This document shows positions 1-64,000 of a stretch of DNA of 64,000 nucleotides, in pieces (position 1 is the first letter of the stretch; each line of letters opens with the position of its first letter). The stretch comes from Kordiimonadaceae bacterium (GTDB taxonomy: Bacteria > Pseudomonadota > Alphaproteobacteria > Sphingomonadales > Kordiimonadaceae), in assembly GCA_017640725.1 (NCBI GenBank), contig JAEPQB010000001.1, positions 930,001 to 994,000 on the forward strand, given 5' to 3'. The position numbers were made by a program, and so were the translations under genes. Under the pieces are notes generated by a model. It saw nothing but the letters and a program-made list of their open reading frames with translations, was not told the DNA's origin and made no database searches.

Positions 1-2186
1 CAGACGGCGTTGCGCTTTTGACAATCGACCTGCCGAACACGGGCATGAATGTATTCAATGCTCAGCTAATTAAAGACCTGAACACATGCGTCGACAAAGT
101 ATTGGCCGACGACAATGTGAAGGGTGCTGTGATCACGTCTGGCAAGCCTGCGTTCCTTGCGGGGGCGGACCTCAATATGCTAGGCGGCCAGGCTGGCGCA
201 GAGCAAACACCACAGGAAGCTTTTGAGAGCGCCTTTGGCCTCAATAAACTGCTTCGTAAAATGGAAACTGGCGACAAGGACCGCAAGGCGCTCGCAAAAG
301 AAGGCACAAAGCCTTTTGCTGCAGCCGTTAATGGCCTCGCGCTGGGTGGCGGTTTTGAGCTTGTGCTTGCGTGTCACTACCGCGTACTCGCGAACGTTCC
401 GGGCATGCAGCTTGGCTTCCCCGAAGTGCAAGTTGGCCTGTTGCCAGGTGCTGGTGGCACACAGCGTCTGCCACGCCTTGTTGGCCTGCAGGCGGCGGCC
501 CAAGCCATTACAACTGGCAAGCCATACAATGCGCAAATTGCGCAAGGCCTTGGCATCGTTCAGGCGGTTGTGCCGCTTGAAGAGGTTGTTGCAAACGCCA
601 CTGAGTGGGTGAAAGCCAACGCAAGCGCGCTCGCGCCTTGGGACAAAAAAGGCTTCAAATACCCAGGTGGTGCTGGTGCCATGAACCCAAACGCCGTGCG
701 TACCTTCATGGGCGCAAGCGCGATGGCTCAAAAGCAAACACAGCATAACTACCCAGCTGTGGAAGCGATCCTTTCCTGCCTCTATGAAGGCGGCGTTGTG
801 GACTTTGATACGGCCATCCGTATCGAGAGCAAATACTTCATGAAGCTGCTGGCTGGTCCGGTTGCTGGCAACATGATCCGCAGCCTGTTCATCAACAAGC
901 AAGCCGTGGAAAAAGGCTCGCTGCGTCCAGAAGGATTTGAGCGCAAAAAAGTGAAACGCCTCGGCATGCTGGGTGCTGGCCTGATGGGTGCTGGTGTTGC
1001 GTATGTGTCTGCAAAGGTGGGCATGGAAGTTGTGCTTCTGGACCGCGATGTAGCTGCTGCCGAAAAAGGCAAGGACTACAGCCGCAATCTGGTTAAAAAA
1101 GGCATGGAACGCGGCAAGGTTTCTCAGGAAAAAGGCGACGCGCTTCTGGAGCGTATCATCCCAACTGATAACTACGATGACCTCAAAGACTGCGACCTGA
1201 TCATCGAAGCCGTGTTTGAAGCGGAAGACATCAAGAAAGATGTGACCGAGAAAACCGAAGCGGTTATCGGCAAAGACGTTGTGTTTGCATCAAACACCTC
1301 AACGCTGCCAATCACCGGCCTCGCGAAAAACTTCACGCGCCCGCATCAGTTTATCGGCATTCACTTCTTCTCACCTGTGGACAAGATGCCACTGGTGGAA
1401 ATCATCATGGGTGAAAAAACCGACGACGAAACACTGGCACTGGCTCTCGACTACGTGAGCCAGATCAAGAAGACCCCGATTGTTGTAAATGACAGCCGCG
1501 GCTTCTACACCAGCCGTTGCTTTGGCACATACGTGCAAGAAGGTTATGCAATGGTCAAAGAAGGCGTGAACCCTGCCCTCATTGAAAATGCAGGCAAAAT
1601 GGCTGGCATGCCAGTTGGCCCGCTGGCTGTGGGTGACGAAGTGGCGCTTGACCTCTCGTACAAAGTTGGCATGGCGACCCGCAAAGCACTGGGCGACGCC
1701 TATGTCGAAAGCCCAGCGGACGGTTTTGTTGAGAAGATGGTTGTTGAGCTGGAGCGCTTTGGCCGCAAGAACGGCAAAGGCAACTATGTGTACCCAGAAG
1801 ACGGTGGCCGCAAATACCTGTGGCCTGGTCTTGCTGACCACTTCCCGGTTGCTGACGACCAGCCAAGCGTTGACGAAGTGAAGTCCCGCTTCATGGTGCG
1901 TCAGGCAATTGAAGCCGCGCGTTGCTTTGAAGAAGGTGTGCTGATTGACGCCTCTTCTGGCGACATTGGCGCCATCTTCGGTTGGGGCTTTGCACCGTTC
2001 ACGGGCGGTCCGTTCAGCTTCATCGACACCATGGGTGTGGAAGCCTTTGTGCGCGAAGCTGACCGTCTGGCACAGGCCTACGGCCCACGCTTTACACCGC
2101 CACAGATGCTGCGCGACATGGCAGCCACCGGCGAAAGCTTCTACAGCAAGGGCGACACGCGCGGGCGCCTTGCCAAAGCCGCATAA
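1..2186 (+). CDS. fadJ: FadJ-like 3-hydroxyacyl-CoA dehydrogenase / enoyl-CoA hydratase (5' end cut by window)
   Basis: Multifunctional beta-oxidation alpha subunit acting on 2-enoyl- and 3-hydroxyacyl-CoA in the cytoplasm. The frame is open from base 3 (reading DGVALLTIDLPNT, the usual start of the crotonase fold), so the true start lies upstream of the window and the TTG at 18 is not it. The N-terminal hydratase half shows NGLALGGGFELVLACHYRV and GFPEVQVGLLPGAGGTQRLP with the two catalytic Glu. The dehydrogenase half shows the NAD loop GMLGAGLMGAGVAY and the IGIHFFSPVDKMPLVEII motif with the catalytic His. The C-terminal helical domain (GDIGAIFGWGFAPFTGGP) is complete. At about 725 visible residues it is near full family length. 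A FadI-type thiolase partner would be expected upstream, which is inference. Confidence 0.93.
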   Translation, partial: DGVALLTIDLPNTGMNVFNAQLIKDLNTCVDKVLADDNVKGAVITSGKPAFLAGADLNMLGGQAGAEQTPQEAFESAFGLNKLLRKMETGDKDRKALAKEGTKPFAAAVNGLALGGGFELVLACHYRVLANVPGMQLGFPEVQVGLLPGAGGTQRLPRLVGLQAAAQAITTGKPYNAQIAQGLGIVQAVVPLEEVVANATEWVKANASALAPWDKKGFKYPGGAGAMNPNAVRTFMGASAMAQKQTQHNYPAVEAILSCLYEGGVVDFDTAIRIESKYFMKLLAGPVAGNMIRSLFINKQAVEKGSLRPEGFERKKVKRLGMLGAGLMGAGVAYVSAKVGMEVVLLDRDVAAAEKGKDYSRNLVKKGMERGKVSQEKGDALLERIIPTDNYDDLKDCDLIIEAVFEAEDIKKDVTEKTEAVIGKDVVFASNTSTLPITGLAKNFTRPHQFIGIHFFSPVDKMPLVEIIMGEKTDDETLALALDYVSQIKKTPIVVNDSRGFYTSRCFGTYVQEGYAMVKEGVNPALIENAGKMAGMPVGPLAVGDEVALDLSYKVGMATRKALGDAYVESPADGFVEKMVVELERFGRKNGKGNYVYPEDGGRKYLWPGLADHFPVADDQPSVDEVKSRFMVRQAIEAARCFEEGVLIDASSGDIGAIFGWGFAPFTGGPFSFIDTMGVEAFVREADRLAQAYGPRFTPPQMLRDMAATGESFYSKGDTRGRLAKAA

Positions 2187-2211
2187 GCCGAGCGACAATT
2201 TGAAACACCGG

Positions 2212-2239
2212 AAAGGGCTGCCATACGGCAGCCCTTTTT
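2212..2239 (+). terminator. Rho-independent terminator of fadJ-like gene
   Basis: A perfect 8-bp stem GGGCTGCC/GGCAGCCC with loop ATAC is followed by TTTTT, 26 bases after the fadJ stop. An A-run precedes it, so it may also serve the minus-strand gene that ends at 2257. Confidence 0.85.
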
Positions 2240-2256
2240 GCATTGGGACAGAATAT

Positions 2257-2772
2257 TCACGCGTCAGTTTTTTGGCTGGGTTTCCTGAAAAATACCGGCA
2301 TCAAGGCCGCGCAGAAAAGGCCTGCCACAGCAAAGTTCCTAAATAGTTTGTCCAGCGTAAACGCCTTATCGATGCGCTCCATCAACGCATCTACCGCTGC
2401 CTGTGACTTGCCTTCCGCCAAGGCTTCAGCTGCCATTTTCTCTTTAACCGCTTCCAGGAAAGCATAGTCCGTCAAATACCCAAAAACCGCGACATAAAGG
2501 ATGTACCCCACCGCAGGGATAAGGACCACTATCGCTCCCTCTGCAAATTGTTTTTTATAGTCACCCGACAGCCTTTGCCGATGCATGCGCAGAAAGCCAT
2601 ACAGCACCAAAAGGTAGGCCGGGTAATAGATTAAGTTTGCAGGCGGCACAGCGTTGGCGATGCCGGTCCAGTAAATCAGTTGGCTGTACAAGATATATAT
2701 CGCTGTAGTTGTCACGCCTGCTCGAACCGGCGTTGTAAAACCTCGCTGTATCGCTATCATCATTTTTTCCAT
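2257..2772 (-). CDS. DUF4199-like integral membrane protein, function unknown
   Basis: A 171-residue protein with hydrophobic segments near residues 15-35, 45-60, 82-105 and 148-165. A charged Ala/Lys/Glu-rich stretch (about 108-140, KEKMAAEALAEGKSQAAVDALMER) lies between the last two. This topology and the central KKQFAEGAIVVLIPAVGYILY region resemble DUF4199 proteins, a family without known function; the assignment is by eye. It is divergent from a marR gene, with inverted-repeat operator sites in the 77-base gap, so MarR probably controls it. ATG at 2772 or the ATG three codons later could be the start; neither has a strong ribosome site. Confidence 0.6.
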   Translation of the reverse strand: MEKMMIAIQRGFTTPVRAGVTTTAIYILYSQLIYWTGIANAVPPANLIYYPAYLLVLYGFLRMHRQRLSGDYKKQFAEGAIVVLIPAVGYILYVAVFGYLTDYAFLEAVKEKMAAEALAEGKSQAAVDALMERIDKAFTLDKLFRNFAVAGLFCAALMPVFFRKPSQKTDA

Positions 2773-2803
2773 TCTTTGAGAGAGGTAATTTTAGGTAAGC
2801 TTC

Positions 2804-2831
2804 TTGACTTTAATAGTCAACTTAATTGACT
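2804..2831. promoter_or_regulatory. Three-half-site MarR-type operator
   Basis: The half-sites TTGACT (2804-2809), AGTCAA (2815-2820) and TTGACT (2826-2831) are each separated by 5 bases, giving two overlapping perfect palindromes between the divergent membrane-protein and marR genes. Binding by the adjacent MarR is inferred. Confidence 0.55.
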
Positions 2832-2849
2832 AATTAGGCGATCACGATT

Positions 2850-3305
2850 ATGTCAACCATGACTGAAAAGCTATGGGCTTTTTTGGACGGAGAACCAGAT
2901 ACGCTGGTCAGGATGCTTTTGCACGCTGAGAGGCATTTGAGCCAGCGCTCGCTTGAGGAATTGCAGGCGGTTCAAGACAACACATTTACAGAGTCGCAAC
3001 TCCAGGTCATTCGACAGCTATGCTTTGGCAAGTCCCGCACCACCGAGATCGCAGACGCTCTGGACATCAGCAAACAGGCGGTTTCGCAATTGCTGGCTCC
3101 CCTGATTAAAGACGGCATTATTGAACAGGTTCCGGACGAAGCGGATGGCCGCGCCAAAATCAATCAACTGACGCAAAAAGGCAGTGCCATGTTTGACCAA
3201 CTGCTGGTTCAGACCATCGCATTGGAGCAAGAGGTTAGAAATCGACTGGGCCACAAAAAACTGAAAGAACTCAAGAAGACCCTTGAGGGGATTTTGGAAG
3301 TTTAG
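2850..3305 (+). CDS. MarR-family transcriptional regulator
   Basis: A 151-residue winged-helix protein. The helix-turn-helix is seen at about residues 48-75 (QLCFGKSRTTEIADALDISKQAVSQLLAPLIKDGIIEQVPDEADGRAKI), including the wing DEADGR that normally touches the DNA minor groove. Flanking helices provide the dimer interface. It is divergent from the membrane protein at 2257-2772 and the gap carries a three-part inverted repeat suited to a MarR dimer, so auto-repression and repression of the neighbour are likely. No ligand can be inferred. Confidence 0.85.
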   Translation: MSTMTEKLWAFLDGEPDTLVRMLLHAERHLSQRSLEELQAVQDNTFTESQLQVIRQLCFGKSRTTEIADALDISKQAVSQLLAPLIKDGIIEQVPDEADGRAKINQLTQKGSAMFDQLLVQTIALEQEVRNRLGHKKLKELKKTLEGILEV

Positions 3306-3330
3306 AAAAAACGCCTAGCTCCGCAGTCCC

Positions 3331-4809
3331 TTAGTTCCCACGAGCGATCCCGCGCGCTTTTTCGAGCATACTGTCGGTGCCGTCGCGGATATCTGACTTT
3401 GTGATCGTCACCAACACATCAGGCTCGATACCAGCATCCGGCTGCTCGCCCTCAGGGAAGTAACCGATCAGCGGTAAATCCACCTCGAGGCCGCTACCGG
3501 GTAGTTTCAGGAAAAAGATCGCGCCACCGGTGATGCCGCGCTGGTTGCCGCCCGTGGTTTCACCCACAAGGGTTGCCCGGCCCGACTCCTTTAGGATTTT
3601 TGCCATAGTGAATGTGGCCGAGCTTGCCGCCCGGTCGACCAACATTACCACCTTGCCAGTGAAGGCGTCAGGGTTTGCCGGAATGCTCGCATTGGTGCGT
3701 TCTTCTTTCGTGAGCACAAACCGGCCATCGCCTAGCGGCGTGGTTTTGTCTGTCCAGTCATAATAGCTTTGGTCCCAGGTGCTCAGATGGGGACGCAAAT
3801 CATCGGGTACGGTTTGGAACTGCAGAATTTCTTGCTGAGCCGGTATCTCAAAGCCATCTGTGGCAATCTCGGCCAATATGGCAGCTGGCACTGTGGGGTC
3901 ACCGCCACTGTTGCCGCGCAAGTCGAGCACCAAAGTCTGCACTCCTTCCGCCTTGATTTTCCGGAAACCGTCTTTGATGAAAGCCTGCCAGTCCAGTTCC
4001 ATTTTCCAGGTGACAAACGAGCCCGCTTTCAACACTGCGGTTTTATCGTCATAGATATCAAGCTTCCAGGCATCATCAGGATGGTCGGATACATCAACGC
4101 CAACGGTGCGCAGGCGCCACTGTCGTCGCTCCGCAGTGATAGCCCCCACAAACAGGTTTCGCCCGTTTGCCAATGTCAGGTCGTAGCGCCCAAATACAGG
4201 CGGAAACAAAAGCGGGAAGTAGATGTCGAAAGCCTCATAGCGACCATTGCCGGTTACTTGCAAGTCATAGAGGCGCGCTTCTGACCTGGCTCCGTCACCT
4301 TTTGTGTGCTCCAGCAGCGCGCGCTGGATATCGCGCACGGGTGCGCCGTTGATGGCAACAATCTGGTCACCGCGCTTCAATTGGTCGCCGACGGCGCTGT
4401 TGGTCACCACCATGCGGTCGCGGATAAAAACAAATGTGAAAGGCAGTTTGTCTTCGCGCTCAAACAGGGTTTCACGCACGTCTTTCGACTGATTGAAAAA
4501 GTTTGCGTAAGTATGCCCGCACTGAATTTCAGCTGTGAACCGTGACAAAGCGAGATAGGCGGTGCGCAGATTTTGCTCTTCCGAAAACGCCTTTTCCAGA
4601 TCATCAAATGCGTCTGAAATATCGTCTTCACTGCGATAGCGATAGAGCGCAGGGTGCAATTTTGTGAAGGCGTCTTTCAAGATTGAGACGTCACCCTTCA
4701 ATGCCTCCGGGTCAAGAGGTCCTTGAAATTCCTGCGCAATCACGGGCAAGCCGCAAAACTGGAGAAAAAGAAGTGTGACGGCTGCTATTTTGAAGGCCGC
4801 TTTGCGCAT
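3331..4809 (-). CDS. Exported S41-family serine peptidase (C-terminal processing type)
   Basis: A 492-residue protein. A signal peptide (MRKAAFKIAAVTLLFLQFCG, cleavage near VIAQ-E) directs it to the periplasm. A PDZ-like segment lies at about residues 125-165 (RMVVTNSAVGDQLKRGDQIVAI). The S41 core follows, with VLDLRGNSGG near residue 300 and the nucleophile region MLVDRAASSATF near 395, then GETTGGNQRGIT. An N-terminal helical domain resembles tricorn-like S41 proteins that act on extracellular or periplasmic peptides. It is convergent with marR and stands alone on this strand. The substrate is unknown. Confidence 0.85.
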   Translation of the reverse strand: MRKAAFKIAAVTLLFLQFCGLPVIAQEFQGPLDPEALKGDVSILKDAFTKLHPALYRYRSEDDISDAFDDLEKAFSEEQNLRTAYLALSRFTAEIQCGHTYANFFNQSKDVRETLFEREDKLPFTFVFIRDRMVVTNSAVGDQLKRGDQIVAINGAPVRDIQRALLEHTKGDGARSEARLYDLQVTGNGRYEAFDIYFPLLFPPVFGRYDLTLANGRNLFVGAITAERRQWRLRTVGVDVSDHPDDAWKLDIYDDKTAVLKAGSFVTWKMELDWQAFIKDGFRKIKAEGVQTLVLDLRGNSGGDPTVPAAILAEIATDGFEIPAQQEILQFQTVPDDLRPHLSTWDQSYYDWTDKTTPLGDGRFVLTKEERTNASIPANPDAFTGKVVMLVDRAASSATFTMAKILKESGRATLVGETTGGNQRGITGGAIFFLKLPGSGLEVDLPLIGYFPEGEQPDAGIEPDVLVTITKSDIRDGTDSMLEKARGIARGN

Positions 4810-5018
4810 GCATCACTCCTGTCGCGGTAAATTTGTTGCTTCTGTGTACGAGAGGTAAGCCGCTTTGGAGTGATTCACAAGGGTATGGCCATGACATTCC
4901 TGTTAACGAAACGCGACGAGCCCGCGGGAAACATGACGCTCCAGCCTTTCTGAATAGCCCCCTTGAACTCACGCCTCGTGGCGATAAAGTGACGGTAAGG
5001 AAGCGAGCGAGGCGCTCA

Positions 5019-5666
5019 ATGCAGTTTCAAATCGATCCAAAATTTTCTGAACTGGGCATGGCAGTGCACCTGGGTGTACTGGATTATGCGGTGTCGGTTA
5101 CGGATACACCCGATGAACTGAAAACGGCTATGGAAGAAGCCTGCGAGTTACGCCAGCAAGAACTGATGGGCGAGGCCGCATCATCCGACCCTGTAATTGC
5201 GGCGGTTCGACGTGCGTTCAAAGCAACCGGCAAGGACCCATCGCGCTATCGTCCGTCGTCTGAGGCGCTGACACGCCGCGTTATTGCGGGCAAAGGCCTG
5301 TATTTCGTCAACAATGTCGTAGATGCAGGCAACCTGGTCTCACTCATGACGGGTGTGCCTGTCGGCTGCTATGATGCGGCATGGATCAAAGGCGACCTGT
5401 CTTTGCGGATCGGCACGCCCGGCGAAACTTATGACGGCATTGGCCGCGGCGGCATCAACCTGGAGGGATTGCCGGTGCTTGCCGACATGGATGGCCCCTT
5501 TGGTTCGCCGTTTTCAGACAGCGACCGAACCGGGGTGAGTGAGCAGACACGCGATCTGGTCTTTGTCCTTTACGGCCTCAACATGGACGTGGCACATGTT
5601 GAGGCAGCCGCAGAAATTTCCGATGCACTCATAACTAGATATTGCACTTCCAACACGAATTCTTAG
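5019..5666 (+). CDS. B3/B4 (PheT-like tRNA-binding) domain protein
   Basis: A 215-residue cytoplasmic protein from ATG 5019. The frame stays open further upstream, but that part (from 4833) has no family-like sequence and lies over the divergent S41 promoter; GTG at 4989 is an alternative start. The motifs DPSRYRPSSEALTRR and LYFVNNVVDAGNLVSLMTGVPVGCYD are typical of free-standing B3/B4 proteins, which share a fold with the editing domain of phenylalanyl-tRNA synthetase beta. Editing of mischarged tRNA or a related ligand-binding role is inferred from the fold only. Confidence 0.8.
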   Translation: MQFQIDPKFSELGMAVHLGVLDYAVSVTDTPDELKTAMEEACELRQQELMGEAASSDPVIAAVRRAFKATGKDPSRYRPSSEALTRRVIAGKGLYFVNNVVDAGNLVSLMTGVPVGCYDAAWIKGDLSLRIGTPGETYDGIGRGGINLEGLPVLADMDGPFGSPFSDSDRTGVSEQTRDLVFVLYGLNMDVAHVEAAAEISDALITRYCTSNTNS

Positions 5667-5705
5667 AATGCCCGCCAAGTAGTTTTTTCCGGTTGGAGCG
5701 ATTGG

Positions 5706-7172
5706 GTGGTCAAACCGATAGTAATGGTTTTTTGGATGGTTGTTCTTGTCGCATCGCCGTCCTTCGCAAAACCTGTTGAACTTTTAAATGCGACTTTAGT
5801 GGCAAGACTCCATTTTGATGAAACACCCCGAAAGGGGCAAATGGTTGGGGCGTACCAGGTAAGCTTTCGGAATATCGGCGAACAGCCCTTAAATGAGTTA
5901 AGCTTGCTTTTGAACCCTGGCCTTGAGTTCCGCAAAGTTATCGGACCAAATGGGAAATCCTTGCCTTTAAGCTCTGATGTTAGGCCGATTGCGGGCAGCG
6001 ATGGTCTTCAACTCAGCCATGCCGTAGTGAAATTGACAACGCCAATTTCATCAAACAGCCGGGCAGAAATCATTATTCACTATAAAGGTTTTCTGCAGGA
6101 TTTGTCTGTAGGGGGGCTGTTTGGCGTCAAGGAGACGTTGCATCCAGACTTCACCATGATCAGGGCTAAGGGCGGCGCTTATCCACTTTTCGGTTTGCCA
6201 GAGATTAATTCCCTCCGAAAATCATGGGAGAATAAGCCCTTCTTGCAAGTGGCTTTTATCGACATGCCGGGCGACAACACAGTTGTGGGCAATCTAAAAG
6301 TCTCTGAGAAATCGCTAAAAGGCGACGTGACCAGCTTTATGCTGAAGAGTGACCTCCCAACCAACATGATGACGCTTGCAATCGGCCCTTATGAGATTGA
6401 GCAGACTGGAATTATCAAAGTTGCAAAATTGCCTTTTGAGAATGGGAATAGAGACCAAAACATAAGCTACGCAATAAAAGATGCTGAACAGATAACTGAC
6501 GCACTTGGGCAGCCACCGAGAGACTCGGACTTCCAGATTATTGATTTGGCTGAGGGCTTTCATGCCGAAGATCGCTTGTCCGTTAGTTTTCAAAAATCAC
6601 CCACAACACCGCTGCCACCCAACGGTCGACAAATGCCCGAGCCGATTGGTGGAAGGATGTTCATCAAGGTTTCCGACGTTTGGGGTCTTGGCCCAGGCAG
6701 GGCAAAAACATCCTGGGAAAATGCGCTGAACCATCACCTGAAACATCTGGTTTACCAGCAGAAAAGAGCGCTTCCTCGGACGGCCGATAGTAACGTGATC
6801 CAAACTACTGATCCAAAAAACGCGCCTGCATTCGACACGCTCAAAAAGGCCCGAAATTCGGTCGATAAAATCCCACTGATAGATTTTACGATTGAGGGCT
6901 TGGAAGACGAAGAACAGGTTGCATTCGTTTTGATGCTACCAGTCCTCAATGACTTGATGGGAACAAATGCCTACATAACGCTCGCCACAGATATGCGAAC
7001 TTCCCTTGGCCGCGGCTATACTGATATGGAAACTATTGGCGAATATCTACTCGCCAATCTATCCGAAAAGCGCGCAAGAAAATTCGTCAACAACTGGTTT
7101 TTCAAAGGCACCATCGGCAAAGATCTCGCGAACGCCAACACACTTGCTGAGCTCGTGGCACTCTACGAATAA
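5706..7172 (+). CDS. Exported M1-aminopeptidase-like protein with a degenerate zinc site
   Basis: A 488-residue protein starting at GTG 5706, with GGAG at 5695-5698 seven bases upstream. A signal peptide ends near SFA-KPVELL (residue 21). Residues 25-130 look like the beta-sandwich N domain of M1 proteins (ARLHFDETPRKGQMVGAYQVSF, RAEIIIHYKG), and the FIDMPGDNTVVGN segment near 184 fits that family. Where HExxH is expected the sequence reads HHLKH (343-347), with the catalytic Glu replaced by His, and no downstream NEG[FL]A motif is visible. The second half is divergent. A non-catalytic family member is the simplest reading. Confidence in the M1 relation is moderate. Confidence 0.55.
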   Translation: MVKPIVMVFWMVVLVASPSFAKPVELLNATLVARLHFDETPRKGQMVGAYQVSFRNIGEQPLNELSLLLNPGLEFRKVIGPNGKSLPLSSDVRPIAGSDGLQLSHAVVKLTTPISSNSRAEIIIHYKGFLQDLSVGGLFGVKETLHPDFTMIRAKGGAYPLFGLPEINSLRKSWENKPFLQVAFIDMPGDNTVVGNLKVSEKSLKGDVTSFMLKSDLPTNMMTLAIGPYEIEQTGIIKVAKLPFENGNRDQNISYAIKDAEQITDALGQPPRDSDFQIIDLAEGFHAEDRLSVSFQKSPTTPLPPNGRQMPEPIGGRMFIKVSDVWGLGPGRAKTSWENALNHHLKHLVYQQKRALPRTADSNVIQTTDPKNAPAFDTLKKARNSVDKIPLIDFTIEGLEDEEQVAFVLMLPVLNDLMGTNAYITLATDMRTSLGRGYTDMETIGEYLLANLSEKRARKFVNNWFFKGTIGKDLANANTLAELVALYE

Positions 7173-7250
7173 CCAGGAACACCCATATTTTCTGGTCATC
7201 CGGGTGTAGCGGCCAATATCATTGGAAACCGACTGATTAGAGGAAGTCCA

Positions 7251-8078
7251 ATGGAATTTGAAACACTTGATGTTGTCGTTGATGGTCCAGTTGCCACCGT
7301 CACAATGAACCGCCCGGAAAAACTGAACGCCATGAACGGCACAATGTTCCGCGAAATTGGCGAAGCCTTCCGTTGGATTGACGCAGACACCAACGCGCGG
7401 GCAATTGTGCTAGCGGGCAACGGTAAACACTTCACAGCTGGTCTGGATCTTAAGGAAAGCGGTGCGGTACTTGGTGCCCACGAAGGTGACCCTGCACGTG
7501 TTCGGGAAAAGCTGCGCCGTCACATCTTGTTTTTGCAAGATTGCTTCACGGCCCTAGAAGAATGCCGCGCGCCTGTGGTTGCGGCTATTCACGGTGCCTG
7601 CCTGGGTGGGGGCATCGATCTGGTTTCTGCGTGTGATATTCGGGTGTGCACTAGTGAAACCTGGTTTTCCATTCAGGAAATCAATGTTGCGATTGTTGCA
7701 GATGTAGGCACGCTTCAACGCGCGCCTTATTTGCTGCCTAATGGCGTGCTGCGTGAACTCGCTCTCACGGGACGTAAATTCCTGGCGGATGAAGCCAGCA
7801 AGTATGGGTTTGTGAATGCTGTTGAGGCCGACCGGGATGCCGCGGTAGCCAAAGCAACAGCCATCGCCGAAGAAATTGCGAGCAAAAGCCCTCTTGCAGT
7901 GGCAGGCACAAAAGCGATACTCAATCATTCCAGGGACCACACGATCGTCGATGGCCTCGATTATGTGGCGACCTGGAACAGCGGTCAGCTTTTGGGGGAA
8001 GACCTGATGAAAGCAGCCACAACTGCGCTGACACGCGAAACAGTAGAATTTTCGGAATTGCTTGAAAGCGACGACTAG
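7251..8078 (+). CDS. Delta(3,5)-delta(2,4)-dienoyl-CoA isomerase-like crotonase
   Basis: A 275-residue crotonase-fold enzyme. The oxyanion-hole segments are GNGKHFTAGLDL and AAIHGACLGGGIDLVSACDIR. Three acidic residues that define the mammalian ECH1 isomerase are present: Asp in GGGID, Glu in FSIQEIN and Asp in VADVGTLQRAP. This favours isomerisation of dienoyl-CoA esters during oxidation of unsaturated fatty acids over simple hydration. It heads a plus-strand run into the trp genes; its TAG stop abuts the ATG of the next gene. A generic enoyl-CoA hydratase is the alternative. Confidence 0.85.
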   Translation: MEFETLDVVVDGPVATVTMNRPEKLNAMNGTMFREIGEAFRWIDADTNARAIVLAGNGKHFTAGLDLKESGAVLGAHEGDPARVREKLRRHILFLQDCFTALEECRAPVVAAIHGACLGGGIDLVSACDIRVCTSETWFSIQEINVAIVADVGTLQRAPYLLPNGVLRELALTGRKFLADEASKYGFVNAVEADRDAAVAKATAIAEEIASKSPLAVAGTKAILNHSRDHTIVDGLDYVATWNSGQLLGEDLMKAATTALTRETVEFSELLESDD

Positions 8079-9020
8079 ATGATTGATGCGGCGGTAAATT
8101 GGGCAAAAGAATACGGCGATGTGCTGGGCACAGTTGGCTTTCTGTTTGCCCTGACCACCGTCATCCTGACCAACGGCAAAATTATTCTCGAGCGCATGAA
8201 AGGCGGCCCAGTGTCAGGCGTATCCCCAGAGGCGATTACAATCGGAGAAGTCACGCCTGCGGCATCTGGCACTGCAACTGGCACTGCCATCGTCGATGCG
8301 CCGCCGCTTGCGCCAGACTATGGCGATAAAGTTGCGGTGGCGGTCGCACCCCCAAAAGAGCTGAGTGAAATAGACCCGAACTTCGCGGCGGGGCTTGCAG
8401 ATGACATTATTGCTGACCTGCAGCAGGCTGGTTTTGCGACGCCCGACATCGCCCCGGTTGCCCGCTTGGTTGACAACGGCGCTGATCCCCAGATGATCGC
8501 ACGGCATATGGGCGTCGGCCATGTGCTCACCAGCAGTATACGCCGGCAGGAAAACAAGCTGCGCATTACTGTTCAGCTCGTGGACCCAAGCGGCGCGGTA
8601 CTGTGGTCCGATCGCTATAACACTCAAGGCGATGACCTGATGGCGATTCAGGAACATGTTGCCAACCGGGTCGCCATGGATGTAGCAGGATTTGTGAAAC
8701 CTGGCTCAGCGCTTCGGGATCCGGAAACCGGTCGCGCCTTTCGCACACGCGAAGAGGCACTGGCAGCTGTCAGCTCACCCAAAAGCAGGTTAACGGCACT
8801 GCTGCTCTGCATTCCACCACTCGGAATTTTTGGCATACACCGCTTTTATGTCGGTCGGCCGTTCACTGGTATCCTTTACATCCCAACGGCAGGGTTGTTT
8901 GTGTTTGGTTGGATAATTGACACAGTTCTCATTGCCCTAGGAATGTTTGCAGACGGCAAAGGCCGCCCCGTGCGTCTTTGGCAACCTGACCCGTTAAGGC
9001 AGCTCTCGGACAAAAAATGA
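8079..9020 (+). CDS. TolB-N-like domain protein with C-terminal TM2 domain
   Basis: A 313-residue membrane protein of unusual build. A transmembrane segment lies at about residues 17-35 (VLGTVGFLFALTTVILTNG). A soluble domain at about 85-205 (GLADDIIADLQQAGF, IARHMGVGHVLTSSIRRQE, LRITVQLVDPSGAVLWSDRY) matches the TolB-amino-terminal-like domain often found after the output domain of TPR adenylate cyclases. A TM2 domain at about 235-295 (LTALLLCIPPLGIFGIHRFYVGR, GWIIDTVLIALGMF) ends it. ATG 8079 directly follows the upstream stop, and its own stop overlaps trpF by ATGA, so it is cotranscribed and probably translationally coupled. Function unknown. Confidence 0.75.
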   Translation: MIDAAVNWAKEYGDVLGTVGFLFALTTVILTNGKIILERMKGGPVSGVSPEAITIGEVTPAASGTATGTAIVDAPPLAPDYGDKVAVAVAPPKELSEIDPNFAAGLADDIIADLQQAGFATPDIAPVARLVDNGADPQMIARHMGVGHVLTSSIRRQENKLRITVQLVDPSGAVLWSDRYNTQGDDLMAIQEHVANRVAMDVAGFVKPGSALRDPETGRAFRTREEALAAVSSPKSRLTALLLCIPPLGIFGIHRFYVGRPFTGILYIPTAGLFVFGWIIDTVLIALGMFADGKGRPVRLWQPDPLRQLSDKK

Positions 9021-9661
9021 GTGTTGATGTCAAAATTTGCGGGTTGTCGACACCGGAAACTGTGGCGGCGGCGGCGGAAGCTGGTGCAGCATACCTTGGC
9101 TTCATGTTTTTTGAACCGTCACCGCGCAACCTGTCGATCCAAGCGGCAACGGGCCTGTCGTCTCATGTACCAAAGGGCCCAGGCCGCGTGGGTGTTTTTG
9201 TGGACGCAGACGATGCTCTGATTGATTCTGCAATCGACGCCCTTGAGCTCAATTGGCTTCAACTGCATGGCAAAGAATCACCCAACGAAGTTGCGCGTTT
9301 AAAGGAGCGAACTGGGCTTAAGGTTATGAAAGCCATCGGTGTCTCTAACGTGGCAGATGTGGATCGCTCAAAAGAGTTTTTTGATGTGGCCGACGCCATG
9401 CTATTTGACGCCAAGCCACCCAAAGGCTCTGTTTTACCGGGTGGCAACGCCGTGTCCTTCCCATGGGCCATCATGCAACAAGCGCTGTTACCGCAAAAAT
9501 GGATGCTGGCGGGTGGATTAAATCCAGACAATTTGGCAGAGGCGGTCAAATTGTCACAGGCCGCCATCCTGGACGTTTCTTCTGGCGTAGAGAGCGCGCC
9601 GGGAGTTAAATCCAAAAGCTTAATTGAGGCCTTTCTTCGCGCTGCAAAAGCCGCTAGGTAA
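9017..9661 (+). CDS. trpF: Phosphoribosylanthranilate isomerase
   Basis: A 214-residue TIM-barrel enzyme that converts N-(5-phosphoribosyl)anthranilate to CdRP in tryptophan synthesis. It shows the N-terminal VKICGLSTPE with the catalytic Cys, GFMFFEPSPRNLS, LQLHGKESP, and the phosphate-binding LFDAKPPKGSVLPGGN with the catalytic Asp, then MLAGGLNPDNL and DVSSGVESAPGVKS. Its ATG overlaps the stop of the TM2 gene by four bases. It is followed by trpB and trpA in the standard alphaproteobacterial order. Confidence 0.97.
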   Translation: MSVDVKICGLSTPETVAAAAEAGAAYLGFMFFEPSPRNLSIQAATGLSSHVPKGPGRVGVFVDADDALIDSAIDALELNWLQLHGKESPNEVARLKERTGLKVMKAIGVSNVADVDRSKEFFDVADAMLFDAKPPKGSVLPGGNAVSFPWAIMQQALLPQKWMLAGGLNPDNLAEAVKLSQAAILDVSSGVESAPGVKSKSLIEAFLRAAKAAR

Positions 9662-9716
9662 AAGGCCGCGCAACCGCAAACCGGTTGCTGTTCAGTTTGT
9701 TTGAAGGGAGCCAAAT

Positions 9717-10925
9717 ATGGCGCTCAACAGTTATCGCACAGGGCCAGACGAAAAAGGCCACTTTGGTCAGTATGGTGGCCGCTACGTCTCTGAAACGCTG
9801 ATGCCGCTGGTGCTGCAGGTCGAGCAAGAATTCAACGAAGCAATGAAGGACAAAAGCTTTCTTGCGGAGTTGGATGAACTCAACCGCCAATATATTGGCC
9901 GGCCCAGCCCGCTTTATTACGCGGAACGCCTCACTGAGGAATTAGGTGGTGCCAAGATCTACTTCAAACGCGAAGAACTGAACCACACCGGCGCCCACAA
10001 GATTAACCATGCGATCGGTCAGGTCTTGCTTGCGAAACGCATGGGCAAAACCCGCGTGATTGCAGAAACAGGTGCTGGTCAGCATGGTGTAGCGACGGCA
10101 ACAGTTGCAGCACGCTTTGGCCTGAAATGCACAGTTTTCATGGGCGCAGTCGACATCGAGCGGCAGAAACCAAATGTGTTCCGCATGAAGCTTCTAGGTG
10201 CCGAAGTGAAACCAGTTACGTCTGGGTCGGCAACCCTTAAGGACGCGATGAATGATGCGCTGCGCGACTGGGTCACCAACGTGCACGACACTTTCTACAT
10301 CATCGGCACAGTCGCCGGGCCGCACCCCTATCCCATGATGGTACGAGACTTCCAGTCGGTGATTGGACGTGAAACCAAAGAGCAGATGCTGGCGATGGAA
10401 GGTCGCCTGCCCGACAGCCTTGTGGCTTGCCTTGGTGGCGGGTCAAACGCACTGGGTTTGTTTCATCCATTTTTGGATGACGCGGACGTTGCCATGTACG
10501 CCGTCGAAGCGGCCGGGCACGGCGTAGAAACTGATAAGCACGCAGCCTCAATCGCAGGCGGATCACCGGGTGTATTGCATGGCAATCGGACCTACTTGCT
10601 GCAAACTGAAGACGGTCAAGTTGAAGAAGCTCACTCAATATCTGCGGGCCTCGACTATCCCGGCATCGGGCCTGAGCATGTGTGGCTTCACGAAACCGGT
10701 CGTGTGCACTATGTGAATGCGACCGATAAAGAAGCGATGGACGCATTCCAGCTGTGCTGCCGCACAGAAGGCATCATCCCAGCGCTTGAGACCGCGCATG
10801 GCCTCGCGCACATCGTGCGCATGGCGCCTGACCTTCCCAAAGACCATATTTCTGTACTCAACCTTTCTGGGCGCGGTGACAAAGACATTTTCACCGTAGC
10901 CAAAGAACTGGGCGAAGAAATCTAG
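9717..10925 (+). CDS. trpB: Tryptophan synthase beta chain
   Basis: A 402-residue PLP enzyme that condenses indole and serine. The PLP Lys is in [16 protein letters not shown] (Lys95); the phosphate loop is [41 protein letters not shown] and [10 protein letters not shown] are family-typical. GGGAG lies just upstream of ATG 9717. It sits 55 bases after trpF and 11 before trpA, with which it forms the alpha2-beta2 complex. Confidence 0.98.
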
Positions 10926-10936
10926 GACAAAATAGT

Positions 10937-11758
10937 ATGAGCCGCCTTCAATCCACTTTTGAAGCCCTGCGTGCTGACAATCGCGCTGCATTTGTTACCT
11001 TCATAACGGCTGGCGACCCAGACTATGCGACGTCCCTCGACGTTCTAAAAGGTCTGCCGGGCGCTGGTGCCGATATCATTGAGCTCGGCATGCCCTTCAC
11101 TGACCCGTCGGCTGATGGCCCCGCCATCGATAAAGCGGCGCAGCGCGCCATCGCGGCTGGTGCGAATATGAAGAAAACGCTCCAGATGGTGACTGAATTC
11201 CGCAAGGACAACGCGTCAACACCAATTGTCCTGATGGGGTATTTCAATCCCATTTTCGCCTATGGCCTGGAGCGGTTTTGTAGCGATGCTGCTGCAGCTG
11301 GCGTAGATGGCTTGATCATCGTGGATTTGCCACCAGAAGAAGACGCAGAGCTGTTGGAGCCTGCTAATGCAGCAGGCATCGATGTTATTCGCCTGGCGAC
11401 ACCAACGTCTGATGATGTGCGATTGCCAGTGATCCTGAACGGTGCCAGCGGTTTCGTCTATTATGTGGCCGTTGCTGGCGTAACCGGTGGAAAGTCTGCT
11501 ACCGCTGATGATATCGGTGCGGCCGTTGAGCGGATCAAGCGTCATACTGACTTGCCTGTTGCCGTTGGATTTGGTATCCGCACGCCCGAACAGGCAGCGG
11601 AAATTGCTGCCCGGGCAGACGGTGCTGTGGTCGGCTCAGCTATTGTATCCCTTATCGAAGAAGGGGTTAACGCTGAAGAACCGCGCGCTCAAACAGTTGA
11701 AAAAGTCTTGAATTTTACCCAATCGCTCGCAAATGGTGTAAGATCAGGCCGCAACTAA
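10937..11758 (+). CDS. trpA: Tryptophan synthase alpha chain
   Basis: A 273-residue TIM barrel that cleaves indole-3-glycerol phosphate and channels indole to TrpB. The catalytic pair Glu49 (DIIELGMPF) and Asp60 (DPSADGPAI) fall at the same numbers as in the E. coli enzyme. [31 protein letters not shown] and [11 protein letters not shown] follow in order. It ends 45 bases before accD. Confidence 0.98.
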
Positions 11759-11803
11759 GCTTGTTTTATATACTGGTGACACAACACAAAGGGGGTACAT
11801 GGC

Positions 11804-12676
11804 ATGAGTTGGCTAACCAATTATGTCAAACCGAAACTGCAAAAAGTTCTGAACGCACGGGACACCCCTGACAATCTTTGGCACAAGTGCAAAAACTGTG
11901 GCCAGATGATCTTCCAGAAAGAATTCATCGCCAACAACCGTGTATGTGCGCACTGTGATCACCACGACCGCGTGCCGCCACTGGACCGGTTTTCAGCCCT
12001 CTTTGACAACAAGCAGTTTGACTTGATTGAACTTCCGTCGGTTAATCAGGATCCCCTGAAATTCCGCGACACCAAAAAATATACCGACCGCCTGAAGGCC
12101 GCTCGCTCCAATACTGGGGACGAAGACGCCATCAAAGTTGCAGTCGGCAAAGTTGGCGGCCAGAAAACGGTCATCGCTGTGCAAAATTTCTATTTCATGG
12201 GTGGCTCCATGGGTATGGCTGTCGGCGAAGGCATTATCGCTGGTGCAAGAGAAGCGCTTAAGCTTGGTGTGCCCTATGTCATGATCACTGCTTCGGGTGG
12301 TGCCCGCATGCAGGAGGGTATCCTCTCTCTGATGCAGATGCCGCGCACAACTGTTGCCATTCAAATGCTGCGCGATGCCGGCCTTCCATATGTTGTTGTG
12401 CTGACAGATCCAACCACCGGTGGTGTGTCTGCGTCATACGCCATGCTGGGCGATGTGCATATGGCCGAGCCTGGCTGCATGATTGGTTTTGCTGGCAAGC
12501 GCGTGATCGAACAAACCATTCGCGAAAAACTACCGGAAAAGTTCCAAACTGCCGAATACCTTGAAGAACACGGCATGGTTGACATGGTTGTACATCGCCA
12601 CGATCTGGCAGCCAAACTTGGTTCTGTGCTGTCCATGCTGATGGCTGGCAACCGCCGAAAAGTAGCTGCCGAGTAA
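11804..12676 (+). CDS. accD: Acetyl-CoA carboxylase carboxyltransferase beta subunit
   Basis: A 290-residue subunit of the carboxyltransferase that makes malonyl-CoA with AccA. The N-terminal zinc ribbon has Cys29, Cys32, Cys48 and Cys51 ([19 protein letters not shown]). The carboxyltransferase core shows [34 protein letters not shown] and [17 protein letters not shown] precedes the ATG at 11804. The 45-base gap after trpA may hold a secondary promoter; placement between trpA and folC is the usual one. Confidence 0.97.
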
Positions 12677-12704
12677 TACTCTTCACTCTAAGGAACGCCT
12701 GCTG

Positions 12705-14024
12705 ATGGACACCGCTAAGAGCGACAAGATCTTGGCGCGCCTAATGGCGTTGCACCCAAAAAAGATTGACCTATCCCTCGGGCGCATGCACAGCATTTTG
12801 GACAAGCTGGGCAATCCTGAAAAGCGGCTCCCGCCGGTCATCCATATTGCTGGCACCAACGGCAAAGGATCTACCGTCGCGTTTCTGCGCGCCATCATGG
12901 AAGCCGCAGGGTACCGGGCACACGTATATACATCTCCGCATTTGGTGCGCTTCGCAGAACGCATCCGTGTAGCCGGCAAGCTGATCGAAGAAGATGCTCT
13001 TGCCGACCTTCTGGAGCGCGTCGAAGTCGCAGCTGGCCAAGATCCGATAACTTTCTTTGAGGCGACAACCGCCGCCGCCCTTCTGGCATTTGCGGAAACC
13101 CCTGCTGACATATGCATCCTTGAAGTGGGCCTTGGCGGGCGACTGGACGCAACCAATGTTGTCGACAATCCGGTTGCTGTTGGCATCACCCCGGTGAGCC
13201 TGGATCATCAACAATTCCTTGGGGAAACTGTGCGCGAAATTGCCGCTGAGAAAGCCGGTATCATCAAACGCGGTGTCCCGCTTGTTGTTGGACCCCAGCA
13301 AAAAGTGGCCGCAGAGGTCATTTGTGAAATTGCAGACAACCACGGGGTTGAGCCGAACATGTTTGGCGAACACTGGCATGCTGACGCACCTCCCAGTGGT
13401 GACAAGATGTTGTTTGAAGATGAAAGTGGTGTGTGGGACCTCCCCATGCCGGTATTAACCGGCGACCACCAGATAAAAAACGCTGCTATGGCTGTTGCCC
13501 TAGCCCGTGCCCAAAAAGCGCTGCCCATCACCCATCAAGCAGCGAAAGCCGGCATTGGTTGGGCGCGGTGGCCAGCCCGTTTGCAGCCCATCAAGGGCAC
13601 CAAGCTGAATGACCTGCTGCCTGAAGGGGCTGACTTGTGGCTGGACGGTGGCCACAACCCCGCAGCCGGAGACATTGTCAGAACTTTCCTGCAGGGGGTA
13701 GACCCTGTCGAAAGGTCCGTCACGCTCGTCTTAGGCATGATGGGCACGAAAGATGTTGGTGGCTATCTTAAGCGTTTGTCTGGCCTGGTAAACCGGGTGA
13801 TTGCAGTGCCAATTGACGGTGAAACTGGTGCCGCTGCGCCGGCTGCGCTTGCCGCAGCCGCGACGGACATCGGCATCAATGGTTTAGTCGCAAAAGATGT
13901 ACCGTCTGCCTTGCAGGCAATTAGTGACAAGGCGCACCCAGAGAGACCGCCATTTGTGCTCGTTGCGGGGTCACTTTATCTGGCAGGACATGTATTGCGG
14001 CAGGCCGAGCTATTGCCAACTTAG
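12705..14024 (+). CDS. folC: Folylpolyglutamate / dihydrofolate synthase
   Basis: A 439-residue Mur-ligase-like ATP enzyme that adds glutamate to dihydropteroate or folates. The P-loop HIAGTNGKGSTVAFL is near residue 50, followed by YTSPHLVRFAERIRV, the ILEVGLGGRLDATNVV motif, TPVSLDHQQFLG, GDHQIKNAAMAVALA and the C-terminal DGGHNPAA. It is the last gene of the trpFBA-accD-folC run. Its stop is four bases from the convergent DUF1801 gene, and I see no clear terminator between them. Confidence 0.96.
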   Translation: MDTAKSDKILARLMALHPKKIDLSLGRMHSILDKLGNPEKRLPPVIHIAGTNGKGSTVAFLRAIMEAAGYRAHVYTSPHLVRFAERIRVAGKLIEEDALADLLERVEVAAGQDPITFFEATTAAALLAFAETPADICILEVGLGGRLDATNVVDNPVAVGITPVSLDHQQFLGETVREIAAEKAGIIKRGVPLVVGPQQKVAAEVICEIADNHGVEPNMFGEHWHADAPPSGDKMLFEDESGVWDLPMPVLTGDHQIKNAAMAVALARAQKALPITHQAAKAGIGWARWPARLQPIKGTKLNDLLPEGADLWLDGGHNPAAGDIVRTFLQGVDPVERSVTLVLGMMGTKDVGGYLKRLSGLVNRVIAVPIDGETGAAAPAALAAAATDIGINGLVAKDVPSALQAISDKAHPERPPFVLVAGSLYLAGHVLRQAELLPT

Positions 14025-14028
14025 TCGG

Positions 14029-14472
14029 CTAACTCTCCGACCAAACATAGCGCTCCTTCATTACCTCTACTGACCCCGAGATCAGGTCTTTCAAGACGGT
14101 CACGTCAATATCTTCAAGCTTATTGACATAGAGGCATGACTTGCCAGTTTTGTACTTTCCCAGTTTTTCCATCAGGTCAGGAAATGGCTGGAAACCTGGC
14201 ATAATATAGATGGTTAAAGAAGTCTTGCGCGGCGAAAGACCAACCATCGCCCATCGACCACTATGTCCGCTATCATACTTGTACTCATAGGCACCAAAAC
14301 CAATGATCGACTTGCCCCACATGCGCGCCTGCCAGCCGGTCAATTCCGACATCATCTGACAAACAGTTTCTGTGTCGGTTCGTCGCTTGTCGTGATCAAT
14401 GCTCGCAATGAACGTATCGACAGACGCGTCGTTTTGCTTGGTTTTCAGCTCGGCCATCTCACCCCCAGACAA
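14029..14472 (-). CDS. DUF1801 domain protein
   Basis: A 147-residue small cytoplasmic protein with the DUF1801 (YdhG-like) signatures ASVDTFIASI, MWGKSIIGFGAY, MVGLSPRKTSLTIYIMP and KYKTGKSCLYVNKLEDID. The family has a known fold but no settled biochemical role. It follows the DsbA-like isomerase by five bases on the same strand, so it probably belongs to the SDR/isomerase operon. Confidence 0.8.
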   Translation of the reverse strand: MSGGEMAELKTKQNDASVDTFIASIDHDKRRTDTETVCQMMSELTGWQARMWGKSIIGFGAYEYKYDSGHSGRWAMVGLSPRKTSLTIYIMPGFQPFPDLMEKLGKYKTGKSCLYVNKLEDIDVTVLKDLISGSVEVMKERYVWSES

Positions 14473-14477
14473 CAGGC

Positions 14478-15083
14478 TTATGACGACAATTCGATTTCCT
14501 TTTCCATCGCCGCAAGGCTGTCTTTTCCAAAGAAAATTTCATCTCCAACAACCATTGTAGGCATGCCAAAGAGACCAAGGTCAATGGCCTCCTGCGTAAA
14601 AGTTGCCAGGCCCGCTTTAATATCCGGGTCCTGCACTTTTTCCTGGTAGTAAGCCGCATCAAAGCCTGCCGCCGCTAAGACCTCCATAACAACTTCAGGA
14701 TTGCCTGTGTCTTTTTCCTGCTCCCACTGGGCGGCCATGATGCAATCCATATAGGCGGGCAATTCGCCCTTTTCATGGGCCGCCACCGCCCCGCGCATCA
14801 CCAACAATGTATTGATGGGAAAATGCGGATTCATCTTGAAATCTGTTACGCCGTGGTGCCGCACAAAGCGCATAATCTCTTTGCGCATATATTCCATCTT
14901 GGCCGGAATGCCGGCAAACGCCATCCAGGGAGCTTGGTTGCCCGTGGATTTAAACAAACCACCCAACAGTGCGGGTTTGCGCTGAAATTCTACGCCGAGT
15001 CGCTCTTCAATCTCTGGCAGAACTTTATGCACGAAATAAGCATTGGGACTGCCAAAATCGAACCAGAATTCAAGTTTGCTCAT
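14478..15083 (-). CDS. 2-hydroxychromene-2-carboxylate isomerase-family protein (DsbA fold)
   Basis: A 201-residue kappa-GST/DsbA-fold protein. The N-terminus LEFWFDFGSPNAYF has the Ser that replaces the thioredoxin CxxC and positions glutathione in HCCA isomerases. The PALLGGLFKSTGN segment, an all-helical insert and the C-terminal LGLFGMPTMVVGDEIFFGKD (cis-Pro MPTM) complete the fold. It is two bases downstream of an SDR gene, suggesting joint action in aromatic or other small-molecule catabolism; the substrate cannot be read from sequence. Confidence 0.87.
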   Translation of the reverse strand: MSKLEFWFDFGSPNAYFVHKVLPEIEERLGVEFQRKPALLGGLFKSTGNQAPWMAFAGIPAKMEYMRKEIMRFVRHHGVTDFKMNPHFPINTLLVMRGAVAAHEKGELPAYMDCIMAAQWEQEKDTGNPEVVMEVLAAAGFDAAYYQEKVQDPDIKAGLATFTQEAIDLGLFGMPTMVVGDEIFFGKDSLAAMEKEIELSS

Positions 15084-15085
15084 GA

Positions 15086-15829
15086 TTATCCTCCAAAAGA
15101 TTCGTTATGGGGCCGAACATCCATTTCGAAGGTCCAGCAGTCTTTGGGTTGGTTATGCAGCGTCCAGTATGCCTCTGCAATCGACTCGGGTTTGACGAGT
15201 GGTGTTGTTGCGTAGGCATCTTCGCCGGCCCGCTCAGTGATGATTTGACGTACCCATTCCGTGTCTACCGCTGAGTCGATTACCAGATGAGCAACATGAA
15301 TGTTGCTCTGCCCCAGCTCGCGCGCCATCGACTGCGCGAGGCCGCGCAGCCCAAACTTTGCACTGGCAAAGGCGCCGTAGCCAGGACCACCTCGCATGCT
15401 GGCCGTCGCACCCGTAAAAAAGATGGAACCAGAGCCTTGCTCCAGCATCACGCGCGCCGCCGCGCGACCAGCTAGGAAGCCGGAATAGCAGGCCATCATC
15501 CAGACTTTTCTGAAAACGCGTTCGGTGGTTTCTGCGATGGGGAAATTTACATTGCCTCCAATATTGAACACCAGCATCGAAAGCTCGCCGAGTGCGGCAG
15601 CTTCCGCGACAAAAGCGTCCACTTCCTCTTCAGAGCGGGCGTCCAGGCTTTTCGCCACCAAAGTGCCGCCCATTGCTTCTATTTCTTGCTGAAGGGGTTT
15701 GAGTTTGTCGCCGCCTCTGCGACCAGCAACAATCGTGTAGCCTTCTTTTGCAAAACGCCGCGCGATGGCAGCACCGATGTAATCACCTGCGCCAACAATG
15801 GCGCACACTTTTGTTGGGTTTTCCGACAT
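15086..15829 (-). CDS. SDR-family oxidoreductase lacking the catalytic Tyr
   Basis: A 247-residue Rossmann protein. The cofactor loop is IVGAGDYIGAAIARRF, with the NAG-like segment VFNIGGNVNF. The active-site region reads TGATASMRGGPGYGAFASAK: Lys is present, but the residue four before it, normally the catalytic Tyr of YxxxK, is Phe. I recall related SDRs with FAxAK at this site, so this may be a subfamily trait. It is the first gene of a three-gene minus-strand unit with the HCCA-isomerase-like and DUF1801 genes. Confidence 0.85.
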   Translation of the reverse strand: MSENPTKVCAIVGAGDYIGAAIARRFAKEGYTIVAGRRGGDKLKPLQQEIEAMGGTLVAKSLDARSEEEVDAFVAEAAALGELSMLVFNIGGNVNFPIAETTERVFRKVWMMACYSGFLAGRAAARVMLEQGSGSIFFTGATASMRGGPGYGAFASAKFGLRGLAQSMARELGQSNIHVAHLVIDSAVDTEWVRQIITERAGEDAYATTPLVKPESIAEAYWTLHNQPKDCWTFEMDVRPHNESFGG

Positions 15830-15869
15830 TAAGCTTCTCCCTTTTCATGAAGATAGGTTCGAAAGCTCA

Positions 15870-15900
15870 CAAAAAAAGGCGCTCTCGTGAAAGAGCGCCT
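15870..15900 (-). terminator. Rho-independent terminator of trxA
   Basis: On the minus strand a 9-bp stem (plus-strand arms AGGCGCTCT at 15877-15885 and AGAGCGCCT at 15892-15900) is followed by seven T. It lies about 50 bases past the trxA stop and before the SDR gene. Confidence 0.88.
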
Positions 15901-15946
15901 TGCAATATTGTATGGTGGATCGAGCTTGCAAGCAGCGATTTGCTCC

Positions 15947-16264
15947 CTACAGCGCACCGTCGATCCAGCTGGTCAGCTGCGCCTTGGGCTTCGCACCCAT
16001 TGTGGTTGCAACTGGTTCACCGTCCTTGAAAATAAGGATGGTTGGGATTGAACGCACACCAAAACGCGTTGGCGTTTCCGGGTTTTCGTCAATGTCCATT
16101 TTAGCGATGATGATGTCGTCCCGCTCACCAGAAATTTCTTCCAGAACTGGTCCGATCATTTTACAGGGGCCACACCATTGTGCCCAAAAATCAAGAAGCA
16201 CCGGCTTCCCTGCATTGATTACATCGTCTTCAAATGACGCGTCAGTTACAGCAATTGTTGCCAT
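15947..16264 (-). CDS. trxA: Thioredoxin 1
   Basis: A 105-residue cytoplasmic thiol-disulfide reductant. The active site FWAQWCGPCKMIGP is canonical, followed by IAKMDIDENPETPTRFGVRSIPTILIFKDGE with the cis-Pro. The start at 16264 (MATIAVTD) has an AAAGAGA ribosome site on the minus strand; the open frame extends 34 codons further but has no thioredoxin-like sequence there. It lies 138 bases downstream of addA, a common alphaproteobacterial neighbourhood. Confidence 0.97.
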   Translation of the reverse strand: MATIAVTDASFEDDVINAGKPVLLDFWAQWCGPCKMIGPVLEEISGERDDIIIAKMDIDENPETPTRFGVRSIPTILIFKDGEPVATTMGAKPKAQLTSWIDGAL

Positions 16265-16402
16265 GGTCAGGTCTCTTTCTTTTTCACACACGGGTGTGCC
16301 GCGCGCAATTTGGTTTCGATGATTTCCTCTGGCGCCTAACCTAAGAATGTGACCCTTGATGGTCAAGGGTTAGTAACACAGCCGTGAAGCAAAAAAACTT
16401 AG

Positions 16403-19400
16403 TCATAGACCCAGATTCACAAGTGCTTTTTCCAGAGCCTCGTTTGGCAGACGCATAAGCCGCGCTTCATCAGTCCACAGGAGTGCACATTGTATCGATT
16501 TGTCGGGGTAAATGCCTTCAAGCACACGCGCATACAGGCCCATCTGGCGCAAATACACTTGCGGCACCAGGTCTACAGAAACCGGCGGCGGACGGTTGGT
16601 TTTATAGTCAATGATCAGAACGTCAGTGTCCGTCACCACCAACCGGTCCAGTTGCCCTGAAACAGTCCTCGGGTCTCCGCCAGTTTTAGAGGGAACAACT
16701 CCGGCGATAGGCACTTCAGCACGGCTACCAGGTCCGAAGATAGGGGCAAATTCCGGGTCTTCCAGAACAGCGAGGGTTTCGCGCAAAAACGCACGCCTGT
16801 CCGTTTCACTCACTTTGTGTTTTTCCATGAAAACCTTGGCTGCAGCATCGCGCCCGGCCGCAGGGATATCCGGCAACCATTGGAGCAGTTGATGCAAGAG
16901 GTTTCCACGTTTGAAAATACTATGCCTGACTGGCGATAGAGGGCTGAACACAGCTTCCTCTTCTTCGGGCCGAGACGGTGACAAAGGCCGATTAGGTGTC
17001 GGTTCTTCTGGTCTTTTCTGGTTGATCCATGTTGGCGGTAACTCGCTGGTGTCCATGACATCAACTGATTGAGGTTTCTGCTTTACCTCCGCTATCTGGT
17101 CCACATGATACCGAACGACCTCTCTTCCATCTGGCAGTTTGATTTCTGTTGCAGACAGCCGATCAAACCCTTCAGCAACCAGATTATACCAGCAGTCTTT
17201 TGAAGGTTCGCGGCTACCACGCCATCCGGCAACATAAAGCTCGTCCTCAGCCCGAGTGAGCGCGACATACAATAAGCGGCGATATTCCGCCAGCTGCTTT
17301 GCCAGGAGAGCCTCTCGCGCTACCTCCACCTCAGGCAAGCCTCGCCCCTGACTTGCCCAAACCGGCACCTTCAAACCAGGCATGTTTTCACTATTCAATG
17401 ATAATAGCCGACCGTCGCGCGAAAGATCAGGCACACTGGTGACATCAGACAGATATACGATGGGTGCCTGAAGGCCTTTAGCGCTGTGCGTGGTCATGAT
17501 CCGGATTTGGTCGCCAGCCTGTTCCATATCCCGCTTGATTTGAGCATTGCTCCGCTTCAAGTTCTCGCAGAAGGACAACAGTGAAGATGCCTTGCGCAGC
17601 TGAAAGGACATTGCTTGTTCAAGGAATTCGTCGAGCGCATCATCAATCTCTCTGCCAAGCCTGCCGTTGAGTTTTTCTCGCCCTTGCAACTCCACCAGAA
17701 CAAAACTGAAAAAATCGAACGGACCTCCCATATCCACGCGTGCAAGTGTTCGCTTAAGGAATTTTACAGTGGACGGCCAATGTTCTTGTTTTTCGAGCAG
17801 CCTTTGCCACAGCGAACCTGTTCGACCATGAGCGATCTCAAAAAGGTGATCATCATCTAGTCCTGCAAGCGGGCTTTTCAGAACCGTCGCAAGAGCAAGG
17901 TCGTCATCAGGCAACAAAGCAAATTGTGCGAGCGCGAGCAGGTCCATCACCGGCAGCTCATCCAGAAGGGACATTCGGTCTCGACCAGAAACTGGAATAT
18001 TCCTCGCCTTCAGTGCCCGAATTAGATGGTCAACAAACTGCGTTCGTCTTCGCACCAATACCATGATGTCACCAGCACGAACCGGGCGACCTTTTGAAGC
18101 CAGCTTGCGAGAACCAATTGAGGTCGCAATGTGATCTGCGATCTGAATGGCAGCACTTCGCTCGGCGTCGTTTATTGTTTCCTGCTCCACAGGCGGTTGC
18201 CACTCGTCGGTCTCCACGATGTCGCGCCCTTCGGCAACAACCAGTGGCCACAACTCGACATGGCCACCCTGCCCGATACGCGCAAAACTATGCCGAATTT
18301 CTTCGGCATCAGGGGACAATCCAGCAAAAGCTGCACCATTTGATGCAAAAACAGCGTCCACCAGGGCCAAAACGGCTTCACCTGAACGAAAAGATGTGTC
18401 GAGAGGCACCATCCCTACTTGGGCGTTGGCCTCCCTTGCCCGTGCAAAAACACGATCTCTCGCCCTTACAAATTCTGTAGGGTCAGCCCGCTGAAACGAA
18501 AAGATCGATTGTTTTGCATCGCCCACCGCAAAAATGGTGCGTGTGACATCCCTTGCCGTTTCACCGGAGAAAAACTCAGCAGCGAGTGTTTCAACAACCC
18601 GCCACTGGTCTGGGTTGGTGTCCTGTGCTTCATCCACAAGAATATGGTCGATTTGGTGGTCGAGTTTATAGAGGATCCAAGGGGCAATATCTGATTGCGA
18701 GAACAGCGTAACAGTGCGGTCAATCATATCGTCAAAGTCGACCAAACCGCGCTCATTTTTGACAAAACGGTACAGGCTAAGTTGCTCGATGCCGAGCCGT
18801 AGCAAAGCAGATGTTGCGGTCGCGGCATTCAGGCGCTTTCGTTTGTCTTCAAGATCAAGAAGGCGGTCTTGCTCCGCCTCAATGATACCCAGCAAACTAT
18901 CGTCGTTATTTAGAACCGCTTTGGTCGCAACTGTTTTGAGCGGCGTACCTGATTTTGTCAGAAAAGCGGCCTTATAGTGCTCGACAAGGTCAGCCCTGTT
19001 TGCTTTCGGCTGACCAACATATGATAGAATGATGTCACCGCGCTTTTTGTCACCGGCAGAACCTCCGAGCAGTGCCTCCGCCAACTGCACGAGGCCCGCC
19101 TCATTGAATTCAGTGTCGTCAGCCGCTGAGCGTATCAACTGTTCATCGGTATAATGCGTATCGGCCCCCAGCACGTCATGAACCGCTTTTATCAACCCCT
19201 CCATGCCCCTGAAGGCCCGTAAGGCGGCTGTCAGCTCAGGCGCCTCGAAAATGAGGCGGTCCATAACCTCGTCAAATGTATTTTCCGTCACCTTGCCAGC
19301 CACAACGCCAAGCGCAGACTTAAGCGCCAGTGAGAGTGGCTGCTGGGTGGCCGCAAGCATACGGTCGCGCGCTGAGGCCATGAGTTCAATGGCATCATTT

Positions 19401-19852
19401 TCATCAATGCCTTCGAAACCCGGCGTCATGCCAGCCTCCAGCGGGAATCTGCCCAGCAAGGACTGGCAAAAACTGTGGAACGTAACGATTTGGAATCCAC
19501 CCGACAGGTCCAACACACGCGTGAACAACTGTCGTGCACGCTTCAGGATGTCGGCATCCGCTTGCTCGCCTGTGCGGGTAAAAATCTCTTGCTGCAGAAC
19601 TTCATCACTCAGTGTCGACCAGGTTCCCAGTTCAGCAAAAATTCGGTTTTTCATTTCTGCTGCGGCCGCCTTCGTGAAGGTCAGGCAAAGAATGTTTTCT
19701 GGCGGCGTTCCGGTGACAAGCAGTCTCAATACACGCGCTGTCAGCACATGAGTTTTGCCAGTGCCTGCCGAAGCCCCCACCCATGCCGTAAGACTGGGAT
19801 GGGTTGCATACGCCTGCTCTGGCGTCATGCCTGTGGCGCCTCCCGAACTCAC
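16403..19852 (-). CDS. addA: Double-strand break repair helicase-nuclease AddA
   Basis: A 1149-residue UvrD-type helicase with a C-terminal nuclease, the motor of the AddAB complex that resects DNA ends for RecA. Walker A is WVGASAGTGKTHVLTARVL (residues 25-43). LVDEAQDTNPDQW is motif II and AVGDAKQSIFSFQRADP motif III. RIMTTHSAKGLQAPIVYL and YVALTRAEDELYVAGW mark the helicase C half. The nuclease motif is VLIIDYKTNRPPP near residue 1095, with intact Asp and Lys. ATG 19852 overlaps the addB stop by four bases. Confidence 0.96.
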   Translation of the reverse strand: MSSGGATGMTPEQAYATHPSLTAWVGASAGTGKTHVLTARVLRLLVTGTPPENILCLTFTKAAAAEMKNRIFAELGTWSTLSDEVLQQEIFTRTGEQADADILKRARQLFTRVLDLSGGFQIVTFHSFCQSLLGRFPLEAGMTPGFEGIDENDAIELMASARDRMLAATQQPLSLALKSALGVVAGKVTENTFDEVMDRLIFEAPELTAALRAFRGMEGLIKAVHDVLGADTHYTDEQLIRSAADDTEFNEAGLVQLAEALLGGSAGDKKRGDIILSYVGQPKANRADLVEHYKAAFLTKSGTPLKTVATKAVLNNDDSLLGIIEAEQDRLLDLEDKRKRLNAATATSALLRLGIEQLSLYRFVKNERGLVDFDDMIDRTVTLFSQSDIAPWILYKLDHQIDHILVDEAQDTNPDQWRVVETLAAEFFSGETARDVTRTIFAVGDAKQSIFSFQRADPTEFVRARDRVFARAREANAQVGMVPLDTSFRSGEAVLALVDAVFASNGAAFAGLSPDAEEIRHSFARIGQGGHVELWPLVVAEGRDIVETDEWQPPVEQETINDAERSAAIQIADHIATSIGSRKLASKGRPVRAGDIMVLVRRRTQFVDHLIRALKARNIPVSGRDRMSLLDELPVMDLLALAQFALLPDDDLALATVLKSPLAGLDDDHLFEIAHGRTGSLWQRLLEKQEHWPSTVKFLKRTLARVDMGGPFDFFSFVLVELQGREKLNGRLGREIDDALDEFLEQAMSFQLRKASSLLSFCENLKRSNAQIKRDMEQAGDQIRIMTTHSAKGLQAPIVYLSDVTSVPDLSRDGRLLSLNSENMPGLKVPVWASQGRGLPEVEVAREALLAKQLAEYRRLLYVALTRAEDELYVAGWRGSREPSKDCWYNLVAEGFDRLSATEIKLPDGREVVRYHVDQIAEVKQKPQSVDVMDTSELPPTWINQKRPEEPTPNRPLSPSRPEEEEAVFSPLSPVRHSIFKRGNLLHQLLQWLPDIPAAGRDAAAKVFMEKHKVSETDRRAFLRETLAVLEDPEFAPIFGPGSRAEVPIAGVVPSKTGGDPRTVSGQLDRLVVTDTDVLIIDYKTNRPPPVSVDLVPQVYLRQMGLYARVLEGIYPDKSIQCALLWTDEARLMRLPNEALEKALVNLGL

Positions 19853-22842
19853 CGCACTTTCTCCTTGAAAGTGTTTGTTGAGGGCTCACTGTTTTGCCAC
19901 TCCTTAACACGAGCCAGATGGTCGTAATCACCGTATCCCGTAATGGTTGGCTTTGGGTTTGACAGGTAAGGAGTATCAGGGTCAGCAAACACCTTTACGA
20001 GAGTTTTCAAGCCTTTTTCGGCACGCTCAACGCTCGCCGACACATCTTTGACGGGTCGCTTTTGCTCTTGAACAGGATTGCCACCTGAAATCTTCCAAAA
20101 CACCAGATCCTCGACCGGCCCGGCGCTCAAGTTTTCAAATGCTCCCGTTTGAACAAGCCAGGCCTCTAAAGGCAGTTGCGGTGCATACCCTGCCTCAACT
20201 TGTTTTTCTGTTGGTGTCGCGCCGGTCTTGTAATCGATAACCAGATAGGCACCTGAAACTCGGTTTCTGTCGATGCGGTCTGCTTTTGCCACCAGGGTAA
20301 ACTGTGGCTCACCAGACCCCAATTTTACCTCGCCGTTTGCCCAGCCTTCGATAAGTACCGTTTCATAGTGTTCGTCATGCACGGGGTACTGCCGAACAAA
20401 CCAAGCTGCGATGCGTTCAAACCTTGGCCACCAAAAAGCGTAAACAGCTGGTTGCGAAATGACGGGCTCAAACACCTTTTGCCCGACTGCCATCAGCCTT
20501 GCCAAACCCTCTGGTCCGGTTCGCGGACCATCTTCAAGCAGAAATCGTTCCAGCGCCTCGTGCAGCAAGATGCCTTTTTGAGAAGCGTTTGGCTTGTCGT
20601 CAATGGGGTCCAACGGCTTAAGGTCCAGTATTTTTTTGGCGAACAGAGCATACGGGTCCCGCATCCATTCCTGCACCTGAGTGACTGACAATTTAGTAGG
20701 TCTTGCGTGGATGGGTGGGCGTGGTGTCGGGGGCGCAATAGGCGTAACACTGTCGACTTGGTCCAGGCCATTTGCCCAGCTCATCAAAGATTTCGCTCGC
20801 GGAATACTGCGACCAGCGCAAGCTTCTATCCTGAACCACCAACGGCTTGGCACCGTGGGCGTCCCGTCAACTTTCTCTGAACGCGTCAAAATGACTTCTT
20901 TTGCCCCCGCCGCCATTACGAAGTCATGTGCTGATTGCCCAATTCTCCTCTCTTGGGGAGGCAAACCAAACTCAGTGCGCATGCTTTGGTTCATCCACGG
21001 ATCAACACTCAGTTCGGATGGCCAAACGCCCTCATTCAGTCCACCTAGGATCATCAGGTCTGCGCGCTGCAGCCGCGCCTCCAAAGGACCCCAAATTGCA
21101 AGGCGTGGGTGCTTGTTCCAGGTTGGTCGCACCGTTACGTCACGAACGACCTCACTAAACAAAGCCTCATAACTTTCGACCGACGGTATTTGAACATTGT
21201 CTGCAAATTCAATGGCGTCACTCAGATGATGGGCAAGTGCTTCGCCGGCCTCGCCTCGCCAAAAAATGGAAGCCCCGTCCTGATCAGCCGTTGCACATAG
21301 CGCTTCCGCGCACTGTATGTGTGCGACAAGGGCGTCTTTCAGGTTGGTGGCCTGGGACAAAGTTTTTGCCAGCGGCGCAAGCAACGCGACAATATCAGAC
21401 AGAAAGGCGACATCTTCCGACGTGATGTCAGACTTACCAGAATTGAGCAGGCTATTAAGTCGGTTTTCTAGGCCTGCCAACCCACCTGCTGGCCGCACTC
21501 CCCGCAGGAGCAAACGATCCAGCCGCCGAACACCTTTAACAAGCTCTTGTCTTCGCTTGCCTGCGGCCACGAAGGGGTGCTGAAGTAATGATAGGAAACT
21601 GAGCGGTCCAAAATTATCGCTGACTGCCGTTGCGAGCAGTGCCAAAAGACGCCCGGTCATACTGTTGAGTGCACTATCACCGCCAGAGTCGTCAATTTCG
21701 ATACCCCATCGCTGCAGCGCCATTCGTACATGTAAAGCAAGTTGTCTATCCGGCGTAACCAACACACCGGTTTTTTCGGGCACTTCAAGCACACCCCGAA
21801 GTGCCACCGCAATTGCGCTTGCCTCTTCCCTGCGAGAAAGCGCCGTAACAGCGCTGAGGCCTTGAAAGGGGTCTCCACTCTCAAAATTTATGGGATCGGA
21901 CAGCCAGTTTGACGTGCATGCAGACGGCAAAAGAGCTGACGAAATCATATTGGACCGGTCTGCCAGGGCATCGCCAGGTTTTGTGCCGCACCAATCTTCC
22001 ACTTCATGTCGGCTAACGCCCATGTTTTCCAGCAGCAATTTGAGGGATTTTTGCGGATGTGTTTCATCTAGCGCGTCCCAAACCTCATCGGCGACATGGC
22101 GATCCAACCCGGGCAGCACAACGCAGCCTTCTGGCAACCGTGCCACTATGCTCAGGAAATGGGCGGTTGCGGGAATTGAGCCAGTCGAACCAGCCGCGAT
22201 GACTGGCCCCGAGGGCGGCGATGCCTGGTAATGGTCCGCGAGCGCATGAATAGCTTCATTGCGGTGCAATGCGGGGTCCTGAAAACCAAGTTCAGCGAGA
22301 ATTCTCGGCCAATGCTCCGTTACCAGAGTCAAAAATTCCAGCGTATGCTGCCAATGCTGCGCCAAATGTTCGGGCGCAAGGTCTTTTAGCCGCTGAGGGT
22401 CAACGCCCGCTGTGTGCATATGGTCTAAAAATCGCGCAAGATCAGCTGCCAATCGCCACGCCTGGGCCGGCGCCAAACGCTCCAGGCCAGATCCCGGGAC
22501 TTGCCAACGCTCCACCAACCTGGTCAACAAAGCCTGCCGCTGCAAACTCGGTATGGCAGGTGTGATGGATCCCAAGTTTAAAGAAAAACCGGCACTCATT
22601 GCTTCCAGTTCGTCGTCGTCCACATCCGCAATTGCGCGAAGGGAAGGCAACAGCAAAGGCTTGTTGCCTTGCAATCTCAGGAAGGCTTCTCTGAGGGCGC
22701 GAACGCCACGCCGGTTCGGAAGAAGTATAGTTGCCGTTGAGAGAACTAGGGGATCATCCCCATACCTCTCCAAAATGCCAGCGGCCAACTCATCGACAAA
22801 TGATTGCGTTGCAGAAATGGTAAAAACAGTAGGCGAAGACAA
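19849..22842 (-). CDS. addB: Double-strand break repair protein AddB
   Basis: A 997-residue partner of AddA with a helicase-like N-terminal fold and an intact C-terminal RecB-family nuclease (YLVIDYKTGATPTEKQVEAGYAPQLPLEAW). LGGLNEGVWP and PPQERRIGQSAHDF are typical of alphaproteobacterial AddB. I place the start at TTG 22842 (reading MSSPTVFTISATQ): GGAGG at 22850-22854 is seven bases upstream and the tsaE stop ends at 22845. An upstream ATG at 22893 would force a 49-base overlap with tsaE. Translation is probably coupled to tsaE. Confidence 0.93.
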   Translation of the reverse strand: MSSPTVFTISATQSFVDELAAGILERYGDDPLVLSTATILLPNRRGVRALREAFLRLQGNKPLLLPSLRAIADVDDDELEAMSAGFSLNLGSITPAIPSLQRQALLTRLVERWQVPGSGLERLAPAQAWRLAADLARFLDHMHTAGVDPQRLKDLAPEHLAQHWQHTLEFLTLVTEHWPRILAELGFQDPALHRNEAIHALADHYQASPPSGPVIAAGSTGSIPATAHFLSIVARLPEGCVVLPGLDRHVADEVWDALDETHPQKSLKLLLENMGVSRHEVEDWCGTKPGDALADRSNMISSALLPSACTSNWLSDPINFESGDPFQGLSAVTALSRREEASAIAVALRGVLEVPEKTGVLVTPDRQLALHVRMALQRWGIEIDDSGGDSALNSMTGRLLALLATAVSDNFGPLSFLSLLQHPFVAAGKRRQELVKGVRRLDRLLLRGVRPAGGLAGLENRLNSLLNSGKSDITSEDVAFLSDIVALLAPLAKTLSQATNLKDALVAHIQCAEALCATADQDGASIFWRGEAGEALAHHLSDAIEFADNVQIPSVESYEALFSEVVRDVTVRPTWNKHPRLAIWGPLEARLQRADLMILGGLNEGVWPSELSVDPWMNQSMRTEFGLPPQERRIGQSAHDFVMAAGAKEVILTRSEKVDGTPTVPSRWWFRIEACAGRSIPRAKSLMSWANGLDQVDSVTPIAPPTPRPPIHARPTKLSVTQVQEWMRDPYALFAKKILDLKPLDPIDDKPNASQKGILLHEALERFLLEDGPRTGPEGLARLMAVGQKVFEPVISQPAVYAFWWPRFERIAAWFVRQYPVHDEHYETVLIEGWANGEVKLGSGEPQFTLVAKADRIDRNRVSGAYLVIDYKTGATPTEKQVEAGYAPQLPLEAWLVQTGAFENLSAGPVEDLVFWKISGGNPVQEQKRPVKDVSASVERAEKGLKTLVKVFADPDTPYLSNPKPTITGYGDYDHLARVKEWQNSEPSTNTFKEKVR

Positions 22843-22844
22843 GA

Positions 22845-23342
22845 TCAGGCCTCCGCACCTATGATGCCAGAGTCTGACAATTTGTTTAGCCAACTATGGT
22901 TGGAGCTATGGACCAACATCAACCGTTCGCCAGAACCTGCGGCTTGCAACTCCAGTTTGATATGGAGGACATTATTGTGCCAGCCGTCTGGAAGCCGATC
23001 CGGCCATTCAATCAACATCACTGCATTGGGTTGCTCATCGTCCAAGCCAAGGTCTTCCATGTCATCACCAGGTGTCAGCCGGTAAAGATCCGCATGAAAC
23101 AGAGGGTATCCGTCCGGATGATCATATTCCTGAACAAGTGTAAAGGTCGGGCTTGGCACCTCTGCTTCCGAGTCATCAAGCGCCGCGCGAATAAATGCTC
23201 TCGCAAAGGTACTTTTTCCCGCGCCCAAATCACCGGACAGCGCGATAAAGTCACCCGGTCTGGCAATACGTGACAACGATTCTGCGATCCTGCATGTGGC
23301 AGCTTCATCCACCAAAATTTCTCGAAACTCAACAAAATCCAT
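22845..23342 (-). CDS. tsaE: tRNA threonylcarbamoyladenosine biosynthesis ATPase TsaE
   Basis: A 165-residue ATPase that cycles the TsaB-TsaD complex in t6A modification of ANN-decoding tRNAs. Walker A is LSGDLGAGKSTFARAFI; PSPTFTLVQEY, LFHADLYRL and the LIEWPDRLP motif follow. Start ATG 23342 (MDFVEFREIL) is chosen because it begins the family sequence; a 59-codon upstream extension is non-homologous and overlaps divL. It sits directly between divL and addB. Confidence 0.93.
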   Translation of the reverse strand: MDFVEFREILVDEAATCRIAESLSRIARPGDFIALSGDLGAGKSTFARAFIRAALDDSEAEVPSPTFTLVQEYDHPDGYPLFHADLYRLTPGDDMEDLGLDDEQPNAVMLIEWPDRLPDGWHNNVLHIKLELQAAGSGERLMLVHSSNHSWLNKLSDSGIIGAEA

Positions 23343-23349
23343 CGCTGGA

Positions 23350-25722
23350 TTACTCCGAACTGGCTGCGCGTTCGCGAGGCAGGAAGCAAGACAACCCCAA
23401 ACCGGAGTCGCCCACGGCATCCAAAATGACCCGTCCACCATGAAGCCGCACAATGCTGCGCACCAAAGCGAGATCGAGACCCGTCGCCCGCCGGGCTCCC
23501 GGGGACACACCCATCGCAACTGTTGTCAAAAGTCGCGTCCGTTCTGCCGGCGTAAGTCCGGATTCGAGGTTTGTGATGCAGACATGGATTTCGTTTTCAA
23601 GGTTGATCAAATCAATCAGGAGCTCTCCGCCGTGCCGGGTGAAACTCAGCATTGAAGACACCATATTGTAGAAGGCTTGCTTAATACGGGGTGCATCGAT
23701 CGAGACTGTTCCAATGTTTTCATCGATCTTGAGTTCAAGACGGGTCGACGCTTTGTGTGCCAGTTCCTGAGCGAGCGCTGCGGCCTCCCTCAGGGTTTCT
23801 GCCACATCAGTTTCATGGAATTCCAGTGATAGCTCGCCGGATTCGATCACTGCGAGGTCAAGCACATCCGAGATCAGGTTCTTGAGCTCATCGGACGCAC
23901 TCAATATGTTTTTGACATATTCAGCTTGTTGATCATTCAAGTTGCCAAAAACCTTCTGGTCCAGAAGCTCACCAAACCCGATTATTGTGTTGAGCGGCGT
24001 ACGAAGCTCATAGGACATGTTCGTAATGAACTCGCTTTTGAGCTTATCGGCGGCCTCAAGCGCCTGCGACCGCTCCCGCAAAGCCTGCTCGACTTTGAAA
24101 CTGTCGGTCACGTCAGTCTGCGTGACCATCACACCGCCATCAGGCAGTGGCACCACGGTGTAGTCGATAACAGCACCGTCGTCCCGGTGCCATTTACCGG
24201 TTTTGTAACTGCGAGCAGCAACCCAGGCCACCAAATTGTCGGCAAAACCTCCTTCGCTAGCACCGTCTGACTTCATCAGGTGGGCTGCGTCGATCAAGTC
24301 GGTTAAATGGGGTTCTCCCTGCACCTGGTCCGCGGTCAGTTGCCAGATTTCGTTAAAGGCAGGATTAGAGAGCTGAAGGCGGCCATCAGTTCCAAACACC
24401 GCCACACTTTCCCGCATGTTATCAAGCGTTTCCTGCTGTACAGCTATGAGGGTATTGTATGACCTTTCGAGCGCCAGCTTATCCGTTACATCTTCGAACA
24501 AGATCAGAAGCCCGCCAAGGGGGTGTGGTTGCGTGACCACCCGGTGTGCGGTTCCATCGGGCAGGTGCCACATTTCTTCAGATGGCTCTAGAAGCGTCGT
24601 ATACTGCTTTAGGATGCCCTCTTTCCACTTGCGGAAGTTCGCTTGTTCCGGCAGTTTCCGACGCTCGTGCATAGCGTCCAACAATTCGCTATGCCGGATA
24701 CCATTTGATAGCTGCTCTTCTGTTACACCAGTCAGTCTGGTGAAGGCATTATTGTAAAACCTCAAAGTTTGACCCGGGCCAAAAATAGCCACTGGGCTTC
24801 TGAGGCGATTAAGTGTTTCTGACTGTGACTCGAGAACCCGGGACAGTTCTGTGAGGGCTTCTTCCTCGCCAGTTACATCAATAGCAATGCCCATGGTATT
24901 GCCATCTTTATCGAGCGGCGTGTTGGTGACATTGAAGGCCCTACGCTGGCCGTCGGTGACCCCAAATCGTCTTTCGCGCAGAGGTGTACCTTGCGAAAAT
25001 GCTTTGCTGGCCGCAGCGGGACCCGCGTTGCCAAACAGCTCAAGGCCTTGCTCTATCACATTGGATACCGACCCGCCGTCAATTGCCTGAACATAGGCAT
25101 CATTCACTTCAAGCAACTTAAAGTCTGGGCTTCTTAGCCATACCGGGAACGGTAAATGATTAAAGGCACCGGACAGGTCTTTCAATCGTAACTCGAGCGC
25201 GCGAACGCCCAAGCGGTTTGTGCGCACCGGGCGATCAATGGATTGCTCAAGCCACATAATGCCGCTTGGCCAACGAGCATCTCTGGATGGCAGCCACTGC
25301 AGATCGATGATCATGCGCGCTTTGCCGGGGCCGTGATCCACCACTAGGGGTGAAGGCACGTCCAACCCCTGTTCGACGCCGCCTTTTATCAGTTTCACCA
25401 TCTCTGGCGGCAAACCGTGGTCACCTTCGCCGGCCAAGTCATCGAGCCTGCTAACATGGTCTGGGAAGCCTGCAATCGACAGCGCCGCAGCATCCGCCTG
25501 AAGACGGCCATCCGGCCACAACCATATGGGGATGCGATGGTCTGTTCTGATCATCGTGTCCAGAAAGTCGGCAAGGTCTTTAAGAGAAGAGGCACGATCA
25601 GACATGCGGCCGGCCCGCCAAAAGGCATAAAGTGTGGCAGCGATCCAAACCAGCGCTGTTACCAGCACCAAGCCTGCTGCCCAACCCAATCCTTCGTCCA
25701 ACAATTGCAAAATCCCCTCCAC
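23350..25722 (-). CDS. divL: DivL-type PAS-domain pseudokinase (Tyr at the phospho-His site)
   Basis: A 790-residue membrane-anchored protein. One N-terminal transmembrane helix lies at residues 14-34, and PAS-like domains at about 185-290, 300-415 and 430-540. A DHp helix reads FITNMSYELRTPLNTIIGF, with Tyr571 replacing His. The ATP domain is decayed: the N-box reads NMVSSMLSF and the usual DxGxG loop reads NLESGLTP, although a late GLDLALVRSIVRLHGG segment remains. Caulobacter DivL has the same Tyr substitution and acts as a DivK-responsive partner of CckA in cell-cycle control. It overlies no other gene and lies 7 bases upstream of tsaE. Orthology rests on length, PAS layout, Tyr and my memory of the neighbourhood. 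Confidence 0.87.
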   Translation of the reverse strand: MEGILQLLDEGLGWAAGLVLVTALVWIAATLYAFWRAGRMSDRASSLKDLADFLDTMIRTDHRIPIWLWPDGRLQADAAALSIAGFPDHVSRLDDLAGEGDHGLPPEMVKLIKGGVEQGLDVPSPLVVDHGPGKARMIIDLQWLPSRDARWPSGIMWLEQSIDRPVRTNRLGVRALELRLKDLSGAFNHLPFPVWLRSPDFKLLEVNDAYVQAIDGGSVSNVIEQGLELFGNAGPAAASKAFSQGTPLRERRFGVTDGQRRAFNVTNTPLDKDGNTMGIAIDVTGEEEALTELSRVLESQSETLNRLRSPVAIFGPGQTLRFYNNAFTRLTGVTEEQLSNGIRHSELLDAMHERRKLPEQANFRKWKEGILKQYTTLLEPSEEMWHLPDGTAHRVVTQPHPLGGLLILFEDVTDKLALERSYNTLIAVQQETLDNMRESVAVFGTDGRLQLSNPAFNEIWQLTADQVQGEPHLTDLIDAAHLMKSDGASEGGFADNLVAWVAARSYKTGKWHRDDGAVIDYTVVPLPDGGVMVTQTDVTDSFKVEQALRERSQALEAADKLKSEFITNMSYELRTPLNTIIGFGELLDQKVFGNLNDQQAEYVKNILSASDELKNLISDVLDLAVIESGELSLEFHETDVAETLREAAALAQELAHKASTRLELKIDENIGTVSIDAPRIKQAFYNMVSSMLSFTRHGGELLIDLINLENEIHVCITNLESGLTPAERTRLLTTVAMGVSPGARRATGLDLALVRSIVRLHGGRVILDAVGDSGLGLSCFLPRERAASSE

Positions 25723-25802
25723 CTCATCAGTCTACTCAGACTAGCCTTTGTCGATAGCCGGACACAAGCGAGAGATGATTTGCAATCGATTTTCAAGCGG
25801 AC

Positions 25803-25834
25803 AAAAAAAGGCCCGCTGATGAAGCGGGCCTTTT
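25803..25834 (-). terminator. Rho-independent terminator of metK
   Basis: An 8-bp stem (plus-strand arms GGCCCGCT at 25810-25817 and AGCGGGCC at 25823-25830, loop of five) is followed on the minus strand by seven T, just past the metK stop. It separates ahcY-metK from divL. Confidence 0.88.
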
Positions 25835-25854
25835 CCGGATTAATGTTTTTTGGC

Positions 25855-27024
25855 TTAGCCACCAAACTCTCTTTTGAGAGCATCAGCAAGGTCGGTTTTT
25901 TCCCAAGCAAAACCACCGTCTGCATCCGGACTGCGACCAAAGTGGCCGTAAGCAGCCGTGCGGGCGAATATTGGCTTGTTGAGGCCAAGATGCTCACGAA
26001 TACCGCGTGGGCTCAAGTCCATCATCTGCTGCAACACAGAAGAAAGATGCTGTGGGTCCACACGGGGCTCGTCACCCCATAGGTCCACATAAACCGCAAG
26101 CGGCTTGGAAACGCCAATCGCGTAAGCCAGTTGGATCGTGCAGTTGTTAGCCAAGCCAGCAGCGACCACATTTTTGGCAAGATATCGGGCTGCATAGGCG
26201 GCCGAGCGATCAACTTTGGTCGGGTCTTTACCTGAGAAAGCGCCGCCGCCATGCGGGGCCGCACCGCCGTATGTGTCTACAATGATTTTGCGACCGGTCA
26301 GGCCGGCATCACCATCAGGACCACCAATCACAAAATTGCCGGTAGGGTTCACATAGAATTCGCCCTCTGGGCACATCCATCCTTCTGGCATAACGGATTG
26401 AACATGGCCGCGAACGACTTCCCGCAAGTCTTCCTGGCTAACACCTTCTTTATGCTGAGTGGAAACCACGATGCTAGTTGCACCAACTGGCTTGCCATCA
26501 ACGTACCGAAGCGTGACCTGGCTCTTGCTATCGGGCTCCAATTCTGGTGCAGCGCCTGAATGACGGGCGTCAGCCATCGCCTTCAAAATACGGTGCGAAA
26601 AGTCAATTGGCGCGGGCATAAGGCTCTCGGTTTCGTCACAGGCATAGCCAAACATAATGCCCTGGTCACCAGCGCCTTCGTCTTTGCTGCCCGCGGCATC
26701 AACGCCCATTGCAATGTCCGCCGACTGCTCATGCAGAAAGTTATCAAACTGAGCCGTTTCCCAGTGAAAGCCCTCTTGTTCGTAGCCAATGTCTTTAACT
26801 GCATTACGCGCCGCAGCCTCGATCTGGTCACGCGTCACAGATTCCGGTCCACGCACCTCACCCGCTACAACAATGCGGTTTGTCGTTACAAGCGTTTCAG
26901 CTGCTACGCGCGCATCCGGCTGCGCACCCAAATACAGATCAACGATTTCATCAGAGATCCGGTCAGACACTTTGTCTGGATGGCCTTCAGAAACAGACTC
27001 ACTGGTAAACAAATATTCAGTCAT
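25855..27024 (-). CDS. metK: S-adenosylmethionine synthetase
   Basis: A 389-residue enzyme that makes SAM from ATP and methionine. It shows [21 protein letters not shown], the [13 protein letters not shown] loop, [44 protein letters not shown] and an alphaproteobacterial C-terminus. The start at 27024 has GGAG six bases upstream; the open frame allows six further codons. It follows ahcY by 51 bases, so the SAM-forming and SAH-clearing steps of the methyl cycle are made together. Confidence 0.97.
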
Positions 27025-27075
27025 GTTTTTCTCCGTCAGCACGCAAGCGCGCAGGTGTTGTCCCAGCGAAGGGAC

Positions 27076-28362
27076 TTAGTAGCGGTAGTGCTCTGGCTTG
27101 AATGGGCCTTGCACTTCAAGACCAAGATACTGTGCCTGATCGTCCGACAATTCAGTGAGCTTGGCTCCCAGTTTACCCAAGTGAAGCGCGGCTACTTTTT
27201 CGTCAAGGTGCTTAGGCAAAACATAGACGTTTTTGTCGTAGTTTTTGTAGTTTTCCCAGAGCTCGATTTGAGCCAGAACCTGGTTCGTGAAGGACGCGGA
27301 CATCACAAAGCTTGGGTGGCCTGTTGCACAGCCAAGATTCACCAGTCGACCTTTTGCCAGTACGATAAGACGCTTGCCGTCCGGGAATACCACTTCATCA
27401 ACTTGTGGCTTTACTTCTTCCCACTTGTAGTTCTGCAGGCCAGCGATCTGAATTTCGCTGTCAAAGTGACCAATGTTGCAGACAATCGCGCGGTCTTTCA
27501 TATCGCGCATGTGGTCTACGGTAATCACATCCTTGTTGCCAGTTGCGGTAACGAAAATATCGCCTTGTGTGGCGGCATCTTCCATAGTGACAACCTCATA
27601 ACCTTCCATCGCGGCTTGAAGCGCACAAATCGGGTCAATTTCAGTGATCATTACGCGCGCGCCTTGGCTGCGAAGGGATTCAGCTGAACCTTTGCCGACG
27701 TCGCCATAACCACAGACAACGGCAATTTTACCGGCAATCATCACGTCTGTTGCACGCTTCACGCCGTCAACCAGCGACTCGCGACAACCGTAAAGGTTGT
27801 CAAATTTGGATTTTGTTACGCTGTCATTCACATTGATTGCGGGAACAGCCAAACGGTTTTCTTTCGCCATTTCATAAAGGCGCATAACACCAGTTGTCGT
27901 TTCTTCAGATACGCCGCGCACGCCTTCCATCAGCTCCGGATAGTCATTGTGCATGATAACTGTCAGGTCGCCGCCATCGTCCAGAATCATGTTAGGCACC
28001 CATCCGTCTGGGCCTTTAACAGTTTGGTGGATACACCATTCTGCTTCTTCTTCGGTTTCCCCTTTCCAAGCAAACACCGGAATACCGGCAGCGGCCATTG
28101 CAGCCGCGGCATGGTCTTGCGTGGAAAAGATGTTACAGCTTGACCAGCGAACTTCCGCGCCAAGCGCCGTTAGTGTTTCGATCAGGACCGCCGTTTGAAT
28201 TGTCATGTGCAGGCAACCAGCGATGCGCGCACCCGCAAGCGGCTGGCTTTCGCCAAATTCGTCGCGCAAGGCCATCAGACCTGGCATTTCGGTTTCAGCA
28301 ATATTGATCTCTTTCCGGCCCCACTCTGCAAGTGAGATATCGGCAATTTTATAGTCTGTCAT
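27076..28362 (-). CDS. ahcY: Adenosylhomocysteinase
   Basis: A 428-residue NAD-dependent enzyme that hydrolyses S-adenosylhomocysteine. It shows [53 protein letters not shown], the NAD loop [22 protein letters not shown], and the C-terminal PFKPEHYRY with the Lys and Tyr that reach the partner subunit's NAD. The 96-base gap from ptsH is AT-rich and carries a palindrome at 28425-28440. It heads the ahcY-metK unit. Confidence 0.97.
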
Positions 28363-28424
28363 TGGGGAATCCTGTTCACAGCATCGGTTGAATTGGGGGC
28401 GTTATATCAGATAGCCTTAAAAAG

Positions 28425-28440
28425 ATAAAGATTTCTTTAT
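28425..28440. promoter_or_regulatory. AT-rich palindrome upstream of ahcY, possible SahR-type operator
   Basis: ATAAAGATTTCTTTAT is a 7-bp inverted repeat around TT, 63 bases upstream of the ahcY start. From memory it resembles the AAAGATATCTTT-type sites of the ArsR-family regulator SahR that controls methyl-cycle genes in Proteobacteria. No SahR gene is in the window. It could also be a weak AT-rich hairpin after ptsH. Confidence 0.4.
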
Positions 28441-28458
28441 ATAATAAAATTCTAATAC

Positions 28459-28743
28459 TTATTCTGTCTCGCCAAAACGGTCCTCAATCAGCTGCGTAAT
28501 ATCTTCGATTGCTTGTTCAGCGTCTCCGCCAGCGGCACGCACAACAACCGTGTCCCCCTTCGCAGCGCCTAGCATCATCAAGCCCATGATCGATGTCGCT
28601 GTCACACATGTGTCTGATTTGCACACCGTGATATTGGCTCCAAACCGACCCGCCTCTTTTGCAAGGCGCGCGGAAGCCCGGGCATGCAGACCACGCTTGT
28701 TAACAATTTCAACCGATTGTGAAAAACCCTCGTCAGTACTCAC
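28459..28743 (-). CDS. ptsH: HPr-family phosphocarrier of the nitrogen-type PTS
   Basis: A 94-residue phosphocarrier. His20 in IVNKRGLHARASARL is the site phosphorylated by EI; Ser51 in TATSIMGLMMLGAAKGD is the site matched to HPr kinase. The start is GTG at 28743. It lies 34 bases downstream of the EIIA gene and in one run with rapZ and hprK. No permease or EI gene is in the window, which suits a regulatory, non-transporting PTS as known in alphaproteobacteria. Confidence 0.93.
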   Translation of the reverse strand: MSTDEGFSQSVEIVNKRGLHARASARLAKEAGRFGANITVCKSDTCVTATSIMGLMMLGAAKGDTVVVRAAGGDAEQAIEDITQLIEDRFGETE

Positions 28744-28777
28744 GAGATCAAAATCCTGAACTGAATGACAGCATCAT

Positions 28778-29176
28778 TTAATTACCAAGAATTTGACTGG
28801 CAACATTGATGTATTTGAGGCCCGCTTCTTTGGCTGAATCTACTGCCTCGTTGAGGGACATTGACTGGCGTACACTGGCAAGTTTGATAAGCATCGGCAA
28901 ATTGATACCTGCAATAACTTCAACCTTGCCCTTTTCCATGATGGATATTGCCAAATTCGACGGGGTGCCACCAAACATGTCGGTCAGGAGAACAACGCCG
29001 TCACCAGTGTCAACTGCTTTGACTGCATCCATGATTTCGACCCGGCGTTGTTCCATGTCATCATCAGGGCCAATACACACCGCCTGAATATTTTGCTGCG
29101 CCCCAACGACATGCTCTGTTGCTGCAATAAATTCTTCGGCCAAACGCCCATGGGTTACTAAAACCATCCCAATCAT
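28778..29176 (-). CDS. PTS EIIA component, mannose (fructose-type IIA-Man) family
   Basis: A 132-residue EIIA-Man-fold protein. His9 in GMVLVTHGRLAEEF is the phosphorylation site. VLLTDMFGGTPSNLAI and VIAGINLPMLIKLAS are family-typical. It is a stand-alone IIA without IIB, IIC or IID neighbours, so it probably signals rather than transports; in Rhizobia a homologue (ManX/EIIA-Man) works with HPr and PTS-Ntr. It lies between rapZ and ptsH. Confidence 0.93.
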   Translation of the reverse strand: MIGMVLVTHGRLAEEFIAATEHVVGAQQNIQAVCIGPDDDMEQRRVEIMDAVKAVDTGDGVVLLTDMFGGTPSNLAISIMEKGKVEVIAGINLPMLIKLASVRQSMSLNEAVDSAKEAGLKYINVASQILGN

Positions 29177-29200
29177 AGTTTTCTTATTCCTCGCGAACGA

Positions 29201-30109
29201 TTACCGACTTGCCAACTCACGGTGAAACAGATTTACGGCCAGTCCGTCAACTGCCATTTGTCCGGCCACCGCTTCAGCTGTTGCCACTGAACGATGCTGA
29301 CCGCCTGTGCAACCAAATGCAATGGTTAAATATGCTTTCCCTTCCGCCTGGTAGCGCGGCATGAGAAAGCTGAGCAGATCCTGAACGCGCTCCACAAAGG
29401 GATTAAAGGCGTCATCTGCACGAACATAATTTGATACTGCGTCCTCGCGTCCGGTCAACGGTTTCAACTCTGGAACATAATGAGGGTTTCGCAGAAAGCG
29501 AACGTCAAACACAAGGTCTGCATCACGCGGCGCACCATGAGCAAAGCCGAAAGACATGAAAGTGACGATGAGGTCATCTGATTCTTTCGCAAAGCGCCGA
29601 AGGATAATACGCCTTGTTTCCGCACCGGTTCGGCTGCTTGTATCGAGAATTCCGTCAATGTGCTCGCGCACAATGGTCATCAAATCCCGTTCCTGGCGTA
29701 TCGCCGCTCGCAGCAATTTGCCGTCACTCAACGGATGAGGCCGACGTGTTTCAGAAAACCTTTGTGTCAGGACATCGTCAGACGCGTCCATGAATAAAAC
29801 ATGCAAACGCAACTCTTTTCGCTTCTTCAGCCTCGCCTGTACTTCGACAAACTTTTCCGGGGAGAAATGAAGCGTTCGCGAATCAACGCCAATTACAAGC
29901 GGGCGGGTGGGATCGTCTTTGCTTTGGTCGTCGACCAATGTCTCGATCAGTGTGAGAGGTAAATTGTCTACTGCGTGAAAACCGATGTCTTCAAAGGCGT
30001 GAAGTGCTGCAGATTTACCGGCACCTGATAGCCCGGTGACGATCACAAGTTGGAGTTTGTCTTTTTCGCTACCAACACTTTTCAGGTCGCCTTTGACTTC
30101 ATCCGCCAT
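29201..30109 (-). CDS. rapZ: RapZ / YvcJ-family nucleotide-binding protein
   Basis: A 302-residue P-loop protein: VIVTGLSGAGKSAALHAFEDIGFHAVDNLP at the N-terminus, VDSRTLHFS, FMDASDDVLTQRFSETRRPHPL, and the C-terminal IAFGCTGGQHRSVATAE. In enterobacteria RapZ binds RNA and controls GlmS; in other bacteria the role is less clear. It is placed between hprK and the EIIA gene, the usual alphaproteobacterial order. Confidence 0.94.
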   Translation of the reverse strand: MADEVKGDLKSVGSEKDKLQLVIVTGLSGAGKSAALHAFEDIGFHAVDNLPLTLIETLVDDQSKDDPTRPLVIGVDSRTLHFSPEKFVEVQARLKKRKELRLHVLFMDASDDVLTQRFSETRRPHPLSDGKLLRAAIRQERDLMTIVREHIDGILDTSSRTGAETRRIILRRFAKESDDLIVTFMSFGFAHGAPRDADLVFDVRFLRNPHYVPELKPLTGREDAVSNYVRADDAFNPFVERVQDLLSFLMPRYQAEGKAYLTIAFGCTGGQHRSVATAEAVAGQMAVDGLAVNLFHRELASR

Positions 30110-30118
30110 ATGGTCCTC

Positions 30119-30553
30119 TCACCTTTCTGTGCGCCCAATGCTTAAAGGGTTGCTCGCAGCCAATTCTATTTTAAGTGGGGCGCTTTGTTCAAATGCATTT
30201 AACTTCATGATCGGAATTTTATGGCCACAAACTTCGGTTTCACACCCTTCGGGTAAGCGAGGAACATCTTGCGGTGAAACCAGGTCCACAACCAAATGCA
30301 GTCGCGTGGTTTTGAGTGCAGGCACTGATTGTATGCCGAGGCCTCTTACCTCCAGCAGCCCGTACAACTCGTCGGGCGCACTGGCAACCGGGGCCCGGCT
30401 GCCTGGTCTAACAAAATACTGATCGTCTGCAATGAGTGTTGCACCCCGGTCAATCAGACGAAAAGCGAGGTCAGACTTCCCGCAACCGGAAGGGCCACGC
30501 AGCAGCACACCTGCGCCAGAGACATCAACTATTGTTCCGTGATGAGATTGCAC
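30119..30553 (-). CDS. hprK: HPr kinase, short alphaproteobacterial form
   Basis: A 144-residue protein that equals only the C-terminal kinase half of Firmicute HprK/P (about 310 residues). The P-loop is LLRGPSGCGKSDLAFRL and the signature LLEVRGLGIQSV is present. The N-terminal domain is absent, as known for alphaproteobacterial HprK, so the short length is not a truncation. Expected target: Ser51 of the HPr encoded nearby. It follows chvG by 34 bases. Confidence 0.93.
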   Translation of the reverse strand: MQSHHGTIVDVSGAGVLLRGPSGCGKSDLAFRLIDRGATLIADDQYFVRPGSRAPVASAPDELYGLLEVRGLGIQSVPALKTTRLHLVVDLVSPQDVPRLPEGCETEVCGHKIPIMKLNAFEQSAPLKIELAASNPLSIGRTER

Positions 30554-30587
30554 ACATCGTCCCCACCTGCATCCACCTCGTTTGAGG

Positions 30588-32264
30588 TTAAGCGGGTGCG
30601 AGCGGCAAAGTCACGCTAAATCTTGCGCCCCGAGTGCCGCCATCGTCGGCAAGAATATTCTCAACCGTAATGGTACCTTCGTGCGCCTCGATAACCTGCC
30701 GCGAAATGGCGAGACCAAGGCCCGAATGGCTACCAAACTGCTCGCTGGAAGGCCGTTCAGAATAAAACCTCTTAAAGACCTTCTCTTCCAAACCACCAGG
30801 AACGCCGGGCCCTTCATCTTCGACCGTCAATGTCACCCAACGGTTTTTAACAGCCAGAGACACAAACACTGTGCCACCTTCCGGGCTAAAGCTAATCGCA
30901 TTGTCGATCAGGTTCCGCCACACCTGACTAAGCCGCGCTTCTATTCCTTTTACCAAATATACGCCGGCTTCATCATCTTTGAATTGAACTGAAACAGTCT
31001 CGCATTTGCCCGTGGTTTTGTAGGCGTCAACAAGCGTGGTTAGCATGACAGCCAAATCGATATCACGGGCGTGCCCCCGCGTCAGCTCCGCGTCCAGCCT
31101 TGACGCGTCTGAAATATCCGTAATCAGGCGGTCGATGCGTTTCACATCATCTTCCAGAATGTCCAGAAGCTTTTCGCGCACGTCTGGTTTGTCTGTCCTT
31201 TGTATGGTTTCAAGTGCGCTGCGCATGCTGGAAAGCGGGTTTTTGATCTCGTGGGCCACATCAGCGGCAAACGCTTCAACCGCATCTATCTGATTGTAGA
31301 GGGCCCCAGTCATGTCTGAGAGCGAACGGGACAAATCACCAATTTCATCTCGGCGGTGAGCAAACTCGGGAATACTTTCTTCACGACCAATGCCCCGGCG
31401 CACACGTTCTGCAGCACGCGCCAGCACCCTGATCGGGCGCACGAGTGTCCGCCCCAGAAAAAACGACAAAAGCACGGTTAAGGCAAATGCACCAAAAAAG
31501 ACTTTTACCGTCAGCATCTGCTCACTGCGCACGATTGCATCAATGTCGTCGGTTTGCGCCGTGAGCAGCATTGCACCGAGAACGCGCCGGAACCTTTGCA
31601 CGGGCACTGCAACATTGATGATCAACTCACCATCATCACGCTGACGCAACTGGGTCGTAAGGGCGCCAGCGAGCGCACTTTGTACTTCTTCCAGTTCTTC
31701 GGCACGAACTGTTGGCCGATCAATGTTTTCTGGCGCGGAAATATCTTTGGTGATGGTATCCAGAATATTGTGCAACCAATCGACCATTTGCTCTCGCACA
31801 CCCGGCTGGTAATCAAGTTGGCGCAGGGGTTCTTCAACGAGCTCTTTCTCACCGGCAAGGAAAAGGCTGTCAGCGATCATGCCGCCGTTGGTGGAAAACA
31901 AGCGTGCGCGATTGTCGGTTGGCCCTACAAGCCGGACAATAATTTGCCGCGCTTGCGGCAGATCGATATCGGTCGATTCTGGCCCCGCAACTGCAGACTC
32001 GCCGAGTGCACCTGCAATGATGCTGGCTTGCACTGACAGCGCATCCGTTCGGGCTTCAATTAAGTTCTGTTTGAATTCATTAAGGTAGAGAACGCTGCCA
32101 ACTAGAATCACCAGCGCGATGGCGTTGACAAACATGATGCGCCCCATGAGAGGCGACACCCCGCGCGTATAGTGGCGCGGAGGCATGGCTTTCTTGTCTT
32201 TCACCCGCTTTGGAGAATCAGATGATAAGGAAATCGATTCTAGATTGCTTACGTCATCGGCCAC
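30588..32264 (-). CDS. chvG: ChvG-type envelope-stress sensor histidine kinase
   Basis: A 558-residue kinase. Two transmembrane helices (about 42-62 and 252-272) flank a periplasmic stimulus-sensing domain of about 190 residues. HAMP follows, then DHp AFAADVAHEIKNPLSS with His338 and an intact ATPase domain (NLIDNAISFSPEGGTVF, VEDEGPGVPGG, GSHSGLGLAISRQVIEAHEG). It is 15 bases downstream of chvI. In Agrobacterium, Sinorhizobium and Caulobacter, ChvG/ExoS responds to acid and cell-wall stress. Confidence 0.92.
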   Translation of the reverse strand: MADDVSNLESISLSSDSPKRVKDKKAMPPRHYTRGVSPLMGRIMFVNAIALVILVGSVLYLNEFKQNLIEARTDALSVQASIIAGALGESAVAGPESTDIDLPQARQIIVRLVGPTDNRARLFSTNGGMIADSLFLAGEKELVEEPLRQLDYQPGVREQMVDWLHNILDTITKDISAPENIDRPTVRAEELEEVQSALAGALTTQLRQRDDGELIINVAVPVQRFRRVLGAMLLTAQTDDIDAIVRSEQMLTVKVFFGAFALTVLLSFFLGRTLVRPIRVLARAAERVRRGIGREESIPEFAHRRDEIGDLSRSLSDMTGALYNQIDAVEAFAADVAHEIKNPLSSMRSALETIQRTDKPDVREKLLDILEDDVKRIDRLITDISDASRLDAELTRGHARDIDLAVMLTTLVDAYKTTGKCETVSVQFKDDEAGVYLVKGIEARLSQVWRNLIDNAISFSPEGGTVFVSLAVKNRWVTLTVEDEGPGVPGGLEEKVFKRFYSERPSSEQFGSHSGLGLAISRQVIEAHEGTITVENILADDGGTRGARFSVTLPLAPA

Positions 32265-32279
32265 GAGATTAGGGGCGCC

Positions 32280-32990
32280 TTACCCTTCTTTGTATCGATA
32301 GCCCACACCATAGAGCGTTTCAATTGCCGAAAACTCACCGTCAACGAGACGGAATTTTTTACGCAAACGCTTGATATGACTGTCGATCGTTCTGTCATCA
32401 ACATACACATCGTCAGTGTAAGCTGCGTCCATCAGTTGGTCACGGCTTTTTACATGTCCCGGGTGCTGGGCCAGCGTTTGCAGAATAAGAAACTCTGTCA
32501 CCGTTAGGGTGACATCCCGTTCTTCCCAGGTGACCCGGTGGCGCATTGGGTCCAACACCAGATTACCACGCACCATTACTTCTTCTTCGTCGATGGCGTC
32601 TTCCGCCTCACCGTTAGGGGTGTTCATATCCATTCGGCGCAGCAAAGCGCGGATGCGCTCAATCAAAAGACGCTGGGAAAACGGTTTGCCGATATAATCA
32701 TCGGCCCCCATGCGAAGACCTAGCAGCTGATCGATTTCTTCATCCTTGGACGTCAGAAAAATAACCGGCATCGTGGTAACTTCCCGGAGCTTGCGCAGAA
32801 GCTCCATGCCATCCATGCGCGGCATCTTAATATCCAGTACCGCAAGGTCCGCTGGGTTTTTGGAGAGAGCATCCCACGCTTTTTGACCATCCGGATAGGT
32901 GCGCACCCGAAAGCCTTCAGCTTCCAGGGCGATTGTTACAGAAGTCAAAATGTTGCGGTCATCATCAACCAGCGCAATGGTGGCAGTCAT
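32280..32990 (-). CDS. chvI: ChvI-type OmpR-family response regulator
   Basis: A 236-residue regulator. The receiver has LVDDDRN, phospho-acceptor Asp53 ([17 protein letters not shown]) and Lys in [27 protein letters not shown]. The OmpR winged helix ends with [20 protein letters not shown] and [21 protein letters not shown] ribosome site precedes the start on the minus strand. It is divergent from pckA, a regulatory target of ChvI in Rhizobia, across a 379-base gap. Confidence 0.94.
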
Positions 32991-33369
32991 AAACTCCCCC
33001 TCTTTGTCCCTATTCCGCCCGGAAGGGCGTTAGTAGATTGAAATATAATCATTCCTTGCCCGGAGTACAGGCTTGCTTCCTTCGGTAGGCCTGATTTGAG
33101 ACCAAAAAAAGGCATAGGGGTGGCATTAGTTTGATTCATTCCTGACCAAAAAGTCCAGAATTCATAATAGTTTATGACAGCGTTATCATTTTGAAATCAC
33201 TGAGATTCTGGTTGATTTCCGCCCTTCTTTCCGCAAGCTTGTCGCCCATTCCCGGGAAGGGTCGGGTCACTTTTGGGAGCTGTGATCGCGCAAGGCAATG
33301 CAGCACCCACTCCGGCGGGATTGTCACAGCAATTTTCGCCACCAAAAATTCACGTTGGAGGACAAGACG
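32991..33369. other. chvI-pckA intergenic region
   Basis: A 379-base gap between divergent chvI and pckA must hold both promoters. I see a small hairpin CGCCC-GGAA-GGGCG at 33017-33030 in the chvI leader, a TATAAT at 33044-33049, and a CAGGC/GCCTG arm pair at about 33068-33093. None can be assigned with confidence. Short frames here have no recognisable product. Confidence 0.4.
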
Positions 33370-34989
33370 TTGCAAGTCTTTGGTGCCTGTCACAGTACAG
33401 TCAGTCTCGATGCCCAGGGCATCACCGAAACAGGAAATCAATATTGGAATCTGGGCACCGCCCAACTTTATGAGGAAGCGATTCGCCGCGGGGAAGGCAA
33501 AATGGCCAAGGATGGCCCCCTTGTTGTCAAAACCGGCGACAAGACAGGTCGCTCTGCGAATGACAAATTCACCGTCCGCGACGACATGACCGAAAACACG
33601 GTTGATTGGGGCAAAGTGAATTGCCCGATGACAACCGACCATTTCGATGTGATCCACAATGCATTCCTTGACCATATGAAAGGCAAGGACCTGTTCGTTC
33701 AGGATCTCTGGGGCGGTTCAGACCCCAACCACCGCATCGCTGTTCGCACTATCGGTGAGCTGGCATGGCACAGCCTGTTCTGCCGCACCATGCTTGTGCG
33801 CCCAGAAGACGGTGAGCTTGACGGTATGGCGCCGCAGTTTACTGTCATCAACCTGCCTAGCTTCAAAGCAGACCCGGAGACCATGGGCTGCAACAGCGAA
33901 ACGGTGATTGCCGTCAACTTCAAAAAAGGCCTGGTGCTTATTGGCGGCACCCAGTATGCGGGCGAGAACAAAAAGTCTGTCTTCTCGATCCTGAATTACC
34001 TGCTGCCGGAAAAAGGCATCATGCCAATGCACTGTTCTGCGAACATTGGCCCCGATGGTGATGTGGCAATTTTCTTCGGCCTGTCGGGCACTGGCAAAAC
34101 AACCCTGTCTGCAGACAGCAGCCGCACCCTGATCGGCGATGATGAGCATGGCTGGTCAGACGACAGCGTCTTCAACTTTGAAGGCGGTTGTTACGCCAAG
34201 ATGATCAACCTCTCAGCAGAGGCAGAGCCCGAAATTTACGCCACGTCCAAGCGTTTTGGTACTGTGATCGAAAACGTTGTGATGGATGAGGAAACCCGCG
34301 AGCTGGATTTCGACGACAATACGCTCGCCGAAAACACTCGCGCTGCTTATCCTATTCACTTTATTCCAAACACGTCTGAAAAGAACCGTGGCGGCAAACC
34401 AACGAACATCATCATGCTGACCGCTGATGCGTTTGGTGTTTTGCCTCCAATCGCGCGCCTGACGCCAGAGCAAGCCATGTATCACTTCCTGAGCGGATAC
34501 ACAGCGAAAGTGGCAGGCACTGAGATTGGCGTGAAAGAACCACAGGCAACCTTCTCAACCTGTTTCGGCGCGCCCTTTATGCCGCGCCACCCCAGTGTGT
34601 ATGGTGACCTGCTGCGCAAAAAAATCGCGGAAGGCGGCGTGAATTGTTGGCTTGTGAACACGGGCTGGACCGGCGGCGTTTACGGTGTTGGCCATCGCAT
34701 GCCGATTAAAGACACGCGTGCTTTGTTGCACGCCGCGCTCGATGGCAGCCTGAACGCGGCCCCCATGCGCATTGACGAAAACTTCGGCTTCGAAGTGCCT
34801 GTGCAAGTACCGGGCGTGGATGAAAAAATCCTCACACCGCGTGAAACTTGGGCAGACAAAGCCGCCTATGATGAAAAAGCGCAGTATCTGGTGGACCTGT
34901 TCCTCAAGAACTTTGAAACCTTCGCGGCCCACGTTGATGCCAACGTGCTGGCAGCTGCGCCAGGTCAGGTTCAGCGCGCCGCAGAGTAA
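33370..34989 (+). CDS. pckA: Phosphoenolpyruvate carboxykinase (ATP)
   Basis: A 539-residue enzyme converting oxaloacetate and ATP to PEP at the start of gluconeogenesis. It shows [32 protein letters not shown], the kinase loop [38 protein letters not shown] and [18 protein letters not shown] choose TTG 33370 as start: GGAGG at 33357-33361 is eight bases upstream and the length then fits the family. An upstream ATG at 33298 would add 24 residues unlike any PEPCK. Confidence 0.96.
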
Positions 34990-35010
34990 GTTGCTTAACA
35001 GAGGGTTGGA

Positions 35011-35035
35011 AGGGCGCTTTTGGCGCCCTTTTTTT
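35011..35035 (+). terminator. Rho-independent terminator of pckA
   Basis: A 7-bp stem AGGGCGC/GCGCCCT with loop TTTTG is followed by seven T. It touches the stop of the convergent TerB-like gene at 35034, whose transcript may use the same hairpin less well. Confidence 0.9.
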
Positions 35036-35495
35036 ATGCACTCACCTCAGCTTCAACTTCGTGCTTCAGGGTCACACGGTCACGCGGGGAAACGCCCAAA
35101 AGGCCGGATACTTTCGCCAGCACATTGGCCTCAAAATTGTCGATATGATTGTCCGCGAGCGCCACACGCCACAACAGTTTGACTATCGCCTGCCGGCCTT
35201 GCTGATCCAGTTCGTTGGTGATGGTGCGGGTGAAGGCATAGAGGCAGGTTGCATCTTCCTGGCTTTTCTCTGCGCGCTCCAGAATTTCATGCGCCAGCGT
35301 TTCACCGAGGCCAAAATGGTCCTGCAAATTGGCGATCAGCGCAATCCGCTCCTCGGCGCTGAAGTCGCCGTCAGCTTTAGACACCTGCACCAAAAGCGCA
35401 GCGGTTGCGAGCGCAAGGCCTTCGTCGGCGCTGTCTTCATCCGCTGTTTCGCGGCCAAAAAGTTTGCTGAATTTGTCAAACATGCTGTCGCCCAT
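35034..35495 (-). CDS. TerB-family protein
   Basis: A 153-residue all-helical cytoplasmic protein. ALATAALLVQVSKADGDFSAEERIALIANLQDHFGL and LLWRVALADNHIDNFEANVLAKVSGLLGV give two acidic helix-turn repeats like those of TerB, a metal-ion-binding fold first seen in tellurite-resistance operons. Isolated TerB genes usually lie outside ter operons and have no proven function. It is convergent with pckA. Confidence 0.83.
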   Translation of the reverse strand: MGDSMFDKFSKLFGRETADEDSADEGLALATAALLVQVSKADGDFSAEERIALIANLQDHFGLGETLAHEILERAEKSQEDATCLYAFTRTITNELDQQGRQAIVKLLWRVALADNHIDNFEANVLAKVSGLLGVSPRDRVTLKHEVEAEVSA

Positions 35496-35587
35496 ACTGA
35501 AAACTCGTTGTTTTCACCAATATAGGGGTGCGCACCAACTGTGTCCACCGCAGGCGCGCCAGCGGGTGGCCCGAGAGCGACCAACTG

Positions 35588-36265
35588 TTAGAGGTTTGGT
35601 CCAACACTTAATGCTAGCAGGCGGGAAATATGCGCAAACGGTCGGCCGCTTTCCGCAGACCACTCATTGAAGGCCGCTTGCACTTTCTGCTGCGCCGCTT
35701 TGCCCGTCGGGGTTTTGTCCACCACCCCTTCACGCACCAGTCCAGCGACCACATCACGGCCCATGACCCAGCCATCTTTGCCAAGGAAGCGGAGGAAATA
35801 TTGCGCTGTAGCGCCCCCCAATCGGCTGCCACGTTTGTGCAGCATCTGCAGCAGGCCAACAAAGTCTGTCATTGGCCACTCGGCAATGCACTTTGCGGCA
35901 CTGCCATACTCGTCCTCCAAGTCACAAAGCATGATGGCGTTATCGCGCACGGTCTGGATTTTCATGCCATTGCGCACAATGCGTGTGTCTTTGAGAAGAT
36001 AATCAAGGTCTTCATCAGACATGAATTTCCAGCGTACGGGCACAAAGCCTTCAAACGCTTCTTCAAACCCCGGCCATTTGTTTTCAATCACTTTCCAATT
36101 GAAGCCAGCCTGAAATATTGCCTTGGTCATGCCCGCCAGAATGCGATCATCACTCAAGCCCGCAATATCCTCTGGCGCCATAATCGTTGGCATCATGTCT
36201 TCAATCACGTCGCGGCTGCCACGATGCTCGGCCGCCAAATCAAAAAGTTCGTCAACACTTCGCAT
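35588..36265 (-). CDS. DNA-3-methyladenine glycosylase I (Tag)-like protein
   Basis: A 225-residue helical protein with Tag-family features: DRILAGMTKAIFQAGFNWKVIENKWPGFEEAFEGF near residues 40-75, KIQTVRDNAIML, and the C-terminal GKDGWVMGRDVVAGLVREG region. The conserved FxAGF-W motif of methyladenine glycosylases is seen, but the zinc-binding Cys/His set of E. coli Tag is not evident. Its role in removing alkylated bases is inferred from family. It stands alone on the minus strand. Confidence 0.7.
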   Translation of the reverse strand: MRSVDELFDLAAEHRGSRDVIEDMMPTIMAPEDIAGLSDDRILAGMTKAIFQAGFNWKVIENKWPGFEEAFEGFVPVRWKFMSDEDLDYLLKDTRIVRNGMKIQTVRDNAIMLCDLEDEYGSAAKCIAEWPMTDFVGLLQMLHKRGSRLGGATAQYFLRFLGKDGWVMGRDVVAGLVREGVVDKTPTGKAAQQKVQAAFNEWSAESGRPFAHISRLLALSVGPNL

Positions 36266-36489
36266 GAAGACCTCCGTACCTGATTAATGAGATCATAGGA
36301 AAACCGTTTGAGTGGGTCCAGAAAGACAAAGCGCATTTTGCGGTGCAAAAATGCTGATGGCCGGTTCATAAAGCGGCAAGTTACCTGAGCTTGCCTCTTG
36401 AATTTAGGAAGCCAATAGACCACATTGCGGCGCTCTGGCGGTCACCGTCGGTAAAGACTTTTTTATGATTGTTCTGTAAGCTCCACTTT

Positions 36490-36996
36490 ATGCCTAGTGA
36501 TCACATCCGCAGTTTTGGTTTCCCCCGCTGGGGCGAATACGGCAAAGACAAAGATGCCGAAGCTGTGCGCATGTGCGACTACACAGGATGTAATGAGCGC
36601 GGTGACCATCCTGCGCCCAAATCCCCTGGATCAAACGAGCGCTGGTATTTCTGCAGGCCTCATGCGGCTGAATACAATAGAAGCTGGGATTTTTTCGCAG
36701 GCATGAGCGACGAGGAAGCCAAGCGCCATATGCATGACAATAGTCAGTCGTCTGACGCGTTTGCCAGCGCGCGCACCTTTGAGTGGGGCGGCGCGCTTGA
36801 CGAAAACGGCTATTCCACCACCGAGCAGGCCGCGTTTGACACGCTTGAGCTCGACAGCGGCGCCGGCCAGGACCAGATTAAAAGCCAATACCGAAAGCTT
36901 GCAAAACTATTTCACCCGGACGCCAACCCGGGCGACCCGGCTGCCGCAGAGCGGTTCCATCAGATCCAAAGCGCTTACGACCTATTGAAAGAATAG
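36490..36996 (+). CDS. J-domain protein with N-terminal Cys/His segment
   Basis: A 168-residue protein from ATG 36490. The C-terminal third is a J domain (AFDTLELDSGAGQDQIKSQYRKLAKLFHPDANPGDPAAAERFHQIQSAYDLLKE) with an intact HPD loop, so it should stimulate a DnaK-type Hsp70. The N-terminal part carries CDYTGC, then WYFCRPHAAEYN, a possible metal-binding pair-of-pairs before the helical linker. Similar short DnaJ-like proteins occur in alphaproteobacteria; the client is unknown. Confidence 0.85.
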   Translation: MPSDHIRSFGFPRWGEYGKDKDAEAVRMCDYTGCNERGDHPAPKSPGSNERWYFCRPHAAEYNRSWDFFAGMSDEEAKRHMHDNSQSSDAFASARTFEWGGALDENGYSTTEQAAFDTLELDSGAGQDQIKSQYRKLAKLFHPDANPGDPAAAERFHQIQSAYDLLKE

Positions 36997-36998
36997 CT

Positions 36999-37661
36999 TC
37001 AAGCCATTTTTAGCGGACCAATTTGCTGGCCTTTTTCATCAAAATTTGCCGGGTTCAGCCATTTTGAAAAAGCCGCACTGACATTCGGCCAGTCTGCGTC
37101 GGTCACGGCATACCAGGCCGTGTCTCGGCTAACGCCCTTCACCACCATGTCGTTTCTGAAAACACCTTCAAACTGAAACCCGAATCTGATTGCTGCGCGC
37201 TTTGAGGCTTCATTGGCGTTGTTGCACTTCCATTCAAAACGGCGATAACCAAGATCATCAAACAGATGCTTCCCGAACAGATAGATTGCTTCGCTCGCTT
37301 CTCGTGTGCGCTGTAGTTTTGGGCTGAAAACAACGCAGCCAACCTCAGCGCTGCCATGCACTTCGCGAATACGCATAAAGCTGGCCATACCCAATACATC
37401 TTCGCCGCGACAGATCACCATGGTGCGCCAGCCGCGCTCGGCATTGGTAACGGCCAGCGCTTCTGCAAAAGCTATCTCGTCCTTGAACGGACCCATGGGA
37501 ATATAGTCCCACAAAGAAACATTCTGCGAACCGCAAATCGCTGCAAACAAACCAGTAAGGTGCTCTGATTCTCTGTAGGGTTCTAATCGGCAATACTGCC
37601 CTTCAAGAACATTGGCACCCGGCTCTTCACAGGGTTGCCAGTTTGCAAGCGATTGGTACAT
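36999..37661 (-). CDS. GNAT-family N-acetyltransferase (RimJ/RimL type)
   Basis: A 220-residue acetyltransferase. It has an N-terminal EGQYCRLEPYRESEHLTGLF, the central GMASFMRIREVHGSAEVGCVVFSPKLQRTREASEAIYLFGKHLFDDLGYRRFEWKC with acetyl-CoA-loop spacing, and NEASKRAAIRFGFQFEGVFRNDMVVKG. This pattern is typical of small-molecule or protein N-acetyltransferases of the RimJ group. Substrate unknown. Four bases separate it from the DUF1272 gene upstream on the same strand. Confidence 0.85.
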   Translation of the reverse strand: MYQSLANWQPCEEPGANVLEGQYCRLEPYRESEHLTGLFAAICGSQNVSLWDYIPMGPFKDEIAFAEALAVTNAERGWRTMVICRGEDVLGMASFMRIREVHGSAEVGCVVFSPKLQRTREASEAIYLFGKHLFDDLGYRRFEWKCNNANEASKRAAIRFGFQFEGVFRNDMVVKGVSRDTAWYAVTDADWPNVSAAFSKWLNPANFDEKGQQIGPLKMA

Positions 37662-37665
37662 GGGC

Positions 37666-37974
37666 CTATCTTTTCCTCGGTTTTACTCTTTTCACTTCAG
37701 CCGCGAAATGCAGGTGCGCCTCAATATCGACCGGTTTGAGAACACGCTCTGACGAGGGTGGTTGATGCGCGGTTGAAACACCTTTGCACCACTCCCTAGA
37801 CGGTCTGGTTGGCCGTTTGTTGAAACCGCCCCCACAATTCGGGCATACATTGTCCAAAACATCGGAAACACAGTCCACGCAAAAGGTGCACTCATACGAA
37901 CAGATCATCGCGTCATTGCTTTCACTGGGCAGGTCCGTATCGCAATGTTCGCAGTTGGGTTTCATCAACAACAT
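37666..37974 (-). CDS. DUF1272 Cys-rich small protein
   Basis: A 102-residue protein. The first 60 residues match DUF1272: KPNCEHCDTDLP, ICSYECTFCVDCVSDVL and VCPNCGGGF, eight Cys that could bind two zinc ions. The remainder is basic and low in complexity. The function of the family is unknown. It probably forms a pair with the GNAT gene just downstream. Confidence 0.85.
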   Translation of the reverse strand: MLLMKPNCEHCDTDLPSESNDAMICSYECTFCVDCVSDVLDNVCPNCGGGFNKRPTRPSREWCKGVSTAHQPPSSERVLKPVDIEAHLHFAAEVKRVKPRKR

Positions 37975-38085
37975 GGCTTTTCTTCCTCAAATCACATGGC
38001 TTTGCGCCGCCTCTTCATTGTCTCTATAGTGCGGCAATGTATTTGACTCGCGTTAAGTTTTGACAACAGCCAGAGGGGGCCAACT

Positions 38086-39396
38086 GTGCGTTTTCAAAAG
38101 TTCATTGCTTCTAGCTTTATCGCAGCATTCATGAGCACGGGGGTGGCTGCGCAAGATCTGCCTAAAGCCAGCGCTGACCGCATGGAAGCCTGGATTATGG
38201 GCCTTGCGGAATTTGGCAAAAATGCTGATGGCGGCGTCGACCGTGTTGCCTACTCGGATGCGGATCTGGCTGGCCGCCAATACATCATCGGTGAGCTTGA
38301 AAAGCTGGGTCTTGAAGTCCGGATCGATGCTGGCGCCAACATTCTGGCGCGCCGGGCGGGCACGGACAATAGCCTGAAGCCTATCATGTTTGGCTCTCAT
38401 ACCGACAGCGTTCCGGGAGGCGGTAACTATGATGGCCCCGCTGGGGTTATCGCAGCCATGGAAGCCATCAAACTGATGAATGACGCCGGCCACACCACGC
38501 GGCACCCTCTTGAACTGGTTGTGTTCTCCAACGAGGAAGGCGGCCTTGTTGGGTCGCTTGCCATGACCGGCAAACTTAAGAGCAGCGCACTGGATGTGGT
38601 GAGCTCCAGCGGCAAAACCATTGGCGAGGGAACGCGCTTTATTGGCGGCGACCCTGACAATTTGGCGAGCGCGATTGTGGAACCCGGCGTATATGAAGCT
38701 TTCATTGAGCTGCATATCGAACAAGGCGCCTTCCTGCACGAGGAAGGCATCGACATCGGTGTTGTTGAAGGCATTGTCGGCATTGGTTGGTGGGACGTGG
38801 TGATCGAAGGTTTTGCCAACCATGCGGGCACCACACCCATGAACCGGCGTCAGGACGCCATGGTGGCCGCCGCCAAGCTCACACTTGCCGTAAACGAAGT
38901 CGCTACAACAAACGCTGGTCGGCAAGTTGCCACTGTTGGTCGGATTGAAGCCTTCCCCGGTGCGCCAAACGTTATTCCGGGTCGGGTTGAAATGAGCCTT
39001 GAGATCCGGGATCTCGAGCAAGCCAAAATCGACAGCGTCTATGCGCTGATTGAAGCGCGCGCCAAAATGATCGCCGAGGAAACCAGCACCAAAATCAGCT
39101 TCACCTATGTTGATGTTGCCTCGGCGCCTGCCCCAACCGACGAGCGCATGCGAGAGCTGATTGCCGGCAGCGCCCGCTTTAACAACTATTCCTACAAACT
39201 CATGCCTTCGGGTGCGGGTCATGACGCTCAGGATATGGTGCATATCGCGCCGACGGGCATGATTTTTGTGCCGTCCGTTGGTGGTATCAGCCATTCGCCG
39301 AACGAATTTACACCGTCGGATGCGCTCGCTAAAGGTGCGGATGTTCTTGCCCGCACCATTCTCGCTATCGATGCCGGTGGACTGACGGAGCACTAG
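38086..39396 (+). CDS. Exported M20-family amidohydrolase (hydantoinase/carbamoylase type)
   Basis: A 436-residue protein starting at GTG 38086, with AGGGGG upstream. The N-terminus MRFQKFIASSFIAAFMSTGVAAQ is a signal peptide. The dinuclear metal site is complete: GSHTDSV, GGNYDGPAGV, FSNEEGG, LHIEQG and the late ISHSPNE. FANHAGTTPMNRRQDAM is the dimer/lid region. The family includes N-carbamoyl-L-amino acid hydrolase, allantoate amidohydrolase and ureidoglycolate hydrolase; an exported form suggests extracytoplasmic scavenging of carbamoyl or ureido compounds. No other purine-catabolism gene is nearby. Confidence 0.88.
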   Translation: MRFQKFIASSFIAAFMSTGVAAQDLPKASADRMEAWIMGLAEFGKNADGGVDRVAYSDADLAGRQYIIGELEKLGLEVRIDAGANILARRAGTDNSLKPIMFGSHTDSVPGGGNYDGPAGVIAAMEAIKLMNDAGHTTRHPLELVVFSNEEGGLVGSLAMTGKLKSSALDVVSSSGKTIGEGTRFIGGDPDNLASAIVEPGVYEAFIELHIEQGAFLHEEGIDIGVVEGIVGIGWWDVVIEGFANHAGTTPMNRRQDAMVAAAKLTLAVNEVATTNAGRQVATVGRIEAFPGAPNVIPGRVEMSLEIRDLEQAKIDSVYALIEARAKMIAEETSTKISFTYVDVASAPAPTDERMRELIAGSARFNNYSYKLMPSGAGHDAQDMVHIAPTGMIFVPSVGGISHSPNEFTPSDALAKGADVLARTILAIDAGGLTEH

Positions 39397-39405
39397 CCAA
39401 ACCTT

Positions 39406-40077
39406 CTAGTCAGCTGCCGACCAATTGTATGCCGGCATCATGGGGTGCGCGATGGGTGCACCCTCACCTTCCGGGGCAACAACCGGTGCATGTTGCTGCA
39501 TACTGATGGGCACCACCCCGGCCCAGATCGGATAGTCGGCTTCATCGCCGTCGCCAGGCGGGTGTTCGCGCACTTTTGCGGCCGCATCTTCAATGTCCAT
39601 CTCAAGAAGGCCGGTCGCTTTAAACTCCTGGTCTGTCATTGGGCGCAGAGCTTCCCATCTGCCGGGCGCAAGCCTGTCAAAAAACAGCTTCATTTGATAC
39701 TCAAACGCGGCCCTATCCGTAATGAGTTTCGGCTGGCCATACGCAACGACAGATCGGTAGTTCACACTGGTATTGAAGGCTGACCGCGCCAACACCAAGC
39801 CATCCAAATGGGTTACAGCTACCGCGGCCGGATTTCCCTCGGCCAGATGGCGGATCATCATGCTTTTGCTTGAGCCATGCCAATAGAGCTTGTTGCCCTC
39901 CCGCCAATGTGATGTCGGGATGACAAAAGGCTGTCCATCTTTCTCAAACGACACATGACACAGGAAATGGCTGTCAATGATGTCATACACAAGCGCCCTG
40001 TCATAGGACGCGCGCTTAAACCCGCGTTTCACTTTATTCCGGGGCGTTTTTTCAAATTCGGTGGGGAGTTCGGTCAC
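39406..40077 (-). CDS. Pyridoxamine 5'-phosphate oxidase-family FMN-binding protein
   Basis: A 223-residue split-barrel flavoprotein. HFLCHVSFEKDGQPFVIPTSHWREGNKLYWHGSSKSMMIRHLAEG and NYRSVVAYGQPKLI are typical of the FMN-binding branch that is not PdxH itself. It is divergent from a MocR/PdxR-type regulator, and this pairing suggests a role tied to B6 vitamers, though the actual substrate cannot be read from sequence. Confidence 0.85.
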   Translation of the reverse strand: MTELPTEFEKTPRNKVKRGFKRASYDRALVYDIIDSHFLCHVSFEKDGQPFVIPTSHWREGNKLYWHGSSKSMMIRHLAEGNPAAVAVTHLDGLVLARSAFNTSVNYRSVVAYGQPKLITDRAAFEYQMKLFFDRLAPGRWEALRPMTDQEFKATGLLEMDIEDAAAKVREHPPGDGDEADYPIWAGVVPISMQQHAPVVAPEGEGAPIAHPMMPAYNWSAAD

Positions 40078-40137
40078 AGATGCATCCTCGTCCTAAACTA
40101 GCTTTATTTGCACGCCAAATTGCAGCATTATTGATCC

Positions 40138-40168
40138 TATCAAAAGGTCCACTTTTTATTTTTTGATA
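40138..40168. promoter_or_regulatory. Inverted repeat between flavoprotein and pdxR-like gene
   Basis: TATCAAAA (40138-40145) and TTTTGATA (40161-40168) form a perfect 8-bp inverted repeat with a 15-base spacer, ending 9 bases before the regulator ATG. Likely operator of the adjacent MocR-type regulator, since such factors act on the divergent gene; this is inference. Confidence 0.5.
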
Positions 40169-40177
40169 AGGCCAATT

Positions 40178-41605
40178 ATGTTTTCTACCCGCTTGCTGCA
40201 GCTGTCCATCGGTCGGGACGCCGGCGCCTCTCTACAGCGACAACTGCACAATCACATCAGGCGATTGATCCTGTCAGGCGAGTTGCAAGCAAGGGAAAGG
40301 CTTCCGTCAAGCAGGGCGCTGGCCAAAGACTTGGAGATCGCAAGGATTACAGTCACTGAAGTGTACGACCAACTGAGCGCTGAGGGTTACATAGAGACCA
40401 AAACAGGGGCTGGTACTTTTGTGGCGGACTTTGTGCCAGATCATTTGGGCACGATGCAAACGGATGACATTGAAGTCGATTCACCTGCCGAAAGACAGAC
40501 AAGCGCACCCATTTCTTCGGGCATGCCAGCATTGGAAGCATTCCCAAAGGACAAATGGGCCCGCACGGCCGGGCGGGTTGCCCGCAAATTGAGCACAGGC
40601 GAAATGGTGCATGCCGACCCCAGGGGTTACCTGCCTCTTCGAAGCGAAATAGCCCAACACCTACGCCTGGCGCGCAACGTCGTTTGCTCCCCTGACCAGG
40701 TGATGATTATCTCAGGGCTGCAACAGGGGCTTTTTGTTCTGGCAAACAGCATTTTGGCCGCAAACAGCACGATTATCCTAGAAGACCCTGGATATGACGG
40801 ACTGCTTGCGGCTGCACGCGCCAGCAATAGTTCCATTGGCTTTACGGCTGTTGATGAAGCCGGCGCTCTCCCGCCCGAACAAGACCAGGGCTTGCTGGTT
40901 GTAAGCCCCTCGCGTCAGTATCCACTTGGGCTGACAATGCCACATGGCAGACGCATGGAGCTGCTTGCATGGGCTCGCACAAACAACAGCTTCATACTGG
41001 AAGATGACTATGACAGTGAGTTTCGATATTCAGGCCGCCCCCTGAACAGCTTGCAGGGCATCGCCGGCGGTGAACGGGTGATTTACGGCGGGACTTTTTC
41101 CAAATCCATCTTCCCTGCCTTGAGGCTCGGGTATTTGGTTTTGCCGGATTCGCTTGTGGATCAGGTGGTTAAATTCAGAGAAGCAATCGACAGTTATCCA
41201 TCCATCACCAACCAACTGTTGTTGCATGATTTCATGGCAAGCGGCGAGTTCCAGCGCCACATAAGGCGGCTGCGAAAAATTCACGCCGAACGCAAAGAGC
41301 TATTTGATCAGGGTGCACACAAGCACCTTGCCGAATGGTTGTCGTTCCTGCCCTCTGATGCAGGGCTTCACTGTACGGCTTGGCTCAACGAAACAGCTTT
41401 GGCACTAAATTTGAAAGACCATGACATGGCAGAATATGCGCAAGCGTACGGCATTGGAGCTGTTTCGGTGTCACGCTGCTATCAGCACGCCCCTGCGCGG
41501 CAAGGGCTGCTCATAGGCTTTGCGAACCTTCAGCCAGCAGAAATAGAGCCAGCAATTCAGCAACTTGCGGCTCGCATCCGTCAAGAAACGGGCTTTTCAA
41601 GCTGA
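40178..41605 (+). CDS. PdxR-like MocR-family transcriptional regulator
   Basis: A 475-residue fusion: a GntR winged helix at residues 12-80 (QLHNHIRRLILSGELQARERLPSSRALAKDLEIARITVTEVYDQLSAEGYIETKTGAGTFV) and a class-I aminotransferase-like domain with the PLP Lys in YGGTFSKSIFPALRLGYLV. The EDDYDSEFRY and ISGLQQGLFVLA segments complete the PLP site. MocR regulators sense PLP or amino-compound adducts. It starts at ATG 40178 rather than the in-frame TTG 15 bases upstream, which lies in the operator. Confidence 0.9.
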   Translation: MFSTRLLQLSIGRDAGASLQRQLHNHIRRLILSGELQARERLPSSRALAKDLEIARITVTEVYDQLSAEGYIETKTGAGTFVADFVPDHLGTMQTDDIEVDSPAERQTSAPISSGMPALEAFPKDKWARTAGRVARKLSTGEMVHADPRGYLPLRSEIAQHLRLARNVVCSPDQVMIISGLQQGLFVLANSILAANSTIILEDPGYDGLLAAARASNSSIGFTAVDEAGALPPEQDQGLLVVSPSRQYPLGLTMPHGRRMELLAWARTNNSFILEDDYDSEFRYSGRPLNSLQGIAGGERVIYGGTFSKSIFPALRLGYLVLPDSLVDQVVKFREAIDSYPSITNQLLLHDFMASGEFQRHIRRLRKIHAERKELFDQGAHKHLAEWLSFLPSDAGLHCTAWLNETALALNLKDHDMAEYAQAYGIGAVSVSRCYQHAPARQGLLIGFANLQPAEIEPAIQQLAARIRQETGFSS

Positions 41606-41655
41606 CCTGCGCCGTGTAGCTTTAAGCATGGGTGTGGCAGCGTTCGGAGGAACAA

Positions 41656-42411
41656 ATGCGTTCAGGCAAATTTTTCAGTGGCTTGGTCTTAGCGACGGCA
41701 ATTTTCGCCAGTCAGGCGGCACAAGCACAGGACTGGAGCTATTCTGGCGGCAATGGCCCCAATAATTGGCATACGCTCTCGAACAATAATGCACTGTGTG
41801 CTGCCGGACGTTTTCAGTCGCCGATCAATATTGAAGGTACTGAACCAGCCGTGATGAATCGGTTGCGAACGGATTACAGCGTCTCGGCGCTTAATATGGC
41901 GCACCGGCGCACCATGATTGCCTTTGACTATGAAAACGGCAGTTATCTGCGTGTCGGTCGCAAAGTTATGGCGCTCAATGGCTTTGTGTTCCGAACGCCC
42001 GCAGAGCACACAGTGAACGGTGAGCAGTTCCCGTTGTCGATCCAGTTTATGCACCGCGCGTCAACGGGGGAACGGGGTATCGTAGTCGCCCTATTCAAGG
42101 AAGGCCGGGAAAACCGGGCACTTTCGGAATTGATGCCGCACCTGCCAATTGAACCGGACCAGCGCAACCGGGTCGAAAATACTCTCATTAACGCTCGCGA
42201 TTTGATGCCTGCGGACAAAAGCTACTACCGCTACGCCGGGTCGCTAACCATGCCGCCGTGTTCGGAAGGCGTTAGCTGGTACATACTCAAACAGTCTGTT
42301 GAAGCTTCTGCAGAACAAATCAATTTGCTGCGGGGTGTGCTGGGCGGTGACAATGCTCGCCCAATACAAAGCCGCGGCAATCGCCTCATTCTGGATGCAA
42401 GGGGCGAATAA
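41656..42411 (+). CDS. Alpha-carbonic anhydrase-like protein lacking the zinc ligands
   Basis: A 251-residue protein with GGAGG five bases before ATG 41656. A signal peptide ends near AAQAQ (residue 25). The alpha-CA fold is clear: WHTLSNNNALCAAGRFQSPINIEG, PAEHTVNGEQFPLSIQFMH and YAGSLTMPPCSEGVSWYILK. Against active enzymes (FHFHTPSEH...EAHFVH), the three zinc His are Val111, Arg113 and Gln130, while the gate-keeper Glu117 of AEH is kept. It cannot bind zinc in the usual way and is probably a carbonic-anhydrase-related binding protein in the periplasm. The lipoprotein gene follows after three bases. Confidence 0.87.
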   Translation: MRSGKFFSGLVLATAIFASQAAQAQDWSYSGGNGPNNWHTLSNNNALCAAGRFQSPINIEGTEPAVMNRLRTDYSVSALNMAHRRTMIAFDYENGSYLRVGRKVMALNGFVFRTPAEHTVNGEQFPLSIQFMHRASTGERGIVVALFKEGRENRALSELMPHLPIEPDQRNRVENTLINARDLMPADKSYYRYAGSLTMPPCSEGVSWYILKQSVEASAEQINLLRGVLGGDNARPIQSRGNRLILDARGE

Positions 42412-42414
42412 ACC

Positions 42415-43221
42415 ATGAAACAGTCAACGCTAAGAACCTTCACAGTCAACGGCTTGAAACTGATGCCGCTTATGGCGGTTGCGGCATGCGGCATGTTTGG
42501 ATCTTCTGTGCCCTCGTCGCGCCCCGGTGCACTCGTGCAGGAGATGGCGTCAGGCCTGGAAGACGCGGTATGTACCGGCCGCGCACAAGAAGCGGTGGAT
42601 GTGCTGCTGTCTGAACCGCTTGTGTCCCCCACAGACCGCTTTTTTGTGGCCCTGGCACTTGAAGAGGCAGGACTGGCACCGCGCGCACGCCTTTTGTATG
42701 CCAATGTCATGCAAACGGCCTCTGATGACATCGTCCGGGCCAGATGCCCTGACCGGATCCTGGCCAACGGCCCCGTGAAGGAAGAAGCCGCCCGGCGATT
42801 GGCTGCACTCTCGGAACTGCTTACAGCAATGGACGTGAACCTGTCACCGGTTCGGCCCCTCCATGACGGCATTCCTCCTTCAGGCCCTGTAAAAATTGTT
42901 GATGGTCGGAAATTCCCTGACAGTTTTGCTGGTGGTCCTCCCCGTGCGGTATCCCGCCCCACCAGCCAATCCCCGCTTGGACAGTGGTTTGTCCATTTGG
43001 CAAGCTACCGTTCCATGGACAATGCCATGCGCAACAAACCAACACTGGAAACCAAATTTCCGGCGCTTGCTGGTATTATTGATCAGTGGGAGCTGGACGT
43101 TGGCGGCAATCTGGCCATTCGCTTAGGAGTTAGAGTGTCTGACAGAGGCGACGCAAACGGCCTTTGCACCGCGGTTAAAAGCCAGCAAGAATATTGCGCA
43201 GTTATTGACACATCGCGCTAG
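42415..43221 (+). CDS. Putative lipoprotein with C-terminal SPOR-like domain
   Basis: A 268-residue protein. The N-terminus has a hydrophobic core ending in a lipobox-like VAAC (Cys25), so it may be lipidated. The middle (about 40-135) is helical and may contain a degenerate TPR-like pair (GRAQEAVDVLLSE, FVALALEEAGLAPRARLLYANVM). The C-terminal 80 residues (GQWFVHLASYRSMDNAMRN, LAIRLGVRVSDRGDANGLCTAVKSQQEYCAVI) resemble a SPOR domain, which binds denuded peptidoglycan glycans. It is cotranscribed with the CA-like gene. The SPOR assignment is by eye. Confidence 0.65.
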   Translation: MKQSTLRTFTVNGLKLMPLMAVAACGMFGSSVPSSRPGALVQEMASGLEDAVCTGRAQEAVDVLLSEPLVSPTDRFFVALALEEAGLAPRARLLYANVMQTASDDIVRARCPDRILANGPVKEEAARRLAALSELLTAMDVNLSPVRPLHDGIPPSGPVKIVDGRKFPDSFAGGPPRAVSRPTSQSPLGQWFVHLASYRSMDNAMRNKPTLETKFPALAGIIDQWELDVGGNLAIRLGVRVSDRGDANGLCTAVKSQQEYCAVIDTSR

Positions 43222-43334
43222 CAAAGGCTAAAGCTGCGCAACAGTTTTCCAAGGGAACCTTGGCAAACACGAGGGGGAGCGCCGTGCAAATGGCGCAGTC
43301 ACAGTAATAGTATTATTGAGGGGAGACAGGATCC

Positions 43335-44738
43335 ATGGCTGGACCTACCGAACATGCGCATTGGTCATCACGCTGGACATTTATGCTCGCTGCCGTGGGC
43401 AGTGCTGTTGGCCTTGGCAACATCTGGAAGTTTCCATATCAAGCCGGCCTGAATGGTGGCGGCGCTTTTGTGCTTTTTTACCTGGCATTTGTATTCCTGA
43501 TCGGCCTGCCTGTGCTGATGGCAGAATTGTCGATTGGTCGCCGGGCCCAAAAATCACCGGTTTACGCGATGGAACAAGTCGCCAGCGAAGAAGGGCGCAG
43601 CAAACTTTGGGTGCTGCTGGGTTGGTCTGGTGTGCTCGGTGGTTTTATCATCCTGACTTATTATTCCGTTGTTGGTGGCTGGGTACTTGCCTACATCGTA
43701 AAAGCGGCGCAGGGATTTGGCGGTTTTGACGCCGAAATGTCCCGCGCCACCTTTGGCGCCTTCTCAACCGACCCGGTTGAGCCGGTGATCTGGCATTTTG
43801 TCTTCATGGCGGTAACGGTTGCCATCGTTGCTCAGGGCCTCAAAGGCGGCCTTGAAAAAGCAGTGAAAGCGCTGATGCCGGCGCTGTTTGTCTTGTTGAT
43901 TGGAATGGTGATCTACTCTGGTGTCGTGGGTGATTTGGGTGCAGCTCTCTACTTCCTGTTCAACCCGGACTTCCATACTCTTTTCTATCAAGAGACGGTT
44001 GACGCAGCGACGGGCGCTGTTACGCAAACCTTCACGATTGCACGCGTGCTCAACGCGCTCGGTCTTGCGTTCTTCTCGCTTTCGCTGGGTATGGGTACCA
44101 TCATGACCTATGGTTCTTACCTGACCAAAGACATCAATATCGGCAAATCTGCCTTCACAATTGCGCTGGCTGACAGTGCCGTTGCTTTGATGGCAGGCCT
44201 GGCGATTTTTCCGATCGTTTTTGCTTTTGGCCTGAACCCAGGTGAAAGTGTTGGCCTCGTGTTTATCACGCTCCCGATTGCCTTTGGTCAAATGCCGGGC
44301 GGCGAAATTGTTGGTGCGGCCTTCTTCTTCCTGTTGGCGTTCGCGGCTATCACGAGTGCCATTTCGCTGATCGAACCAACAGTGTCCTTCATCGAAGAAA
44401 AAACCGGCAAGAGCCGGGGCGTGATCGCGTCGTTTGTTGGTGGCTTGATTGCGACGATTGGCTTGTTGTCCGCCTGGTCACAAAGCGGCAGCGTGCTCGG
44501 TGACGTGAGCATCTTTGGCATGGACTTGATGTCTGCCAAGGGTTACCTGACCGATAATATCATGATGCCAGCTGGCGGCCTGTTCATCGCAATTTTCTCT
44601 GGCTGGTTTATCAGCCGCAAAAATGCAATGGAGGAACTTGCGCTCGAGGACGCATCGTTCCGCAAATACTATTTCCTGGTGAAATATGTATGCCCCGTTG
44701 CGATCTCGGCTGTGTTTGTATCGGTACTATTCTTCTAG
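43335..44738 (+). CDS. Sodium-dependent transporter, NSS (LeuT) family
   Basis: A 467-residue inner-membrane symporter of about 11 helices. Helix 1 has the sodium/substrate signature AAVGSAVGLGNIWKFPYQAGLNGGGAF; helices 6-8 carry LNALGLAFFSLSLGMGTIMTYGSYL. Substrates in this family are amino acids or related amines and cannot be chosen from sequence. A GAGGGGAG ribosome site precedes the ATG. The 113-base leader holds two small inverted repeats (CCAAGG-GAA-CCTTGG and GCGCC/GGCGC). A terminator follows the gene. Confidence 0.93.
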   Translation: MAGPTEHAHWSSRWTFMLAAVGSAVGLGNIWKFPYQAGLNGGGAFVLFYLAFVFLIGLPVLMAELSIGRRAQKSPVYAMEQVASEEGRSKLWVLLGWSGVLGGFIILTYYSVVGGWVLAYIVKAAQGFGGFDAEMSRATFGAFSTDPVEPVIWHFVFMAVTVAIVAQGLKGGLEKAVKALMPALFVLLIGMVIYSGVVGDLGAALYFLFNPDFHTLFYQETVDAATGAVTQTFTIARVLNALGLAFFSLSLGMGTIMTYGSYLTKDINIGKSAFTIALADSAVALMAGLAIFPIVFAFGLNPGESVGLVFITLPIAFGQMPGGEIVGAAFFFLLAFAAITSAISLIEPTVSFIEEKTGKSRGVIASFVGGLIATIGLLSAWSQSGSVLGDVSIFGMDLMSAKGYLTDNIMMPAGGLFIAIFSGWFISRKNAMEELALEDASFRKYYFLVKYVCPVAISAVFVSVLFF

Positions 44739-44765
44739 CAAACAGAAGAAACAGAGAAAGAAATC

Positions 44766-44788
44766 AGGGGCTTTCGGGCCCCTTTTTT
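44766..44788 (+). terminator. Rho-independent terminator of the NSS transporter
   Basis: AGGGGC/GCCCCT stem with a six-base loop and six T, reaching the stop of the convergent sufE gene. Confidence 0.85.
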
Positions 44789-45206
44789 ATTGGCCGCTTT
44801 CGGCAATGTCGCGGATGCGTTCAACCATGGAGAACAAGCCGTTGGCGCGCATGGGCGACAGGTGCGCAGACAAGCCAAGTCCATTTAAAATACCCTTGGC
44901 GTCAACCGCCAAAATCTCACCGCCGGTTTTGCCGGAATAAATCAGGATCATCAGGGCAACCAGGCCTTTCACGATGTGGGCATCACTATCGCCCCGGAAA
45001 TGGATACGGCCATCAGCGTCAGTTGTCGGCACCAGCCATACCTGGCTTTGACAGCCACGCACTTTGAAGGCGTCCGTCATTTCCTCCGGCGCGAGCGGCG
45101 TTAGCTTTTTGCCCAGATCAATGATGGTTTTGTAGCGGTCTTCCCAATCATCCAGAAACTCGAATGTATCGATAATTTCATCAAGTGTTGTATTTTCAAG
45201 TGACAT
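44787..45206 (-). CDS. sufE: SufE-family cysteine desulfurase sulfur acceptor
   Basis: A 139-residue protein that accepts persulfide sulfur from SufS for Fe-S assembly. The acceptor Cys is in DAFKVRGCQSQVWL; the SDAHIVKGLVALMILIYSGKTGGEIL helix pair is typical. No suf operon is nearby; stand-alone sufE genes are common in alphaproteobacteria. It is divergent from the MFS transporter. Confidence 0.93.
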   Translation of the reverse strand: MSLENTTLDEIIDTFEFLDDWEDRYKTIIDLGKKLTPLAPEEMTDAFKVRGCQSQVWLVPTTDADGRIHFRGDSDAHIVKGLVALMILIYSGKTGGEILAVDAKGILNGLGLSAHLSPMRANGLFSMVERIRDIAESGQ

Positions 45207-45342
45207 TGGTTAGTCCGATCTATGGCTATTGGTCGACATTTTCTTGACTCAGACGCCGATTGCCCGACTGTCTAAAGCACTGCCCATAAAAATCAATATT
45301 CAAATCGCCGCTGGGCGCGGCACAAGCGCAAAGGGAGCGTTC

Positions 45343-46701
45343 ATGAGCGGGGAAAACCAGTCTGCTGTTGCAGACAAAGAGACGTATCCAAAACCTCTTA
45401 TCGCCTGGTACATGGTGTTTCTGTTGCTGGTTATTTACACCATCAGCTTTATTGACCGACAAATTCTGGGCCTGCTCGCGCGCCCCATCATCGAAGAATT
45501 TGAAATCAGTTTCACGCAGTTTGGCTTGCTTACTGGCTTTGCCTTTGCGATCTTTTACGCGACATTTGGCCTTGTTTGCGCGCGTATTGCCGACAGCAAA
45601 AGCCGGCGCGGCCTGATCGCTTTTGGGCTGTTTTTCTGGAGCCTGATGACAGCAGCAACTGCGACAGCCAAAAGTTTCTCTACGCTATTTCTCTACCGAA
45701 TGGGCGTAGGCGTGGGCGAAGCAACGCTGGCCCCTGCCGCCAATAGCCTGCTGGCTGACAGCTTCCCAAAACATCGGCTTTCCACCGCGCTTTCCGTCTA
45801 TTCCATGGGTATTCCTGTGGGTACGGCGCTTGCGTTTATGGTCGGTGGCAGTGTGATCGCACTTGCTGACAATATGCCGGATATTCAAGTGACCTCAGAC
45901 CTGATGATCACAGGCTGGAAAAAAGTATTCCTGATGGTCGGCATCCCAGGCATGATCATGACCATCCTGATGTGGTCCTTCAAGGAACCAACCCGAAAAG
46001 GAACCACAGGGACCGGCGACGCTCTTCCGCTATCAGAGGTCGGCCGTTATGTGGTCAGCAAAGGCAAGGCCTATGCAACAGTATGCATTGGCGTCTCGCT
46101 GAATGCTGCGCTTGGGTTCGGCAGCGCCACATTTGTTGCCCTATTTTTCCAGAATTACCACAGCATGTCTGCTGCCGATATCGGTTTGACGTTTGGCAGC
46201 ATCACCATCATCACAGGGCCACTGGGCCTATTGCTGGGTGGCATGCTGGCAGATCGCTGGTACAAAAAAGGCCGCAAGGATGCCCACATCTTGGCGTTGA
46301 TGACCGCGCCGCTCGGCTACGGCATCCCGAGCCTGGTGTTCCCCTTTGTTGGCGATACCACCACCGCGTGGGCCGTGCTTGGCTTTGCAAACATCTTTAT
46401 CAACCTGCCATCAGGCGTGGCGTACGCCAGCATGCAGATCATCACGCCAAACCAGATGCGCGGTCAGGTGGTAGCCATGTATGTGCTGTGCACAACCGTG
46501 ATTGGCTATGGCATGGGGCCATTTTTATTGGGCCTGTTCACTGACCAATTGTTTGGCGGCGACATCATGAAACTGCATCTGTCACTGGCGCTGTTGGCAG
46601 CCATAACAACTCCGCTGGCCATTGCCACTTTCCTTTGGGGACGCAAAGCATTCGCCAGCGAACTTGAGAAAGAAGAAGCTCGGTTGCGAGAGGAAGGATA
46701 A
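45343..46701 (+). CDS. MFS transporter
   Basis: A 452-residue 12-helix protein. The start is ATG 45343, with AGGGAG eight bases upstream; the frame extends upstream but without membrane-protein sequence. IDRQILGLLARPIIEEF at the first helix exit, the loop ARIADSKSRRGLI (motif A) and RMGVGVGEATLAPAANSLLADSFPKHRLSTALSVY are typical of the Spinster/hexuronate-type MFS branch. Substrate unknown. The gene stands alone between sufE and the psp block. Confidence 0.9.
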   Translation: MSGENQSAVADKETYPKPLIAWYMVFLLLVIYTISFIDRQILGLLARPIIEEFEISFTQFGLLTGFAFAIFYATFGLVCARIADSKSRRGLIAFGLFFWSLMTAATATAKSFSTLFLYRMGVGVGEATLAPAANSLLADSFPKHRLSTALSVYSMGIPVGTALAFMVGGSVIALADNMPDIQVTSDLMITGWKKVFLMVGIPGMIMTILMWSFKEPTRKGTTGTGDALPLSEVGRYVVSKGKAYATVCIGVSLNAALGFGSATFVALFFQNYHSMSAADIGLTFGSITIITGPLGLLLGGMLADRWYKKGRKDAHILALMTAPLGYGIPSLVFPFVGDTTTAWAVLGFANIFINLPSGVAYASMQIITPNQMRGQVVAMYVLCTTVIGYGMGPFLLGLFTDQLFGGDIMKLHLSLALLAAITTPLAIATFLWGRKAFASELEKEEARLREEG

Positions 46702-46720
46702 CCGTCAGCCCAATCCAATA

Positions 46721-46752
46721 AAAAGCGGCGGACCATTTTAAGTGGCCCGCCG
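46721..46752. terminator. Probable terminator between MFS gene and psp operon
   Basis: The arms CGGCGGACCA (46726-46735) and TGGCCCGCCG (46743-46752) pair with one mismatch around a seven-base loop. On the minus strand the stem is followed by TTTTATT, so it best fits the end of pspABC; on the plus strand no T-run follows. Confidence 0.55.
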
Positions 46753-46801
46753 TATGTCTTTCGCATTCCGGGAGGAAGGGAAAGATAGTCTCTGGGTATT
46801 T

Positions 46802-47194
46802 CTAGTCTTCTAGAGCTCTCAGCTCCCGCTCCAGCTTGAAGCGCTTGCTTGTCATATAAGCTTCCATCTCGCTGGTGCGGCGCTCTATGTCGCGGAACCG
46901 GCGACGCAGTTCAGCTGCTGTGTAATCCGGCGACTTGCGGGTTTGCTTCCAAAATTGCTCTTCGCGTTCATCCTCGTAGAGGTCCCTGGGCTTTGGGTCC
47001 AAATACATCGCACAGATGATGTAGCCGATGACAAAGGGCCAAATGCCAGTGAAGAGGCAGCCAACAATGGTAAGTCCACGCACGAGGCTGACATTCACAT
47101 CGAAATAGTCAGCCATTCCCGCACACACCCCGGCAATTTTGCCTTGTTTTGGGTTTTTATAGAGGCGCGTTGGGCTTTTCTTAAAACTTGTCAT
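46802..47194 (-). CDS. pspC: Phage shock protein C
   Basis: A 130-residue inner-membrane protein. The PspC domain is RLYKNPKQGKIAGVCAGMADYFDVNVSLVRGLTIVGCLFTGIWPFVIGYIICAMYL, followed by a charged coiled C-terminal tail (AAELRRRFRDIERRTSEMEAYM). The start is ATG 47194, which begins the domain and overlaps the end of pspB by 14 bases; the open frame extends upstream only as an antisense-free shadow of pspB. With PspB it senses envelope stress and recruits PspA. Confidence 0.92.
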   Translation of the reverse strand: MTSFKKSPTRLYKNPKQGKIAGVCAGMADYFDVNVSLVRGLTIVGCLFTGIWPFVIGYIICAMYLDPKPRDLYEDEREEQFWKQTRKSPDYTAAELRRRFRDIERRTSEMEAYMTSKRFKLERELRALED

Positions 47195-47411
47195 TGTGGC
47201 GGCTCCTCCAATCTGGCACTTCGTCATCCATGATGCGTTCCATGGTGCGCAGGCGGTCTTCCAATCGGTCTGCGGAGTTGCGCAGATCCGACAAAGACGC
47301 TTCATCCTCTGGTGAAATTCCCTTCATGGTTTTCCATTTGGTCACATAGTGAAAAACGATCCAGAGCGGGATTACGACGGTGAAAAGTAAGATTCCAATT
47401 ACGTCAGGCAT
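47181..47411 (-). CDS. pspB: Phage shock protein B
   Basis: A 76-residue protein with one N-terminal transmembrane helix (GILLFTVVIPLWIVFHYVTKW) and a Glu/Asp/Arg-rich amphipathic helix (EDEASLSDLRNSADRLEDRLRTMERIM), the classic PspB layout. Its end overlaps the pspC start. It follows pspA by 72 bases that contain a stable hairpin. Confidence 0.9.
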   Translation of the reverse strand: MPDVIGILLFTVVIPLWIVFHYVTKWKTMKGISPEDEASLSDLRNSADRLEDRLRTMERIMDDEVPDWRSRHNDKF

Positions 47412-47448
47412 TGTTTCCAGCTTTCTTATTTTTAGTTCTTGTTCCCCT

Positions 47449-47473
47449 GGCGCCCGAAACTAGCCCGGGCGCC
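47449..47473 (-). other. Intercistronic hairpin between pspA and pspB
   Basis: GGCGCCCG (47449-47456) and CGGGCGCC (47466-47473) make a perfect 8-bp stem with a nine-base loop. No T-run follows on the minus strand, so it looks like an RNA processing or partial-attenuation hairpin that could raise PspA over PspB and PspC. Confidence 0.55.
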
Positions 47474-47483
47474 GATTGCCTAC

Positions 47484-48203
47484 TTATTTGGAAGCAGCTT
47501 TTTTGGCTTTTGCTTTTGGCGCTGCTTTTTTGTTGTCATTGGCTTCGCCAGACGCTTTTGCTTTCAGAGCCTCGAGCTCTTTTTCGATATCGTCGTCAGC
47601 CTCAAGGCCTGCGATTTCTTCTGCCAGAGATTGCTCTTTGCCAAGCTCCATCGATTCTGCTTCTGCTTCCAAACGGTCAAGGCGCGCGTCTACTTTGTCA
47701 AACCGATCAAACGCATCCTGTATGCGGTTGTCTGTAAGGTTCTTGCGAACCCGCACTGTGTTTGAAGCCGCTTTGTGACGTGACTGGATCGCAGCTTTCT
47801 TGGCACGAGCTTCGCGCAGTTTGGCATCCAGTTTAATAACATCTTCTTCGTTGCGCTTCAGCGCTTCTTCAAGATGTTTGGCTTCCTCAGTGAGATGAGC
47901 TTCCATGTCAGCAAGCTTTGATTTCTCAATCAGGGCACCTTTTGCCAGATCGTCACGACCTTTGCTGATGGCCAGCTCCGCCTTCTTCTCCCAGTCGGCT
48001 TGCGCTTTATGGAGTTTTGCGAGGCGGCGGTTGATGTCTTTCTGGTCTGCAATTGTTTTTGCAGCACTAGAACGGACTTCCACCAGCGTGTCTTCCATTT
48101 CCTGGATGACCATACGGATGATTTTTTCAGGGTCTTCCGCCGAATCCAGAATGGCGTTGATGTTAGAATTTACGATGTCTGTCAGGCGGGAAAAAATACC
48201 CAT
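47484..48203 (-). CDS. pspA: Phage shock protein A
   Basis: A 239-residue ESCRT-III-like coiled-coil protein that stabilises stressed membranes and inhibits PspF. GIFSRLTDIVNSNINAILDSAEDPEKIIRMVIQEMEDTLVEVRSSAAKTIADQK is the N-terminal amphipathic helix and first hairpin. Long Glu/Lys/Ala coiled coils run to residue 215, and a basic Lys/Ala tail ends it. The start is ATG 48203 with AAGGAAAA upstream. Transcription probably begins at the sigma-54 promoter at 48619-48634, giving a leader of about 400 bases. Confidence 0.94.
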   Translation of the reverse strand: MGIFSRLTDIVNSNINAILDSAEDPEKIIRMVIQEMEDTLVEVRSSAAKTIADQKDINRRLAKLHKAQADWEKKAELAISKGRDDLAKGALIEKSKLADMEAHLTEEAKHLEEALKRNEEDVIKLDAKLREARAKKAAIQSRHKAASNTVRVRKNLTDNRIQDAFDRFDKVDARLDRLEAEAESMELGKEQSLAEEIAGLEADDDIEKELEALKAKASGEANDNKKAAPKAKAKKAASK

Positions 48204-48358
48204 TTTCTGTTTTCCTTTCACTGTTCCTCGCGTGTGTCCCGGGCTTTGTTGGCCATCTTTTTGGACGTTCCGTGGGCGCTACCTCTTGAGCCTTTTGGCT
48301 TCTTGTTCAGCTCCCCCGACCCTTCGCTGTCGTACTCGGGCCTTGTGGATCTCTGGTT

Positions 48359-48523
48359 TTAGTTACGGTGTACTTTCACTGGAGAAGCCGCCACCATTTT
48401 CCCCTGAAGGGTGCGGTAGATGCTCCGGCGCTCGAGTACTGAACCTGCAATCACACCGGCAAAGCGATTTGCGAGCTGGCGCATGTTCGTTGTCGTTAGT
48501 GGTTGTAAGATCAGTCCGCTCAT
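48359..48523 (-). CDS. Small ORF in the psp leader (54 codons), unknown
   Basis: ATG 48523 (minus strand) opens a 54-codon frame that begins MSGLILQPLTTTNMRQLANR and ends VKVHRN before TAA. AAGGGAA lies 8 bases upstream of the ATG at good spacing. It is downstream of the sigma-54 promoter and in front of pspA, on the same strand. The middle could form an amphipathic helix (NMRQLANRFAGVIAGSVLERR). After the TAA the same frame stays open for 46 more charged codons to TGA at 48218-48220. It may be a stress-induced small protein, or a longer gene broken by a stop. No family recognised. Confidence 0.45.
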   Translation of the reverse strand: MSGLILQPLTTTNMRQLANRFAGVIAGSVLERRSIYRTLQGKMVAASPVKVHRN

Positions 48524-48618
48524 TTTTCTTATTCCCTTGATCCGTGTTCGCTGTCGTTTGGTTTCGCTGTCTTTTTTTGTTGTGCTCCCCAGTTTTCCGG
48601 GTGAACGGTTCTTTTAAT

Positions 48619-48634
48619 AGCAGGAGGCGTGCCA
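48619..48634 (-). promoter_or_regulatory. Sigma-54 promoter of the psp operon
   Basis: On the minus strand the sequence reads TGGCACGCCTCCTGCT, matching the -24/-12 consensus TGGCACG-N4-TTGC[AT] at all but one conserved base, with correct spacing. It lies between divergent pspF and pspA, as expected for a PspF-driven operon. The transcript would start near 48608. Confidence 0.82.
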
Positions 48635-48676
48635 GTTTTTGAAAATCTTATAAGTTGTTGTTTTTATTGTGTTTAT

Positions 48677-48694
48677 TTTTGCTCGCTAGCAAAA
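48677..48694. promoter_or_regulatory. Candidate PspF enhancer site
   Basis: TTTTGCT-CGCT-AGCAAAA is a perfect 7-bp inverted repeat about 70-85 bases upstream of the predicted psp start. A looser pair, GGTGAAAAA (48697-48705) and TTTTTCACC (48734-48742), lies next to it. Position suits an upstream activator site for PspF; identity is inferred. Confidence 0.4.
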
Positions 48695-48757
48695 TTGGTG
48701 AAAAATACTAAAAATAATTACTAACATTTGGTTTTTTTCACCATATATTAGTTGTCG

Positions 48758-49783
48758 ATGAATCAGCCTGATCAAATAATTGGCTCCTCGCCCACATTCC
48801 TCGACCTGATGGACAAAGTCAGCCGTGCTGCACCGCTTGACCGACCACTGCTCGTCGTGGGTGAACGCGGCACTGGCAAAGAGATGATCGCCGCCCGCCT
48901 GCATTTCCTCTCGCAGCGCTGGAACCAGGTGTTTCAAAAAATGAACTGCGCGGCACTGGCGCCCACCCTTCTTGAGAGCGAGCTGTTTGGCTATGAGCCC
49001 GGCGCCTTTACCGGTGCCCGTACCCGGCGGGCTGGGCGGTTTGAAGCAGCCAACAATGGCAGCCTGTTTCTTGACGAAATCGGCACGATGGCGATGGAGG
49101 CGCAAGAGAAGCTGTTGCGTGTGATTGAATACGGCGAGTTTGAACGCGTTGGCGGCACAGAGACAATCACGGTTGATGTTCGCGTGGTTGGCGCCACCAA
49201 CATCGACCTGCCAGCGGCAGCCGATGCGGGCCAGTTTCGTCATGATCTGCTGGACCGGCTTGCATTCGACGTGATTACCGTGCCGCCCCTCAGGGAACGG
49301 CGGGACGACATCATATTGCTCGCCAACCATTTTGGCATGGCCATGGCGCGTGAGCTGGAGTGGCTAACCTTCCCAGGCTTTTCAGGCAAAGCGCACGAAG
49401 AGATGCTCGATCATGATTGGCCTGGCAATATCCGCGAACTGAAGAATGTGGTTGAACGCGCAGTTTACTGCCAGTGGGACGGGGAACAGCCCGTGTGTGG
49501 GCTTGTTTTTGATCCCTTTGACAGCCCTTATCGCCCTCCCGCTGCTCTCGGGGGCATCAAGGAAGACCGCCCTGCCAGCGAACCCGCGGGTCAAAATGCG
49601 AAGCCAAAACTCCCGACTGAGCCTCAGGACATGAAGCAAGCATTGCATCACCATGAACGCGCGCTTTTAGAGCAAGCAATGGAGCAGTGTCGGTTCAATC
49701 AGCGCGCCGCCGCGAAATGGCTAAACCTGAGTTATGACCAACTCCGGCACGGCCTCAAAAAACACGGACTCATCGGTTCGTGA
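48758..49783 (+). CDS. pspF: Psp operon transcriptional activator PspF (sigma-54 AAA+ activator)
   Basis: A 341-residue enhancer-binding protein. Walker A is VVGERGTGKEMIAA, the sigma-54 contact loop is YEPGAFTGARTRRAGRFEAANNGS, and Walker B is LFLDEIG. R-fingers lie in FRHDLLDRLAFDVITVPPLRERRDDI. The C-terminal Fis-type HTH is FNQRAAAKWLNLSYDQLRHGLKKHG. It has no N-terminal sensor domain, as in E. coli PspF, where PspA supplies negative control. ATG 48758 is chosen; TTG 48752 is the alternative. Confidence 0.93.
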   Translation: MNQPDQIIGSSPTFLDLMDKVSRAAPLDRPLLVVGERGTGKEMIAARLHFLSQRWNQVFQKMNCAALAPTLLESELFGYEPGAFTGARTRRAGRFEAANNGSLFLDEIGTMAMEAQEKLLRVIEYGEFERVGGTETITVDVRVVGATNIDLPAAADAGQFRHDLLDRLAFDVITVPPLRERRDDIILLANHFGMAMARELEWLTFPGFSGKAHEEMLDHDWPGNIRELKNVVERAVYCQWDGEQPVCGLVFDPFDSPYRPPAALGGIKEDRPASEPAGQNAKPKLPTEPQDMKQALHHHERALLEQAMEQCRFNQRAAAKWLNLSYDQLRHGLKKHGLIGS

Positions 49784-49819
49784 CTTGTGCTCGCGCAAGC
49801 AACTGCTCATAGTGCAGAC

Positions 49820-50158
49820 ATGGCTGAGAATGTGTTCATCAAAAAGCGCCAAAAAGAGCGGCGCAAACAGACTTTCCTGACAGTCAAGCTTATCCTGCGC
49901 CTTGTGGTCGCCAGTGTGTTGATGTGGCTTGGCTTGGTTTATTTTGTTGGTGATACCAGCGAGGGCCAGTGTGTTGGCGGCGCGTGTGAAGCGGAATACA
50001 CATTGGCAACTTATGTCATTGCCGGACTAATCATGTTGCTGGCCGTTATGGCGCTTGGGGCGCTTGTGGGTTCGCTGATCAGTTATCTGCGCCGTAGTCG
50101 TTCAGCCGAGAGCTTTTCAAAGTTCGTTGATCAGCCAGACAAAGATCCGCGTTCGTAG
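49820..50158 (+). CDS. Small two-helix membrane protein, unknown
   Basis: A 112-residue protein from ATG 49820. A basic N-terminus (IKKRQKERRKQ) precedes a first helix (LRLVVASVLMWLGLVYFVG), an outer loop with two Cys (GQCVGGACEAEY), a second helix (YVIAGLIMLLAVMALGALVGSLISYL) and a basic tail. Positive-inside bias puts both ends in the cytoplasm. It lies 36 bases after pspF on the same strand, so it may share its transcript. I do not recognise a family. Confidence 0.65.
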   Translation: MAENVFIKKRQKERRKQTFLTVKLILRLVVASVLMWLGLVYFVGDTSEGQCVGGACEAEYTLATYVIAGLIMLLAVMALGALVGSLISYLRRSRSAESFSKFVDQPDKDPRS

Positions 50159-50174
50159 CCTTTTTTTGGAGAGG

Positions 50175-51515
50175 CTATTCCGCAGGCTGAGGGCGCGCGG
50201 GCGGTGCCCCGGGTCGCCATTTCTCTTTGGGCCCTGTATTGATGATCGACTTTTTCTCGATTTTGGTGACCCCTTTTTCCACCATGCGGTCACCAACAAC
50301 ACGGCACAGGATCACCGTAATGAGTAGATGATAGAAAAAGTCAAAGGCGGCAATATTCACCGTTATGCCGCCAACGGCATACGCCAGGAAACTCAGCTGC
50401 ACGCCGCCCGCCATATCGCCGATCCATTCCGTTTCCTTATATTGCCGGAACATTTTAGCTGTCGTGCCCGCGGCAAACCAGCCGACAAACAAAAGGGTCA
50501 GGAAGAAAAACAGTCCGAAGTACCCATGCTCACCAAGAACCTCATAATAAATGGAATGCGGAGCTTTCATGCGGTACCCGAATGGCATGTATTCATCCGA
50601 CAGCGCACGGTAATAAAACACATTGAAGCCGCCACCCACAATCGGATGATCTGCCGCCACATTGGTTGAAAATTTCCACATGCCCACGCGCCCGAGGAAA
50701 CTGTCATCGTCGGTGGCGTTTTCGGTGGACTGCATCCGGTCCATCCAGCTCTCTGGCATGAAGTTAACAGCGCCGATTGCAAGCGGGATTGCGATAGCCA
50801 ACAGCAGAAACCGCCGCCGACTTTTCATCAAAAACATGAATAAGACAGCGGCCAATGCCACAAACCCGCCGCGGGATTGTGTACCAATCGCGGCAAACGG
50901 TACCAGCGTCGCCGCACCAATTGCCGGCCACTTGAACAGTCTGTGCGGCGGATGTTTGACGAAATATAGGGAGAGCGGAAACAACATTGCCATCGCCATC
51001 GACAGCTGATTGTTATCGCCCATCATGCCGCCAGCGCCCTGCACACGGTTGCCACCCCCGGTCAAAAGCGTGAAGGCACCGCCCTTGATGGCAATGAACA
51101 AGAGCGACACGACCATGACATAGAAAAAACCCTTCAGTCTGTTTGGTGACTGCATCACCATCACGGACACCAGTGCAAAGGCAATCATCTTCATAAACTG
51201 GATGATTTTCGGTTCGCCAACAGTGTGATTGAACGCGAATATATAGGTGACGATGGTCCATAAAACATACGTCAGCAGGGCAATCATAATCGGGTGTTCA
51301 AACGGAAAACGTTTGGGTTCGCGTGCAATCACCAACCCGGCAGCAGTCAATCCCCCAACAAGTACAAGAAAGGGGAAAGACTGAGCAAAACCGTAGGTAT
51401 AGGCGTGAGGGTTCATATGCGATACCCAGTTCCAAACCAACACACCAATGTGCGGTTTGAACAGCATCACAGGCATCCAAACAAAAATCAGCAATGCTAC
51501 AAGGGCGCTGCGCAT
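50175..51515 (-). CDS. O-ligase, exosortase A-associated type
   Basis: A 446-residue polytopic protein of the Wzy/O-antigen-ligase fold. The N-terminal KPHIGVLVWNWVSHMNPHAYTYGFAQSFPF is characteristic of the putative O-glycosylation ligases linked to exosortase A (PEP-CTERM) systems. Later come GTQSRGGFVALAAVLFMF, DHPIVGGGFNVF and the periplasmic APHSIYYEVLGEHGYFGLF with the usual catalytic-loop His. It would transfer lipid-linked glycans to protein or lipid acceptors in the periplasm. No exosortase or glycosyltransferase is in the window. Confidence 0.82.
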   Translation of the reverse strand: MRSALVALLIFVWMPVMLFKPHIGVLVWNWVSHMNPHAYTYGFAQSFPFLVLVGGLTAAGLVIAREPKRFPFEHPIMIALLTYVLWTIVTYIFAFNHTVGEPKIIQFMKMIAFALVSVMVMQSPNRLKGFFYVMVVSLLFIAIKGGAFTLLTGGGNRVQGAGGMMGDNNQLSMAMAMLFPLSLYFVKHPPHRLFKWPAIGAATLVPFAAIGTQSRGGFVALAAVLFMFLMKSRRRFLLLAIAIPLAIGAVNFMPESWMDRMQSTENATDDDSFLGRVGMWKFSTNVAADHPIVGGGFNVFYYRALSDEYMPFGYRMKAPHSIYYEVLGEHGYFGLFFFLTLLFVGWFAAGTTAKMFRQYKETEWIGDMAGGVQLSFLAYAVGGITVNIAAFDFFYHLLITVILCRVVGDRMVEKGVTKIEKKSIINTGPKEKWRPGAPPARPQPAE

Positions 51516-51632
51516 GGAAATTGCCTCACTTCAATTCACCTTATTGTGCCGTTTTCATGCCCCGCGTGCAAGTTTCTGCGCTTGACATGAAAGTGGCCGC
51601 GCCTAGCATGACCCGACACGGGAGGGCTGATC

Positions 51633-53351
51633 ATGAAGTTTTTGTCACGATTAATAATGACCATTTCTACTGCTTTGTGGGCGTTGACTCAAAGCAGTTT
51701 CGCGCAAGAAACACTTCAAAACGCAAGTGACGATGCCGAACCGCTCGTGGTGGCCGACCTGATTATCTGGGGCGGCACCATTTATACCGCCGAAGATAGC
51801 GGTCCAACGGCAGAAGCGGTTGCAGTACAAAACGGACGTATCATTTTTGTCGGAGCACGTAGCGGTGCTGAAGGCTATCTCACCCCTCAAACTCAAATCG
51901 TCGACCTTGAAGGCGCATCGCTTTACCCCGGCTTTACCGATGCACACGCACACCTATCGGGCATTGGCGCACGGGAACTTTCGTTAAACCTGGAGGGCGT
52001 CGCCTCCCTGAAGGCTTTGCAGCAATCCTTGTCCGACTATGCAGCCGCAAACCCGGAGCAAACTGTGGTGGTTGGTCGTGGCTGGATCGAAACCCACTGG
52101 CCGGAGGAGCGCTTTCCCTCGCGCTGGGACCTGGATGACGTTGTCAGCGACCGGCCTGTTATTTTGTTCCGCGCTGATGGTCACGCTGCGGTTGTGAATA
52201 CAGCTGCCCTGACGGCCGCCAGCATTACTGGCGAAACACCAGACCCCTTCGGCGGGGCCGTTCAAAAAAATGCACTCAATGAACCGAACGGCATGCTGAT
52301 CGACACAGCCATGGGGCTGGTGCGCGGCTTGATCCCGGCCCCCACAGAAGCGGATGTGGCGGAACAGCTTTCTGTTGGTGGCAGAGTGTACGCAGAATAT
52401 GGCTGGACCGGCCTGCACAATATGTCGGTTAGCTGGCAAGAGGTTGACCTGCTCGAGAGCCTTTCAGACCGCGGTGATTTTTCTATCCGCGTTTATAATT
52501 CAGTGAACCCGGAGCATGCGAACGACCTATTTGAAGGAGGGTGGCGCGCCAATGAAAACAGGCGCATCATCACCCGTGCAATCAAACTCTATATGGATGG
52601 GGCGCTCGGGTCTCGCGGTGCAGCGCTTCTGGAACCCTATGCTGACGCAAACAGCACCGGTCTCATACTTTCCAAAGCCGAAGAAGTGTTGCCCATTATG
52701 GAAACGGCGTTACGTGCCGGCGTGCAAATTAACATGCATGCCATCGGTGACCTTGGAAACCGGCAACTTCTCGACTGGTTTGAACAAAGCTTCAATACGG
52801 TACCAGCCGAGGAAAGAGCCGTTGCTACGCCCAGGTGGCGTGATGAGCATACCCAGATTGTGCACCCTGATGACATCCCACGCTATGCCCAGCTTGGCGT
52901 CATCCCGTCCATGCAACCAAGCCACGCGATTGGTGATTTGCACTTTGCAACTGACCGGTTAGGCGATGAGCGACTGGACGGGGCCTATGCATGGCAAAGT
53001 TTCCTGGACACCGGCGTGATCATTGCGGGCGGATCTGATGCGCCCGTTGAACGTGGTGACCCTTTGATTGAGTTTTATGCCGCAACAGCACGGCGCGACC
53101 TCAATGGATACCAGGGTGAGAACTGGCGCCCTGAAGAAGCCTTAACACGCGCCGAGGCGCTCAAAATGTTTACGCTTTGGCCTGCGATTGCGTCCTTTGC
53201 GGAAGACGAAATTGGCACCATCGCTGTCGGTAAAAAGGCTGACCTCACAGCATTCAACATAGACCTGATGACAGCCCCAGAAGCGGATATTCCAAAGGGT
53301 CGTGCAGTGCTCACAGTTGTCGATGGTGAGATCGTTTACCAGGCACCATAA
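51633..53351 (+). CDS. Exported YtcJ-like amidohydrolase
   Basis: A 572-residue metal-dependent hydrolase with a signal peptide (SRLIMTISTALWALTQSSFAQ). The composite N-terminal beta sandwich (LIIWGGTIYTAEDSGPTAEAVAVQNGRIIFVG) leads to GFTDAHAHLSG, the HxH metal pair. ALGSRGAALLEPY, NMHAIGDLGNRQ, the H of RWRDEHTQIVHPDD and GGSDAPVERGDP complete the YtcJ-type (amidohydrolase_3) site. The natural substrate is unknown; relatives cleave N-acyl or cyclic amides. A terminator follows. Confidence 0.9.
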   Translation: MKFLSRLIMTISTALWALTQSSFAQETLQNASDDAEPLVVADLIIWGGTIYTAEDSGPTAEAVAVQNGRIIFVGARSGAEGYLTPQTQIVDLEGASLYPGFTDAHAHLSGIGARELSLNLEGVASLKALQQSLSDYAAANPEQTVVVGRGWIETHWPEERFPSRWDLDDVVSDRPVILFRADGHAAVVNTAALTAASITGETPDPFGGAVQKNALNEPNGMLIDTAMGLVRGLIPAPTEADVAEQLSVGGRVYAEYGWTGLHNMSVSWQEVDLLESLSDRGDFSIRVYNSVNPEHANDLFEGGWRANENRRIITRAIKLYMDGALGSRGAALLEPYADANSTGLILSKAEEVLPIMETALRAGVQINMHAIGDLGNRQLLDWFEQSFNTVPAEERAVATPRWRDEHTQIVHPDDIPRYAQLGVIPSMQPSHAIGDLHFATDRLGDERLDGAYAWQSFLDTGVIIAGGSDAPVERGDPLIEFYAATARRDLNGYQGENWRPEEALTRAEALKMFTLWPAIASFAEDEIGTIAVGKKADLTAFNIDLMTAPEADIPKGRAVLTVVDGEIVYQAP

Positions 53352-53352
53352 A

Positions 53353-53378
53353 AAAAGGGCCCGACTGAGGGCCCTTTT
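53353..53378. terminator. Bidirectional Rho-independent terminator
   Basis: AAAAGGGCCC and GGGCCCTTTT form a 10-bp stem around GACTGA, between the convergent amidohydrolase and S9 peptidase genes. T-runs follow on both strands. Confidence 0.88.
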
Positions 53379-53398
53379 CACATCATTATTTGCCGGTT

Positions 53399-55459
53399 CT
53401 AGTTAGCGCCCGAGTGCGTTTCAAACCAGCCGAGAATGTTGCCAATCTTTTGCACCAGATTGGAGGGACGTCCAGCAATCCCATGACTGGCACCAGGCAC
53501 CCGCACCATCGCTGTTGGCACTTGCTGCAACTTAAGCGCTTTATAATATTGCTCGGTTTCTGACATCGGCGTGCGATGGTCCTGCTCACCCGTCAGCAAC
53601 ATTGTTGGTGTGGTTACGTTGCCTACAAGCGAAAGCGGCGAACGCTGCCAATAGTGGTCTGGTGCATTCCATGGCATATCCGGGAACCAATATTTGGTGA
53701 CCATTGCGCTGATGTCTGCAGTCAACACAAAGCTCGCCCAGTTAATAACGGGCTTGGCCACAACTGCGGCCCTGAACCGATTGGTTTTGCCGACAATCCA
53801 TGCCGTCAGCACACCGCCGCCGGAACCGCCTGTTACATAGAGCTGGTCCGTATCAATCGAGCCTTGAGCGATTGTGGCATCCACCAGATCCATCATGTCA
53901 TCATAGTCCTGGCTTGGATAATTATGGTGAATGAGGTTAGCAAATTCAGCGCCATAAGACGTACTGCCCCGCGGGTTGGTATAGAGCACGACATAGCCTT
54001 GGGAGGCCATCAATTGCACTTCTGTGCTGTAGCCAGGGCCATAAGCCGTATGCGGACCGCCGTGGATCTCCAGGATGAGCGGGTACTGTTTGCTGGGGTC
54101 AAAATCAGCAGGTTTAACGATCCAGCCTTCGACTTCGCGGCTGTCAAAGCTGGAGTTAACCGCAATACGCTCCACTTGCCCCATCGCCCGGGTACCAAGA
54201 ACATCTTCATTCAGTGTGGTGAGCTGAGTGACGGACCCAATACGATCGATAACAGCCAGGTCAGCGGGGCGATCAATTTTGGAAACCGTGAACACGAGGC
54301 GGCCATCCGGCGCGACCCGGTACGTCCCGCTAGCATAAGGGCGACCAAGAGATGTACCACCCAGCGCGTTGGTGATAATCCGGCCATTGCCAGCTAGGTT
54401 TGTAAAAGCGACCAGCTTTTTGCCGGACTCGTTATAGGAATAATAAAGGCCCGTGCCATCAGCATTCCATTGAACGTTGTTGACGCCGCGATCCAGATCG
54501 GGCGTGAGGTTTTGAATGCCACTGCCGTCCAGATTCATCACATACAAGGACGCGTTTTGATGGCTCATACCATTGTCGTCGTTGCCCACATACGCAATGC
54601 GACTTCCGTCAGGTGAGACAATCGGATTGGCGTCAGTCCCAGGCCTGTTTGTCAGCTGAGAGACACCTGACCCATCCAGTGCGAAGGCGTAAATCTCTCG
54701 CTCTCGTGGATTGAGCTCCCAGTCAGCGTAGCGATTGGCAGCGACCAGAACTGCGCTCGAATCCGGCATCCAGGCAATGGTGCCCGTGTGGTTGAAATTG
54801 CCGGTCGTTACTTGGCGGGGCGAACCACCATCTGCAGGCACCACAAATACATGGGTGTACCCGTTTGGAATGTAACCGGCACCGTCAAACCGATACCTCA
54901 GTTGGTCGATGACTTTAGCGTTCCCAGCCCATTTCGCGCCATTTGGCTTGCGCGGCATTGTGAAAAAAGACGGCCCTTTGCTGGGGGCAAACATGGTGAA
55001 AGCGAGGTGACGCCCGTCCGGTGACCAGCTGAGGTTCGCTGGCGAGCGCTCCAGGTCGGTTACGCGGGCTGTTGCACCTGTGTCGAGCCAACGGACATAA
55101 ACTTGGTTCTTGCCCTCAACTGACGAGACATACGCCATGCGTGTGCCATCAGGTGAAAATCGCGGCATGCGAAAATTGCTTTTGCCGGACAACAGTGGTC
55201 GGTGGTTGCTGCCGTCAAGCCCGACGGACCAGATGTTGCTGCGAACGCGATCGGTCATCACATCCATAGAGCGCCGCTCATATACAACGGCAGACCCGTC
55301 CGGTGTTATGCGAGGGCCAGCCGCATACTCAAGATTGAAAACATCTTCATATTTCAAGCCGCCTGGGACCGGCGTTGCCGTATCCGCAATGCCGGGCACA
55401 CTCGCTGCCGCAAACGACAGTGCCAAGGCCGCTCCTCTGATAATGTGTACTGGTCTCAT
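53399..55459 (-). CDS. Exported S9-family prolyl oligopeptidase-like peptidase
   Basis: A 686-residue protein with a signal peptide (RGAALALSFAAASVPGIA). A seven-bladed WD40-like propeller with TolB repeats follows (ITPDGSAVVYERR, FSPDGTRMAYVS, WSPDGRHLAF, SPDGSRIAYVGNDD). The alpha/beta hydrolase domain carries the nucleophile in YVTGGSGGGVLTAWIVG, Asp in LLTGEQDHRTPMSE and His in VRVPGASHGIAGRPSN. The start ATG 55459 has GGGGAG upstream. It likely trims short peptides in the periplasm (acylaminoacyl- or dipeptidyl-peptidase type). Confidence 0.92.
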   Translation of the reverse strand: MRPVHIIRGAALALSFAAASVPGIADTATPVPGGLKYEDVFNLEYAAGPRITPDGSAVVYERRSMDVMTDRVRSNIWSVGLDGSNHRPLLSGKSNFRMPRFSPDGTRMAYVSSVEGKNQVYVRWLDTGATARVTDLERSPANLSWSPDGRHLAFTMFAPSKGPSFFTMPRKPNGAKWAGNAKVIDQLRYRFDGAGYIPNGYTHVFVVPADGGSPRQVTTGNFNHTGTIAWMPDSSAVLVAANRYADWELNPREREIYAFALDGSGVSQLTNRPGTDANPIVSPDGSRIAYVGNDDNGMSHQNASLYVMNLDGSGIQNLTPDLDRGVNNVQWNADGTGLYYSYNESGKKLVAFTNLAGNGRIITNALGGTSLGRPYASGTYRVAPDGRLVFTVSKIDRPADLAVIDRIGSVTQLTTLNEDVLGTRAMGQVERIAVNSSFDSREVEGWIVKPADFDPSKQYPLILEIHGGPHTAYGPGYSTEVQLMASQGYVVLYTNPRGSTSYGAEFANLIHHNYPSQDYDDMMDLVDATIAQGSIDTDQLYVTGGSGGGVLTAWIVGKTNRFRAAVVAKPVINWASFVLTADISAMVTKYWFPDMPWNAPDHYWQRSPLSLVGNVTTPTMLLTGEQDHRTPMSETEQYYKALKLQQVPTAMVRVPGASHGIAGRPSNLVQKIGNILGWFETHSGAN

Positions 55460-55701
55460 ATCGTGACTCCCCGAAAATTTGCTTAAACCGTTAACCCATT
55501 CGTTACGGCCTTGTGCTAAATTCCTCAAAACCTAGCAAGGGGGTTGGGTGATGCAAGACCAAATTCGCGTCAAGCTGTTCAATTTCCTTGTTCAATAGAG
55601 GAAAGATAATTGCACTTTCGAGGACGGCGGCGTAATGCTAGCCGAAGGTGAAACAGGGATTTCGCCTTGCTCGATCTACGGCGCAATCAATTGGGGTCTT
55701 C

Positions 55702-57315
55702 ATGTCAGCTATCATCGACGAACTCAGAAAAGAGCGGGAACGCTTTGTTGCTTTCGCTTTTGCCGCGGCAGAGATTTTCTTTGAAGTTGACCGCGACGGC
55801 AAAATTCTTTTTGAAGGCGGCGCCGTAGAGAAGGTGAGCTCTGGCAAGCAAAGTCAGAGCCATGTTGGCAACTCGATCTATGACCTTATTGACGATGACG
55901 ACAGGGATGTTTTCATCGCCTTAAAAATGCACCTGGAACACAAGGGTCGACTGGGGCCAATCCCGCTGCGTTTTAAGGGCACCCAAGGCTATAACTTTGC
56001 GCTCAGATTATTTGGGCTGCATATGCCTGGCCAGAACAGCCGAACTTTTCTGGCCCTTAGATCAGCACCACTGGGCGGCGGCGTTGGCGAGCAATCGATG
56101 GACAAAGAAACCGGCCTTCTGACCCGAGAAGGGTTTCTGGATCTGGCCTCCAGCACCATGGCTGACAAAAACGACGGCAGTAATCTGTATATGACAGCCG
56201 TCGAGGTAGAGGGCCTCGAAGAAGCTCAGAAAAAATTTGGCCCTAAATTTGCCCGCAACCTTTTGAAAAAAATGGCTGCACACCTGAAAACCATTTCCCT
56301 CGATGGCCAAATGGCCGGGCAGATCGGCGATAATCAGTTTGCGTTCCTTCACAGAACCCAAGGGGACGGTGAGTACATCGGGGAAAGCCTGAAAAAAGTT
56401 GATGACAAAGTCTCTGTCAAAACGTCGGTGGCGACGGTTGCCGCCAACAAAGAGATGTCCGAAGACCAGATACTTAGAACGCTGTCCTATGTTCTGACCA
56501 AATTCTGTGAAAATTCGAATGCCGTGGATTTTGATCAGCTGACGGCTGCATACGATACCATGGCAGAAGAGGCACAGACCAAAGTAACAAGCATGCGATC
56601 CATGATTGAGAGCGGGTCGTTCAAAATGGCATTCCAGCCTGTGATGTCATTGAAAAACGGCGAGGTTCACCACAATGAAGTGCTTAGCCGGTTTGAGGGC
56701 CAGCTTGATGGCAAAACACCCCGTGACATCATTGGTTTTGCTGAAGAAGTTGGGATGATCGAAGAGTTCGACATCGCCTTATGTAAAAAAGCTATCGACT
56801 ATGTGCGCAAAATGAAGCGCCTCGGCGAACCTCTTACACTGGCTGTTAACCTGTCGGGCCGCACACTTGAAAGCGGCCGATTTGTTGATGAATTTGTGAA
56901 GGTACTGACGCAGGCAAAGGATGTCTCACGCGACATCATGCTTGAGCTGACCGAAACCAAAGCAATCAAGAATATGGAGCGGGCCGAAGCCATCCTTAAC
57001 GATCTTAAGGCCGTGAACTATCAGGTGTGCCTGGACGACTTTGGCGCCGGCGCCTCTGGCTATCACTATCTGCGCGCTTTCAATGTTGATTATGTGAAAA
57101 TTGATGGCGCCTACGTACGGGACATGAATGCGCCGGGCTACAAGCCCACATTTTTGCTGTCGATTGTCCGGCTGTGCCGCGACCTGAACATCAAAACCAT
57201 TGGCGAGCATGTTGAAACCCGCTTTCAGGCAGACTTCTTGAAGTCTCTCGGCGTCGATTTTGGGCAAGGCTACCATTTTGGAAAACCTGATTTTTCCCCT
57301 AAAACCAGTAACTAA
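55702..57315 (+). CDS. EAL-domain protein with degenerate GGDEF (c-di-GMP phosphodiesterase candidate)
   Basis: A 537-residue protein from ATG 55702. A PAS-like N-terminus (FVAFAFAAAEIFFEVDRDGKILFEGGAVE) is followed by a GGDEF-like domain (about 140-270) in which the signature reads IGDNQF, so cyclase activity is lost. The EAL domain (about 295-530) keeps the expected catalytic set: NEVLSRF, LAVNLSG, LELTETKAI, LDDFGAGASGY, VKIDGAY, IGEHVE and GQGYHFGKP. Hydrolysis of c-di-GMP in the cytoplasm is therefore plausible, with PAS or GGDEF-like domains as sensors. No transmembrane segment seen. Confidence 0.87.
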   Translation: MSAIIDELRKERERFVAFAFAAAEIFFEVDRDGKILFEGGAVEKVSSGKQSQSHVGNSIYDLIDDDDRDVFIALKMHLEHKGRLGPIPLRFKGTQGYNFALRLFGLHMPGQNSRTFLALRSAPLGGGVGEQSMDKETGLLTREGFLDLASSTMADKNDGSNLYMTAVEVEGLEEAQKKFGPKFARNLLKKMAAHLKTISLDGQMAGQIGDNQFAFLHRTQGDGEYIGESLKKVDDKVSVKTSVATVAANKEMSEDQILRTLSYVLTKFCENSNAVDFDQLTAAYDTMAEEAQTKVTSMRSMIESGSFKMAFQPVMSLKNGEVHHNEVLSRFEGQLDGKTPRDIIGFAEEVGMIEEFDIALCKKAIDYVRKMKRLGEPLTLAVNLSGRTLESGRFVDEFVKVLTQAKDVSRDIMLELTETKAIKNMERAEAILNDLKAVNYQVCLDDFGAGASGYHYLRAFNVDYVKIDGAYVRDMNAPGYKPTFLLSIVRLCRDLNIKTIGEHVETRFQADFLKSLGVDFGQGYHFGKPDFSPKTSN

Positions 57316-57324
57316 GGCCACAAC

Positions 57325-57537
57325 ATGACCAGCATCTATGCGCTCATTGGGATGGTGGTGGGCGTCGCTTTGTGGGCGTTTGGCTTCTGGCGGGAAAAAC
57401 GGGCGCAAATCGGCAGAGTTCCGATTGTGCCACCTCACTTTATCCAGTTTTTGGGGGTGATGGTGTTTCTGGTCTTCACGGCAGAGTTTGTGTCGGCCGT
57501 CACCGGGGTTTCATGGAAATCCCCGTTTCGGCGCTAA
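57325..57537 (+). CDS. Small two-helix membrane protein, unknown
   Basis: A 70-residue protein nine bases after the EAL gene. Helices are SIYALIGMVVGVALWAFGFW and FIQFLGVMVFLVFTAEFVSAVTGV, joined by a basic loop (REKRAQIGRVP). Size, ATG and tight spacing argue for a real cotranscribed gene, perhaps a membrane partner of the EAL protein. No family recognised. Confidence 0.6.
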   Translation: MTSIYALIGMVVGVALWAFGFWREKRAQIGRVPIVPPHFIQFLGVMVFLVFTAEFVSAVTGVSWKSPFRR

Positions 57538-57539
57538 GG

Positions 57540-58373
57540 TTATTCACCAGCAACAGGCTGCTCGCGCTTGGGTGCACTGATTTCAAACAGACGCCAGCCT
57601 CGGCTTGCATACAGGCGGGCCCAAATACGCCCCGAGAAAAATCGTCGTTTTCCGCGTTTGCCGCGAGCGATGAAGAATCCCTGCGGGTGTTTGAACACAT
57701 TTTTGGAAACTTCTTCGCTTTCTTCGAGGAAAGCATCTTTGTCGCTTGAAGAGGCGCCAACCCTATGTTTTTGCATGGGTTTCATGCGTTGGCGCGGTTT
57801 GCGGGTTTGGCGGTACTGCCATGCTCGCCACCAAATCAGACCAAACACGAGGAGGAAACCAAGTATTGAAGCAATGGTGCCCATCACATAGATGACGTTG
57901 ATATCCTCCTCAAGTTCAAGCCTGTCAACGGTTTCGCCGACCGCCTGTTCCACGGTTAAGGACCGGTCACCGGACAGTTCACCTTCATTGTCGAAAATGA
58001 GAATAAGGCCATCATTGCGGTTGAAACTGGAGACGATGCCATTCCCGCCATAAACCGAAACATAACCGTTGGAGGCAACCGTGACACCGTACAGCGAATC
58101 GCCGCTGCATTTGACTTTAAAATCAGTGATATTGGTGCGCTGGCTGAACACCTGATAATCAGTTAACCGCGTACATCTAAAGCGAAAAATCCGAACGAGA
58201 GACTGCAGTCGAACCGCAACGGTTGCGGGCTCAGCACCCCGGTTGACGGCCGCAAAAATATCCAGACCCAACTGGCGGGGGTCGTCGGTGTTTACAATTG
58301 CCTGTGCGCTTGCCGGCATTTGGGCGCCAATCAGCAAACTCACCAACAGGGAAACGTAAAACAGTTTTTTCAT
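57540..58373 (-). CDS. Exported single-pass membrane protein, unknown
   Basis: A 277-residue protein from ATG 58373. A signal peptide (MKKLFYVSLLVSLLIGAQMP, cleavage near ASAQA) leads a periplasmic domain of about 140 residues with only two Cys (RFRCTRLTDY and FKVKCSGDSLYG), likely a disulfide. A transmembrane helix (INVIYVMGTIASILGFLLVFGLIWW) and a basic cytoplasmic tail follow. The layout is sensor-like but no output domain is seen. It is convergent with the 70-residue gene. Family not recognised. Confidence 0.7.
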   Translation of the reverse strand: MKKLFYVSLLVSLLIGAQMPASAQAIVNTDDPRQLGLDIFAAVNRGAEPATVAVRLQSLVRIFRFRCTRLTDYQVFSQRTNITDFKVKCSGDSLYGVTVASNGYVSVYGGNGIVSSFNRNDGLILIFDNEGELSGDRSLTVEQAVGETVDRLELEEDINVIYVMGTIASILGFLLVFGLIWWRAWQYRQTRKPRQRMKPMQKHRVGASSSDKDAFLEESEEVSKNVFKHPQGFFIARGKRGKRRFFSGRIWARLYASRGWRLFEISAPKREQPVAGE

Positions 58374-58478
58374 CAACGGTTTACCTCGAAACACCATCGC
58401 TCAAACCCCACCCATCAATTAAAACCCCATCCGGATTGATTGGCAAGAAAGTTGATGCAGCTTGGTGATATTGTCCCC

Positions 58479-58566
58479 AAAAAAAATAGCGGAACCGCGA
58501 TCGGGGGAGAAGGGGCGGTTCCGCTAGACACAGTCAGATCAAGGGAGCTAATAAGCTGTATCAGTA
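58479..58566 (-). ncRNA. Candidate small RNA ending in a C-rich-loop terminator
   Basis: On the minus strand, TAGCGGAACCGC (58526-58515) pairs perfectly with GCGGTTCCGCTA (58498-58487), 12 bp, around the loop CCCTTCTCCCCCGATC, and is followed by eight T. No coding gene precedes it on this strand, because the next gene upstream is on the plus strand. A TATAAA at 58578-58573 would start an RNA near 58566, about 88 bases long; its -35 is poor. C-rich loops are typical of alphaproteobacterial sRNAs that pair with ribosome sites. The alternative is an attenuator in the leader of the membrane gene at 57540. Confidence 0.4.
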
Positions 58567-58794
58567 GGCCTATTTATAGAGCGCGAGTCTTAATATTAGG
58601 TAAAAAATGGGACTAATTTTGGTCGAAAACTGACGAAAAAACCGCAAAAAGAGGCATTTTTCTCCACAAAACTGCGGATTTTGCGAAATCCTGTTTTAAG
58701 CGAGCCTCACACCTTACTCCCCCGCTCCTCTGAGTCGGATCCATTCGCTATCTGGAAATTTCTGAACGTTTTTGCAATCGTACTTTAAACTTTA

Positions 58795-58809
58795 ATAGGT
58801 ATATCCTAT
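58795..58809. promoter_or_regulatory. OxyR-type site upstream of the oxyR-like gene
   Basis: ATAGGTATATCCTAT contains ATAG-N7-CTAT, half of the four-part OxyR consensus, and is a perfect palindrome with T-N11-A spacing for LysR proteins. It lies 55 bases before the regulator's ATG. Autoregulation is inferred. Confidence 0.6.
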
Positions 58810-58864
58810 GTAGAGGGAAACTAGAGATCTTACCCGTAGTATTCCTCCCCAAAGGCTCCACCCC

Positions 58865-59797
58865 ATGGAAGTTAACAAACTCACTCTGCGCCAACTCCGA
58901 TACCTTGTTGCCCTCGAAGATGCTGGCCATTTCCGTCACGCGGCCGAAGCCTGCAATATCAGTCAACCGTCGCTGAGCGCGCAAATCCAGTTGCTGGAAG
59001 AAATTCTTGGCGTGCAGCTGGTGGAGCGGGACAGAAGCGGCGTTACCCTGTCCCCGGTTGGCCGCGAGGTGAGCCTGCGGGCGCGCACCGTGCTCGACGA
59101 ACTGCAAAGCATCGTTGACTTTACCGCCGGCGCTCAGCATGGGCTCGTTGGCACCATCCGGCTCGGTGCCAAAACCACGCTCGGCCCTTATTTGTTGCCC
59201 CATGTCGTGGCAAAACTGCATAAAAATCACCCTGAACTCAGCCTCTATGTGCGGGACGCCTCGCCGCAGCAATTGGTCTATGAACTCACGCGCGGCCTGC
59301 ATGATGTTGTGCTGGCGCAATTGCCTGTCACCGGGGCAGAGCTTGTCACCAGCCGCCTCTTTCGCGAACCCCTGTTTCTGGCCCTGGCGGTCGACCACCC
59401 CCTGGCGGAAAAGGACGAAGTCGATGTGGACGACCTATCGGGCCTGCAGGTATTGTCGTTAAGCCCTCAGTATCATTTGCATGACCAGATCAACACACTT
59501 TGCAAAGAGTTTGGCGCCACCCGCCTGCGCGACTATGAAGGCACCAGCCTCGACGCCCTTCGGCACATGGTCGGCATGGGTATGGGGGTCACTTTCCTGC
59601 CGGCTCTTTATGCTCAGTCAGAGATTTCCCCGCAAAGTGAGATTGTCGTCAAGAAACTCAAAGGCCGCACGGTTACTCGGTCTGTCGGTCTTGTATGGCG
59701 CAAAAGCGCAGGGCGCGCCCCCGCCTATCATCAACTGGCAGATGTTATCCGTGAAGTGGTGAAAGAAAGCTTTCCAACCGTCGTTGTCGAAAGCTGA
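58865..59797 (+). CDS. OxyR-like LysR-family regulator with the first redox Cys replaced
   Basis: A 310-residue LysR protein. The HTH is LRQLRYLVALEDAGHFRHAAEACNISQPSLSAQIQLLEEILGVQLVERDR. The effector domain matches OxyR throughout (GTIRLGAKTTLGPYLLPHVV, DASPQQLVYELTRGLHDVVLAQLP, REPLFLALAVDHPLA, DALRHMVGMGMGVTFLPALY). At the redox loop the usual HCLRDQ-x4-C reads YHLHDQINTLC: C199 of E. coli is His204 here, while the C208 equivalent, Cys213, remains. The only other Cys is Cys30. Peroxide sensing by a C199-C208 disulfide is therefore not possible. Confidence 0.9.
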   Translation: MEVNKLTLRQLRYLVALEDAGHFRHAAEACNISQPSLSAQIQLLEEILGVQLVERDRSGVTLSPVGREVSLRARTVLDELQSIVDFTAGAQHGLVGTIRLGAKTTLGPYLLPHVVAKLHKNHPELSLYVRDASPQQLVYELTRGLHDVVLAQLPVTGAELVTSRLFREPLFLALAVDHPLAEKDEVDVDDLSGLQVLSLSPQYHLHDQINTLCKEFGATRLRDYEGTSLDALRHMVGMGMGVTFLPALYAQSEISPQSEIVVKKLKGRTVTRSVGLVWRKSAGRAPAYHQLADVIREVVKESFPTVVVES

Positions 59798-59833
59798 TAT
59801 TCAAAGCCAATAACAATCACAAATTCTCAGTAC

Positions 59834-59848
59834 ATAGGTTTTTCCTAT
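59834..59848. promoter_or_regulatory. Second OxyR-type site, upstream of the DUF533 gene
   Basis: ATAGGTTTTTCCTAT repeats the ATAGG-N5-CCTAT form seen at 58795. It lies 86 bases before the ATG of the DUF533 gene and just past the stop of the oxyR-like gene. It suggests that the downstream gene is a target. Confidence 0.6.
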
Positions 59849-59934
59849 CAAAGAGAGAGTCGCCACTCTCTTGAGCAGGGCGAAAATCCCGCCATATTGG
59901 GGTGATACCGATTGACGGAGCTTTGAGATCAAAA

Positions 59935-60708
59935 ATGTTCGATGCACCTGCCACTCTGATGACCCCAAGTTCGCTTGCATCAGAACCTGTGCATAATGAC
60001 CGGCCTCGCACCCCATACCGGTCTGGTGGGAGCTATGAGCGTTTGATCTCGGGGCCCGGCGGGTTTGTCTCCGGTTCCTGCTCCGGGGGACTCGCCGGGC
60101 TCATTTTTAAAAAACGGCCCCCCAGGCGCCTCAAGAGCCATGCGCTGAATTTGGGCGGCATCGCCGTCATCAGCGGCCTTGCCTTCAGTGCATGGCAAAA
60201 GTGGAACAACCCCGGCGCTGACTATGCCGGAGAGTTTGGGCGCGTCACGGTAGAAGAACATTCCCCGGATGCGGCCGCTGTGCCGAGCCAGCCCGCATCT
60301 ACCCCCCGACTGCTCGGCACCAATTTCCTGCCTGTTGCGGAAGCGTCGCAGCAAGCTTTGGCCCACACGCTCGTGAAAGCGATTATCAGTGCGGCCAAAG
60401 CCGGCGGCACTCTCTCTCGGGCGGATCAAAGCAAAGCTGTAACTGGCCTGAAGGCCATGCGCCTGCCGCAATTTCACCAGGATTTCCTGGTTGAAGAACT
60501 GGCCAAACCCGCCAACATGCAAGCTTTGGTGGATGCAGCATCTGGCCCTGAAGTTGCGGCCACAATCTATATGGCCTCTATCCTTGTCATCCACGGGAAT
60601 ACGATGGCGGAACGCGACTATCTGGGCTTATTGGCCGCGCGCTTGCGGCTCGCGCCTGATCTGGTCGCTCATCTGCACGCCAGCGCAGACGCCGCAACCG
60701 TTAGCTAG
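59935..60708 (+). CDS. DUF533 family membrane-associated protein
   Basis: A 257-residue protein from ATG 59935. A Gly-rich segment (GGFVSGSCSGGLAGLIF) and the GGIAVISGLAFSAWQKWNN stretch are typical of DUF533 (YebE) proteins. The C-terminal domain (about 145-250; ALAHTLVKAIISAAKAGGTLSRADQSK, AERDYLGLLAARLRLAPDLVAHLH) is a TerB-like helical bundle. Family function is unknown; E. coli YebE is envelope-stress induced. It is followed convergently by the TPR regulator, with an 8-base overlap of the ends. Confidence 0.82.
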   Translation: MFDAPATLMTPSSLASEPVHNDRPRTPYRSGGSYERLISGPGGFVSGSCSGGLAGLIFKKRPPRRLKSHALNLGGIAVISGLAFSAWQKWNNPGADYAGEFGRVTVEEHSPDAAAVPSQPASTPRLLGTNFLPVAEASQQALAHTLVKAIISAAKAGGTLSRADQSKAVTGLKAMRLPQFHQDFLVEELAKPANMQALVDAASGPEVAATIYMASILVIHGNTMAERDYLGLLAARLRLAPDLVAHLHASADAATVS

Positions 60709-62239
60709 TTTCCAGCAATCGCTGCATCAACCGTCTTTGCATCGACAGTTCCCGGTTGATGCGCTCAACCAGCAAGTTCGCCCCTTGTGTCGTCATCAGG
60801 TCGGACAGGAATGGCGACTGCATGAGCCAGTCAATGTCGCGCCAGCCCAAATTCACGGCTTGTGTTAGAAAGGCGAGCGCGCTTTCGTCATCGCCGGTCG
60901 CCGCCGCGATTTCCGCCATGCTGACATGGCTGCCGGGCCAGGTATCGCTGGCCAGGTTTGCCGGGCTGTTGGCCGCCAGAAATGCGGCGCCCGCGCCGTC
61001 GTCACCCAAGCTTGCGTTCAGGGCAATCAGGTCCTTGTGGCCCCAATCCCCCGCCGCTTCAAACAAGGTCTGCGCTGTCTCCAGTTGACCCAATGCCAGT
61101 GCTGCGCGACCCCGGAGTTGCAGTATTTGCGGCGCCCGCTGGTCCGCCCCTTCTGCGCGGCTCAAAATTTCCAAAGCGTCGTCTGGCTTGGCCCGGCGCA
61201 AGTGACTGCGCGCGATCTCGCTTAACACAACGGTTTGGTTTGGGTTCAATTGAAGCGCTTTTTCGCGCCAGACTTTCGCGTCAGGATGATCGATCAACTC
61301 CAAAATCTGGGCGATTTGAATTTCGGCATACTTGTTGGTGCCTCCCGCTTGCTTGGCACGCATTTCCAATACATACGCCTGCTGAAGCTCGCCCTGGATC
61401 AACAGGTTGTGGGCTGCGCTCGACATCGCCATCGCATTGCCTGGGTCCAGTTGATAGGCATATTCATAGGCGGACGAACTCTCATCCATACGCCCCTGGG
61501 AACCCAAGGTATAGGCAAGCAATGACCATGCTCTGCTGTTCGACGGTTGCTCGCCAATCAGTTGGCGCGCCAGTGCTTCGGCTTCCTGCTCCTCAGCGCT
61601 ATTGCCACCAAACTTGGTGGTTTTGGTGGTCAGCGCTGATGCGAGCGCCATGCGGGCATCAAAGTGATCTGGCTCCTGGCTGAGGGCCTCCCGCAACAGG
61701 GCAATGGCCCTGTTTGTTTCTCTCAGTTGATGCAGGCGGAGTTGTTCTCGGGCCCGTTCAACAAGAATGGCCGTTGTTGATTTTTCGGCAGCGGCGATAT
61801 CCGGGCTAGCGGTTTCGCCCTCGCTACCATCATTAAATGCCAGCCCCACCACAAGCGACGCGACGGTCAAGACCGCAACGATGGCTGCAACAGATAGGGG
61901 TCTGCGCCAGTGCTGTCGGTATCCCGCTTCAACCTTCTCCACATCTCCAACAATCGCATAGCCAGCGCCGCGCACAGTTCGGATGTATTCAGGTTGGTCC
62001 CGCCTGTCGCCCAGGGCTTTGCGCAAAAGCTTTATGCGCTGCGCAATCGTTTCACTGGTGACATGGTCAGCTCCCCAAACATCACGGCGAAATTCGTCCA
62101 GGCTGACAGTTTCTGGTGCCGCTTCAAGGAGTTTCGCGAGCACATCAAAACTAAGGTCAGGCAGCCGCACTTCTTCACCGCCCCGGCGCACACGACGCCC
62201 GGGCATGTCCACTACTAAGTCTTTGAGCCTGTATTGCAT
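60701..62239 (-). CDS. Membrane-bound winged-helix regulator with TPR domain (CadC-like layout)
   Basis: A 512-residue protein. An OmpR-type winged helix at residues 8-95 (MPGRRVRRGGEEVRLPDLSFDVLAKLLEA, TSETIAQRIKLLRKALGD, YIRTVRGAGYAIVGD) is followed by one transmembrane helix (RRPLSVAAIVAVLTVASLVVGLAF) and an outer domain of tetratricopeptide-like repeats to the end (NRAIALLREALSQEPDHFDARMALASALT; SSSAYEYAYQLDPGNAMAMSSAAHNLL). This single-protein design senses outside and regulates transcription directly. It is divergent from the beta-lactamase-fold gene, its likely target. Confidence 0.85.
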   Translation of the reverse strand: MQYRLKDLVVDMPGRRVRRGGEEVRLPDLSFDVLAKLLEAAPETVSLDEFRRDVWGADHVTSETIAQRIKLLRKALGDRRDQPEYIRTVRGAGYAIVGDVEKVEAGYRQHWRRPLSVAAIVAVLTVASLVVGLAFNDGSEGETASPDIAAAEKSTTAILVERAREQLRLHQLRETNRAIALLREALSQEPDHFDARMALASALTTKTTKFGGNSAEEQEAEALARQLIGEQPSNSRAWSLLAYTLGSQGRMDESSSAYEYAYQLDPGNAMAMSSAAHNLLIQGELQQAYVLEMRAKQAGGTNKYAEIQIAQILELIDHPDAKVWREKALQLNPNQTVVLSEIARSHLRRAKPDDALEILSRAEGADQRAPQILQLRGRAALALGQLETAQTLFEAAGDWGHKDLIALNASLGDDGAGAAFLAANSPANLASDTWPGSHVSMAEIAAATGDDESALAFLTQAVNLGWRDIDWLMQSPFLSDLMTTQGANLLVERINRELSMQRRLMQRLLETS

Positions 62240-62367
62240 GCTCTGGAGAGTATTCCTGTTTGAACGGTCCTGCTTCAAGAAAATTCAACTTTCTTCACGT
62301 GACTATGCCAGGTGCCGCTTTCAAGGTTTGGGCGTTTCAAGAACCACAAGCAAAAAAGGGTACAACA

Positions 62368-63426
62368 ATGACCAATAAAGCACTCGCTTTACTCATGATG
62401 GCGTTCGCTTCAACACCGACGGTCGCCGACGACAACTGGGTCGACACGGCAGCGATGGAAGCAAAAATCAATAAAGGTGACTATGGCACTGTGACCAGCC
62501 TCCTGGTGATAAAAGGCGGTAAAACGATATACGAAGGCTATTTCAATGGTGCAGATGCCGCCACGCTGCATAATACGCGGTCGGCCACCAAAACCATAAC
62601 CAGCATGGCCGTGGGGGCCGCGGTTGACGATGGCCTCTTCACCGTAAATACACCCGCAGCCGGTTTCTTCACCGATATTGCGCCCTTTAAAAACCCTGAC
62701 CCGCGCAAGCTGGAGGTTTCGGTTGAAGACTTGCTGACCATGTCCAGCATTCTTGAATGCGATGACAATGATATGTTTTCGCGCGGCAATGAGAGCCGCA
62801 TGCACAATGTGGAAGACTGGTCCTCCTTTTTCTGGGATCTGCCGATCAGAGGCTACCCCAGCTGGATAGACCCGCCATCCCGCGCAAAATACGGGCGGGC
62901 ATTTTTCTACTGCTCGGCTGGCACGGAAATCGTCGGGCAGACCGTGGAGCGCGCCGCCAAAGAACCGTTTCATACCTATGTAGAGCGCAAGCTGTTTGAG
63001 CCGCTTGGCATTACAGACTTCAAATGGCAGTTCAACGCCGTTGGCGACGCGCACAAAAGCGGGGGACTGGCGCTCACCAGTTTAGGCCTCGCCAAATTTG
63101 CTGAAATGCAGCGCCTGGGCGGCCTGTATGATGGCAAACGGGTCTTGTCAGAAGACTGGACCCAAGAGGCGGTGAAACCACGCGCCGTTGCTTATGCCGA
63201 TCGGGATATTGAATATGGCTATCAATGGTGGCTGGCGCCTTATGAGGTAGCTGGCGAACGTTTTGACAGCCACTATATGGCCGGAAACGGCGGCAACCGG
63301 ATTTTGGTGATGCCGTCACACGAGCTTGTGGTTGTGGTGACCAAAACCGACTTCAACACCCGCGGCATGCACCAAAAAACAGATGCGCTGATAAACGATG
63401 AAATTATCGCGAGGCTAACGCGTTAA
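62368..63426 (+). CDS. Exported class C beta-lactamase-fold serine hydrolase
   Basis: A 352-residue protein from ATG 62368 (AGGG upstream). A signal peptide ends near TPTVAD. The nucleophile motif SxxK is in NTRSATKTITSMAVGAAVDDGLF; the Tyr motif is FFYCSAGTEIVGQ (YCS for YxN); and HYMAGNGGNRI stands for the KTG box. These are typical of beta-lactamase-related esterases and D-Ala-D-Ala-type hydrolases rather than true resistance enzymes. It acts in the periplasm; substrate unknown. Its stop overlaps the stop of the convergent AraC gene by four bases. Confidence 0.88.
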   Translation: MTNKALALLMMAFASTPTVADDNWVDTAAMEAKINKGDYGTVTSLLVIKGGKTIYEGYFNGADAATLHNTRSATKTITSMAVGAAVDDGLFTVNTPAAGFFTDIAPFKNPDPRKLEVSVEDLLTMSSILECDDNDMFSRGNESRMHNVEDWSSFFWDLPIRGYPSWIDPPSRAKYGRAFFYCSAGTEIVGQTVERAAKEPFHTYVERKLFEPLGITDFKWQFNAVGDAHKSGGLALTSLGLAKFAEMQRLGGLYDGKRVLSEDWTQEAVKPRAVAYADRDIEYGYQWWLAPYEVAGERFDSHYMAGNGGNRILVMPSHELVVVVTKTDFNTRGMHQKTDALINDEIIARLTR

Positions 63427-64000
63427 ACAACAGACAAGCGGTCCGCTTTGGGCGACACACCAAACTTACGGGCGTACTCCCTGCTAAACTGGGTTGGGCT
63501 TTCGTATCCCACATCAAAGGCGGCCATAGACACATTATGGCCGCCTGCGGTGAGCAAGCGACGGGCCTCCAAAAGGCGCAGATCTTTTTGAAATTGAAGC
63601 GGCGTTTTTGCGGTTACCGCTTTAAACCGGGTGTGAAATGTCGAGAGGCTCATGCCCGCCGCCTCGGCAAGTTCTGCAACGGCCATAGTCTCGGTAAAGC
63701 GTTCCTTCAAATGCGCAATGGCTTGCGAGATACGGCTGGCGGCACTGCCGCGATCTAACAAACTGCGCAACACCGACCCAGAGTCACCGAGCAGAAGCCG
63801 GAAATGAATTTCCCGACTGATGAGCGGTGCCATCACCATTTGCTCATCGGGTTTATCTACAAGGTCAAACAGACGAGTCATCGCATCCAATAGAGCCTCG
63901 TCGATCGAACCAACCTGAAGCCCGCGCCCACCATCACCAGACGCAGGGGGTACTTCCTCCACCAAACTGCGTAGTGTTCCCAGATCAAGTTCAAGCACAA
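63423..64000 (-). CDS. AraC-family transcriptional regulator (5' end cut by window)
   Basis: About 191 residues are visible. The C-terminal double HTH is AVAELAEAAGMSLSTFHTRFKAVTAKTPLQFQKDLRLLEARRLL and VSMAAFDVGYESPTQFSREYARKFGVSP. The preceding part (DAMTRLFDLVDKPDEQMVMAPLISREIHFRLLLGDSG) matches the end of an AraC_N cupin-type domain (YqhC-like), whose beginning lies beyond the window; the full family length is near 300. The frame is open at the edge and GTG 63998 is unlikely to be the true start. Confidence 0.9.
   Translation of the reverse strand, partial: VLELDLGTLRSLVEEVPPASGDGGRGLQVGSIDEALLDAMTRLFDLVDKPDEQMVMAPLISREIHFRLLLGDSGSVLRSLLDRGSAASRISQAIAHLKERFTETMAVAELAEAAGMSLSTFHTRFKAVTAKTPLQFQKDLRLLEARRLLTAGGHNVSMAAFDVGYESPTQFSREYARKFGVSPKADRLSVV

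Follow-up and report, generated by a model that had tools for sequence, protein, structure and literature searches.

An exported alpha-carbonic anhydrase-like protein lacking the zinc histidines, encoded beside a SPOR-type lipoprotein in Kordiimonadaceae: a possible bacterial parallel to the carbonic anhydrase-related proteins

Introduction

Carbonic anhydrase-related proteins (CARPs) have the alpha-carbonic anhydrase (alpha-CA) fold, have lost at least one zinc histidine and are constrained in sequence. They include CARPs VIII, X and XI, the CA-like domains of receptor phosphatases and TgCA_RP of Toxoplasma. In the available text of the sources, the first ligand place of TgCA_RP is taken by Phe and the third by Gln (PMC5437132, PMC4981384), and the triad of cnidarian CARPs is often R-H-Q, a recurrence that was read as non-random (PMC4981384). 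Acatalytic CAs have been studied mainly in animals and their job is still debated.

In this study, we analysed a stretch of 64,000 nucleotides (the window) from a Kordiimonadaceae bacterium (assembly GCA_017640725.1, contig JAEPQB010000001.1, positions 930,001 to 994,000). A first-pass annotation, made from the letters alone, had proposed that the window encodes a zinc-less, exported CA-related protein in a two-gene unit with a SPOR-like lipoprotein, and had suggested a binding role in the cell envelope. Judged by its sequence, the window protein resembles a CARP and comes under the sequence definition of the group, a CA fold without at least one zinc His; the replacement of His119 by Gln recurs in its family, as it does in cnidarian CARPs. 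Unlike the CARPs, the members of this family are bacterial, have a signal peptide and are encoded beside a SPOR-type lipoprotein, and triad-bearing and triad-less orthologues occupy one syntenic locus. The family thus offers the transition known from animals in a bacterium. With the bacterial periplasmic alpha-CAs of Persephonella (6im0), Neisseria (1kop) and Thermovibrio (4c3t), the window protein has in common the fold over its whole length, an N-terminal signal peptide, Cys48/Cys202 and the equivalents of Glu106 and Thr199, but unlike them it has neither the zinc ligands nor a His64 equivalent. Among the papers listed by an open-access literature search there was nothing on a CA-SPOR pair and no bacterial CARP; most subscription journals lay outside that search, so that it is weak evidence of novelty.

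Results and Discussion

The CA-like coding sequence, delimited by the ORF list, Pfam and the match to 6im0, lies at 41656..42411 on the forward strand (251 aa, stop included). As its start we chose the ATG at 41656, which has GGAGGA ahead of it; the mechanical ORF (41632-42411, forward strand) opens at a GTG. Residues 1-24 (41656..41727, forward strand), ending in AQA, are predicted, from a reading of the sequence, to be a signal peptide. PF00194 is the sole domain matched (E 1.2e-27, 97.6 bits against a Pfam cut-off of 27), and Persephonella 6im0 is the closest solved structure (phmmer E 5.4e-51). In a Foldseek comparison, the CA half of a model in which the two proteins were fused matched 6im0 with E 1.4e-24 and a TM of 0.82 by target length, at an rmsd of 7.6 over 222 columns. 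By sequence and fold, the protein is therefore an alpha-CA, and the only one over the cut-off in the window genome; the PF00194 and 6im0 matches agree with the earlier claim that the fold motifs are well kept. NCBIfam had no match at E<=1 for this protein or for its SPOR-type partner.

In the alignment with 6im0, the motif F-H-F-H-x-P-x-E-H reads F-V111-F-R113-T-P-A-E-H in the window protein. Both this alignment and that of the orthologues put Val111 (41986..41988), Arg113 (41992..41994) and Gln130 (42043..42045, all on the forward strand) in the places of the zinc ligands His94, His96 and His119, where the human CA II numbering was placed on the family alignment by motif. The replacement of all three zinc histidines, as first proposed, was thus confirmed: the triad is V-R-Q. 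Since ligand loss is common to the orthologues, it is not a sequencing error. The proton shuttle His64 is also gone, its place being taken by Thr86; the equivalent is His in 94% of the H-H-H rows outside the family that have a residue there. The gatekeepers are present as E117 and T198; none of the 27 family members departs from Glu at the position of Glu106, and all have Thr or Ser at that of Thr199. Cys48 and Cys202 are invariant in the 24 aligned family CAs. With the ligands gone, the window-lineage protein is predicted, with high probability, to hold no zinc and to have no CA activity.

The partner coding sequence (42415..43221, forward strand, 268 aa with the stop included) begins 3 bp past the CA-like stop in the same frame. 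Its lipobox VAAC, with Cys25 (42487..42489, forward strand), was read from the sequence and marks a bacterial lipoprotein. A lipobox Cys was seen by eye in 25 of the 27 partners, the two others being those of G028 (L090) and G021 (L091), which resemble plainly secreted proteins. Residues 41-138 (42535..42828, forward strand) form a predicted TPR-like helical domain (AlphaFold2, VIA-align), whose TPR-like matches reach Z 9.8 and are such as helical repeats commonly give. Residues 189-266 (42979..43212, forward strand) form a SPOR-like domain according to Pfam, the orthologue search, AlphaFold2, Foldseek and VIA-align. The window partner itself stays below the PF05036 cut-off (15.1 bits against 21), and 19 of the 26 partner orthologues match SPOR at E<=0.1, the best at 6e-5. 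The predicted model has the beta-alpha-beta-beta-alpha-beta order of the SPOR fold at 189-266 and superposes on the SPOR domain of RlpA (6i05) with Z 7.9 and an rmsd of 3.0 over 74 residues. Foldseek with the partner model lists the SPOR domains of RlpA, DamX and DedD, none of its matches reaching E<=0.001, and a search of PDB sequences with the partner profile gave no match at E<=1. A SPOR fold is supported by the predicted structure, and with the lipobox it bears out the SPOR-like lipoprotein that the first-pass annotation had placed next to the CA-like gene.

The likeness to SPOR-domain proteins such as RlpA, DamX, DedD and FtsN lies in the C-terminal domain of the partner. Crystal work on RlpA describes, in its available text, a highly conserved Q270 and arginines 302, 309 and 311 that contact denuded glycan (PMC6895207). 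Unlike the known SPOR-domain proteins, the partner has a TPR-like N-domain, and with the motif and the VIA range (190-266 to 266-341) as guides to the positions, the glycan-contact Gln is replaced by His194, invariant in 26 aligned partners, and R309 by a residue other than Arg; the equivalent of R311 is the invariant Arg236. Peptidoglycan binding, as proposed in the first-pass annotation, is accordingly a putative role. A second lipoprotein of the window genome with a SPOR domain (L211, G000:C8 near 310605) also has His for the glycan-contact Gln, its motif there being VHLASF. There may thus be an alphaproteobacterial subfamily of SPOR domains marked by a C-terminal Cys pair. In one draft genome (G014, L073) the partner frame breaks near the C-terminus and the match resumes in another frame, which may be an assembly error.

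The pair is conserved. A CA was found in 37 of the 98 related genomes searched and in 28 of the 29 genomes of the family, with one match per family genome (E<=1e-10) and no internal stop in any of the 28. The partner is present in 27 of the 29 and lies directly downstream of the CA on the same strand in 27 of the 28 genomes with a CA; G026 has the CA without the partner, and G024 has neither. With starts chosen by alignment, the gap between the genes ranges from -17 to +15 bp (median 2) in all 27, which suggests translational coupling. The two-gene unit claimed at first reading is therefore a conserved feature of the family. Homologues with the same kind of His loss and the same neighbour, which the annotation had asked after, were also found: 22 of the 27 partnered CAs are zinc-less. 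Within the family the zinc site varies and the pair does not; the conserved trait is therefore the pair and not the loss of zinc, and the five partnered CAs with H-H-H make the pair compatible with an apparently complete zinc site. A scan for promoters and terminators gave nothing above shuffled sequences.

For structure prediction of the pair, which the annotation had named as a check, the CA and its partner were folded as one AlphaFold chain, read through their common frame, from 43 aligned rows with 5 linked pairs. Residues 71-190 and 211-230 of the CA and both partner domains were confident, whereas the first 70 and last 20 residues of the CA were not, and the fused model had a pTM of 0.45 and no confident interface. 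We consider it very likely that the CA-like protein depends functionally on its partner; direct contact between the two is somewhat favoured.

The wider gene order MocR-CA-SPOR-SNF-SufE-MFS-PspC is common to the H-H-H members G007, G011 and G001 and is shared by H-H-H and zinc-less members alike. The H-H-H member G010 has the same order with no PspC match within the fetched stretch, and the H-H-H member G022 shows CA-SPOR-SNF. In the window, a GntR/aminotransferase (MocR-type) regulator, recognised by Pfam and conserved in only part of the family, lies upstream (40163..41605, forward strand), and an SNF/NSS-family symporter gene, placed by Pfam and neighbourhood comparison, lies downstream of the partner (43335..44738, forward strand). 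By analogy with animal CARPs that boost a transporter without catalysis, the CA-like protein might be an accessory of this symporter. CARPs VIII, X and XI raise transport by MCT1, according to the available text of PMC6609565, and in 24 of the 25 family genomes with a contig long enough to show it, the distance from the partner to the start of an SNF orthologue is 76-253 bp; the order CA-SPOR-SNF is kept even in G025 and G022, where the other window neighbours were not found. However, the SNF gap of 76-253 bp (1312 bp in the remaining genome) contrasts with the -17 to +15 bp within the pair, no SNF was found in the 15-16 kb fetched around a second pair described below (f44), and SNF copies in tandem together with an odd SNF-based tree point to paralogy. 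An accessory role for the symporter is thus quite improbable. Two SNF-like copies stand in tandem in G005.

The triads of the 27 partnered CAs are V-R-Q (five), H-H-H (five), T-R-Q (three), D-H-Q, K-H-Q, H-H-Q and N-H-E (two each), and V-H-Q, T-H-Q, S-H-Q, T-K-Q, E-R-Q and N-H-H (one each). At least one zinc His is therefore missing in 22 and all are present in five (G007, G011, G001, G010 and G022), and the His119 position is Gln in 19 of the 22 zinc-less rows. The triad is complete in each of the 12 outgroup rows. Living relatives show every step of the series H-H-H, H-H-Q, x-H-Q and x-R-Q. The H-H-Q members (G004 and G006) raise the question of whether part of the family is still a metal enzyme, like the eta class, with other residues perhaps completing the zinc site elsewhere. 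In the available text of PMC5437132, the eta-class CA of Plasmodium falciparum has the same H-H-Q triad and human CA II with Asn at position 94 retained reduced activity. The window protein, with V-R-Q, differs from the eta class; its lineage has no ligand left, and the His94 and/or His96 equivalent is missing in 20 of the 27 members. We regard a remaining metal enzyme as very improbable.

The zinc site has changed repeatedly. With the three ligand columns removed before the CA tree was built, the AU test rejected the 22 zinc-less rows as one clade (p 0.0017) and the 19 rows with Gln119 as one clade (p 0.0067). The zinc-less rows were also rejected as a clade on the partner tree (2.3e-5) and on the joint tree (3.9e-6), and on both of these the H-H-H family rows were rejected as a clade as well (p<=2.3e-5). 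Alignments A1 and A2 hold 26 of the 27 partners and 24 of the 27 partnered CAs, and the partner tree carries long-branch warnings for G025, G019 and G023. Because the zinc-less rows do not form a single clade, the site must have changed more than once. The CA tree needs at least five changes, or seven if they are irreversible (4-7 and 6-10 over 1000 bootstrap trees); the minima are 3 free and 9 irreversible on the partner tree, 4 and 9 on the joint tree, and 4 and 8 on a SufE tree of 21 rows. An SNF+SufE tree gave only 2 free changes and is given little weight, since it apparently combines SNF paralogues (G003 with G004, and the two SNF-like copies of G005). These low free minima (3 on the partner tree, 2 on the SNF+SufE tree) leave room for His regain, and His, above all from Gln, may have been regained. 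In the joint tree the H-H-H member G007 adjoins G008 (D-H-Q).

The family makes up 11% of the branch length in a tree of 132 CAs, yet it holds 4 of the 13 changes when these are free, or 7 of the 16 losses when they are irreversible. The excess has a binomial p of 0.045 for free changes, which is marginal, and of 0.0009 for irreversible ones, rough values that assume independent changes and a known tree. Two simpler histories were considered. A single loss without regain was ruled out by the AU tests, and paralogy of zinc-bearing and zinc-less copies is unlikely given the one CA match per genome and the gene order common to G007, G011, G001 and G010.

We compared alignment columns between three sets, the 22 zinc-less and the 5 H-H-H rows of the family and 93 H-H-H rows from outside it, the last containing one genome twice (G044 = L120). 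Nine columns are at least 93% conserved in the outside rows, whereas in the zinc-less rows they fall short of 80%. Matched by motif, these are Gly63, His64, Gln92, His94, His96, Val121, Val143, Thr200 and Asn244 of human CA II, for the most part recognised active-site positions. Even in the five H-H-H members the catalytic set is looser (His64 equivalent 4/5, Gln92 2/5, Val121 3/5). Seventeen other columns are fixed (>=95%) in the zinc-less rows and have another or a minority residue outside the family; V76, E158, R181, R240 and D247 are among them and occur in at most 5% of the outside rows. The five H-H-H members likewise have 16 of the 17 fixed; the pattern is that expected of a role older than the loss of zinc, although shared ancestry alone could account for part of it. 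The family-fixed residues are a candidate partner-binding surface.

The replacing residues might themselves have been put to use, R113 and Q130 forming with the kept gatekeepers a different active or ligand-binding site. Both are invariant in the seven genomes of the window clade despite varied codons (CGA, AGA, CGG, CGC and CGT for R113, CAG and CAA for Q130), and the Glu106 and Thr199 equivalents persist as described above. Dioscorin, a plant protein that is not known to have a lipoprotein partner, has a CA fold and is among the solved-structure matches of the window protein. By the titles of its structure entries, it was crystallised with ascorbate. On the other hand, zinc-less rows are free at position 111 (V, T, D, S, K, E or N), have H, R or K at 113 and drift at the equivalents of 121, 143 and 200, and no conserved new site is visible family-wide. 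New chemistry at the old zinc site therefore has little probability.

The zinc-less copies are under selection. By the Nei-Gojobori method, dN/dS of the mature domain is 0.049-0.157 in eight zinc-less pairs and 0.099-0.281 in four H-H-H pairs; 3 of the 15 pairs were saturated and several others had dS >1, and the safest values, from three zinc-less pairs with dS <0.6, are 0.098, 0.061 and 0.058. Recent pseudogene decay is ruled out by stop-free frames, low dN/dS and shared losses, and like the CARPs the family consists of genes under selection and not of pseudogenes. The first-pass annotation had held that close relatives with intact His would imply recent decay. Such orthologues do exist, with the same partner, in 5 of the 27 cases, but the second half of the argument fails. 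Several genera have losses in common, the losses are recurrent, and purifying selection acts on the zinc-less copies, which recent decay therefore does not explain.

If periplasmic CO2 hydration were no longer needed, the zinc site could drift under relaxed selection alone, the CA being retained in a minor or vestigial capacity and the partner having a role of its own. The looser catalytic columns of the H-H-H members fit this reading. So does the distance from the family node, which is somewhat longer in zinc-less rows (median 0.93, range 0.56-1.13) than in H-H-H rows (0.67, 0.62-0.84), with overlapping ranges, so that some mild relaxation is possible; terminal branches are not longer in the zinc-less rows (median 0.16 vs 0.28). 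Other CAs are also at hand. A beta-CA (PF00484, E<=1e-5) is encoded in 26 of the 29 family genomes, and the window genome (G000), rated 100% complete, encodes two gamma-CA-family proteins (L218:563-1165 and L219:426-1007) and so need not lack carbonic anhydrase. Relaxed selection alone nevertheless sits badly with the low dN/dS, with a gene kept stop-free in 28 of 29 genomes where a drifting one would be expected to be lost or broken more often, with a partner kept close by in 27 of 27, and with the fixation of family-peculiar residues. We consider it unlikely. A beta-CA as the substitute that permitted zinc loss was likewise set aside, because the genomes without PF00484 (G000, V-R-Q; G007, H-H-H; G025, N-H-H) form no pattern.

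The reading that we prefer, and think reasonably probable, is that the CA fold serves as a periplasmic protein-binding module working with the SPOR-type lipoprotein, and that CO2 hydration has been lost in the window lineage. In its favour are the kept fold without ligands, the constant and closely spaced pair, the gene order common to H-H-H and zinc-less members, the low dN/dS, the recurrent zinc-site changes and the family-fixed residues. The lipid anchor of the lipoprotein would hold the pair at the outer membrane. Early in the history of the family, an exported CA would have become linked to the lipoprotein, and the shared role would then have constrained new residues while catalysis became dispensable; with catalysis dispensable, the zinc site would be lost again and again, often through His119 to Gln. 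More broadly, the family could be a bacterial CARP system, a lipoprotein-tethered, non-catalytic envelope module in which the zinc site was given up many times, at a single syntenic locus, after the partner role had been taken on, a proposal to which we give even chances. Since orthologues with and without the zinc ligands share one locus and a constant partner, with graded intermediates between them, the idea that a binding role precedes and permits the loss of catalysis becomes directly testable.

CAs outside the family put the pairing in perspective. We sampled 97 CA ORFs from the class and phylum, spread over genomes with clades unevenly represented, and removed two that repeated the last 200 residues of another row; the phylum match G718 was also omitted, as its contig place and score equal those of G582, which was included. 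H-H-H is present in 81 of the remaining 95, the 14 others including two short or misaligned rows (L196 and L199) that were omitted from a wider CA tree and from the count that follows. Twelve of the 93 assessable outside CAs are thus zinc-less (L115, L123, L124, L129, L131, L132, L133, L172, L195, L197, L204 and L208). A profile search found no partner-like gene in the available flanks of these 12, and the neighbours of ten of them (all but L204 and L172) are mixed, with no common partner among the genes listed. With the triad missing in 22 of 28 family members and in these 12 of 93, a PF00194 annotation does not imply CA activity in bacteria.

In another family (f44), a SPOR-type gene directly follows one H-H-H CA in all four sampled CA-bearing genomes (G260, G357, G133 and G433; L214-L217), and this CA is far from the window family in the CA tree. 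A rule that SPOR pairing goes with zinc loss is ruled out by this zinc-bearing pair. Zinc-less CAs without a partner on the one hand and the f44 pair on the other show that pairing and zinc loss are separable and that neither requires the other. Like the low-confidence interface of the fused model, the five H-H-H partnered CAs, the longer node distances of the zinc-less rows and the low free minima, they count against the preferred reading. SufE, MFS and PspC are, like SNF, missing from the fetched 15-16 kb around the f44 pair, and in G433, one of these genomes, a MocR-like gene lies near it on the opposite strand. Some of the f44 CAs have a twin-arginine-like start.
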